This document shows, piece after piece, positions 1-36,512 of a stretch of DNA of 36,512 nt. Source of the DNA: an uncultured Bacteroidales bacterium (GTDB taxonomy: Bacteria > Bacteroidota > Bacteroidia > Bacteroidales > Muribaculaceae); assembly GCA_902760865.1 (NCBI GenBank), contig CACWID010000042.1, positions 1 through 36,512 on the forward strand, read 5' to 3'. The stretch's first letter is position 1. Each line of letters begins with the position of its first letter. Made by a program: the position numbers and the translations under genes. The notes beneath the pieces were generated by a model. That model saw only the letters and a list, made by a program, of their open reading frames with translations. It was not told where the DNA came from and did no database searches.

Positions 1-97
1 TGATTGAACGGACCACATTTAGCTTTTCTACAAAATCATGTCTCATATAATAACTGCACTCCAATAGTTTTGTGTCCAACTTTTGGGGTGCAGTTCA
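1..97 (-). mobile_element. Probable IS3-family (IS150-like) terminal remnant
   Basis: Read on the minus strand from about 97, the sequence TGAACTGCACCCC followed by AAAAGTTGGACA resembles the terminal inverted repeat that IS150-group IS3 elements usually carry. A partial reverse copy (AACTGCACTCC) lies at 52-62 against GGGGTGCAGTT at 85-95. A plus-strand frame upstream reads NGPHLAFLQN, faintly like the RPHxAL end of an IS3 transposase. The rest of the element would lie left of the window. This is recognition from memory of the family ends, with no match run. Confidence 0.4.
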
Positions 98-127
98 CTT
101 TTTTTATCAACTCCCGTTGTAGTAGTG

Positions 128-268
128 CAAGCCACCGGCTTGTAAAAATCCCCGTCAAGGCACCGCAAGCCCCACCCCACACCCTCAAGTGTTGTCAAGG
201 TATTACGGGCTGCCAGCCCGTAACTCCCCGCGCCAGCCCGGTCCCCCGTGCCGCGGCTCTGCCGCGGC
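128..268. repeat. Cluster of three GC-rich hairpins
   Basis: Positions 98-330 hold no credible gene. Three perfect hairpins are visible: CAAGCC/GGCTTG at 128-142, TTACGGGCTG/CAGCCCGTAA at 203-223, and GCCGCGGC/GCCGCGGC at 250-268. They resemble in style the GC hairpins that cap the inserts further on, but no AATTAAACAAA-type arms are present here. They may be a REP-like remnant. Confidence 0.5.
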
Positions 269-331
269 CCTTGAACAGAATCACTCCAGACACCTAATTT
301 GTAAAATTCTTGAAATTCGTAGTTTAAATGC

Positions 332-361
332 TTGCCAGTTCGGGAAAAAGCATTACCTTTG
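332..361 (+). promoter_or_regulatory. Promoter of rplU-rpmA
   Basis: TTG at 332-334, a 19 bp gap, then TACCTTTG at 354-361 match the Bacteroidota sigma-ABfr consensus (TTTG, 19-21 bp, TAnnTTTG). Transcription would begin near 368 and give a leader of about 87 nt containing a short GCCC/GGGC hairpin at 375-385. Autogenous L21 control through the leader is possible but not shown. Confidence 0.75.
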
Positions 362-454
362 CACCCGCATTAGTGCCCGCGGGGCTCAGTAAAGTGTTGC
401 GCGACATGGCGTGACCGCCTCAGGGACAAACATTTAAATACTACAAATTATCAA

Positions 455-775
455 ATGTACGCAATTGTAGAGATTCAGGGACAGCAGTTCCGTGTCGAGA
501 CCGGCAAGAAGTTGTATGTCCACTATCTCGGCGACGAGCGCAAGGAAGGTGACTCGGTAGAGTTCGACCGCGTCCTGCTCGTGGATGCCGACGGTGCCGT
601 TAAGGTTGGCGCACCTACCGTCGAAGGTGCAAAGGTTGTTTGCGAGGTTAAGACTCCCCTCGTGAAAGGTGAACACATCATCGTCTTCAAGAAGAAGCGT
701 CGCAAAGGCTATCGCCGTCTCAACGGCCATCGCCAGCAGTTCACTCAGCTTGAGATTAAAGAAGTCATTGCTTAA
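455..775 (+). CDS. rplU: 50S ribosomal protein L21
   Basis: This encodes a 106-residue protein that begins [17 protein letters not shown] and carries the L21 signature region [21 protein letters not shown] near residues 70-90 (quoted in part: [10 protein letters not shown]). L21 binds 23S rRNA in the large ribosomal subunit next to L20. Length is normal for the family, about 103 residues. It is the first gene of a two-gene operon with rpmA, 30 bp downstream, an order conserved across bacteria. The ATG at 455 follows an AT-rich leader with no clear Shine-Dalgarno sequence, as is usual in Bacteroidota. Confidence 0.98.
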
Positions 776-805
776 TTAACCATTTAAAAATCACAACTCT
801 AGATT

Positions 806-1078
806 ATGGCACATAAAAAAGGTGTCGGCAGTTCTAAGAACGGCCGCGAGAGCGAAAGCAAACGCCTCGGCGTGAAGATTTTTGGTGGTCAGTTTGCCAA
901 GGCCGGTAACATCATCCGCCGTCAGCGCGGTACTCAGCATCGTCCCGGCGTCAATGTTGGCATGGGCAAGGATCACACTCTGTATGCTCTGGTTGACGGT
1001 ACTGTAGAGTTCCAGCACCGCGCTGGTCACATCTACATCAACGTGATCCAGGACACTCCCAAGGAGGAGCAGAACTAA
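806..1078 (+). CDS. rpmA: 50S ribosomal protein L27
   Basis: The 90-residue product starts [20 protein letters not shown] and continues with LGVKIFGGQ and the [10 protein letters not shown] stretch, all diagnostic of L27. L27 sits near the peptidyl transferase centre, where its basic N-terminus contacts tRNA substrates. The start lacks the N-terminal extension that Firmicutes L27 must have cleaved off; here the conserved AHKKG sequence follows the initiator Met directly. It is cotranscribed with rplU and is followed by a strong terminator at 1111-1150. Confidence 0.98.
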
Positions 1079-1110
1079 TCAACGGAATTAATCCCAACCC
1101 TAAGGGAACA

Positions 1111-1150
1111 GGGGTGAGCACCACAATGGTCGCTCACCCTTGTTTTTTTA
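1111..1150 (+). terminator. Rho-independent terminator of rplU-rpmA
   Basis: GGGTGAGC at 1112-1119 pairs with GCTCACCC at 1132-1139, an inner ACCA/TGGT pairing extends the stem, and a T-rich tract (TTGTTTTTTT) follows. Confidence 0.9.
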
Positions 1151-1160
1151 TTTCTTTTAA

Positions 1161-1191
1161 TTTGCAAGTTCGGCAAAATTATGTATCTTTG
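1161..1191 (+). promoter_or_regulatory. Promoter of the secreted protein gene at 1271
   Basis: TTTG at 1161-1164, a 19 bp gap, and TATCTTTG at 1184-1191 form a full Bacteroidota promoter. The leader to the ATG at 1271 would be about 72 nt. Confidence 0.75.
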
Positions 1192-1270
1192 CGATGACAT
1201 TGTGGATGAATGTCCCGAATATGACATCATTTCTCACTAATAGCAATAACACTTAAAACAGATCCGAATT

Positions 1271-2428
1271 ATGAAAGCAAGAACGATTAAAACATTACTG
1301 GTTGCCGCCATTACCATGGCTGCAATGAGCGTGCCCACAACAGCCAATGCCCAGCTGGGCGGACTTGTGAAGAAAGCGAAACAAAAAGCCGAGCAGGTCG
1401 TTGAGAAAAAGAAAGAGGAGGTGAAGAAGGAAGCCAAAAAGACAAAGGAAGATGTCAAGATGAGTGCCCTTGAAACCCAACGTCCTCCCCTGCCCTGGGT
1501 CATGGCCCCGGACGGCACGTACAACGGCATCGGCATGGAAGAGTTTGTGGATCGCATGGCAGAGATGGACATCACCGAGGACGGACTGAAAGAACTCAAG
1601 GCCCAATTGGATGCCCGTTTCAAGCACAACCATGTGCTCGATAAGATCAATTCCGGACCAGATTATGACGTAAAACTCTGGGAAAGCATCCAGAAAGAGA
1701 ATGAACGCTATTGGCAATTCTATGACAAAATCAGTTCCTGGACCCTCGTCTTGATCAACAGCACGAAAGTCACCGAGGATGCTGATGGCGCTGTGAGCGT
1801 TTCAACCAAAGGGAGCCTAATGACGGCGAACAAATACCGTGCAAAAGGTTCGGCTCAAGGCATAACCCTAGTGAGTCGTAACGGCAAATATGTCTTCGCC
1901 ACCCTCGGCGGACAAGGTTCCTACCTAAGCGCTGCAGACCTGGAGGGTGCCAAAAAATGTGCCAAACAGATGCACCTGTTCCAGATTTTCACCAAAGACA
2001 TCCATCTGCTATGGGATGAAGTTGGCGAGAAGTACAGTAATACCCAAAAATACATGTACTACAATCAAAATGTATATGCCAATGCAGCAGATCAAGCCAT
2101 CGCGCAGAACAGCCCCGAAAACATCGACTACAAGGCCATGCCCAAGGCCGGTGCCATGCACTCCAAGTTCAAAGCCGAGGCACTGGCCATCGCCAAGGCC
2201 GATGATCCCAAGGTCATCGACGTTGTCATCACCAGCAACGACTGGGATGTGTTGATGAAAGGCCTTGTTCCCGAGCGCCGCAATATCTACGGTTACATCA
2301 TCACCCAAGACAATCTCGGCAAAATCTGCTCAGAGCGCGTCTGGACCCAGAAGTACCAGGGTGACGGCAAATACGGCAAGCTGAAAGCCGGCGGCGTCGG
2401 TGTTTCAAGCGATTTCTACGTGAAGTAA
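1271..2428 (+). CDS. Secreted protein of unknown function
   Basis: The 385-residue product has a clear signal peptide (basic MKARTIK, hydrophobic core, cleavage likely after TTANA near residue 27). A highly charged Lys/Glu segment follows at about residues 33-65 (KKAKQKAEQVVEKKKEEVKK), probably an extended helix or coiled coil. The remaining 320 residues look globular, with no motif I recognise. There is no lipobox Cys, so a soluble periplasmic or exported protein is likely. It stands alone between its own promoter and a terminator at 2470-2499. I do not recognise the family. Confidence 0.85.
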   Translation: MKARTIKTLLVAAITMAAMSVPTTANAQLGGLVKKAKQKAEQVVEKKKEEVKKEAKKTKEDVKMSALETQRPPLPWVMAPDGTYNGIGMEEFVDRMAEMDITEDGLKELKAQLDARFKHNHVLDKINSGPDYDVKLWESIQKENERYWQFYDKISSWTLVLINSTKVTEDADGAVSVSTKGSLMTANKYRAKGSAQGITLVSRNGKYVFATLGGQGSYLSAADLEGAKKCAKQMHLFQIFTKDIHLLWDEVGEKYSNTQKYMYYNQNVYANAADQAIAQNSPENIDYKAMPKAGAMHSKFKAEALAIAKADDPKVIDVVITSNDWDVLMKGLVPERRNIYGYIITQDNLGKICSERVWTQKYQGDGKYGKLKAGGVGVSSDFYVK

Positions 2429-2469
2429 TCCATGTTACTTCAATTTTATAGAGGTTAATAGTAGTTTGA

Positions 2470-2499
2470 GGAGGCGCAAGGTTTTGCGTCTCCTTTTTT
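2470..2499 (+). terminator. Terminator built from the GAGACGCAA palindrome
   Basis: GGAGGCGCAA at 2470-2479 pairs with TTGCGTCTCC at 2484-2493 (one G:T), followed by TTTTTT. The stem is a variant of the dispersed GAGACGCAAAA palindrome found at eight or more other places in the window, which suggests that repeat was recruited as a terminator. Confidence 0.85.
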
Positions 2500-2506
2500 C
2501 CACGGG

Positions 2507-2950
2507 TCAAAACTCCTCGGCCTCGACGTCGATGATGCGCGGGTCGTCAGGGTCGAAGTGCGGGATGGCCAGGTCGGCCTCCTCGCCCTCCTCGGGGCCG
2601 AACCACTCGCGCAAGCGTTCGCGGGCCTTGCGCTCAATCTCGGGCGTGATATACTTCTTCAGCGTGAACAGCGCCCATGCCAGGGCTGCCAGGTCATCGG
2701 TGAATCCCAGACCCAGAATCACGTCGGGAATGAAATCCAGCGGCAGGATAAAGTAGCCGAGCGCTCCCAGCACCTTCAGCTTGAGGCTCGAGGGTACCGC
2801 CGGGTCACGGGAGACATAGTAGAGCACAAGAACGTAATAGACAGCCTTGCGGCCTGCCTTCTTGGCCACATTCCTCAGCTTCTTCCACAACTTGCTGTCG
2901 TTGAAGTAGCGGGCATAATCATCGATATTGAAATTCTTGTTCACTGACAT
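2507..2950 (-). CDS. DUF1232 (YkvA-like) small membrane protein
   Basis: The 147-residue product contains the DUF1232 signature at about residues 80-110: LGYFILPLDFIPD followed by LGFTDDLAALAWAL. The family includes Bacillus YkvA; its function is not established, and the domain is thought to be membrane-associated. An N-terminal helical region with KKAGRKAVYYVLVLYYV precedes it, and the C-terminus is strongly acidic (EEGEEADLAIPHFDPDDP). It is convergent with the secreted protein gene at 1271. No clear TAnnTTTG box is seen upstream on the minus strand. Confidence 0.9.
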   Translation of the reverse strand: MSVNKNFNIDDYARYFNDSKLWKKLRNVAKKAGRKAVYYVLVLYYVSRDPAVPSSLKLKVLGALGYFILPLDFIPDVILGLGFTDDLAALAWALFTLKKYITPEIERKARERLREWFGPEEGEEADLAIPHFDPDDPRIIDVEAEEF

Positions 2951-3069
2951 CCTGATTCACTATTAATGGTCAATACTGGAAACCATTACAGCAAATCTCG
3001 TGCCAAGATCGCCACGGCATGCCGCAGCGCAAGTTTAGAGATTAAAGGTCAGAAAAGCGGATTCAAACT

Positions 3070-3096
3070 GTAGAGACGCAAAATTTTGCGTCTCTA
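3070..3096. repeat. Dispersed palindrome, perfect copy
   Basis: TAGAGACGCAAAA/TTTTGCGTCTCTA at 3071-3096 is a perfect 26 bp palindrome, preceded by G at 3070. It lies between the start of DUF1232 and the 3' end of gldE and has no T-tract of its own. It is the cleanest copy of a family spread over the window. Confidence 0.9.
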
Positions 3097-3137
3097 GGAT
3101 GCGGATGCCAACTAGGGACTAAAGCAACGGCTTGCGG

Positions 3138-4478
3138 CTACGAGGCCTCCTCCTTGACCGTGACTTTGACCTTGGCGATGCGGTGCTTCACCACCTTGAT
3201 GACCGTGAAGGTGAAGCGACCGTGCTTGACGACTTCCTTTTCCTGGAGGAAGTCACCCTTGATGTCGAGCAAGAAACCAGCAATGGTTTCGGCCTCCTCG
3301 GCATGTTCGCCCAGTTCATCCTCGTCGATATCGACCACACGGGCAAAGTCACTCAACAAAGTCTTACCGTCAAACATCCAGGTGTCCTTGTTGATGCGGT
3401 TATAGGATTTCTCCTCGTTGTCATACTCGTCGTTGATGTCGCCCACGATCTCCTCGAGCACATCCTCGAGCGTGGCAATGCCTTGGGTGCAGCCATACTC
3501 ATCGACGATGATGGCCATGTGCATCTTCTTCTTGCGGAAGTCCTCCAGCAGATCGTTGAGCATGCGGGTCTCGGGGACGAAATAGGCGGGACGCATCAGG
3601 CGCTGCCACTTGAAGGAATTGTCACGGTTGCCGATGTAGGGCAGCAGATCCTTGGCATAGAGGATGCCCTTGATATTGTCCGGGGTCTCCTCATAGACCG
3701 GCATACGCGAGTAACCCGTCTCGATGACCTTGTGGACCACCTCGTCGAAGGTGTCCTCCTGGTCGATGTCCACGACATCGACACGCGGACGCATGATGTC
3801 GCTCACCGTCTTGTCGCCAAAGGAGAGGATGCCCTCGAGCAGTTCCTTGTCGTCGGGGTCCTTCACCTCGCTGACCTCAAGGGCGCGCGTGAGGTCATCG
3901 ACCGACAGTTCCTCGGTCTGGGCCGGCACGACCTTGTTGACCAGCCTCGTGCTGCGCACCAGCAGCGCCGTCAGCGGCGAGAACAGGCTAACGGCCGCCT
4001 TGAGCGGAGCCGATGCCATTGCCGCAAACTTGATGTTGAAGTTGGTGGCATACAGCTTGGGAATCACCTCGCCGAAGAGCAGAATCAGGAAGGTGAGGAT
4101 GACCGTCTTGAAGATGAAACTGACCGCTGAACTGTGAAATACAAAAATCCTGTCCATCGCGAAGTTCAACACGATGGCAATCATGATATTGACCAGATTG
4201 TTGCCCACGAGGATCGTGGCAAGCAACTTCTCGGGATTGGCGAGCAACTCCCTCACACGCTCACGGCGGTGAGTGTCCTCGATGTCGTCGATATCACTGG
4301 GGCGCAACGAGAAATAGGCAATCTCGCTGCCCGAATTAAATGCCGACAGGAAAAGTCCCATAACGGCTACAATAATGGCGATGATGCTATCCGCGTCAGG
4401 CGTGTGAAAAGAGACAAGCGGCTGTCCGCTCGCTGAGCAAAGTACCGATAACAGGCACGATAACGGGTCAGGGTCCAA
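3138..4478 (-). CDS. gldE: GldE-like DUF21/CBS/CorC_HlyC membrane protein
   Basis: The 446-residue protein has the CNNM/hemolysin-C layout: transmembrane DUF21 region at about residues 30-190 (SGSEIAYFSLRPSD, NPEKLLATILVGNNLVNI, LLFGEVIPK), two CBS domains at about 215-335 (IMRPRVDVVDID, GYSRMPVYEE, MAIIVDEYGCTQGIATLEDV) and a C-terminal CorC_HlyC domain. In Bacteroidota this is named GldE, linked to gliding and to the GldD lipoprotein; related proteins transport Mg2+ or Co2+. The start is a TTG at 4478 giving MDPDP, which I recall as typical of GldE; the first in-frame ATG is about 39 codons inside the first membrane helix. Transcript signals lie at 4508-4538. Confidence 0.88.
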   Translation of the reverse strand: MDPDPLSCLLSVLCSASGQPLVSFHTPDADSIIAIIVAVMGLFLSAFNSGSEIAYFSLRPSDIDDIEDTHRRERVRELLANPEKLLATILVGNNLVNIMIAIVLNFAMDRIFVFHSSAVSFIFKTVILTFLILLFGEVIPKLYATNFNIKFAAMASAPLKAAVSLFSPLTALLVRSTRLVNKVVPAQTEELSVDDLTRALEVSEVKDPDDKELLEGILSFGDKTVSDIMRPRVDVVDIDQEDTFDEVVHKVIETGYSRMPVYEETPDNIKGILYAKDLLPYIGNRDNSFKWQRLMRPAYFVPETRMLNDLLEDFRKKKMHMAIIVDEYGCTQGIATLEDVLEEIVGDINDEYDNEEKSYNRINKDTWMFDGKTLLSDFARVVDIDEDELGEHAEEAETIAGFLLDIKGDFLQEKEVVKHGRFTFTVIKVVKHRIAKVKVTVKEEAS

Positions 4479-4507
4479 AATAAATGTAGTATTGTTGAAT
4501 AATGCGA

Positions 4508-4538
4508 CAAAGATACAGCAATTTTATCATCTACACAA
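4508..4538 (-). promoter_or_regulatory. Promoter of gldE
   Basis: On the minus strand, TTG (complement of 4536-4538), a 20 bp gap, and TATCTTTG (complement of 4508-4515) form a full promoter. Transcription starting near 4501 gives a leader of only about 23 nt, which agrees with the TTG start at 4478. Confidence 0.75.
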
Positions 4539-4608
4539 CAAGTGACAAAAACTATTCTTGAGAAAACAAGGTTCATCGATGCTTCGGGCCGCATCTGTAC
4601 TCAGGAAA

Positions 4609-4674
4609 ACAATAAATACAATAAGGACAAACCGGCCATCGTACGGCCCCATTTGCACTCATTGTATTTATTGT
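4609..4674 (-). terminator. Long hairpin after the TraB/GumN gene
   Basis: ACAATAAATACAAT at 4609-4622 is a perfect 14 bp inverted match to ATTGTATTTATTGT at 4661-4674, with an inner GGCC/GGCC pairing around 4634-4648. In the minus direction it lies 24 bp past the stop codon at 4699 and is followed by TTTTCC, so it may end that transcript. Confidence 0.6.
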
Positions 4675-4698
4675 CTTCAGTTGAAAGGGTTGCCGATG

Positions 4699-5586
4699 TC
4701 ACTGCATGGGCTCGACGGTGTAGCCACGGTCTCGCAGCAGCTGCAGCAGGCCCTGGTCGCCAGGCAGGTGTCCGGCGCCGACACACACGAGGCAGGCGCG
4801 CTCAGGCATCATCTTGACAAGCTTCTCGACCCAATTGCGATTGCGGTCATAGACGAGTTTGTCCATCACTTCGGGGTCGTCACCGCCCAGCTCGGGGTCG
4901 GTCATGATCGACTCAATCTTGGAAAGATCATCCATCGTGATATAAGCCTCGACGAGCGCCGATGTCTGCACCATGAAGTACTCGTCCTTCTTGCAGGCAT
5001 CGAGCAGGTCCTCGGCCTGTTCTTTCAGTGAGCCGTTAAAGAGCAGGTCGGTCTGTTCCTGAACGCTTTCCAGGCCGATTGACGGGCGTCCCATCTCGTT
5101 GGCGCGGGTCTGCACGGCCATGTCGATGAATTCGCTCTCATCGAAGTTGGGGAAGTATTTCACGACCTGCATCGCCTGCATCTGCATACTGATGGCGCTG
5201 GGTTTGAGCATATTCATCTGACTAAGCTTCACGCCCATCACGCCAAAGTACTTATCAAATACTTTCTCTACAATCGCATAGTCCTCGGGGGAGTACAGCT
5301 TGTCCAGCGTGCTGTCGGGAGGCGCCATCATGGCCATACCCATCTTCATCTGCGTGTCCTGGCTCATCATTTCCTCCTTGTTGATCTCTCCCACGACGAC
5401 ATCACAGCCCTCGAGGGCCTGTTCCATGCCGGGAATCTTCTCCATCATCGAAGCCGGGGCAAAGTGGCAGGTGCCCAAGATGTAGCTGGGTCGTCCCAGT
5501 CCGTTACCACTCACTTTCCACAAGAGTTGAGCCTGAGCTGCAAGTGCCAGCACTGCTACAACGAGAAAAAAAGATAATCTTTTCAT
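4699..5586 (-). CDS. TraB/GumN family exported protein
   Basis: The product (about 295 residues from the ATG at 5586; an ATG at 5595 adds three residues) has a signal peptide MKRLSFFLVVAVLALAAQA. The mature part begins LLWKVSGNGLGRPSYILGTCH, of which SYILGTCH is the family's first motif; GLESVQEQ lies mid-protein, and RNRNW plus VGAGHLPGDQGLLQLL form the C-terminal motifs. TraB/GumN (PF01963) proteins share a fold with the TIKI metalloproteases, where the GTCH-type His and the Glu of GLES are active-site residues; the bacterial substrate is unknown. It is a single gene with a probable box at 5618-5625. Confidence 0.9.
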   Translation of the reverse strand: MKRLSFFLVVAVLALAAQAQLLWKVSGNGLGRPSYILGTCHFAPASMMEKIPGMEQALEGCDVVVGEINKEEMMSQDTQMKMGMAMMAPPDSTLDKLYSPEDYAIVEKVFDKYFGVMGVKLSQMNMLKPSAISMQMQAMQVVKYFPNFDESEFIDMAVQTRANEMGRPSIGLESVQEQTDLLFNGSLKEQAEDLLDACKKDEYFMVQTSALVEAYITMDDLSKIESIMTDPELGGDDPEVMDKLVYDRNRNWVEKLVKMMPERACLVCVGAGHLPGDQGLLQLLRDRGYTVEPMQ

Positions 5587-5617
5587 AGTTATCATTGGTA
5601 ATTGGTTATCATGTGTA

Positions 5618-5625
5618 CAAAGTTA
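5618..5625 (-). promoter_or_regulatory. Candidate -7 box of the TraB/GumN gene
   Basis: The minus strand reads TAACTTTG here, matching TAnnTTTG. No TTG is found at the proper spacing, so only this half is supported. The rest of 5630-5830 shows no gene I would accept. Confidence 0.5.
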
Positions 5626-5835
5626 GATAGTTTCCTCCAAAAAACGGGATTCGTGATGATTTTTTTTGCAAAATCCCCCAAAATGATGAGGAAATGGCGA
5701 AATAATGCCCAGTTTTAGCGATTGCACACCCCTGCTGACTGCAGTAATTTTGCAACGTGAAATAATAATAAAGTGAATTAGTTATTAGTTGATTACATAC
5801 TAGAAAAATCACAAGTGAGTAAACAGATAAAAAAT

Positions 5836-5868
5836 CCGCACCGATGTGATATCGATGCGGCTTTTTTT
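5836..5868. terminator. Bidirectional terminator
   Basis: CCGCA-C-CGAT at 5836-5845 pairs with ATCG-A-TGCGG at 5851-5860, with an A-run before and a T-run after. It lies just past the 3' end of the C69 dipeptidase gene and would terminate the long minus-strand operon. Confidence 0.85.
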
Positions 5869-5892
5869 AGTCACTAGTAACTAGTCATTAGT
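5867..5892. repeat. Heptamer array at the C69 stop codon
   Basis: Four imperfect units of TAGTCAC type (TAGTCAC, TAGTAAC, TAGTCAT, TAGTG) run into the stop codon at 5888-5890. The same heptamer forms the arms around the four-helix-bundle gene. Confidence 0.8.
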
Positions 5893-7597
5893 GTTGAGCT
5901 TTGTCTTTCTCTTCTAACCAGACGGGCTCCTCGACCTTGAGCACTTTACCATGGCCGTCAAGGCCCTTGACCTGAACATCGTAGTACTCCTGGGTGTAGC
6001 CAGCGAAGGTGGGCGAGGCGGGCGTTCCGTACTCATTGCGCAGGAACTTGCCGTCCTTCTCCTTCTTGATGTTGCCGTCGAGGTACTTCACGAACAGGTA
6101 CTCGCCCAGCTTCCTGTAACGGGCGGTAGCATCCTGACCGGCATTGACCGAGTAGTTGGTCAACAAGCGGATGGCAGCATCACGGTCGGTAGCGAGCAGC
6201 GAAGTTGCCTGAGCCTCGATGACGGACTGCTGCTTGGCGAAGTTGTCCTCGATGGCACCCTGCACCTTGCGGATGTCACCAATCATCTGGGAATAGCGGT
6301 GATAGGCCTGGTTGGCCACCCAGTTGTTGACCCAGAAAGCGCAATCCCAATCCAGGGTGTACATGTCGGCCTTGCCCTGACGGTAGCTCTCAGGCACCTG
6401 GGTGATGGAGCAGTACATGGGCACAAAGACGGCCGTGTTGGCATCGTCAACGCCGAACCAGAAGCATCCGCCCACCTCGTCGGGCATCCAAGAACGCATC
6501 TGAGCGGCAAACACCCAACCGGTCTGCTGGGTAGCGATGGCACGCTCCTGGCTGTAGGTCACGCCATCAACCTCAAAGTCCATGGGACGCCAGCGGTAAG
6601 GCACGCCATAGGAAGTCTTGGCAGCGGCATCCTGAGTCATGTCGAACGGAGTGCCCTCGAAGTGGTCGCGCATCATCTCCTGCATGTCGCGAACGCTGAC
6701 CTTGCGGTCGGGCTTCACGTAGAGAGGCATCACGTCGGCATCGGCACGGGTTTTGCCCATAATGAAAGGCAGATAGGCGTCCATGCCCTTGTGGAAACGG
6801 TTGAAGTAGCTCCACACGCGGGCATCACAGCCGCGCAGGGCACCGGCATCAAACTTCTGGTAAACAGGAGCAAAGGCGAAGTCGGCGTCCTTGCCGCTGT
6901 AGAGGCCTTTCTTCTTGGCAAAGGAGATGACGTCCTTGCTGTACATGACGTTCTTCTTGTCCTTCATGTCAAACTTCCAGATGCGGGGATTGTTGGCATG
7001 GCCGGCGATGCAGTCGTCGGGAATGCGGATGGCCACCCAGACGGCGCCGATTTCACCGGGACCCTTGCCGATCATGTCCATGATCCAGATTTCATTGGGG
7101 TCACCGATCGAGAATGACTCGCCTTCGCTGGCATAGCCATACTTGGCCACCAGGTCGGTCATCCACTTGATGGCCTCACGAGCGGTCTTGGAGCGCTGCA
7201 GGGCGATGTACATCAGGCTACCGTAGTCGATAAACGAGGTGCCCGTGGTGTCCCACAGTTCCTCACGACCTCCCCAGGTGCTCTCGGCGATGGTCACCTG
7301 GTGCTCGTTCATGTTGCCCACGACGGCATAGGTGTGTGCCACCTCAGGAATCTCGCCCAAGGGCTTACCGCTGTCCCAGTCAACGATTTTGCGCATCGAG
7401 CCAGGAGCATGGTCGGCAGCGGGAATGTACTGGAGGTCACCGAACAAGGTGTGGCTGTCGGCAGCATAGGTGATGATGGTCGAGCCATCGACACTGGCAT
7501 TCTTGCCGACGAGCAGGTTGGTACAGGCCTCGGCAGTGGCCCAGCCGGCGAGCGCCAGCAAAGCAGCCGATAACAGTTTAATTGACAGATGTTTCAT
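5888..7597 (-). CDS. C69-family dipeptidase, exported
   Basis: The 569-residue product has a signal peptide ending near TAEA and an exposed Cys25 that begins the mature sequence CTNLLVGKNASVDGST, the N-terminal nucleophile signature of peptidase family C69 (PepD/dipeptidase A). Further family segments include ESTWGG, the EGESFSIGDPNEIWIMDMIG stretch, and a GCDARVWSYFNR region. These Ntn-fold enzymes cleave dipeptides; in Bacteroidota they are usually exported to the periplasm or surface. It is the last gene of a seven-gene minus-strand operon, 54 bp after the preceding gene. The stop codon lies in a heptamer array. Confidence 0.92.
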   Translation of the reverse strand: MKHLSIKLLSAALLALAGWATAEACTNLLVGKNASVDGSTIITYAADSHTLFGDLQYIPAADHAPGSMRKIVDWDSGKPLGEIPEVAHTYAVVGNMNEHQVTIAESTWGGREELWDTTGTSFIDYGSLMYIALQRSKTAREAIKWMTDLVAKYGYASEGESFSIGDPNEIWIMDMIGKGPGEIGAVWVAIRIPDDCIAGHANNPRIWKFDMKDKKNVMYSKDVISFAKKKGLYSGKDADFAFAPVYQKFDAGALRGCDARVWSYFNRFHKGMDAYLPFIMGKTRADADVMPLYVKPDRKVSVRDMQEMMRDHFEGTPFDMTQDAAAKTSYGVPYRWRPMDFEVDGVTYSQERAIATQQTGWVFAAQMRSWMPDEVGGCFWFGVDDANTAVFVPMYCSITQVPESYRQGKADMYTLDWDCAFWVNNWVANQAYHRYSQMIGDIRKVQGAIEDNFAKQQSVIEAQATSLLATDRDAAIRLLTNYSVNAGQDATARYRKLGEYLFVKYLDGNIKKEKDGKFLRNEYGTPASPTFAGYTQEYYDVQVKGLDGHGKVLKVEEPVWLEEKDKAQH

Positions 7598-7651
7598 TTT
7601 TCTTTTTTGGTTTTGGTTGATTGATATGGTTATTTGTTGGTTTGAATCATG

Positions 7652-8167
7652 TCAGTTGCCCACCGGGATGTCATACCCCGTAAGCCGGAAGGCGACCTTG
7701 AAGGGCGTCGCCTGCTTGCGAGGCTGCGGCCCGGCGTAGTAATAGAACAGCCGCTGCACGTCAAAAGACTTGATGCTGACGAGCTTGGTCTCTCCGGGCT
7801 TGAGGTTGACGGGAACGGTGACCGTCCTCTGGGTGAGCATCTCGCCCTGCATGGTCGTGTAGCGGAGCAGCAGTCTGACGGCGCTCATGCGATGGGCCGT
7901 GTTGTTGGTGATGAAGAATGACTCCTTGCTGTCGCTGGCCCGCTTGCTGAAGCCCTTGAGCGAGACCGCATCAGGATCCACAGCAACGGGAAGGCTGTCG
8001 GGCATCAGGTCGTCGCTCGACTCGATGACGGCGACGGGGATTTCGGCTGATTTGAGGCCTTTGCGGGTTGTTCGCGTGCGCGCATCTAATGTATTGACGC
8101 ACAGCAGTAATAGCATCGCGAGCAGCAGGGGCGGAAGAATTAAAATATGTGAAGTTCTCGCTTTCAT
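7652..8167 (-). CDS. Exported protein of unknown function
   Basis: About 171 residues from the ATG at 8167, which overlaps the upstream TGA stop by one base (TGATG) and shows translational coupling; a GTG at 8170 is less likely. A hydrophobic N-terminal segment (ILILPPLLLAMLLLLCVNTLDA) is a signal peptide or anchor. The C-terminal half (FFITNNTAHRMSAVRLLLRY ... LKPGETKLVSIKSFD) looks like an all-beta domain of the FxLYD or Ig-like kind, ending in YYAGPQPRKQATPFKV. I recall similar proteins in other Bacteroidales but no function. It sits in the envelope operon. Confidence 0.85.
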   Translation of the reverse strand: MKARTSHILILPPLLLAMLLLLCVNTLDARTRTTRKGLKSAEIPVAVIESSDDLMPDSLPVAVDPDAVSLKGFSKRASDSKESFFITNNTAHRMSAVRLLLRYTTMQGEMLTQRTVTVPVNLKPGETKLVSIKSFDVQRLFYYYAGPQPRKQATPFKVAFRLTGYDIPVGN

Positions 8168-8763
8168 CACAGGTATCTCACGCGGTTAAAACGGTTGCCG
8201 TTACCCCCATCGGGGTAGATCTTGCGAAAGCCCACGGGCAGCCTCTCCCCGGTTTTCTCGGGGATGATGCTCACGCCGTTGAAGAGGGTCGGCAAGAAGC
8301 GTGCGATGTTGACACGCACCTTGACCTTCCAGTGCGGAGGGTCAAAGGTGAAGGTCGTCGCCTCGCTGTTGAGGGTTGCCACACACTCGAGCGGCTTGAT
8401 GAGGGTGACGCGGTCGCGCTGGCTGTAGAGCCACAGCTGGTACTTGTTATCGACCGCGCTGGCGGCGATATAGCCGATGACCGTTCCCGGCATCACGTTG
8501 ATGTCGGGCGACTCGAGCAGGATGATGCGGTAGCCGATGTTGTGCTCGCCGCGGTAACGCTCGATGCCCAGGGTCATCTCCTCGTTAGGGTAATACCAGA
8601 TGCCCTCAAGCGGCTGCATATCGGTCTCGTCCAGCCTTACCCGCATCGAGTCTGTGTCCAATCCGTGCTGAATGACAGACTTGGCAGGGACGGGCTTGCG
8701 GCCCGCCACTGCCACGAGGGGCAGCAGGCAGAACAGGAGCGATATGAGCAGCGAACGCCTCAT
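8167..8763 (-). CDS. Exported protein of unknown function
   Basis: The 198-residue product has a signal peptide (MRRSLLISLLFCLLPLVAVA) and a globular part with alternating hydrophobic and polar residues that suggests a beta-rich fold. Segments such as LEGIWYYPNEEMTLGIERY and YRIILLESPDINVMPGTVIG recall lipocalin-like or DUF-type ligand binders of Bacteroidales, but I cannot name a family. The start lies 5 bp after the stop of the DUF3078 gene and its end overlaps the next start, so it is firmly inside the operon. Confidence 0.85.
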   Translation of the reverse strand: MRRSLLISLLFCLLPLVAVAGRKPVPAKSVIQHGLDTDSMRVRLDETDMQPLEGIWYYPNEEMTLGIERYRGEHNIGYRIILLESPDINVMPGTVIGYIAASAVDNKYQLWLYSQRDRVTLIKPLECVATLNSEATTFTFDPPHWKVKVRVNIARFLPTLFNGVSIIPEKTGERLPVGFRKIYPDGGNGNRFNRVRYL

Positions 8764-8768
8764 TGGGG

Positions 8769-10016
8769 TTAATTGACGGTAGCGAAGCGATAAACCACAC
8801 CGAGGCTGAGAATCTCCTTGAACTGCCAGTAGTTCCAGTCGTCGTCGCGGGTGCGCGAACGGTCAAAGCGCAGGTGAGTAAAGAGCTGGGTGGTCAGATA
8901 CTTACCGATGGAGAGGTCGAGCGTGTTCTCCCAGTCGCCCTGCACATACTGATAGTTGGTGAACATGTAGAGCCTGGAAGTAATCATCACATTAGGATTG
9001 AAGCGCCACATCAGTTTGGCCTCGAAGTTGCTACCGAAGGCATTCTTGGTGTGCTTGCCCGCATCGATGCCGAAGCGTGTCGGGTCAATGTCGGTGATGT
9101 TGCGGCAGTACTTGAGATTGTAAGATATCGGCGCGATGGCCAGAGTGAACACGCGGTCGTCGGCCTTCTTGTAGTTGTAGGTCATACCGAGACCGAGGTT
9201 CAGTTCAGCCGGGGAGAGGAAGGCTGCAGTCATCGTGCGGGTGTTAACCTTGTAGTTGTTCAGGAACTGGGTCGTGAACTGGAGCATGGCGCTGTAGTAC
9301 CAGTTCTTCACAGCCTTGTAACCCAACTGACTGGTAAAGAGGAAGTTGTCCTCGTTGATGAGGTACTTGCGGATGCTGTCGCCGTGGGTGGTGGCGATAC
9401 CCAGTTTATAGGACAACGAGTTGTTGAACAGCCAGTTAGGATGCAGGTCCTGGTTGAGGTTGCAGTTCCAGTTGACCGAACCCAGCAGCGCGAGGTTGTT
9501 CTCACCGCCCTGGTACCAGTTGCCGCTGATGTAGGCCTGGGTGAACTGGAGCGATGCGTTGAACACGTGCAGCCAGTTGTGGAGCGGCCCGACAGGAGCA
9601 TCGGGCGGGGTGATATCCTCGACAGCCACCTGTGCCGGCACGACGGTGAGCATGCCCTGCTTGGGGTCACTGGGGATGATGCCCTCGGGGGGAGGCTCGG
9701 GCAGGCGGTTGGCGTTATAGGCGACGAGCTGCGGGTGCTCGATCATCGTGCGCTGGCGCAACTGACGGGTGCGCTCAGACTCGGAGATGGCCTCCTGGAG
9801 CCAATCATCACCGGCATCGAGGGCATAGAGGGCCTCGGTGCGGGATGCCTGTGCGGGATGTGCCGCGGGGGTGTAGTTGTCATAAACCAGCGGGGCATAA
9901 AGCATGGGCTGGTCCACGTCGGGTCGCCCGCTGTTGTCGTGTGCTGCCATCGTCAGTCCCATCGTGAATGCCGCGATGGCGAGACAGGCCTTGAGAGTAA
10001 AGAACTGTTTCATCAT
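8769..10016 (-). CDS. DUF3078 outer membrane beta-barrel protein
   Basis: The 415-residue product begins with a signal peptide (FTLKACLAIAAFTMGLTMAA). The last 270 residues fit DUF3078: LQFTQAYISGNWYQGGENNL, a series of alternating aromatic beta strands, ISYNLKYC, MWRFNPNVMITSRLYMFTNY, and a C-terminal aromatic strand LGVVYRF. It is predicted to insert in the outer membrane. The N-terminal 130 residues are Pro-rich and unassigned. Two ATGs (10016 and 10013) are possible. It follows the preceding gene by 31 bp in the same operon. Confidence 0.88.
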   Translation of the reverse strand: MMKQFFTLKACLAIAAFTMGLTMAAHDNSGRPDVDQPMLYAPLVYDNYTPAAHPAQASRTEALYALDAGDDWLQEAISESERTRQLRQRTMIEHPQLVAYNANRLPEPPPEGIIPSDPKQGMLTVVPAQVAVEDITPPDAPVGPLHNWLHVFNASLQFTQAYISGNWYQGGENNLALLGSVNWNCNLNQDLHPNWLFNNSLSYKLGIATTHGDSIRKYLINEDNFLFTSQLGYKAVKNWYYSAMLQFTTQFLNNYKVNTRTMTAAFLSPAELNLGLGMTYNYKKADDRVFTLAIAPISYNLKYCRNITDIDPTRFGIDAGKHTKNAFGSNFEAKLMWRFNPNVMITSRLYMFTNYQYVQGDWENTLDLSIGKYLTTQLFTHLRFDRSRTRDDDWNYWQFKEILSLGVVYRFATVN

Positions 10017-10047
10017 GACTATCGGTTTTTAGAGTTATTATCAGTGT

Positions 10048-10740
10048 TTAAGCGTCATAGAGCTGCTCCTTGCTTTCGGTCCTGGGCTGCTGTTGCTGCT
10101 TTTTGTCTTGCTGCTCTTTTTCCTGCTGCTTGGCCTTCTGCTTGGTCTGCACCTTCTGGCGCTTGCGCTCGTGGTTAGGCTTTTGTGACTTGTTCTCGGC
10201 AAAACTCTTGATCATGTCCTCAACGATTTCGCGGTTGCCGTAGATGTAGTTGACCGTGACCTCAATGATGAGGTTCTGGTGCTTTGAGACGATGTCGGCG
10301 ATGATGGCGCGTGAGCCGTCGGGCATGGTTCCGGTGATGCTGTAGGTCTTCTTGAAGCCCTTGACCTTGATTTTTCCCGAACTGAGGTCATACATGTTGT
10401 AACCCAGGGCTTTGCGCTGCAGGTTCTCGGTGAGCAGCTTCTTCTCGTCGCCCTTGTCCTGGCTGTAGAGCTGCACGGTCATGACCATGTCCTCCCACTG
10501 GATCTCGAATCGCGTGGGGGAGTTGAAAACGACAAATCCGTTGTCGGGCGTCTCAAACGAGAGGTCATAACGGCTCCAGTTATAGATGGTCGCGTGGCTA
10601 GAGAAGTTGATTGCGAGCATCAGGAGCAATGCCAGCCAGAGGGCGGCCTGTCTCGGGTGGGTCAACGCCCCCCGACCCCCTCTAATCTTAGAGGGGGAGT
10701 TGGAGATACTATCTGTTGCCATCATCATACTGAACATCAT
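10048..10740 (-). CDS. Exported protein with repeat-encoded N-terminus and Gln/Lys tail
   Basis: 230 residues starting directly after the lysozyme stop codon. Residues about 12-28 (SISNSPSKIRGGRGALT) are an in-frame translation of the dispersed CCCCCTCTAA/TTAGAGGGGG repeat at 10663-10702. A hydrophobic signal core follows (AALWLALLLMLAINFSSHA), then a globular domain of about 130 residues, then a low-complexity tail rich in Lys and Gln (residues about 190-225). A TTG within the repeat (at about 10661) could give a shorter start just before the signal core. I do not recognise the domain. It belongs to the envelope operon. Confidence 0.8.
   Translation of the reverse strand: MMFSMMMATDSISNSPSKIRGGRGALTHPRQAALWLALLLMLAINFSSHATIYNWSRYDLSFETPDNGFVVFNSPTRFEIQWEDMVMTVQLYSQDKGDEKKLLTENLQRKALGYNMYDLSSGKIKVKGFKKTYSITGTMPDGSRAIIADIVSKHQNLIIEVTVNYIYGNREIVEDMIKSFAENKSQKPNHERKRQKVQTKQKAKQQEKEQQDKKQQQQPRTESKEQLYDA
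10663..10702 (-). repeat. CCCCCTCTAA/TTAGAGGGGG repeat inside a gene
   Basis: This has the same module as intergenic copies near 17313, 19897 and 20344: CAACGCCCCCC, then a 10 bp perfect stem (CCCCCTCTAA, TC, TTAGAGGGGG), then GAGTTG. Here it lies in the 5' end of the coding sequence at 10048-10740. Confidence 0.85.
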
Positions 10741-11502
10741 TTAGTTAGGTTGTTTCACTTGGTCGAGATAGCGTGACCACTCCCGCTTGCTGCCACGGAA
10801 GACATTCAGGTCCACTTTGCCCTTGACACCCACCACAGAGCCCTCGTGGCTGATCTGCTGGATGCAGTGGGGCAAGTGGGGCAGCTTGTCGGGGCTGGTG
10901 AACGAGCAGAGCCACAAGTCGCAGTCCACCAGCATGTTATTATAGTACTTCTCATAGCCGTCAAGGTTGGTGTAGATCATCACCTGATAGCCCTGGTCGG
11001 TGAGGATGTGTATCATGTCGATGACGCGCTCGATGGCGGTCTGACGGTTGACGGTGGCTCCGTTGCCCCAATCGTCCTCGAGGTCAATGACCAGGGGCAG
11101 GTCGAGCTGCTTGCCCTGGACGGCACCGAGCAGGTTGTCAGCCTGTTCGCGCCCCGTGCGGTTCTTGCGGAAGAAGTGGTAGGCGCCGACCTTGAGCCCC
11201 GCAGCCTTGGCACCGCTGTAGTTGCGGTCGAAGGCGTCGTCCCTGTAGGTCTTGCCCTCGCTGGCCTTGATGAAGACGAACTGGTAGTCATCGTCGCGCA
11301 CCTCATCGAAGTCGATGTCGCCGTTGTGCTTGGACACGTCGATGCCGGCCACGGGGTAGCGGTACCTGTCCACATTGACCGAATGGGGCAGGATGTAATG
11401 CCAAACGACGTATGCCGCACCAAACACAACAAGTGCTGCCACCCCAGCAAGGAGCAGCCACTTGATGTAGTCGGGTCTTGTCGGCACTTGTCGTTTACCC
11501 AT
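10741..11502 (-). CDS. GH25 lysozyme-family muramidase, membrane-anchored
   Basis: The 253-residue product has one N-terminal membrane helix (about residues 14-36) and a GH25 domain: GIDVSKHNGDIDF from about residue 53, FVFIKASEGKTYRD, GAYHFFR, and the catalytic-type VIDLED with D140 and E142. Family enzymes hydrolyse the beta-1,4 bond between MurNAc and GlcNAc. The short cytoplasmic N-terminus implies a periplasmic catalytic domain attached to the inner membrane. It starts 14 bp after the TM2 gene and ends directly before the next start, TAAATG. Confidence 0.92.
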   Translation of the reverse strand: MGKRQVPTRPDYIKWLLLAGVAALVVFGAAYVVWHYILPHSVNVDRYRYPVAGIDVSKHNGDIDFDEVRDDDYQFVFIKASEGKTYRDDAFDRNYSGAKAAGLKVGAYHFFRKNRTGREQADNLLGAVQGKQLDLPLVIDLEDDWGNGATVNRQTAIERVIDMIHILTDQGYQVMIYTNLDGYEKYYNNMLVDCDLWLCSFTSPDKLPHLPHCIQQISHEGSVVGVKGKVDLNVFRGSKREWSRYLDQVKQPN

Positions 11503-11516
11503 AGGCAGTCAGGGTG

Positions 11517-11960
11517 TTAGAATAACGGGAAGTTGCTGGGGGAATAAACCCACTTCTGTTCAAACTCCTGCTGCGTAGCGGTGAAGAAGAGCACGCCCTG
11601 GATGATTGACACGACGGTTGTCACCGTGGCAAGGATACCACACGACAAGATAGCGATGAGCAGGAACAGCACGCCTGCCGAGGTCTTGCCGATGTAGAAG
11701 TAGTGCAGTCCGCACCACCCCATCAGGATGGCGAGCAGGCCGGCGATGCCGCGGCTCTTGCCCGAGGGACCATTGTTGAAGACGCTATCCATGGCACTGG
11801 AAGCCTGGTTACTGAACTGGCGCCACTGCTCCTGGAAGTTCTGCTCCTGGTCGCTATAGGATACGTTGGTCTCAGCGCCGCAGTAGGGGCACTTCACACG
11901 GTTCACTTTCTCTTGAGTGCTATATTGCTTTCCGCACTCGGGACAATGATGAATATACAT
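11517..11960 (-). CDS. Zinc-ribbon plus TM2-domain membrane protein
   Basis: The 147-residue protein begins with a zinc ribbon made of two CxxC pairs (CPEC at residues 6-9 and CPYC near 24-27), then a polar linker and a TM2 domain at about 68-130: KSRGIAGLLAILMGWCGLHY, FYIGKTSAGVLFLL, and a second helix ending IIQGVLFF. TM2 domains are two-helix hairpins with a conserved DRF-like link (here HYFYIG); function is poorly known. It is the first gene of the minus-strand envelope operon. No clear promoter box lies in the 110 bp upstream, where the heptamer array is found. Confidence 0.9.
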   Translation of the reverse strand: MYIHHCPECGKQYSTQEKVNRVKCPYCGAETNVSYSDQEQNFQEQWRQFSNQASSAMDSVFNNGPSGKSRGIAGLLAILMGWCGLHYFYIGKTSAGVLFLLIAILSCGILATVTTVVSIIQGVLFFTATQQEFEQKWVYSPSNFPLF

Positions 11961-11973
11961 AGTCTTAAGTTTT

Positions 11974-12510
11974 TAGTCACTAGTCACTAGTCGCTAGTCA
12001 TTAGTCGATTGTTAATTGATACATACATTAGACTACACGAGGGGCAAAAAAGTTGCATCGTTTGTCAGAATTTATTGACCATCGCAACAAATAGATGCTA
12101 ATAATGCATTTAACATCTTACTGATTTCTGTAATGAGCCCCATGGCAACAGACGCCCTTGAAGCATCAAAATAGTTCAGTCGCTGGCATATCTCTATCTG
12201 TGTTGACAATTCCCAAAGGCTTCCTCTTGCTATAAAAAGGAATTTTATCAGGTCTTTATCTGTATTACGACCTTCCCCCTCAGCAATATTGGAAGGTATC
12301 GAAACAACTGCCCTCCTCATCTGGTCAGATAGAGCGAACATCTCTTCTTTGGGCAAGCTTTTAGCCAAAGAATAGACCTCAATGGTCAGATCCATTGATT
12401 TTTGCCACACTATCAAGTCCCTATGGTCTCTATATCTCATATTATAATCTTATAAAGAATCACATAGAATTACATTCGACTAGTGACTAGTGACTAGCGA
12501 CTAGCGACTC
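11974..12510. mobile_element. Heptamer-armed insert carrying a four-helix-bundle gene
   Basis: Five heptamers of TAGTCAC type at 11974-12008 face an inverted array of GACTAGT-type heptamers at 12476-12510; the arms match at 30 of 35 positions. The only gene between them is the four-helix-bundle gene. The right arm starts at the last base of the yidC stop codon. The layout is that of a 23S rRNA intervening sequence, but placed between protein genes. Calling it mobile is inference. Confidence 0.6.
12072..12440 (-). CDS. Four-helix-bundle protein (23S rRNA IVS type)
   Basis: The 122-residue product fits the IVS-encoded four-helix-bundle family (TIGR02436) closely: LIVWQKSMDLTIEVYSL, FALSDQMRRAVVSIPSNIAE followed by GEGR, FLFIARGSLWELSTQIEI. 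The family is known from intervening sequences in 23S rRNA and is related in fold to the Avd accessory protein of diversity-generating retroelements; its biochemical role is unknown. It lies between yidC and the TM2 gene, transcribed in the same direction, and is flanked by inverted heptamer arrays. No separate promoter is visible. Confidence 0.92.
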   Translation of the reverse strand: MRYRDHRDLIVWQKSMDLTIEVYSLAKSLPKEEMFALSDQMRRAVVSIPSNIAEGEGRNTDKDLIKFLFIARGSLWELSTQIEICQRLNYFDASRASVAMGLITEISKMLNALLASICCDGQ

Positions 12511-14599
12511 AACGCTTCCGGCGCTGTGCGCCAGAGCGCTGCTTCTGCTGCTGTTGCTGCATCTTCTGGACCTCCTCCATGCGCTCGAGCCACTTGGATT
12601 TCTTCTTGGGCTTGGCCTGGTTGGCGGCGATGGTGGCGCGCACCTTGTCCTCGGTGACGAAGGCGCGGCTGACGTAGGTCTGGATGATGGTTATGAGCAG
12701 TGCGATGAAGTAGTAGTAGCTCAGGCCAGATGCGTAGTTGTTGAACCAGAAGAGGAAGAACAACGGCATCATGTAGAGCATGATCTTCATGCCCGGCATG
12801 GACTGGGACTGGGCCTGCGACTTGCTGGTGAGGTAGGTGTAGAGCAGGTTGGTACCGGTCATCAACAGACAGAAGAGGCTGATGTGGTTGCCGAACAGGC
12901 TGGAGATGATGGGGATGTGGGTGCTCCACTCCAGAATCTTGTCGGGGGCGCTCAGGTCATTGGCCCACAGGAAGGACTGACCTCTCAACTCGATGCACGA
13001 GGGGAAGAAGGTGAACATCGCGATGAGGATGGGCATCTGCAGCATCATGGGCAGACAGCCGCCCATGGGATTGGCACCGGCCATGCGGTAGAGCTCCATG
13101 GTCTTCTGCTGCTTCTTGATGGCGTCTTCCTGGTTGGGATACTTCTCGTTGATGGCAGCGATGTCAGGAGCGAGGATGCGCATCTTGGCCTGGGAGACGT
13201 AGCTCTTGTAGGTCAACGGCCAGAGGACGAGCTTGATGAGGATGGTGAGCACCAGGATGATGATACCATAGTTGCTGATGAACTTGCCGAGCCAGTCGAA
13301 CACGGGGATGATGACGCCGGCGTTGATCCAGCGGAACAGGGTCCATCCCAACGGGATGAGGCGCGTGAGCTTGAGGTCCTCCTTGGGGGAGTACTTGTCA
13401 TAGCTGGCCAGCGTGTGGTAACGGTTGGGGCCCAGGTAGAAGTAGAACGAGGCGGGCACAGGCTTGTCGCTCGAGTAGGGCACCAGGGTGTGGATGTTGA
13501 CGTCCTTGAGGTAGTCCTCATAGTCGGCGGCGTCCTTGTCGATGGCGACGCTGCTCATCTTGGCGGTGGAGAAGATGCTGTCGGTGATAAGCACGGTGGA
13601 GAAGAACTGGTTCTTGGCGCTGATCCACTTGAGTTTGTCGGTGAGGTCCTTGTCGTCGCTGCCGCTCTCGCTGGTGGTCTGGACGTCGCCGCCCTTGCCG
13701 GCAAACTTGTAGCAGATGCCGCTCCATCGCTCCTCGAAGGTCTTGCCGAACTCGTGCCTGGAGATCTTCTGGTGCCAATCAAAGTCCACCATGTTGATGT
13801 TCATGGGGATGATGCGCGACATGGACTGCTGCACCATCTCCATGCGGACCATGTAGCTGCCCGGGACGAGGGTGTACTTGAGTCCCCACTGTGCTCCGCC
13901 CTCGAGCTGGAGGTTCATGAGCACGGTGCTGTCGTTGAGCTGCTTGGGCTCGAAGTAGAAATTCTTGGTCTCGAAGCGCTGGGTGTTGTTGCTCAGGGTG
14001 AAGCTGTAGTCGTTGTCGCCCTTGTCAAAGAGGACGAGCTGTGGCGACTTGTAGGTCTTGTAGCCCTTGAGCGTGGCGCGGGAGATGATGCCGCCCTTGG
14101 TCGAGAGTTCGACCTTGACCGAGTCGTTCTCAAGGGTGACAAACTGCTCGGTACCGTTGAGCGACGCGGCAAAGGAGCCGTTCTTGGCATAGACGTCGAG
14201 GACCCGCTGCACGGCCTGCACGGCGAGGTTGTGCACGGCGGGGTTGGCCGACGTGGTGGCAGTGACCTCGTCCCACTGGACGGTGGTGTCGGCGACGGTG
14301 ATGGTGCCGGTGATGTTGCCGTCCTTGAGGGTGAGCACGACGCCCTCGTTGTTGATGCCGGCGTTGTCGGCGGGCATGCTGGCGAGGATGCTGTTGAGGT
14401 GTGTGATGTCGGTGGTGGCCAGGGTGTCGATGTCACCGGCCGCGATGTCACGCCGCTGCTGTTGTTGCTGTGCGGCGGCGATGGAGTCGTTCAGTCGCTG
14501 ACGCTCGGCGAGCTCGGCCTCGCTGGGCTTCTGGAGCCACATGAAGCCGAAGATGACGAGTCCCATCAGCAACATTCCAATCAAAGTGTTTTTGTCCAT
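12509..14599 (-). CDS. yidC: Membrane protein insertase YidC
   Basis: The 696-residue product has an N-terminal helix (TLIGMLLMGLVIFGFMWLQ), a large periplasmic P1 beta domain to about residue 400, and the conserved insertase core: YGIIILVLTILIKLVLWPLT, MGGCLPMMLQMPILIAMFTF, and later helices. It ends in a Gln- and Arg-rich tail. YidC inserts and folds inner membrane proteins, alone or with SecYEG. In other Bacteroidales pyrG and yidC are adjacent, as I recall for Porphyromonas; here they are separated by the GxxExxY insert. The stop codon at 12509-12511 abuts a heptamer array. Confidence 0.97.
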   Translation of the reverse strand: MDKNTLIGMLLMGLVIFGFMWLQKPSEAELAERQRLNDSIAAAQQQQQRRDIAAGDIDTLATTDITHLNSILASMPADNAGINNEGVVLTLKDGNITGTITVADTTVQWDEVTATTSANPAVHNLAVQAVQRVLDVYAKNGSFAASLNGTEQFVTLENDSVKVELSTKGGIISRATLKGYKTYKSPQLVLFDKGDNDYSFTLSNNTQRFETKNFYFEPKQLNDSTVLMNLQLEGGAQWGLKYTLVPGSYMVRMEMVQQSMSRIIPMNINMVDFDWHQKISRHEFGKTFEERWSGICYKFAGKGGDVQTTSESGSDDKDLTDKLKWISAKNQFFSTVLITDSIFSTAKMSSVAIDKDAADYEDYLKDVNIHTLVPYSSDKPVPASFYFYLGPNRYHTLASYDKYSPKEDLKLTRLIPLGWTLFRWINAGVIIPVFDWLGKFISNYGIIILVLTILIKLVLWPLTYKSYVSQAKMRILAPDIAAINEKYPNQEDAIKKQQKTMELYRMAGANPMGGCLPMMLQMPILIAMFTFFPSCIELRGQSFLWANDLSAPDKILEWSTHIPIISSLFGNHISLFCLLMTGTNLLYTYLTSKSQAQSQSMPGMKIMLYMMPLFFLFWFNNYASGLSYYYFIALLITIIQTYVSRAFVTEDKVRATIAANQAKPKKKSKWLERMEEVQKMQQQQQKQRSGAQRRKR

Positions 14600-14640
14600 T
14601 CTTTATAATTATTTTAGCTTTATATTCTTCTTTATTAAGT

Positions 14641-15219
14641 CCGTGCTGCGCACGGAGAAATTAAACAAAAATTTATTTTAAAAATTAAACAAAATTCAGC
14701 ACAAAACTTCAAGAACATTTTCTAATCGGTTATCACGCCAATTTAATTTCTTGATCTCTCCATCGTCACGCCTGCAATACCACTCACTGAACAGACTATT
14801 ACAGCCAAAATTAAATAATAGACCGAATGGCATATGCGTCAAGTGCATATAGTTCCATAATTGTTTACGGTGCTCATTATTCACATATTTGACTGCCTTC
14901 AACTCAATGATCGTATCGTCGTCCACGACCAGATCCATACAATAATGTTTCTTCAACTTCACATCCTTCCAGTAAATCGGCAAGTTAACTTGCTCTTCGC
15001 ATCGCAGATTGCTCTGTTCCATCAGATAAACAAGTGCAGCTTCATAAGCAGACTCAAGTAAACCGGGATGATACTCGGCATGGACTTGCATAGCTAGACC
15101 CGTTATCTTATAAAACGATAGACAGCGTTCACTAATTTCTGCGATAGTTAACATTAGTGGTTGGGATGTCTTGTTTAATTTTATTTTAAATTTTGTTTAA
15201 TTTCTCGGCCGCCAGGCCG
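14641..15219. mobile_element. Hairpin-capped inverted-repeat insert carrying GxxExxY gene
   Basis: The left end has a CCGTGC/GCACGG hairpin (14641-14655) followed by an arm with two AATTAAACAAAA motifs (to about 14696). The right end has the inverse arm (15171-15206) followed by a CGGCC/GGCCG hairpin (15206-15219). The arms begin with the same 16 bases, GAGAAATTAAACAAAA, when the right arm is reversed. The only gene inside is the GxxExxY gene. Gene-less copies of the same framework lie at 17113, 20175 and 22991. Mobility is inferred. Confidence 0.65.
14696..15154 (-). CDS. GxxExxY protein (PD-(D/E)XK-like)
   Basis: The 152-residue product has the signature GLLESAYE near residue 31 that names the GxxExxY family (TIGR04256; PDDEXK_3). 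The nuclease-like core is visible as YCMDLVVDDDTIIELKAVK, giving D and ExK positions, followed by QLWNYMHLT and FGLLFNFG. The function is unknown; a nuclease role is inferred from fold. The gene sits between pyrG and yidC in the same orientation and is closely flanked by the inverted arms: its stop codon overlaps the end of the left arm. Lower GC content than neighbours supports recent gain. Confidence 0.93.
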   Translation of the reverse strand: MLTIAEISERCLSFYKITGLAMQVHAEYHPGLLESAYEAALVYLMEQSNLRCEEQVNLPIYWKDVKLKKHYCMDLVVDDDTIIELKAVKYVNNEHRKQLWNYMHLTHMPFGLLFNFGCNSLFSEWYCRRDDGEIKKLNWRDNRLENVLEVLC

Positions 15220-15226
15220 ATAATAT

Positions 15227-15243
15227 CTTAGCGCCTTTGCGCC

Positions 15244-15246
<3 letters not shown>
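15227..15246. repeat. Short repeat at the pyrG stop codon
   Basis: CTTAGCGCCTTTGCGCCTTA consists of repeated (C)TTAGCGCC/TTTGCGCC units and ends in the pyrG stop codon (complement of TTA at 15244-15246). Confidence 0.6.
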
Positions 15247-16905
<1,659 letters not shown>

Positions 16906-17012
16906 TCAGTTTCCTGCCATTTACCGCAGGAAACTGCTGAAACCGGGCCAGCACTGGGCTGGAAGGAGGCATAGTTGCTATAGATACTATAGATAGTGCT
17001 GTTAGGGGCTTG

Positions 17013-17100
17013 TGCGGTGGGGTCAACGCCCCCCGGGCCTGTAGAGACGCAAAATCTTGCGTCTCGCTTCGTCAGGCGGGGGAACCTCAACGCCCCCAGG
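17013..17100. repeat. Composite palindrome modules
   Basis: CAACGCCCCCCGGGCCT, then GTAGAGACGCAAAA/TCTTGCGTCTC at 17041-17065, then CGCTTCGTCAGGCGGGG and a further CAACGCCCCC. The same order recurs in the tandem array near 19946. The 600 bp between pyrG and the next gene holds only such repeats and no gene. Confidence 0.75.
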
Positions 17101-17112
17101 AGGATGTACCAT

Positions 17113-17220
17113 AATTGCGACTCGGTAATATAACCGTGCTATCGCACGGGAAATTAAACAAATTTTTAAATTAAAATTTTATATTTAATTTGTTTAATTT
17201 CCCGCCTGCAGGGCGGTTAT
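17113..17220. mobile_element. MITE-like hairpin-arm-arm-hairpin element, copy 1
   Basis: CCGTGC/GCACGG hairpin at 17134-17149, then GAAATTAAACAAATTTTTAA, a mirrored arm ending TTTGTTTAATTTC, then CCGCC/GGCGG hairpin at 17202-17216. A subterminal GCGACTCGGTAATATAA precedes it and is shared with copies 2 and 3. It has the framework of the GxxExxY insert without a gene. Confidence 0.7.
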
Positions 17221-17267
17221 AGTTCTAGCAGTTGAATTATGACACGGCCTCAGCTCTTCGGGCGGTG

Positions 17268-17293
17268 GGAGACGCAAGATTTTGCGTCTCTAC
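17268..17293. repeat. GAGACGCAA palindrome
   Basis: GGAGACGCAAGA/TTTTGCGTCTCTAC, one imperfect base pair at the centre. Confidence 0.85.
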
Positions 17294-17312
17294 AGTGAGG
17301 GCGGGGGATCTT

Positions 17313-17352
17313 CAACGCCCCCCGGCCCCCTCTAATCTTAGAGGGGGAGTTG
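17313..17352. repeat. CCCCCTCTAA/TTAGAGGGGG repeat
   Basis: CAACGCCCCCCGG then the 10 bp stem, then GAGTTG; essentially identical to the copies at 10663 and 20344. Confidence 0.85.
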
Positions 17353-17355
17353 CTC

Positions 17356-17381
17356 GGAGACGCAAGATTTTGCGTCTCTAC
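17356..17381. repeat. GAGACGCAA palindrome
   Basis: A second copy of GGAGACGCAAGA/TTTTGCGTCTCTAC, 88 bp after the previous one. Confidence 0.85.
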
Positions 17382-17417
17382 AGGGTCGCGGTGGGCGTCT
17401 CCTGTATGATAAAAAAA

Positions 17418-17443
17418 GGCGACCCGGAGGGGTCGCCCTTTTT
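17418..17443. terminator. Terminator of the secreted Ig-repeat protein gene
   Basis: GGCGACCC at 17418-17425 and GGGTCGCC at 17430-17437 form a perfect 8 bp stem with an A-run before and a T-run after, so it can work in both directions. It lies 25 bp past the stop codon at 17469. Confidence 0.9.
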
Positions 17444-17468
17444 TGGATTAGCTAGAAGCAGCTATTGC

Positions 17469-19499
17469 TTACTTCATAACCTTGGTTGCGGTCTGAGTAC
17501 CGTCGGTGTAGGTGGTAACGACGATGGTCATGCCGTTAGCCTCCTGCATCTCCTGGCCAGCCATGTTGAAGTAGCGTACGCCAGCAACGGTCTTGCCACC
17601 CATCATCTCGTCGATGCCAGTGGGATAGCTTACGGTGAACTCGATAGCGGTCTGCGCGCTGATGAGGTCGCCATAGGTAGCCCAAGCAACTACGCGGTAG
17701 GTCTGGTTAACCTCGGTCTTCCAGATGGGCTCCTCATAGAGAACGTTCTCCTCAACGAGAACCCAGATGGGCTGGTCGTTCTCGTCTACGCCATTCTGCA
17801 CGTACAGGTTGTAGTAAACAACACTACCAGGGGTGGTCGGGGTGATGGTTGCACCCATACCAGTGATACCGTCCTCGGTGAAGGTGGTGATAACGGGAGC
17901 GCCAACCTCGGTGATCGGGGTTACGGGCTTAGCGTGAACAGTAGCGGTCTCAGCCTGGCTTACACCGGGCTCTACCTCGTCATACTCTTGGTCGGTGTCG
18001 ATGTAGGTAGCGGTAGCATAGTAGCCAACGGTTACATCAGCATCGCCACGAGCGATGGTAGCCTGAGCGGAACCAACACCCTCGTAAGTGGTGGTGGTGG
18101 GAGCACCAGTCTCAGCGTCATAAGTGGTAACGTAGAGAACTACATTGCCCTGACCGGTAGCGGTGATAACCATGTTCTCGTCATCCTCAACAGCGGTAAC
18201 GGTGGGAGCGGGAGTCTCATAAACCTTGTAGTTGTTAAGAACGGTGAAGGTCTTGGTAACCTCGTTGGAAGCGAGCCACTCGGTGCCCTCGCCTACCCAT
18301 GCTTTAACAGTTACCTCATAGTCCTGAGGACCACGGGGATAGCTGGCCTCGCCAATGTAGTGCTGCTCACCATCGGTCTCAGCGGGCCAAGTAACAGTTA
18401 CATAGTAGTTGTCATCGTCGAAGGTTACGTTGATGATAGGATCATCAACGGGCTTCTTGTCCAGAGCGTCAACAACAAAGCTATCCTCAGCAACCGGGCC
18501 CTTCTCGTCGCCACGCATTACGTAAGCCTCAACGTTTACGTTCTGAGCGGTGTAGGTGGGATTTACAGTGTAGGTGTAGGGGCTGGTCTGCTGTGCGCCG
18601 TTTACGTAGAGGACAGCGTCATCGTTGTTGGAGGTAACGGTAACGGTCAGGCTACCATCCGGGTTGGTCACGCCAGCGATGGTGGGAGCTACGAGCTCTG
18701 CGGGAGCCTGCTCAGCGGGAACGTAGATGTTCTCGGTGGTAGTCTCAGAGATGTCCTCACCCTGAGCCTGAGCGGTAGCGGTAGCTACGTAGTTAACACC
18801 CTCATAGATGTCGTAGTTCTCAACGTAGGGGTTGGGAACAGAAACACCGTCGATGTACAGCTTAACGCTGCCATTACCGGTAGCGGTAACGGTCAGCACG
18901 CCGTTCTCAGCGGTCCAAGTGATGGTGGGAGCGGCGGTCTGGGGAGTCTCCTGCTCGGGACCCATGTAGAACGAATGTTTGTTCACCTGACCTGCGGGGC
19001 AAGCCTCGCCTTCGCCCAGATAGCCATCCGAAGAGGGCTCGGTCTGGAACTCAACGTTACCACCCTTGAAGTCCTCAGCGATGATGAAGATGATCTGGAT
19101 GAACTGGTCATAGTCACCGGGAGCCCAGTGAGCCGGGCCCATGAAGTTACCACTCTGGTCATAAGCACCCTTCATGTTGGCGATGATCAGGTTGTTGATG
19201 TAGTCGGGCAAGAAGTTCAGGTCGGCAGTCGTGGGAGCGGGATCGCCCAGGTCATCATAGGTGTTGATGGTCAGGTCGGTGCCAGGACGATAGGTACGAA
19301 CGGTCAGACCCTCGGGAGGAGTAACGGTCAGCTGAACAGCCTGAACATAGGTGTCGAAGTGAGCCTTCACATCCCACTTGATGTTGTTGGTGCCGTACTG
19401 GTCCTCAGTCAAGTACGTGTCGTTCATGTACAGGTAGTCCTCAGCGAATACGCTACCTACCATCATGAGCGCTGCAAGTGTAAATAAAAATTTCTTCAT
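17469..19499 (-). CDS. Secreted Ig-repeat protein with T9SS-like C-terminal tail
   Basis: The 676-residue product has a signal peptide (MKKFLFTLAALMMVGSVFA), an N-terminal domain of about 165 residues with AHFDTYVQAVQLTVTPPEGL and HWAPGDYDQFIQIIF, and four or more bacterial Ig-like repeats (each starting near APTITW, APTIAGV, PAPTVTAV, GAPVITTF). The end, TVAGVRYFNMAGQEM followed by GMTIVVTTYTDGT and KVMK, resembles a type A C-terminal sorting signal of the type IX system, so it is probably a surface or secreted protein. The N-terminal domain recurs in the two other secreted proteins of this window (20508 and 34808). Its binding target is unknown. A promoter lies about 290 bp upstream. Confidence 0.88.
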   Translation of the reverse strand: MKKFLFTLAALMMVGSVFAEDYLYMNDTYLTEDQYGTNNIKWDVKAHFDTYVQAVQLTVTPPEGLTVRTYRPGTDLTINTYDDLGDPAPTTADLNFLPDYINNLIIANMKGAYDQSGNFMGPAHWAPGDYDQFIQIIFIIAEDFKGGNVEFQTEPSSDGYLGEGEACPAGQVNKHSFYMGPEQETPQTAAPTITWTAENGVLTVTATGNGSVKLYIDGVSVPNPYVENYDIYEGVNYVATATAQAQGEDISETTTENIYVPAEQAPAELVAPTIAGVTNPDGSLTVTVTSNNDDAVLYVNGAQQTSPYTYTVNPTYTAQNVNVEAYVMRGDEKGPVAEDSFVVDALDKKPVDDPIINVTFDDDNYYVTVTWPAETDGEQHYIGEASYPRGPQDYEVTVKAWVGEGTEWLASNEVTKTFTVLNNYKVYETPAPTVTAVEDDENMVITATGQGNVVLYVTTYDAETGAPTTTTYEGVGSAQATIARGDADVTVGYYATATYIDTDQEYDEVEPGVSQAETATVHAKPVTPITEVGAPVITTFTEDGITGMGATITPTTPGSVVYYNLYVQNGVDENDQPIWVLVEENVLYEEPIWKTEVNQTYRVVAWATYGDLISAQTAIEFTVSYPTGIDEMMGGKTVAGVRYFNMAGQEMQEANGMTIVVTTYTDGTQTATKVMK

Positions 19500-19788
19500 A
19501 ATTGAACAAAAATTTTAATTAATAAAAGTTATAAAGTGAATAAAAACAAATAATTCTCAAACATCCAAGGGTTAAATCAATCTTGAGTTCTCATCGAGTT
19601 TCGGAATAACTGTACTTAATCGTCTTTTGGGTAATCAATTTTTCAATCATGCAAAGTTGTATCATAAATCTACCACCTCGACCCGAGACCTCGGGCGTGG
19701 ATGGCGGGTTAAATGCAGCTCGGTTTTTTCATATCTATAATAGATGACATATTTCATGAAATGATGCTAGCTGGTTCATCTTGTTTTG
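19500..19788 (-). promoter_or_regulatory. Long leader of the first Ig-repeat gene
   Basis: From the promoter at 19789-19819 the transcript would carry a leader of about 283 nt with no gene in it. It includes a tight CCCGAG/CTCGGG hairpin at 19682-19695 and an AT-rich final 60 nt. No known riboswitch is recognised. Confidence 0.45.
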
Positions 19789-19819
19789 CAAAGGTATATC
19801 AAGTTTTTGAACTGGCAAA
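19789..19819 (-). promoter_or_regulatory. Promoter of the first Ig-repeat gene
   Basis: On the minus strand TTTG (complement of 19816-19819), a 19 bp gap, and TACCTTTG (complement of 19789-19796) make a full promoter. Confidence 0.7.
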
Positions 19820-19896
19820 GAAAAATTGATTTTTTTTTCAAAAAAACGGATGGGGGGATGGGGGTGATAGTGGCTATAGTAGCTATAGTAGATTTT

Positions 19897-19933
19897 CAAC
19901 GCCCCCCGGCCCCCTCAAATCTTAGAGGGGGAG
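19897..19933. repeat. CCCCCTCTAA/TTAGAGGGGG repeat variant
   Basis: CAACGCCCCCCGG followed by CCCCCTCAAATCTTAGAGGG; the stem has one changed base. A short GCTATAGTA direct repeat precedes it (19873-19890). Confidence 0.75.
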
Positions 19934-19945
19934 CTTTTCAGGCCT

Positions 19946-20150
19946 GTAGAGACGCAAAATTTTGCGTCTCGCTTCGTCAGGCGGGGGATCTTCAACGCCC
20001 CCGGGGCCTTTTTCGGGCGCGGGGAGACGCAAGATTTTGCGTCTCGCTTCGTCAGGCGGGGGATCTTTCAACGCCCCCGGGGCCTTTTTCGGGCGCGGGG
20101 AGACGCAAGATTTTGCGTCTCTACAGTGAGGGCGGGGATTTTTCAACGCC
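19946..20150. repeat. Tandem array of a composite repeat, about 76 bp unit
   Basis: The GAGACGCAA palindrome begins at 19946, 20023 and 20099 and is followed in the first two units by CGCTTCGTCAGGCGGGG, then (T)TCAACGCCCCCGGGG, then CCTTTTTCGGGCGCGG. The third unit ends in TACAGTGAGGGCGGGG instead. This gives about two and two-thirds units in direct order. Confidence 0.8.
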
Positions 20151-20174
20151 CCCCGGGGAGAGTGTGTCAGAATT

Positions 20175-20289
20175 ATAACCGCCCTGCGGGCGGAAACCTT
20201 TAGCTCGGCGAAGCCAAATTAATTAATTTAAAAATTTGTTTAATTTCCCGTGCGATAGCACGGTTATACTACCGAGTCACAATTGTGAC
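20175..20289. mobile_element. MITE-like hairpin element, copy 2 (damaged left arm)
   Basis: CCGCCC/GGGCGG hairpin at 20179-20193, then an altered left arm holding an extra AGCTCGGCGAAGCC hairpin, then the usual TTTGTTTAATTTC arm and CCGTGC/GCACGG hairpin at about 20248-20263. The end has a GTCACAA/TTGTGAC palindrome. Orientation is opposite to copy 1. Confidence 0.65.
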
Positions 20290-20305
20290 GCTGCCTCATG
20301 CTTCA

Positions 20306-20326
20306 CTAATCTCTAATCTCTAATCT
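20306..20326. repeat. CTAATCT heptamer, three tandem copies
   Basis: Three exact CTAATCT units in a row, in the intergenic island past the frameshifted gene. Confidence 0.8.
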
Positions 20327-20343
20327 GCGAGCAACGCGAGCAT

Positions 20344-20383
20344 CAACGCCCCCCGGCCCCCTCTAATCTTAGAGGGGGAGTTG
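20344..20383. repeat. CCCCCTCTAA/TTAGAGGGGG repeat
   Basis: The same module as at 17313 and 10663, again ending GAGTTG. Confidence 0.85.
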
Positions 20384-20422
20384 CTGCTAGCGCGCATCCC
20401 ATCGGGTACACATACCAAAAAA

Positions 20423-20452
20423 GTAGAGACGCAAGATGTCTTGCGTCTCTAC
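20423..20452. repeat. GAGACGCAA palindrome with full stem
   Basis: GTAGAGACGCAAGA/TCTTGCGTCTCTAC around a central TG: a perfect 14 bp stem. It lies 56 bp past the stop codon of the gene ending at 20508 and could act as a transcript end, though no T-run follows in that direction. Confidence 0.85.
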
Positions 20453-20462
20453 CGATTCGTTT

Positions 20463-20504
20463 GCTATCAGCTAATAGCTAATGGCTAAAAGCTAATGGCT
20501 AGGT
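20463..20504. repeat. GCTAATG heptamer array, six units
   Basis: GCTATCA, GCTAATA, GCTAATG, GCTAAAA, GCTAATG, GCTAGGT in unbroken 7 bp register, ending 4 bp before the stop codon at 20508. Confidence 0.85.
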
Positions 20505-20507
20505 TGC

Positions 20508-22254
20508 TTACTTCATCACCTTAGCGGTGCTGGTGGTGCCGTCGGTGTAGGTGGTTACAACGATGGTCATACCGTCAGCCTGCTGCATCTCCTGGCCAGC
20601 CATGTTGAAGTAGCGTACGCCAGCAACGGTCTTGTCAGCGTTGAGCTCCTCACCAGTAGCCACTGGGAACTGCGAAGTGCTCAGTACCCTCGAAGAGCTC
20701 GTGGTTGTTGGCGTTACCGAACTGCTCGTCCTCGGTCAGGGGCTCGTAAGCCTCGGGACCATACTGTACGCCATCAATCATGATGTAGAAGTCAGCGTTG
20801 GGCCACTCGGTTGCGGTGGGATAGCCATAAACCTTCTTGTTCAGCGGCAGGGTGATGTTGTAAGGAGTGGGAGTGCCGGTACCCGGAGTCATCTGATACC
20901 ATACCTCGTTGTCGTCCTTGTCGAAGAATACAACCCAAACACCAGCATCGTGGGGATCCTCGGGCTCAACGCCACCGAGAGCGGGGATGGTGATCTCCAT
21001 GGTAGCAACCTCACTCATGGGCAGGTCGCCGTCCTGAGCGGTAGCGGTAACAACAACTACAACGTCGGCATTGCCACGCTCGATGGAGTAGGGATTGTCA
21101 ACCTCGACGCCGTCAACGTACATGGTTACAGTACCCTCACCTGTAGCGGTGATGATAACAACATCGTCAAGGATCTCGTAGGAGATCTCGGGAGTTGGGG
21201 TGGGCTCGATAACGGGCTTAGTGTACTCAACGGTAACCTCCTCGGTCAGCTCGTTGTAACCCTCGGCGGTAACAGTTACGTTGATAACGCTCTCACCCTC
21301 ACCAACGGTGATGGTGCCGTCCTCGCCGAGAACAACCTCCTCGCCGTTAACGGTAACGGTGATGGTAACATCCTCGTTGCCGGTGTAGGTGATGGTAACA
21401 ACACCATTCTCATCGGGACCGTCAACTACGATCTCACCAGTGAGGTCTTCCATCTCAGGAACGCTCAGTGCGGGCACGAAGTACTCGCCACTAACCGAAC
21501 CGTCGGTCTGGCCATCAACGTGAGCGGTAGCGGTCAGCTTAACGATCTGGTCAACGTCGGTGCGAACTACGGTGTAGGGGTTCTCAACCTCAACGCCGTC
21601 GCAGAACAGGGTTACGGTACCCTCACCAACAGCCTCAAAGATGTAAGCGTCCTCACCCTCGGTGATGTTGATCACGGGAGCGGGAGTCAGGATCTCGGGA
21701 GTCTCGCCCTCAACGGTAACCTGGCAAGGCTTGTCCCATGCCTGGTTCTTGGGGCAGTCCATCGAACCGTCGCCCCAGCCCGAAGCGGAGGGCTCGGAGT
21801 GGATGTTGATCTCACCACCCTTGAACTCGGGATCGATAACGAAGACGATCTGAATCATCTGAGCATAGTCACCGGGAGCCCAGTGAGCAGCGCCCATGTA
21901 GTTGCCGTCAACGTCATAAGCGCCCTTCATGTTAGCAACGATCAGGTTGTCGATGAAGTCGGGCAGGAAGTTCAGGTCGGGAGTAGTTGCCACGGGATCG
22001 CCCAGGTCATCATAGGTGTTGATGGTCAGGTCGGTGCCAGCACGATAGGTGCGAACGGCCAGACCCTCGGGGCAGGTAACGGTGAGCTGGAAGGCGCTCA
22101 CATAGGCGTCGAAGTGAGCCTTCACGTCAAAGCGCTGGTTGTTGGTGCCCAGCTGGGCCTCTGCAACCTCAAAGTCCTCCATGTACAGATAGTCATCAGC
22201 GAAAGCGGTGCCTACCATCAAGAGGGCTGCAAGTGTAAATAAAAATTTCTTCAT
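20508..22254 (-). pseudogene. Frameshifted paralogue: secreted Ig-repeat protein with T9SS-like tail
   Basis: The N-terminal 534 codons (22254 down to a TGA at 20650) match the layout of the gene at 17469: the signal peptide MKKFLFTLAALLMVGTAFA, the same N-terminal domain (HFDAYVSAFQLTVTCPEGL, HWAPGDYAQMIQIVF) and Ig-like repeats. The tail appears in another frame: VATGEELNADKTVAGVRYFN, then MAGQEMQQADGMTIVVTTYT, ending KVMK at 20508. Removing one base from the GGG at 20665-20667 rejoins the frames as AVPVATGEEL. As written, the product lacks its sorting tail. It could be a sequencing error, a true mutation or a phase-variable site. If intact it would be a surface or secreted protein of about 581 residues. 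Confidence 0.85.
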
Positions 22255-22555
22255 AATAGAATAAAAATTTAAAAGTTAATAAAACAATTTATAAAGTATT
22301 CTCATTTAGTTGCATAAATGCAGGTCAAAACATATATCTGAATTATCAAATCGTTCCGGATCACTATACTGTTATTCTATCAGTTTTGTCGCCATTATAA
22401 TATATAATGTGCGTTCTTGTCATTTGGTCTTGCACACGGTGATGAAACTAAGGGCCTTGACGTCGAAGCGTGGCCTTGTTGCCGTGTAACACTTAAAATT
22501 CTCATCATTAGCAATTTATGGTTAACCTAACAATGCTATTGTTACATAGTTACCA
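22255..22555 (-). promoter_or_regulatory. Long structured leader of the second Ig-repeat gene
   Basis: A leader of about 295 nt would run from the promoter to the start codon. It contains ACACGG (22434-22439) facing CCGTGT (22482-22487), with a GGCC/GGCC pairing inside. No gene is seen. Confidence 0.45.
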
Positions 22556-22586
22556 CAAAATTATAACAAAAAGCGGAATCAACAAA
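22556..22586 (-). promoter_or_regulatory. Promoter of the second Ig-repeat gene
   Basis: On the minus strand TTTG (complement of 22583-22586), a 19 bp gap, and TAATTTTG (complement of 22556-22563). Confidence 0.65.
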
Positions 22587-22624
22587 ATCGGGAGGGGCAA
22601 AAAAGTCTTAAAAATGTTTAAAAT

Positions 22625-22975
22625 GCTCGGCTTGCGGGAGGTGCAGGCCTGTTGCTAAGGAGCTAAGATGATTTCCTGACATCCGGGGACAAGGGGGGCT
22701 TTATCGTCCCTAACGGGGCTTCTACCAGACAGCAATACTGCTGAATAGTCCACGACACCGGATTTCAAGAATTGCTTGTGGGAGTTCTGTCGGTATTTGT
22801 CGCCCAACGGCCATGCCAAGGCGAGGCCCTACGTCCTCCGGACTTCTATAGCACGGTAGTGTCCCAACTCCTTCCCTAAGATAGGGGAGGTGGCGCGTAG
22901 CGCCGGAGGAGTATGAAAAACAGCCGGCAAAAAAACCTGGTGGCATCAACGCCCCCCGGGAGGGTGTGCCATCAA
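22625..22975. repeat. Mosaic non-coding island
   Basis: About 350 bp with no credible gene. It contains CGTCCCTAACGGGG (22708-22721), a CTCCTTCCCTaag/GATAGGGGAG hairpin near 22869, a GGCGC/GCGCC hairpin near 22894 and a partial CAACGCCCCCC module at 22949. A minus-strand frame of 85 codons (22722-22979) is open, but I think it is a chance reading of repeats. Confidence 0.45.
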
Positions 22976-22990
22976 TCAATCGCTAGAATT

Positions 22991-23089
22991 ATAACCGCCC
23001 TGCGGGCGGGAAATTAAACAAATTTTTAAATTAATTTGCTTGATTTCCCGTGCGATAGCACGGTTATATTACCGTGTCGCAATGATGAC
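22991..23089. mobile_element. MITE-like hairpin element, copy 3
   Basis: CCGCCC/GGGCGG hairpin, then GGAAATTAAACAAATTTTTA and its mirror (TTTGCTTGATTTC), then CCGTGC/GCACGG hairpin and TTATATTACCG. It keeps both arms, with orientation as in copy 2. Confidence 0.7.
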
Positions 23090-23148
23090 ATACCGCCAGT
23101 TGTAAAGCGGCCCTCTCTGAGGGGGGGGCAGAGGGGGCCGAGTGTGGG

Positions 23149-25974
23149 TTAGAAGGGGCGACGTCCGCCAGGGCCGCCTCCTGGAGGGCCGAAGCGACCG
23201 GGGCCACCACCCCAACGGTCGGCGTTGCGGTCCTTGGGCTGCTCACCCTTCTTGAAGGTGTTGAAGCGGTAGGTGAACGTGAGCATGCCGTAGCGTCCCA
23301 GGGAGTTGTAGTAAACGTCCTCGATGTAGTCACCGGTAACGTTGCGGTTGATGTTCTTGCGCTGCCCCAGGATGTCATAGACCGAGATGGTCAGGGCGGC
23401 CTGCTTCTCTTTCAAGAACTGGTAGGCAATCGAGCCGTTCCAGATCCACTGGTCGCTGTTGTAGCCGTCGCTATAACCGCTGGTGGTGCTGTAGCGCAGG
23501 TCGGTGCTGACAACGAGGCCGAAGGGCGCCGAATAAGTGCCGTTGAAATTACCGCCCCAGGTGTGGATGTTGCGCGCGTTGGACTTGAGCACCGAGGTGG
23601 TGGTGTTCTGGAAACTGTAACGGGGACGCAACTCGATGTCAAACACGCTATTGCGGAATGCCAAGCCAGGCGAATAATTGATGAACCAGGTGTTACTGCG
23701 GTTCTCGATGCTGTTGGTGACACTCTTGGTGACACCGTAGCGGGTGAACATGTGGCTGGTGAAGTACCATACCTTGTTGGCCCCGAAGGGGAAGCTCAGC
23801 ATGTTCATCGCCATGGCGCTCCACACGCCGCCGACGTTGGTGTAGCTGGTGATGCGTCCACCCGTAAGTTCGTCGGTGGTCACGTCCGAGACGATGCTGT
23901 TCTGTGCGAAGTCGACGTTCATCATCGCCATGATGCTGCGCTGGGCGCCCTGTGCGAAGTCTCCGAAGCGCAGATTGATGTTGTGGTTGAAGGTGGGCTT
24001 CAGTTCGGGATTACCGATGATGATATTCTTGGGGTTGCTCTCGTCGGCCACGGGCTGCAACTGGGTGATGCTGGGCTGGTTGGCGCGCATGCGGTAGAAG
24101 AAGTTGAGGTTGCGCGTCTCGGTGAACTTGTAGCGGAAGCGGGCGTAGGGGGCAACGGACCATGCCCAACGCTCCTTGATGTCGCGGGCGCTGTTGATGA
24201 GGTCCTTGCTCTTGGACATGGCGCTGTTGACCGAGAGTCCCACGTTGAGGTTATAGGCCTTGCGCACCTGACGGAAGCCCACGCTGAACTCCTGATTGTA
24301 GAACGTGTTGCGGAAACTGTTGCTCAAGCCCTCGTTCCACTCGCTGTCGTAGATCGTGCCGCCGGGCCAGGTGCCGTCGCGCTCGTTGTCATAGACCATC
24401 TTGTCGCTGGTGGTGTAGCGGTAGTTGCCACGGTAGGAGAGCTCCAGGAAACGGGCATTCCTGACGTCACCGAGGGGCTCGGTCCAGGAAATGCGTCCCG
24501 TGATATTGTGGGTCTTGCGGCGGTTGTTGGCCGTCTGGTCGATGAGCTGGTCCTGGTCGTCCAGCAGGTAGTAGGTGTTGTCGGTGTAAGTGTCAGCGTC
24601 CTCGCGCACGTTGCTGTAGCGGTAGTTGAGCATGAGGCTCTGGCTGCGGCCCGGGTGGCTGGCGACCTTGTGGTTATAGATCAGGCGTGCGCCCCACTCG
24701 TAGCTCTTGCCGTCGTTGAAGAAGTTGCTCAAACTACGGTTTACTGCCGTCCTGGCGGCATCACCGGCAAACAGGCTTGACGTGTCGCCGCGCTCGCTCT
24801 TGTTGAAATTGAACGAGAAATTGGGGCGGAACTCGATGGTGTTGTTGCTGTCCACCTCCCACTTGAGACGGAAGTCACCACGCAGGTTGTGGCTCTTGTC
24901 GCGAGCGGCGGTATAGGAGTCCTCATAGCTGGTGGAATCCTGAAGGAGGTACTGACGCGCAGTGCTCGTGCGGGTGTCGCGGTCGCTGTGGCTGTACATG
25001 ATGTCACCGCCGACGCGGAAGTGCTCATCCTCCTTGCTGCCGACGTTGAAGTTAATGCCGGCATACTGTGACGATGTCACGCCACGGTCGCCGCCCCAGC
25101 GCTGGAAGCGGCCCTGTGCTCCGTCGCCGAAGCCCAGGTTGTTGACGTTGTTGCCACCGCCCAGGATGGTGAACTGGTTGCCGTCGCGGAAGTGGTTGAT
25201 CATCACATTGCCCGCATAGCGTTTGTCAGTGCCGTAGCCGGCATTGACGGTGCCGAACCAGCCGTTGTTCATGCCCTTCTTGACGGTGAGGTTGATGACG
25301 GTCTCGTCGTCACCGTCGTCCACGCCAGTGAGGCGCGCCAGGTCGCTCTTGCGGTCAACGATCTGCAGCTTGTTGATCATGTCGGCGGGGATATTCTTGG
25401 ATGCCACGGTGGGGTCATCGCTGAAGAATTCCTTGCCGTCGATGAGGATCTTTTTCACCTCCTTGCCGTTGGCCGTAATCTTGCCGTCGGTGCCGACCTC
25501 GACGCCCGGGAGGCGCTTGAGCAGGTCCTCGACGACGGCGTTGGCCTGGGTCTTATAGGTATCGGCATTAAACTCGATGGTGTCCTCCTTGACCACGATG
25601 GGGCTCTTGACGCCCACGACGACGGCCTCCTTAAGCATGATGGTGTTGGGGTCCAACTTGACGACGCCGATGTTGACGTCACGGCCGTCCTCGCCGACGG
25701 TGACGTGCTTGATGAGGTCGTTGTAGCCCAGATAGGAGAAGCGCAGCAAGTACTTGCCGGCCTTGACGCCCTTGATGTTAAAGACACCATTCATGTCGGT
25801 GGTGGTGCCCTTGACCAGGGTGCTGTCCTTGTTGGCCATGAGCAGGCGGACCGTTGCCTCGATGAGCTCGGTGGTGTCTTGAGAGTCAACCAGCACGCCG
25901 TTGATGACGGCGGCATGGGTGTTCACGGTGGCCAAACAAAACAGTGATATCAATAACGATACAATCTTCTTCAT
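23149..25974 (-). CDS. Outer membrane beta-barrel protein with carboxypeptidase-regulatory domain
   Basis: The 941-residue product has a signal peptide, a CarboxypepD_reg-like beta domain at about residues 22-110 (INGVLVDSQDTTELIEATVR, GVFNIKGVKAGKYLLRFSYL), a plug-like domain (VVEDLLKRLPGVEVGTDGKI, ANGKEVKKILIDGKEFF) and a long barrel of the OMP_b-brl_3 type (PF14905), ending in aromatic strands such as YGMLTFTYRF. A Gly/Pro/Arg-rich tail (GGPGRFGPPGGGPGGRRPF) follows. It is related to TonB-dependent receptors but without a SusD partner, so the substrate is unknown. It is a single gene with its own promoter. Confidence 0.9.
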   Translation of the reverse strand: MKKIVSLLISLFCLATVNTHAAVINGVLVDSQDTTELIEATVRLLMANKDSTLVKGTTTDMNGVFNIKGVKAGKYLLRFSYLGYNDLIKHVTVGEDGRDVNIGVVKLDPNTIMLKEAVVVGVKSPIVVKEDTIEFNADTYKTQANAVVEDLLKRLPGVEVGTDGKITANGKEVKKILIDGKEFFSDDPTVASKNIPADMINKLQIVDRKSDLARLTGVDDGDDETVINLTVKKGMNNGWFGTVNAGYGTDKRYAGNVMINHFRDGNQFTILGGGNNVNNLGFGDGAQGRFQRWGGDRGVTSSQYAGINFNVGSKEDEHFRVGGDIMYSHSDRDTRTSTARQYLLQDSTSYEDSYTAARDKSHNLRGDFRLKWEVDSNNTIEFRPNFSFNFNKSERGDTSSLFAGDAARTAVNRSLSNFFNDGKSYEWGARLIYNHKVASHPGRSQSLMLNYRYSNVREDADTYTDNTYYLLDDQDQLIDQTANNRRKTHNITGRISWTEPLGDVRNARFLELSYRGNYRYTTSDKMVYDNERDGTWPGGTIYDSEWNEGLSNSFRNTFYNQEFSVGFRQVRKAYNLNVGLSVNSAMSKSKDLINSARDIKERWAWSVAPYARFRYKFTETRNLNFFYRMRANQPSITQLQPVADESNPKNIIIGNPELKPTFNHNINLRFGDFAQGAQRSIMAMMNVDFAQNSIVSDVTTDELTGGRITSYTNVGGVWSAMAMNMLSFPFGANKVWYFTSHMFTRYGVTKSVTNSIENRSNTWFINYSPGLAFRNSVFDIELRPRYSFQNTTTSVLKSNARNIHTWGGNFNGTYSAPFGLVVSTDLRYSTTSGYSDGYNSDQWIWNGSIAYQFLKEKQAALTISVYDILGQRKNINRNVTGDYIEDVYYNSLGRYGMLTFTYRFNTFKKGEQPKDRNADRWGGGPGRFGPPGGGPGGRRPF

Positions 25975-26020
25975 GTTGTTGTCGTGCGTGATGTTATATA
26001 TATAATGTATTTTTATGGCG

Positions 26021-26053
26021 CAAAATTAGTGGAAAATGGTGAAACAGAGCAAA
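26021..26053 (-). promoter_or_regulatory. Promoter of the outer membrane barrel gene
   Basis: On the minus strand TTTG (complement of 26050-26053), a 21 bp gap, and TAATTTTG (complement of 26021-26028), 47 bp before the start codon. Confidence 0.65.
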
Positions 26054-26156
26054 TATTTTAGATAAGTCCACTGTTTTTATAGACGAAAAATGTTGCATAA
26101 CGCCACGGGGCGGAAGTATTGAAGCCGATAATTCTGGCGAAAGAGAGTGGCTGAGA

Positions 26157-26188
26157 TTTGGTACATTGGGCAGAAAACTGTAAATTTG
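26157..26188 (+). promoter_or_regulatory. Promoter of carboxynorspermidine dehydrogenase gene
   Basis: TTTG at 26157-26160, a 20 bp gap, and TAAATTTG at 26181-26188. Transcription would start near 26195, which supports the ATG at 26214 over the TTG at 26199. Confidence 0.7.
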
Positions 26189-26213
26189 CGGGGAAATATT
26201 GAAGAGACAAGTT

Positions 26214-27410
26214 ATGAGCAAAGTCATTATCATCGGTTGCGGTGGCGTCGGCACCGTGTGTGCGCACAAGTGCGCACAGAATCCTGACGTGTTTAACGAG
26301 ATCGTGATTGCCTCGCGCAACCGCGCCAAGTGTGATGCCGTGGCCCGTGCCATCGGCAAGGACAACATCACCACCGACCAGGTGGATGCCGACGACGTGG
26401 ACCAGCTGGTAGCGCTGCTGGAGCGTCACAAGCCCGACATGGTCATCAACCTGGCGTTGCCCTATCAGGACCTGACAATCATGGAGGCGTGCCTGCGCTG
26501 CGGTGTGCACTACCTGGACACGGCGAACTACGAGCCGCGCGACGAGGCACACTTCGAGTACAGCTGGCAGTGGGCCTACAGGGAGCGCTTTGAGCAGGCA
26601 GGGCTGACGGCCATCCTGGGTTGCGGCTTTGACCCGGGCGTGAGCGGCGTCTATACCGCCTATGCTGCCAAGCACCACTTCGGCGAGATGCACACGCTGG
26701 ACATCGTGGACTGCAACGCCGGCAACCACGGCAAGGCATTTGCCACCAACTTCAACCCCGAGATCAACATCCGCGAGATCACCCAGAAGGGACGCTACTG
26801 GGAGAACGGCAAGTGGGTAGAGACCGGCGCGCTGGAAATCCACAAACCCCTCACCTACCCCATGATCGGCCCGCGCGAGAGCTACCTGATGTACCACGAG
26901 GAGCTGGAGTCGCTGGTGATCAACTTCCCCACCCTGAGGCGTGCAAGGTTCTGGATGACCTTCGGCGAGGAGTACCTGACCCACCTGCGCGTGATCCAGG
27001 ACATCGGCATGGCAAGCATCGAGCCCATCAACTACCAGGGCATGGACATCGTGCCGCTGCAGTTCCTCAAGGCCGTGCTGCCCAATCCGCAGGACCTGGG
27101 CGAGAACTACACGGGCGAGACGAGCATCGGCTGCCGCATCAGCGGTACCGACAAGGAAGGCAAGCCCCTTACCTACTACATCTACAATAACTGCGACCAC
27201 CACAAGGCCTACGAGGAGACCGGCATGCAGGCAGTCAGCTACACCACGGGCGTTCCCGCCATGACGGGCGCAATGATGTTCCTCAAGGGGCTGTGGCGCA
27301 AGCCCGGCGTGCACAACGTCGAGGAGTTTGATCCCGATCCGTTCCTGGAGGTGCTCAACAAGCAGGGCCTGCCCTGGCACGAGCAGTTCAACATCGACCT
27401 AGAAGCGTAA
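26214..27410 (+). CDS. Carboxynorspermidine dehydrogenase (saccharopine dehydrogenase family)
   Basis: The 398-residue enzyme starts MSKVIIIGCGGVGTVCAHKC, a Rossmann dinucleotide site (GCGGVG), and carries family segments ASRNRAKCD, MVINLALPYQDLTIMEACLR, HYLDTANYE and GCGFDPGVSGVYTAYA. It belongs to the saccharopine-like family that reductively joins aspartate semialdehyde to a diamine with NADPH, giving carboxyspermidine or carboxynorspermidine (EC 1.5.1.43). A decarboxylase (NspC) then makes the polyamine; it is not in this window. Many gut Bacteroidales make spermidine this way. The ATG at 26214 is chosen from the promoter position. Confidence 0.88.
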   Translation: MSKVIIIGCGGVGTVCAHKCAQNPDVFNEIVIASRNRAKCDAVARAIGKDNITTDQVDADDVDQLVALLERHKPDMVINLALPYQDLTIMEACLRCGVHYLDTANYEPRDEAHFEYSWQWAYRERFEQAGLTAILGCGFDPGVSGVYTAYAAKHHFGEMHTLDIVDCNAGNHGKAFATNFNPEINIREITQKGRYWENGKWVETGALEIHKPLTYPMIGPRESYLMYHEELESLVINFPTLRRARFWMTFGEEYLTHLRVIQDIGMASIEPINYQGMDIVPLQFLKAVLPNPQDLGENYTGETSIGCRISGTDKEGKPLTYYIYNNCDHHKAYEETGMQAVSYTTGVPAMTGAMMFLKGLWRKPGVHNVEEFDPDPFLEVLNKQGLPWHEQFNIDLEA

Positions 27411-27424
27411 CGGTCAAGATATCA

Positions 27425-27464
27425 ACAAGAAATGGATGCTTTGCGGCATCCATTTCTTGTTTTA
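27425..27464. terminator. Terminator with perfect 15 bp stem
   Basis: ACAAGAAATGGATGC (27425-27439) pairs exactly with GCATCCATTTCTTGT (27446-27460), followed by TTTTAT; it lies 15 bp past the dehydrogenase stop codon and faces the convergent Nudix gene. Confidence 0.9.
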
Positions 27465-27498
27465 TCTAGATGACCTAGACTATCTAGATTGTCTAGAG
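27463..27498. repeat. Nonamer TATCTAGAT array at the Nudix stop codon
   Basis: TATCTAGAT, GACCTAGAC, TATCTAGAT, TGTCTAGAG: four 9 bp units each with CTAG; the last includes the stop codon of the Nudix gene (27493-27495). Confidence 0.75.
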
Positions 27499-27897
27499 CT
27501 GTTCTTGGGGAAAGAGGGCAATGAGTTTCTCGTCGGCGGCGCACCAGGGGAGGGTCTTCAGTTCGTCCCAGGGGAGCCAGCGGCTGGCGGCGTGCTCGCG
27601 CATGGTGAATGCCGTCGTGGTCGCCGTGCAGCGATAGGCGGCGAGGGTGATGGTGAAGTCAGGGTAGTCGTGGGTGACGGTGGCGAGCAACTCGTGTACC
27701 TCGACATCAAAGTCCATCTCCTCGAGCAACTCGCGGTGAACGGCCTGTTGCGGGGTCTCACCGGGCTCGATCTTGCCGCCGGGGAATTCCCAATGATGGC
27801 TGGTGTAGTCGTAGCGCGACTCGCCACGCTGCATGCACAGCACCTTGCCGTCCACCTCGACGACGGCCGCCACGACGTTGTAGTGTTTGTTGGTCAT
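27493..27897 (-). CDS. Nudix hydrolase, MutT-like
   Basis: The 134-residue protein has a Nudix box at residues 41-62: G41-K-I-E-P-G-E47, then R55-E-L-L-E59-E60. Residue 62, usually Gly in GX5EX7REUXEEXGU, is Asp here. The HHWEFPGGKIEPGE context is close to MutT and CTP/8-oxo-dGTP pyrophosphohydrolases, which clean nucleotide pools by releasing pyrophosphate; the true substrate is not deducible. It lies 16 bp after the rhodanese gene and is probably cotranscribed with it. Confidence 0.9.
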   Translation of the reverse strand: MTNKHYNVVAAVVEVDGKVLCMQRGESRYDYTSHHWEFPGGKIEPGETPQQAVHRELLEEMDFDVEVHELLATVTHDYPDFTITLAAYRCTATTTAFTMREHAASRWLPWDELKTLPWCAADEKLIALFPQEQL

Positions 27898-27913
27898 TTC
27901 TTGTAGTCGCTGC

Positions 27914-28354
27914 TTATTTGACCAAGGCCTTGCCGGAATCTTGCCAGGCTATCACGCCCCCGTCCAGGTTGGTGACCATGAAGCCCCGCGCTGCCAGCTG
28001 GCTGGCGGCACGTGCGCTGCGGCGCCCACTACGACAATAGACTGCCACGGGCTTTGCAGGGTCGAGTATGGCAGTGGCCTTCTCGATAAAGTCGGTATTG
28101 TTCACGTCAACCAGTACGGCCCAAGCGATGTGGCCGTCCTCAAATTCCTCCTGAGAGCGCACGTCAAGGATCTGGACCTCGCCCTCGTCGATCAGGGACT
28201 GGAAATCGTCCACGCCCACGGTGATGTAGGGAGGCGGCAACTGGGGCTGACTCTTATTCCCATGAGTCAGAAACTTCGCACACGAGACGGCGATAATGGT
28301 GACTACAGCCAGTATTAACAACGTCTTGATATTGATCGCCAATAATAATGTCAT
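27914..28354 (-). CDS. Membrane-anchored or exported rhodanese-like protein
   Basis: The 146-residue product has an N-terminal hydrophobic segment (TLLILAVVTIIAVSC, Cys25), which is either an anchor or a poor lipobox. The rhodanese domain follows (VDDFQSLIDEGEVQILDVRS, FEDGHIAWAV) with the active-site loop CRSGRR at residues 107-112. Such single-domain rhodaneses transfer sulfur through a persulfide on the Cys. It is the first gene of a pair with the Nudix hydrolase. A TACCTTTG box is present on the minus strand at 28390-28397. Confidence 0.9.
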   Translation of the reverse strand: MTLLLAINIKTLLILAVVTIIAVSCAKFLTHGNKSQPQLPPPYITVGVDDFQSLIDEGEVQILDVRSQEEFEDGHIAWAVLVDVNNTDFIEKATAILDPAKPVAVYCRSGRRSARAASQLAARGFMVTNLDGGVIAWQDSGKALVK

Positions 28355-28389
28355 GTCTGTATAGAAATGTTTAGTTTGTTAATGATGGG

Positions 28390-28397
28390 CAAAGGTA
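28390..28397 (-). promoter_or_regulatory. -7 box of the rhodanese-Nudix pair
   Basis: The minus strand reads TACCTTTG, 36 bp before the start codon; no distinct TTG at the usual spacing. Confidence 0.55.
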
Positions 28398-28539
28398 CAA
28401 CATTTTTTTGGTGAAACATGCGATTTTAACACTTTGTGGCATGGTTTTTGCAGGCTTTTTTACTGGTATGAATACATCGTTTTATACTTTTTTTGAAAGA
28501 TTCTTCTAACATGTGCCCCAAAAAGGCATAAGCCTGATT

Positions 28540-28700
28540 TATCTTTGTATTGAAAAAAAGCAGAAGATTTTTCTGCTACGCAAAAAGGGTTGCGCCCCCG
28601 CGTGCCTGCCCTTTGCGTCGAGCAATGAAATGCCCCCACCCTCAACGCCATCGCAGCGGCGCTGAAAAGGTACTTGACACTATTTATCACACAAGACTAC
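28540..28700 (+). ncRNA. Candidate small RNA or leader with promoter box and hairpins
   Basis: The 528 bp between the rhodanese gene and the small gene at 28883 hold no sure gene. TATCTTTG at 28540-28547 is a good -7 box; just after it come AGCAGAA/TTCTGCT (28560-28577) and further GC-rich sequence with CGCAGCGGCGCTG. A minus-strand frame of 76 codons overlaps it. I cannot match it to a known RNA family. Confidence 0.25.
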
Positions 28701-28882
28701 AACGTGTCCTAATGGGAAAAATAGAAAATTGATGAAACGCCACCCGCCTCGCCCTCCACACAAGAGGCCCAAGCCCCATCTGCCGGGCACCGATAACGAA
28801 TCGGAATGCGGATTGAATTATTTTTAAGAAATACCAGATTGTTATAGAAACTTTTATTCATCTTTTTAACAACATTCCGCTT

Positions 28883-29092
28883 ATGACTACGATTAAGACT
28901 ACTTCACTGAAAACTTACAACCGCGTTCACAATTACCTGTACAACAAGAACATCGAGTGTTGGGGCGACCTCGAGAACCTCACCGTCAGCTTCTTCAACC
29001 TGACCCGCGAAGAGACCGACGAACTGCTGCAGAAACTGCTCAAACATTTCCACTTGACTCCCGTCTCGCCCGAGCGCACCCTCGCTGCCTGA
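28883..29092 (+). CDS. Small protein of unknown function
   Basis: A 69-residue product beginning MTTIKTTSLKTYNRVHNYLY, with a C-terminal helix-rich part (LTREETDELLQKLLKHFHL). The AT-rich run before the ATG and codon use like the neighbours support it as a real gene. It may be a small regulatory or binding protein; no family is recognised. It lies 183 bp before the AAA+ ATPase gene in the same direction, with two hairpins between. Confidence 0.6.
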   Translation: MTTIKTTSLKTYNRVHNYLYNKNIECWGDLENLTVSFFNLTREETDELLQKLLKHFHLTPVSPERTLAA

Positions 29093-29114
29093 GCCACCCT
29101 GCCGACCCTGGGGC

Positions 29115-29215
29115 GTGCCATCACCCGCTTGCCGTGATGATGGCACACCCGATGCACCTGGCTGCCCAGTTGCCGCCATCCTTGCGGCCATGCCCGTCCA
29201 CGCCGACGGGCATGG
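29115..29215 (+). repeat. Two strong hairpins before the ATPase gene
   Basis: GTGCCATCA/TGATGGCAC (29115-29123 with 29138-29146) and CCATGCCCGTC/GACGGGCATGG (29188-29198 with 29205-29215). Neither has a T-run, so they are unlike simple terminators; they may control the following gene or be processing sites. Confidence 0.6.
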
Positions 29216-29275
29216 TCCAGCTACCCGACGCTGCCTACTATCACACACAATTCATTTAAAAAAGCTGATTAACAA

Positions 29276-30949
29276 ATGGAGAAAGAGAACAAAACGAAGA
29301 AGAGTGCTACCAACAAAGTATCTAACGAGCCTATGACTCTGCTGCAGGCCGTGGAGCGCATCGTGGACCTGTCGCGCGACTCCAAGCTGAGCGACAGCTT
29401 CATGAAGAAGTGTTCCAAAGAAATCCAACTTGTCGCCGATGCCTATGGCATCACGCCTCAGCAGGCCATCCTGTTCTGCATCACGCTGGAGTGCGGCCCC
29501 TATAACGTGGGCTTCTATGAGTTGCCGCGTTTCCTGAATATGAGCAACGTGAGGAGCCTGAGTTTCGGCCCTGACATCAACGAGATGATCAAGAAGCGCC
29601 TGTTGCGCTATCGCGACAATGACAAGGATTCCTTCGGCGTGCCGGAGCACATCCTGAATGCCCTGAGAGAGAACCGCGCCGTCATCATGCCGTCGATCGT
29701 CGTCGAGGACTGCGACACGCTGTTTGAGCTGATGGGCACCTGGTTTGACGTGCTGGAGCAGAACAACATATCCCCCAAAGACCTGGCCATCGACCTGCTG
29801 AAGCTGCTCAAGGACAACAACAAAATCAGCTTTGCCGAGCAAGTCCTGGCGATGAAACTCAAGGATGAAGAACTGCTGGTGCTGCTCTTCTTCTGCAACC
29901 AGTTGGTCAACGAGGACGACAACAAGATCTTGTCGCACGAGATGGACGACCTGTTTGAAGGGCGCCGCATGCGCAAGAAGGCACTCAGCGAGATGGCACA
30001 CGGAACCCACAAGCTGATGCAGATGGGGCTGATCGAGCACGTGTGTGAGGACGGCACCGCCAACACCTCGATGTTCACCCTCAGCATCATGGCCAGGACC
30101 AAGCTGCTGGCCGAACTTGACCTGCAGCAGGCCGAAGTCAAGCTCAGCAATGTGCTCAAGCCCGACCAGATCAAGGCCAAGTCGATGTTCTACCCTCAGG
30201 CGATGGAGCAGCAGATCAACGAGCTGAACGGCTTCCTCGACGACGAGCAGTTTGTCGAGATCCAGCGCCGCTTGGACGAGAGCGGTTTCCGCACCGGTTT
30301 TGCCTGCCTGTTCTACGGAGCGCCCGGCACCGGCAAGACCGAGACCGTCTATCAGCTCGCGCGAACCACCGGCCGCAGCATCATGCTCGTGGATGTGCCC
30401 CAGATCAAGAGCAAGTGGGTGGGCGACAGCGAGAAGAACATCAAGGCCCTGTTCGACCGCTACCGCGAACTGGTCAAGCGTTGTGAACTGGCCCCCATCC
30501 TGCTGTTCAACGAGGCCGATGCCATCTTCGGTGTACGCAAGAACGGCGCCGAGAATGCCGTGGACAAGATGGAGAACACCATCCAGAACATCATCCTGCA
30601 GGAGATGGAAAGCCTGCACGGCATTATGATTGCCACGACCAACCTGGTCAGCAACCTGGACGGTGCCTTCGAGCGCCGCTTCCTCTACAAGGTCAAGTTT
30701 GAGAAGCCCGACGCCACAGTACGCAGCCGCATCTGGCAAGAGATGATTCCCGACCTGAGCGACAAGAGCGCCGACATCCTGGCCAACACCTATGACCTGA
30801 GTGGCGGACAAATCGAGAACATCGCACGCAAGAACACCATCAACCGCATCCTGCACGGCGACAACGGCGACAACCTCGCCACCCTGATGGAATACTGCAA
30901 GGCTGAGACCCTCAACCCGGCAGCCAACCGACCCCGCATGGGATTCTGA
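29276..30949 (+). CDS. AAA+ ATPase with unusual Walker B Asn
   Basis: The 557-residue protein has an N-terminal helical region with winged-helix-like segments (about residues 20-300) and an AAA+ core: Walker A GAPGTGKTE (about 345-353), Walker B LLFNEADAIF with Asn412 in place of the usual Asp and Glu413 kept, sensor-1 IATTN, and an arginine-finger-like ERRF. The small lid shows YDLSGGQIENIARKN. The fold is of classical FtsH/Cdc48 type clade ATPases that remodel proteins; no substrate can be named. FNEAD in place of hDEAD-like motifs I recall from related single-ATPase families. A terminator follows at 30981. Confidence 0.88.
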   Translation: MEKENKTKKSATNKVSNEPMTLLQAVERIVDLSRDSKLSDSFMKKCSKEIQLVADAYGITPQQAILFCITLECGPYNVGFYELPRFLNMSNVRSLSFGPDINEMIKKRLLRYRDNDKDSFGVPEHILNALRENRAVIMPSIVVEDCDTLFELMGTWFDVLEQNNISPKDLAIDLLKLLKDNNKISFAEQVLAMKLKDEELLVLLFFCNQLVNEDDNKILSHEMDDLFEGRRMRKKALSEMAHGTHKLMQMGLIEHVCEDGTANTSMFTLSIMARTKLLAELDLQQAEVKLSNVLKPDQIKAKSMFYPQAMEQQINELNGFLDDEQFVEIQRRLDESGFRTGFACLFYGAPGTGKTETVYQLARTTGRSIMLVDVPQIKSKWVGDSEKNIKALFDRYRELVKRCELAPILLFNEADAIFGVRKNGAENAVDKMENTIQNIILQEMESLHGIMIATTNLVSNLDGAFERRFLYKVKFEKPDATVRSRIWQEMIPDLSDKSADILANTYDLSGGQIENIARKNTINRILHGDNGDNLATLMEYCKAETLNPAANRPRMGF

Positions 30950-30980
30950 CGACACACAACAGATTAGCCCTAGGAAAATC

Positions 30981-31020
30981 GGGGGACGGGAGCTTCCATG
31001 CGGCTCCCGCCCCCTTTTTT
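30981..31020 (+). terminator. Terminator of the AAA+ ATPase gene
   Basis: GGGGG-A-CGGGAGC (30981-30993) pairs with GCTCCCG-C-CCCC (31003-31014), followed by TTTTTT. Confidence 0.9.
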
Positions 31021-31051
31021 CACATCCAATTTTGGCTCCACAAGGCACATA

Positions 31052-31074
31052 AAGACGCAAAATTTGGCGTCTCC
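31052..31074. repeat. Degenerate GAGACGCAA palindrome
   Basis: AAGACGCAAAA/TTTGGCGTCTCC has one changed base in each half relative to the copy at 3070. Confidence 0.6.
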
Positions 31075-31177
31075 ACAAGTATAATAATTCCAGTTGACTA
31101 CACCTAGATTTTGTTAAACGCATAAGATTATAAGGTTAAAAGCCACCGCAACGGACTCATAAATCGCAGAAAATTTC

Positions 31178-31185
31178 TACCTTTG
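31178..31185 (+). promoter_or_regulatory. -7 box of the OMP/phosphoesterase/acyltransferase cluster
   Basis: TACCTTTG lies 25 bp before the start codon of the gene at 31211. The -33 half is not clear. Confidence 0.6.
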
Positions 31186-31210
31186 TGCCCCTAAAACCAC
31201 TAGTTATGCT

Positions 31211-31930
31211 ATGAATGTTATCAGACAAACTATCCTGACACTCCTGTTCGGTCTGGCTGCGACGACAGCCATGGCGCAGTACTATAGCGGAGATCGCACC
31301 TTTGACGGTGAGAACAAGAACGAGGTTTCCCTCTCGCTGACCACAGGCAAGAACATCATCACGGGTCCGTGCATCGGCAACACCGTGCACTACAAGCACT
31401 ACTTCAACAACCACTGGAGCGTGGACGGCGGCGCCAACCTGCAGTACACCAAGGGGCTGTACGGCTTCAAGGCCAAGGGCGAGTATCACCTGAAAATCAA
31501 GTCTTTCCACATGTTTGCCTCGGGTGAGTACATGTTCAACCATTACCACGACTACAACACCAATGAAAACGTGGGCAACATGTCGGTCCGCTTTGAGCGC
31601 GGCTACTGGGACATCACCCTAGGCGGCTCATTGATCGGCTACAACATGATGGGTGACCACTATACCGAGCCTCTCACGCTCACCTTCGGTGCCCATGCGT
31701 CATTGCGGCCCCGCACCCACCACTGGAACGTGGGCGTGCTGTTCCGCAACTATGACGACTTCTACTACGAGAACTGGAACATCAACTGGGGTCTGGACTT
31801 CTACTATAGGTTCAATCCCCGTTGGAAATTGTTCGGCGAGTTCAACATCCGTCCTGCCGGCTCAATGAGCCAGTTGGCCAGCAAATATGAGACAACAGGC
31901 AAAGTTGGTTTAATCTATCGATGGAAATAA
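31211..31930 (+). CDS. Small outer membrane beta-barrel protein
   Basis: The 239-residue product has a signal peptide (ending AATTAMA, then QYYSGD) and about ten aromatic amphipathic strands (e.g. HYKHYFNNHWSVDGGANLQY, WNINWGLDFYYRFNPRWKLF), ending VGLIYRWK, typical of small outer membrane barrels with a C-terminal aromatic. A three-codon ATG-CTA-TGA frame precedes the start by 6 bp. It heads a cluster with the phosphoesterase gene, whose start codon overlaps the end of this gene. Confidence 0.85.
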   Translation: MNVIRQTILTLLFGLAATTAMAQYYSGDRTFDGENKNEVSLSLTTGKNIITGPCIGNTVHYKHYFNNHWSVDGGANLQYTKGLYGFKAKGEYHLKIKSFHMFASGEYMFNHYHDYNTNENVGNMSVRFERGYWDITLGGSLIGYNMMGDHYTEPLTLTFGAHASLRPRTHHWNVGVLFRNYDDFYYENWNINWGLDFYYRFNPRWKLFGEFNIRPAGSMSQLASKYETTGKVGLIYRWK

Positions 31931-31932
31931 CA

Positions 31933-33024
31933 ATGAAAAAGTCAGTATTATATAGCCTCATGGCAGCCGCACTGCTGGCAGCAAGTGTGACATTCACCTC
32001 ATGTGAAAAAGTGAGTCCCCAGGGTGTGCTCATGGGCAACACCAGTGTTGACGACCGTGTGAAGCAGTCACTGGTCAACAATTCCTTCTATGAAGTGGCG
32101 TGGGACAAAGAACTGCCCGACACCGTAACGGAATATTCCTTCCTTGTGGGCAGCGACAGCCACATTACCTTCGACCCAGGCCGTCTCGAAGAGATGCTCG
32201 ATATCAGCATCAATGATGGCGACCTGTTCTGCTGCCACTTGGGCGACCTTGCCGACACCAAGGCTGAATACTACTACAATACAGAAAGGGCACTTTATCT
32301 TGCCACCGAAAAATGGCAAGATAAGTACCTGGAGCCCTATTTTGACGAGGGAGGAGAAGCAGTTATAGATACCCTGTTCTTTGTAGATCCGAGGACCGGT
32401 TGCTTGTATCGCAAAGACGACATGTCCATCGTACCCATATTCTTGCCCTTCTATCCTGTAGTGGGTAACCACGACATCACCCACAACGGATGGGCTTTGT
32501 ACAGCAGACTGTTCAAGAGCTCGTTCTATGAATTCACTGTCAAGGTAGGTAATAAATATGATCGCTTCATTTTCCTGGATTCGGCCAACGGCACATTGGG
32601 CGACTTCCAGATTGAGCAGATTGATGATGGCGTTTTCTGGCGTGACAAAAAGGACATCCGCAATACCTTTGTCTTCACCCACACCAACATTTTCAGGCCA
32701 TCACTCAACGAGTTCGCATCGACCTATTGCCGAGAAGAGATGTACTACATCCTGGACAAGTTGGCAGACTGGAAAACGACCATCGCCTTCTGGGGGCACG
32801 TACACGCGTGGGACGAGAGAGATTTTGGCGGTGTGCACCACATCACCATGCCGTCTATGAACTTCGTTGACCACCCCAATGGCGGCGATGACCTGATTGT
32901 GCGCATTACCGTTACTGGTGACCACGAATACAAGATGGATCGCCTGGGACTGCACTGCAAGGAGCGCAGCAAGCAAGAACTGGAAGAGCTAGAATACAAG
33001 ACCTCTACCAAAATTAATAATTAA
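31933..33024 (+). CDS. Metallophosphoesterase lipoprotein
   Basis: About 363 residues from the ATG at 31933 (an ATG at 31921 adds four residues and overlaps the upstream gene). The N-terminus MKKSVLYSLMAAALLA ends in a lipobox-like FTSC, followed by EK. Calcineurin-type motifs are in order: GSDSH, LGDLAD, VVGNHD, HTN and GHVHAWD, so metal-binding Asp, His and Asn are present. The substrate, perhaps a phosphoester or nucleotide, is unknown. An acidic insertion separates the second and third motifs. It lies between the barrel gene and the GNAT fusion, 10 bp before the latter. Confidence 0.88.
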   Translation: MKKSVLYSLMAAALLAASVTFTSCEKVSPQGVLMGNTSVDDRVKQSLVNNSFYEVAWDKELPDTVTEYSFLVGSDSHITFDPGRLEEMLDISINDGDLFCCHLGDLADTKAEYYYNTERALYLATEKWQDKYLEPYFDEGGEAVIDTLFFVDPRTGCLYRKDDMSIVPIFLPFYPVVGNHDITHNGWALYSRLFKSSFYEFTVKVGNKYDRFIFLDSANGTLGDFQIEQIDDGVFWRDKKDIRNTFVFTHTNIFRPSLNEFASTYCREEMYYILDKLADWKTTIAFWGHVHAWDERDFGGVHHITMPSMNFVDHPNGGDDLIVRITVTGDHEYKMDRLGLHCKERSKQELEELEYKTSTKINN

Positions 33025-33034
33025 TGCGCTTCAT

Positions 33035-34792
33035 GTGATTGAGTATAAGGCGATAGACTTTAAGGACCTGGACATCTTCCGCTCATATCTGCGGTGGGAA
33101 GATGTCCAGGGTTGCGAATGGAGCAGCGTGAACCTGCTCACCTGGAATCACTTCGGGCTTGAATATGCCATCGTCAAGGGGTACCTGGTGCTGCGGTACA
33201 TCTATGACGGACAATACACCCACACCATGCCGCTACCGCCTGTACCCGAGGGGGTTGAGCGCCCACGCCTGTCCGAGGCGGGCGACGGCTGTCTGGAGTG
33301 CGTCGTCCGTGCCCTGCGCGACGAGTGCTTTGCCCATCACCAGCCCTTCAGCATCACCAACCTGAACCAGCTTGGAATCGAATTCCTGCAACGCGTATTC
33401 CCGGGCGAATTTGAGTTTTCCGAGCCGATGACCGAGCGCTATGACTACATCTGCCTGAGGGAGAACATCATCGCCCTCGAGGGCAAAGAGATGCGTCCCA
33501 AGCGCCAGCACCTATACCAGTTTCCCCGATTCTATCCCAATCACGAGTACCGTCCGCTGGAGCCAAGCCTATTCCCCGAGTGCCTGCAGCTGCTGCAGCA
33601 CTGGAGCGACAATGCCGAGGCCATCGGCCACCTGCAGGGAGCCGACAGCAAGGTGATGGAACGCGAGTCCATCAGCCAGGTGTTTGACAACTGGGAGCGC
33701 TTCGGTGCCATCGGCGGGGCTTTGTTCGTCGATGAGAAAATGGTGGCTTTCACCTATGGCGTGCCCATCAACGGCAACACCTTTGACCTGTGCGTCGAGA
33801 AGGGCGACATCGCCTACAAGGGCGTCTATACCGTCGTGCGCCACAACTTCATGCAGCAGATACCCGAGCAGTACACCTACATCAACCTCGAGGAGGACTT
33901 GGGCTTGCCGGGGCTGCGGCGTGCCAAGTCATCCTATCACCCTGCCTATCAGATCAAGAAAGACCGCGCCGTGTCCTATTTCGATTGGTCAGTCCAAGAG
34001 GAGGAACGCAGACGTGAAGGCGCTCGCCACCTGATGCAGACGGTATTCAACGACAGCGTCGAGGCACTTGACATCTTCTTCTCGCACGTGTATAACCCTG
34101 CCGGCAACTACTGCCGCAGCGAGGAGGGACAAATCGTGTCGGCTGCCCAGGCCCTGCCCTATCGTCTGCTCTACCACGGCGAGCACGCCGATGCTGTCTA
34201 TCTCTACGCCGTGGGCACCCTGCCCGAGTGGCGCGGCCAGCACCTGATGGCACGCCTGTTCAGGTATATGCACCGCGGCCTGTTATGCCAGGGCAAGGCC
34301 TTCTCCTCCCTGCTGATTGAGCAACCCAGCCTGCAGCCGATGTATGAGAATTTCGGCTATGCCCAAGTCGGCACAGCTCCGCTGCAGGACGAAAACGTGG
34401 TGGAAAACGGCTTTGACGCCTACGACCAGTGGCAGCGCTCACGCCCCTGCGTACTGCTGCAGGACCAGCACAACTGGGAGGCCTTGCAGGTCTATAGCCG
34501 ATTTGACAAAGCCTATTACCTTGTCAAGCCACATTACAAGGGCATGGTGCGCATCATCAACGTCATGGCAGCGCTTCAACTGTACGCCGCCACACATCCC
34601 GACCTGTCGCTGAAACTTCATGTCACGGGCGACGGGCACATCAGCGAGAACAACGGCTGCTATGCCATCGAGGGTGGCAATGCACAACGCATCTCCCGCT
34701 GCACCAGCATCGAGACAACATTCACCATCAATCAGTTAGCGGAATTTCTCTTCAAGGATGCTCCGCTTGAGATGCCCTTGATGCTCCTCTGA
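33035..34792 (+). CDS. DUF2156 / GNAT / SCP-like fusion protein
   Basis: The 585-residue protein has a GTG start at 33035; no better ATG is in frame. The N-terminal part (about 1-300) fits the DUF2156 LPG synthetase C-terminal fold: WSSVNLLTWNHFGLEYAIVK, MVAFTYGVP, GDIAYKGVYTVVRHNFM, YINLEEDLGLPGLRRAKSSY. The middle (about 340-460) is a GNAT acyltransferase (VGTLPEWRGQHLMARLFRYM, YENFGY). The end (about 500-585) resembles a sterol carrier-like module, as found in Eis proteins (YKGMVRIINV, LSLKLHVTGDG). DUF2156 and GNAT genes are usually separate in Bacteroidales, as I recall. Probable amino-acyl or acetyl transfer to a lipid or amine; the substrate is unknown. Confidence 0.85.
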   Translation: MIEYKAIDFKDLDIFRSYLRWEDVQGCEWSSVNLLTWNHFGLEYAIVKGYLVLRYIYDGQYTHTMPLPPVPEGVERPRLSEAGDGCLECVVRALRDECFAHHQPFSITNLNQLGIEFLQRVFPGEFEFSEPMTERYDYICLRENIIALEGKEMRPKRQHLYQFPRFYPNHEYRPLEPSLFPECLQLLQHWSDNAEAIGHLQGADSKVMERESISQVFDNWERFGAIGGALFVDEKMVAFTYGVPINGNTFDLCVEKGDIAYKGVYTVVRHNFMQQIPEQYTYINLEEDLGLPGLRRAKSSYHPAYQIKKDRAVSYFDWSVQEEERRREGARHLMQTVFNDSVEALDIFFSHVYNPAGNYCRSEEGQIVSAAQALPYRLLYHGEHADAVYLYAVGTLPEWRGQHLMARLFRYMHRGLLCQGKAFSSLLIEQPSLQPMYENFGYAQVGTAPLQDENVVENGFDAYDQWQRSRPCVLLQDQHNWEALQVYSRFDKAYYLVKPHYKGMVRIINVMAALQLYAATHPDLSLKLHVTGDGHISENNGCYAIEGGNAQRISRCTSIETTFTINQLAEFLFKDAPLEMPLMLL

Positions 34793-34807
34793 CCCACCCC
34801 CACTTTA

Positions 34808-35524
34808 TCAGTGGCGAGTGAGCAGCCGATTGATCAGGGCGGTCACGTCGGCGATGGTTACTTTGCCGTCGCCAGTGATGTCGGCGATGGGGTCATAAGC
34901 CGCATCAGTGAGCAGCAGGTTGATCAGGGCGGTCACGTCGCCGATGGTGACTCTGCCGTCACCGTTCACGTCACCAGGTACTCGCGTGATGACTACCGTC
35001 ACGGGACGGTAGAACAGGGCACTCCCGACACCTCCGAATTGCATGTAACCTGTCACCATGCCATCAATGGCGAGTTTCCCCACCTTGAAGGTGAGGTAGA
35101 ACATCTCGCCATAGTCTCCGGGCTCCCACATGGCCTTGCCCTCTATCAGGCTGCTGCCGCCATAAGGCGATGGCCAGTAGGCGGTTTGCGTGATGATGGA
35201 TGAGATAGTGGTCAGGCCTGGGGATGCTGTGATCACGGCATTGCAGTTGTGTTCCTCGCCCTGGCTGTCACGGTAGGGGATGGACATCATGCCGGGGCCT
35301 TCGGACACCTTGATGCCTTCCAAGCCTTCGGGCCAGGTCAGCGTCAGGTTCCATGCTTGTACGCGCCCGTCGAAGTGTGACCGCACGGGCACGGTGACCG
35401 TGTCACAGCCCGCTGCGATGCTCAGCGTGTCGTTCTCGCCGATCGTGAAGTAGTTGTCAGCCTGTGAGGCAGATGCCGCCAGCAGAAGTGCCAGCACGCT
35501 AATCAGTCTGTTGAAGTGTCTCAT
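34808..35524 (-). CDS. Secreted protein with N-terminal adhesion domain and two dockerin-type repeats
   Basis: The 238-residue product has a signal peptide (RLISVLALLLAASASQA). The middle domain (SHFDGRVQAWNLTLTWPEGL, WEPGDYGEMFYLTFKV) is the same domain found at the N-termini of the Ig-repeat proteins at 17469 and 20508, and looks like a cohesin or carbohydrate-binding fold. Two dockerin type I repeats finish the protein: DVNGDGRVTIGDVTALINLL and DITGDGKVTIADVTALINRL, with EF-hand-like Asp/Asn Ca2+ ligands. No T9SS tail. It lies 47 bp downstream of the SUMF1-dockerin gene, probably in one operon. Confidence 0.85.
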   Translation of the reverse strand: MRHFNRLISVLALLLAASASQADNYFTIGENDTLSIAAGCDTVTVPVRSHFDGRVQAWNLTLTWPEGLEGIKVSEGPGMMSIPYRDSQGEEHNCNAVITASPGLTTISSIITQTAYWPSPYGGSSLIEGKAMWEPGDYGEMFYLTFKVGKLAIDGMVTGYMQFGGVGSALFYRPVTVVITRVPGDVNGDGRVTIGDVTALINLLLTDAAYDPIADITGDGKVTIADVTALINRLLTRH

Positions 35525-35571
35525 TGCTTATGTTGATTTGATTGTTGGGTTTGCGTTTTACTGTCTCGCTA

Positions 35572-36512
35572 TTACAGGGCCAGGCGGAAGCCGGCATCAT
35601 AAATATTGACACCATGCTGGGTTTGATATGATGAACGCTTGCGTGTGCTCACCGTACATTCGTATGCAAATGTCGTCCATGCGCTGCCTCCACGGACAAT
35701 CTTTTTGTTTCTGAGCGGATCGGGATTGTAGAGCGGATCGACCTGTGGCTCGCTGTGGTAACCGGTATAATCATCCTCGCAAAATTCCATCATGTTTCCG
35801 CTCATGTCGTACAGGCCGAGTTCGTTGGGCTTCTTCAGGCCCACTTCATGTTGTAGAGTGCTTGTATGATACCATGCCACTTCATCGATGTCGTCGCTGC
35901 CGGAGTACAGGTAACCCTTACTCAGGTTGCCGCCTCGCGCAGCGAACTCCCACTGCGCCTCGGTAGGCAGACGGAAGGCTAGGCCTGTCAGTCCGTTCAG
36001 TTGGGTGATGAATTCCTTGGCCATGTCCCATGAGCAGTAAGACACAGGTGTGTTGTCATTGTCCAAGGCTTCAGTGTAGCAGACGGGGTAACTTCCTGTC
36101 ACCGCCTTCCACAGACCGTTCGTCACTTCGGTCATGCCGATGCTGTAGTCCGACAGCGTCACCTCATGGACGGGAGAAGCAAGTTCACCGCTTATATTGC
36201 TGCCCATCATGAAGGTGCCCCCTTCCACAGGAACCATCACAATCCGGTATCCGTTCACCATATAGACCACAGCGTTGTCCGGCATGGCGGGGCCTTCGAT
36301 ATCGGCCCAAGGCCACTCGCCAGTCAGCAGGTAGTTGATCAGGGCCGTCACGTCGGCGATATTCACCTTGCCGTCGCCGTTGATGTCGTAGCTCCACTGT
36401 ATATCATGGGTCAGCAGTTTATTGATCAGAAACGTCACGTCAGATATGTCTGCCTTACCACTATTGTTGATGTCGCCCTTGACGTTGTATGCTGACGACC
36501 TCAGCGGACATG
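35572..36512 (-). CDS. Dockerin-bearing SUMF1/FGE-sulfatase-like protein (5' end outside the window)
   Basis: The frame stays open to the window edge, so the protein is partial: the N-terminus is missing and the GTG at 36438 is inside the coding sequence. Two dockerin-type repeats come first (GDINNSGKADISDVTFLINK, DINGDGKVNIADVTALINYL), then a formylglycine-generating-enzyme-like domain: VEGGTFMMGSN, FRLPTEAQWEFAARGG, YDMSGNMMEFCEDDY, IVRGGSAWT and a final GFRLAL. Family members of this type often bind ligands or modify proteins rather than generate formylglycine; the catalytic Cys pair was not verified. Dockerin repeats placed before the domain suggest a surface complex. Confidence 0.88.
   Translation of the reverse strand, partial: CPLRSSAYNVKGDINNSGKADISDVTFLINKLLTHDIQWSYDINGDGKVNIADVTALINYLLTGEWPWADIEGPAMPDNAVVYMVNGYRIVMVPVEGGTFMMGSNISGELASPVHEVTLSDYSIGMTEVTNGLWKAVTGSYPVCYTEALDNDNTPVSYCSWDMAKEFITQLNGLTGLAFRLPTEAQWEFAARGGNLSKGYLYSGSDDIDEVAWYHTSTLQHEVGLKKPNELGLYDMSGNMMEFCEDDYTGYHSEPQVDPLYNPDPLRNKKIVRGGSAWTTFAYECTVSTRKRSSYQTQHGVNIYDAGFRLAL

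Follow-up and report, generated by a model that had tools for sequence, protein, structure and literature searches.

The GxxExxY gene that lies between pyrG and yidC in the window (the whole 36,512-nt stretch of DNA analysed here) is enclosed by inverted, hairpin-capped repeat arms, and the best explanation for this arrangement, to which we assign a probability of about 55%, is that it represents a widespread kind of small unit, built of an arm, one gene and an inverted arm and set between genes. The window unit itself is best read as a small mobile or formerly mobile single-gene unit, similar to the intervening sequences (IVS) of 23S rRNA or to RAYT/REPIN systems and a member of neither.

Placement of a GxxExxY gene within hairpin-capped inverted arms between these two host genes, as proposed in a first-pass annotation, is borne out by the sequence, by profile matches and by shuffles (Table 1). 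Each arm holds two copies of AATTAAACAA and each outer end is a GC hairpin, as first described; the overlap then reported between the gene's stop and the left arm has to be corrected, the stop codon (14696–14698) abutting the repeated arm core, which ends at 14694, with no overlap. Positions 14655–14682 and 15179–15206 are 82% complementary over 28 nt, a further stretch (14681–14692 with 15171–15182) is complementary at 12/12 positions, and the best tandem lag is 12 nt. The unit (L014) has an inverted-arm score of 47, whereas none of 60 dinucleotide shuffles scored above 24, the highest value among them. The predicted sense-RNA fold consists of a hairpin, a long arm stem enclosing the ORF and another hairpin, at −164.9 kcal/mol versus a shuffle mean of −140.7 (z = −3.95, 0/100 shuffles as stable), consistent with the earlier suggestion that the arms could pair in RNA.

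Table 1. Features of the two arm-bounded units and their host genes in the window.
Feature	Position	Strand	Description	Evidence
7-nt tandem arm, 3′ side of four-helix-bundle gene (locus L036)	11974..12009	minus	TAGTCAC-like repeats	
Four-helix-bundle gene, TIGR02436	12072..12440	minus	second unit, immediately downstream of yidC; 23S rRNA IVS-type	
Inverted 7-nt tandem arm, 5′ side of four-helix-bundle gene (locus L036)	12476..12509	minus		
yidC	12509..14599	minus	flanking host gene	ORF, Pfam
Outer hairpin, 3′ side of GxxExxY gene	14640..14656	minus	TCCGTGC / GCACGGA, 3-nt loop	sequence, fold
3′ arm	14655..14694	minus	two AATTAAACAAAA units spaced 24 nt	sequence, repeat search, period
GxxExxY gene	14696..15154	minus	152 aa, PD-(D/E)XK nuclease family	ORF call, profile matches
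5′ arm	15169..15204	minus	inverted copy of 3′ arm, units spaced 22 nt	
Outer hairpin, 5′ side of GxxExxY gene	15205..15220	minus	TCGGCC / GGCCGA	sequence, fold
Arm-like remnant	15228..15253	minus	TTAGCGCC..CCTTAGCGTGAG, overlaps pyrG stop codon	
pyrG	15244..16869	minus	flanking host gene	ORF, Pfam

Capping hairpins are a recurrent property of this repeat family: a GC hairpin abuts 54 of 85 arm cores versus 14 of 339 control AT hexamers, a count that covers the window, stretches of its own genome and eight further loci and in which the 31 cores without a hairpin include inner repeat copies. The stems vary (TCGGCC, CCGCCC, CCGTGC, TCGCGC, TCGCCC and others) yet remain self-complementary. The arm-like sequence next to the unit resembles the arms of another GxxExxY unit found between pyrG and yidC in relatives; since the pyrG stop codon sits within this apparent remnant, repeat sequence may have supplied the last codons of pyrG.

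The window protein scores 120.9 bits against TIGR04256 (GxxExxY, cut-off 35) and 112.6 bits against Pfam PDDEXK_3 (cut-off 22). Those are its only profile matches, so it is neither a REP-associated tyrosine transposase nor any other transposase. The PD-(D/E)XK fold attributed to the family at first reading agrees with the PDDEXK_3 match and with the fold comparison, in which Cas4, lambda-type exonucleases and type IIG restriction domains are the nearest solved folds; Foldseek returned no match at E ≤ 0.001 and a PDB sequence search a single chance-level one (E 0.56). G31, E34, Y37, D74, E84, K86, Q98 and Y102 are invariant in a 44-row alignment of relatives. Among them, the D, ExK and QxxxY pattern is common to the three neighbouring fold groups, and we take these to be the nuclease motifs of the group. 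Of ten pairs compared for dN/dS, three had usable dS and gave 0.044–0.056 (the other seven give no ratio, six because dS could not be computed and one because it was zero); judged from these coding sequences, the protein is under purifying selection.

GxxExxY occurs in 59 of 118 genomes sampled in the phylum and in 8 of 72,556 plasmid records. PADLOC gave two weak matches (E 7e-4 and 9e-4). GxxExxY genes were also seen on five viral contigs (L211–L215), with flanking repeat arms by eye (e.g. AAATTTTACTTAAAATT, GAAATTAAAAGAAAA), some of them with short GC hairpins; a phage collection held no match to the protein of one of these (L213). In the portions of the literature searched, GxxExxY is mentioned only in passing and is given no role.

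Inverted arms are a general companion of the gene. Out of 117 GxxExxY loci, seven were left out as too short and 110 were scored, of which 82 passed the inverted-arm test, versus 14 of 155 neighbouring ORFs and 6 of 188 random window pairs (dinucleotide shuffles for the GxxExxY arms, base composition only for the control and four-helix-bundle tests). Passes were distributed as 8/8 in the own genome, 22/28 in the same phylum and 52/74 across phyla (named genomes). At a score of at least 40, the counts are 45/110, 8/155 and 0/188, respectively, and in a 400 kb sample of the own genome only 2 of 270 ORFs reach that score, none of them among the 96 under 230 aa. All eight own-genome GxxExxY genes score at least 44, in several arm families. 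These locus samples are best-scoring matches and not random draws (top same-phylum and four-helix-bundle matches; best 80 of 563 across phyla, hence close to the subfamily of the query).

Passing loci come from Bacteroidales, Fibrobacter, Treponema, Deltaproteobacteria, Phenylobacterium, Acidobacteria, Calditrichia, Cloacimonadota, Lentisphaeria, Ignavibacteriales, Anaerolineales and Terrimicrobiaceae, several of these taxa resting on one locus each and many being metagenome bins. The 28 loci that fail include Nitrococcus (L112), Planctomycetota (L109 and L116), Caldilineaceae (L099), Latescibacterota (L131), Geothrix (L151), one Acidobacteria (L144) and, within Bacteroidota, L083, L085, L096, L114 and L130; L083 has an array on its 3′ side only. 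The same flanks pass in direct orientation at 47 of 110 loci, at least partly because geneless arm pairs adjoin the gene. The dedicated unit around a GxxExxY gene that the first-pass annotation suspected is supported by the 82 passing loci, against which stand the 28 failures and one armless gene described below. Between co-directional neighbours, GxxExxY lies in sense 67 to 2 and other middle genes 76 to 12 (p = 0.023), a bias that exceeds background only modestly.

The same architecture surrounds a second, unrelated gene. Four-helix-bundle proteins of the 23S rRNA IVS type (TIGR02436; PDB match 2gsc) are found in 88 of the 118 genomes sampled in the phylum. The own genome yields six TIGR02436 matches in one profile search and five in another, one of the six holding stops; the three strong genes sit between inverted 7-nt tandem arms and the three weak matches (L039–L041) fail the arm test. 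Altogether 18 of 36 four-helix-bundle loci pass, namely 15 of 30 in the phylum sample and the three strong own-genome genes. In the window, yidC is flanked by one arm-bounded unit on either side.

The repeat period of the arms follows the gene family carried: among loci with an arm score of at least 30, the only ones taken into this comparison, the tandem lag is 9–10 nt in 55 of 71 GxxExxY arms and 7 or 14 nt in 13 of 15 four-helix-bundle arms. Across unrelated phyla the GxxExxY arm unit reads like ACACGAATT, ACGCAGATT, CACAGAGT or CACGGAG. Per 120 bp, the motif C[AG]C[AGT][AG]A is met 1.91 times upstream of the gene on the sense strand (0.85 on the opposite strand) and 1.67 times downstream on the antisense strand (0.93 on the opposite strand), against a background of 0.33 on each strand. 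Arm similarity correlates with protein similarity over 71 loci (Mantel Spearman 0.33, null maximum 0.15 in 999), a value that still contains shared descent; among the eight own-genome paralogs the matching is weak, 169 of 2000 permutations being as high.

Site occupancy was read in the pyrG-yidC gap of 30 loci (own genome plus 29 relatives from its genus), these being the best-matching ones fetched, with 57 of 61 genomes matched. Here and at the radA site treated below, states were assigned by eye and the reading frames of the main copies were checked. The adjacency of pyrG and yidC, stated in the first-pass annotation, was found in 29 of the 30 loci, the exception being L044, whose contig stops before the neighbour is reached. 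The window-type GxxExxY gene with AATTAAACAA arms is present in four gaps (own genome, L051, L053 and L055; the relatives are 72–82% identical and their frames open), and a decayed copy with arms in a fifth (L052). Five others hold a different GxxExxY subfamily (33–37% identity) with CTCACGCTAAG../..CTTAGCGTGAG arms: L048, L050, L057, probably L044, whose contig ends, and L056, where the gene is decayed. Another three (L045, L049 and L054) hold a four-helix-bundle gene with 7-nt arms of the CAGTTTTCAGTTG or AGTTTTAAGTT type, three (L047, L059 and L069) geneless arm remnants, and 14 no unit, the gap being as short as 22 bp; among these 14, L065 and L068 show one-sided 7-nt-like arrays.

A gap that is empty, filled by the window unit, filled by either of two other arm-bounded units or marked by remnants is what the proposed insert predicts, and the empty sites sought in relatives do exist. 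On a quick YidC tree, with 7 of 27 inner branches left open and decayed or geneless states counted with their type, the site states are mostly intermixed within one 17-genome clade and require at least 10 changes. Two observations had been named beforehand as speaking against an insert. The same gene at this place without arms is mostly not what we find, all intact relatives (L051, L053 and L055) being armed, with the 3′ arm reduced to one repeat copy in L053 and L055. Arms in strains that lack the gene do occur, as the three geneless remnants, which count against an insert, next to 14 gaps without any unit, which count for it. Neither movement of the unit nor an excision product was observed, and no exact target duplication was seen at pyrG-yidC or radA, where the relatives are too distant for base-exact empty sites. 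Long direct repeats at some loci were considered as target-site duplications and rejected; most of those that were read proved to be geneless arm pairs standing next to the gene.

Comparable turnover is seen after radA in a Bacteroides-like genus, for which 31 loci were read (the best 30 and one from Bacteroides finegoldii; 84 of 89 genomes matched). Eleven carry the gene with arms (frame open in ten, broken in L292), one (L287) has a GxxExxY gene without visible arms, two have arm remnants, one a geneless 7-nt unit, two a different next gene, and 14 are empty. In 10 of the 11 units the 5′ arm starts 0–3 nt past the radA stop codon, and in L286 at 6 nt. The arm unit alternates among CACAGAGG, CACAGATT and ACGCAGATT, and both arms change together: over the 9 distinct rows of the 11 units, 237 of 279 cells are paired, 42 of them changed on both sides, compared with 89–130 paired cells when the arms are slid by 1–3. 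When right arms were permuted, which leaves shared descent in place, 1 in 1000 permutations paired as well and 3 in 1000 reached the both-side count. Pairing between the arms is poor in L285 and L292 (10 and 20 of 31).

Arm copies without a gene are scattered over the own genome, several of them one-sided, along with many short tandem arrays in intergenic DNA. Flank repeats of all eight own GxxExxY genes recur in the 400 kb sample (contexts of seven viewed), the search having used 140–150 bp flanks, in which matches need not all be arms. For the upstream flank of the window unit it gave 15 approximate sites, a figure that mixes the arm with a neighbouring CTTAGCG remnant and is not a copy number, the one site viewed being the remnant.

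Within the window, MITE-like units at 17110–17230, 20160–20290 and 22980–23090 contain arm pairs without a gene, or single arms, that carry CCGTGC/CCGCCC hairpins; their outer ends are like ATTATGACAC or TGTGCCAT, and GCATCAACGCCCCC lies nearby. Elsewhere in the own genome (L017–L034), geneless pairs of the window family often lie, by eye, between inverted ends similar to GAGGCTGTGTCATAAT or TTGCAAAACTAAC, which resemble the termini of one or two other mobile elements. Since many geneless pairs lie within MITE-like units with other outer ends, they may have been spread by another enzyme. The 9-mer GGCATCCGC occurs 38 times in 400 kb of the own genome (L216–L235), often beside tandem arms, versus 1–13 times for six altered 9-mers. 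At L012 (own contig C50), the host gene upstream of the GxxExxY unit has its 3′ end repeated on the downstream side, accompanied by more arm copies, which looks as though host sequence had been duplicated along with the unit; the direct repeat at this locus was likewise set aside as a target-site duplication, since the duplicated stretch takes in the end of that host gene.

Two known systems come close to the window unit. The IVS of 23S rRNA are described, in passages of PMC4990558, as holding one short ORF between inverted repeats that form a long paired stem, as occurring sporadically and as thought to spread horizontally. The window unit is like them in its terminal inverted repeats enclosing one ORF, and the four-helix-bundle units share their protein family. 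In contrast to the IVS, the units here lie between protein genes and not inside rRNA, their arms are short tandem repeats with a gene-specific period, and the window unit carries an unrelated nuclease-family gene and no S23p or four-helix-bundle ORF. RAYT/REPIN systems, according to parts of PMC3116915, link a gene to a repeat that is also scattered as geneless, extragenic, hairpin-forming inverted pairs. What the window unit has in common with them is a gene that stands between inverted copies of a repeat also dispersed elsewhere, whereas the proteins here are a PD-(D/E)XK nuclease or a four-helix bundle instead of a REP-associated tyrosine transposase, and the arms are tandem units of ~7 to 12 nt, with several arm families per genome, instead of REP palindromes.

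Two repeat families are related at a greater distance. The BrickBuilt MITE of Porphyromonas gingivalis, also in Bacteroidales, is an intergenic tandem repeat with small inverted-repeat ends; it differs in its 23-nt unit, and the passages of PMC4596501 that describe it name one species and no nuclease gene. The TAACTGA heptamer arrays of Beggiatoaceae, Cyanobacteria and Bacteroidetes are intergenic 7-nt tandem repeats of sporadic occurrence with no evident transfer mechanism; unlike the arms here, they are described in parts of PMC4679880 as direct repeats located mostly upstream of start codons, and the terms S23, four helix and intervening are absent from the main text of that paper.

We propose the following course of events. 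The gene of a unit usually runs in the direction of the surrounding host genes. The encoded protein would recognise the repeat unit of its own arms and would drive, or would once have driven, the spread of the unit and of its geneless derivatives, by analogy with what is thought for RAYT/REPINs. The arms would pair in the host transcript and set the inserted gene apart in a loop closed by their stem, probably a substrate of RNase III by analogy with 23S rRNA intervening sequences, and insertion inside operons would be tolerable because the paired arms keep the gene in that loop and would shield the host transcript. Movement, excision and arm binding are steps that we infer for the unit.

In a rival reading, the unit is an RNA-level passenger, i.e., an intervening sequence that needs only its stem and is cut from the transcript by RNase III, the protein playing no part in movement. 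A stem enclosing the entire ORF is predicted, the four-helix-bundle gene found in the same arrangement is a member of the 23S rRNA IVS protein family, and the Coxiella IVS, with its 28-bp terminal stem, is cut by RNase III and has a protein suggested not to be made in vivo (in passages of PMC4990558). We nevertheless find such a passenger doubtful: the GxxExxY gene is under purifying selection at fixed places, its nuclease residues are kept invariant, a passive stem does not need a gene-specific arm period, and two 23S rRNA motifs, allowing up to 5 mismatches, were found in 0 of 292 loci.

Purifying selection at orthologous places might also point to a module kept by the host for a fixed role in repair, defence or regulation, with the arms acting as terminators, attenuators or operator sites. 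The tight placement of the 5′ arm behind the radA stop codon fits this, and such stems could serve as terminators. The module's patchy presence, the non-homologous gene in the same kind of unit at pyrG-yidC, the recurrence of arm copies without a gene and an arm period that tracks the gene family all argue to the contrary and make a fixed host role unlikely. An ordinary MITE or IS derivative that picked up a GxxExxY gene by chance is a very improbable origin, even with the many own-genome geneless pairs seen by eye inside units with other outer ends: inspection by eye showed no such ends at the GxxExxY units of the window and L016, and the inverted-arm association holds in all eight paralogs, in several arm families and across phyla. 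Chance, in the form of AT-rich flanks or generally repeat-rich intergenic DNA such as the many short arrays of the own genome, is negligible for the set as a whole because of the shuffle, neighbour-ORF, random-window and own-genome controls, even if single weak loci may still be chance.

A small unit of arm, gene and inverted arm therefore remains our preferred reading, and a broader one we hold to be evenly balanced: a large class of mobile units in some ten phyla, in which a small protein (GxxExxY or four-helix bundle) is matched to enclosing tandem-repeat arms and accompanied by geneless non-autonomous copies, the 23S rRNA IVS being a special case and many intergenic short tandem repeats being its debris. 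Such a class seems undescribed in the literature collection searched. For the GxxExxY and the four-helix-bundle IVS-type families, the matched repeat arms supply a testable substrate, and assays of binding and cleavage can build directly on the arm period. The link between arms and genes further suggests an origin for part of the short repeat DNA between genes, and that the intervening sequences of rRNA are members of a wider class living between protein genes.
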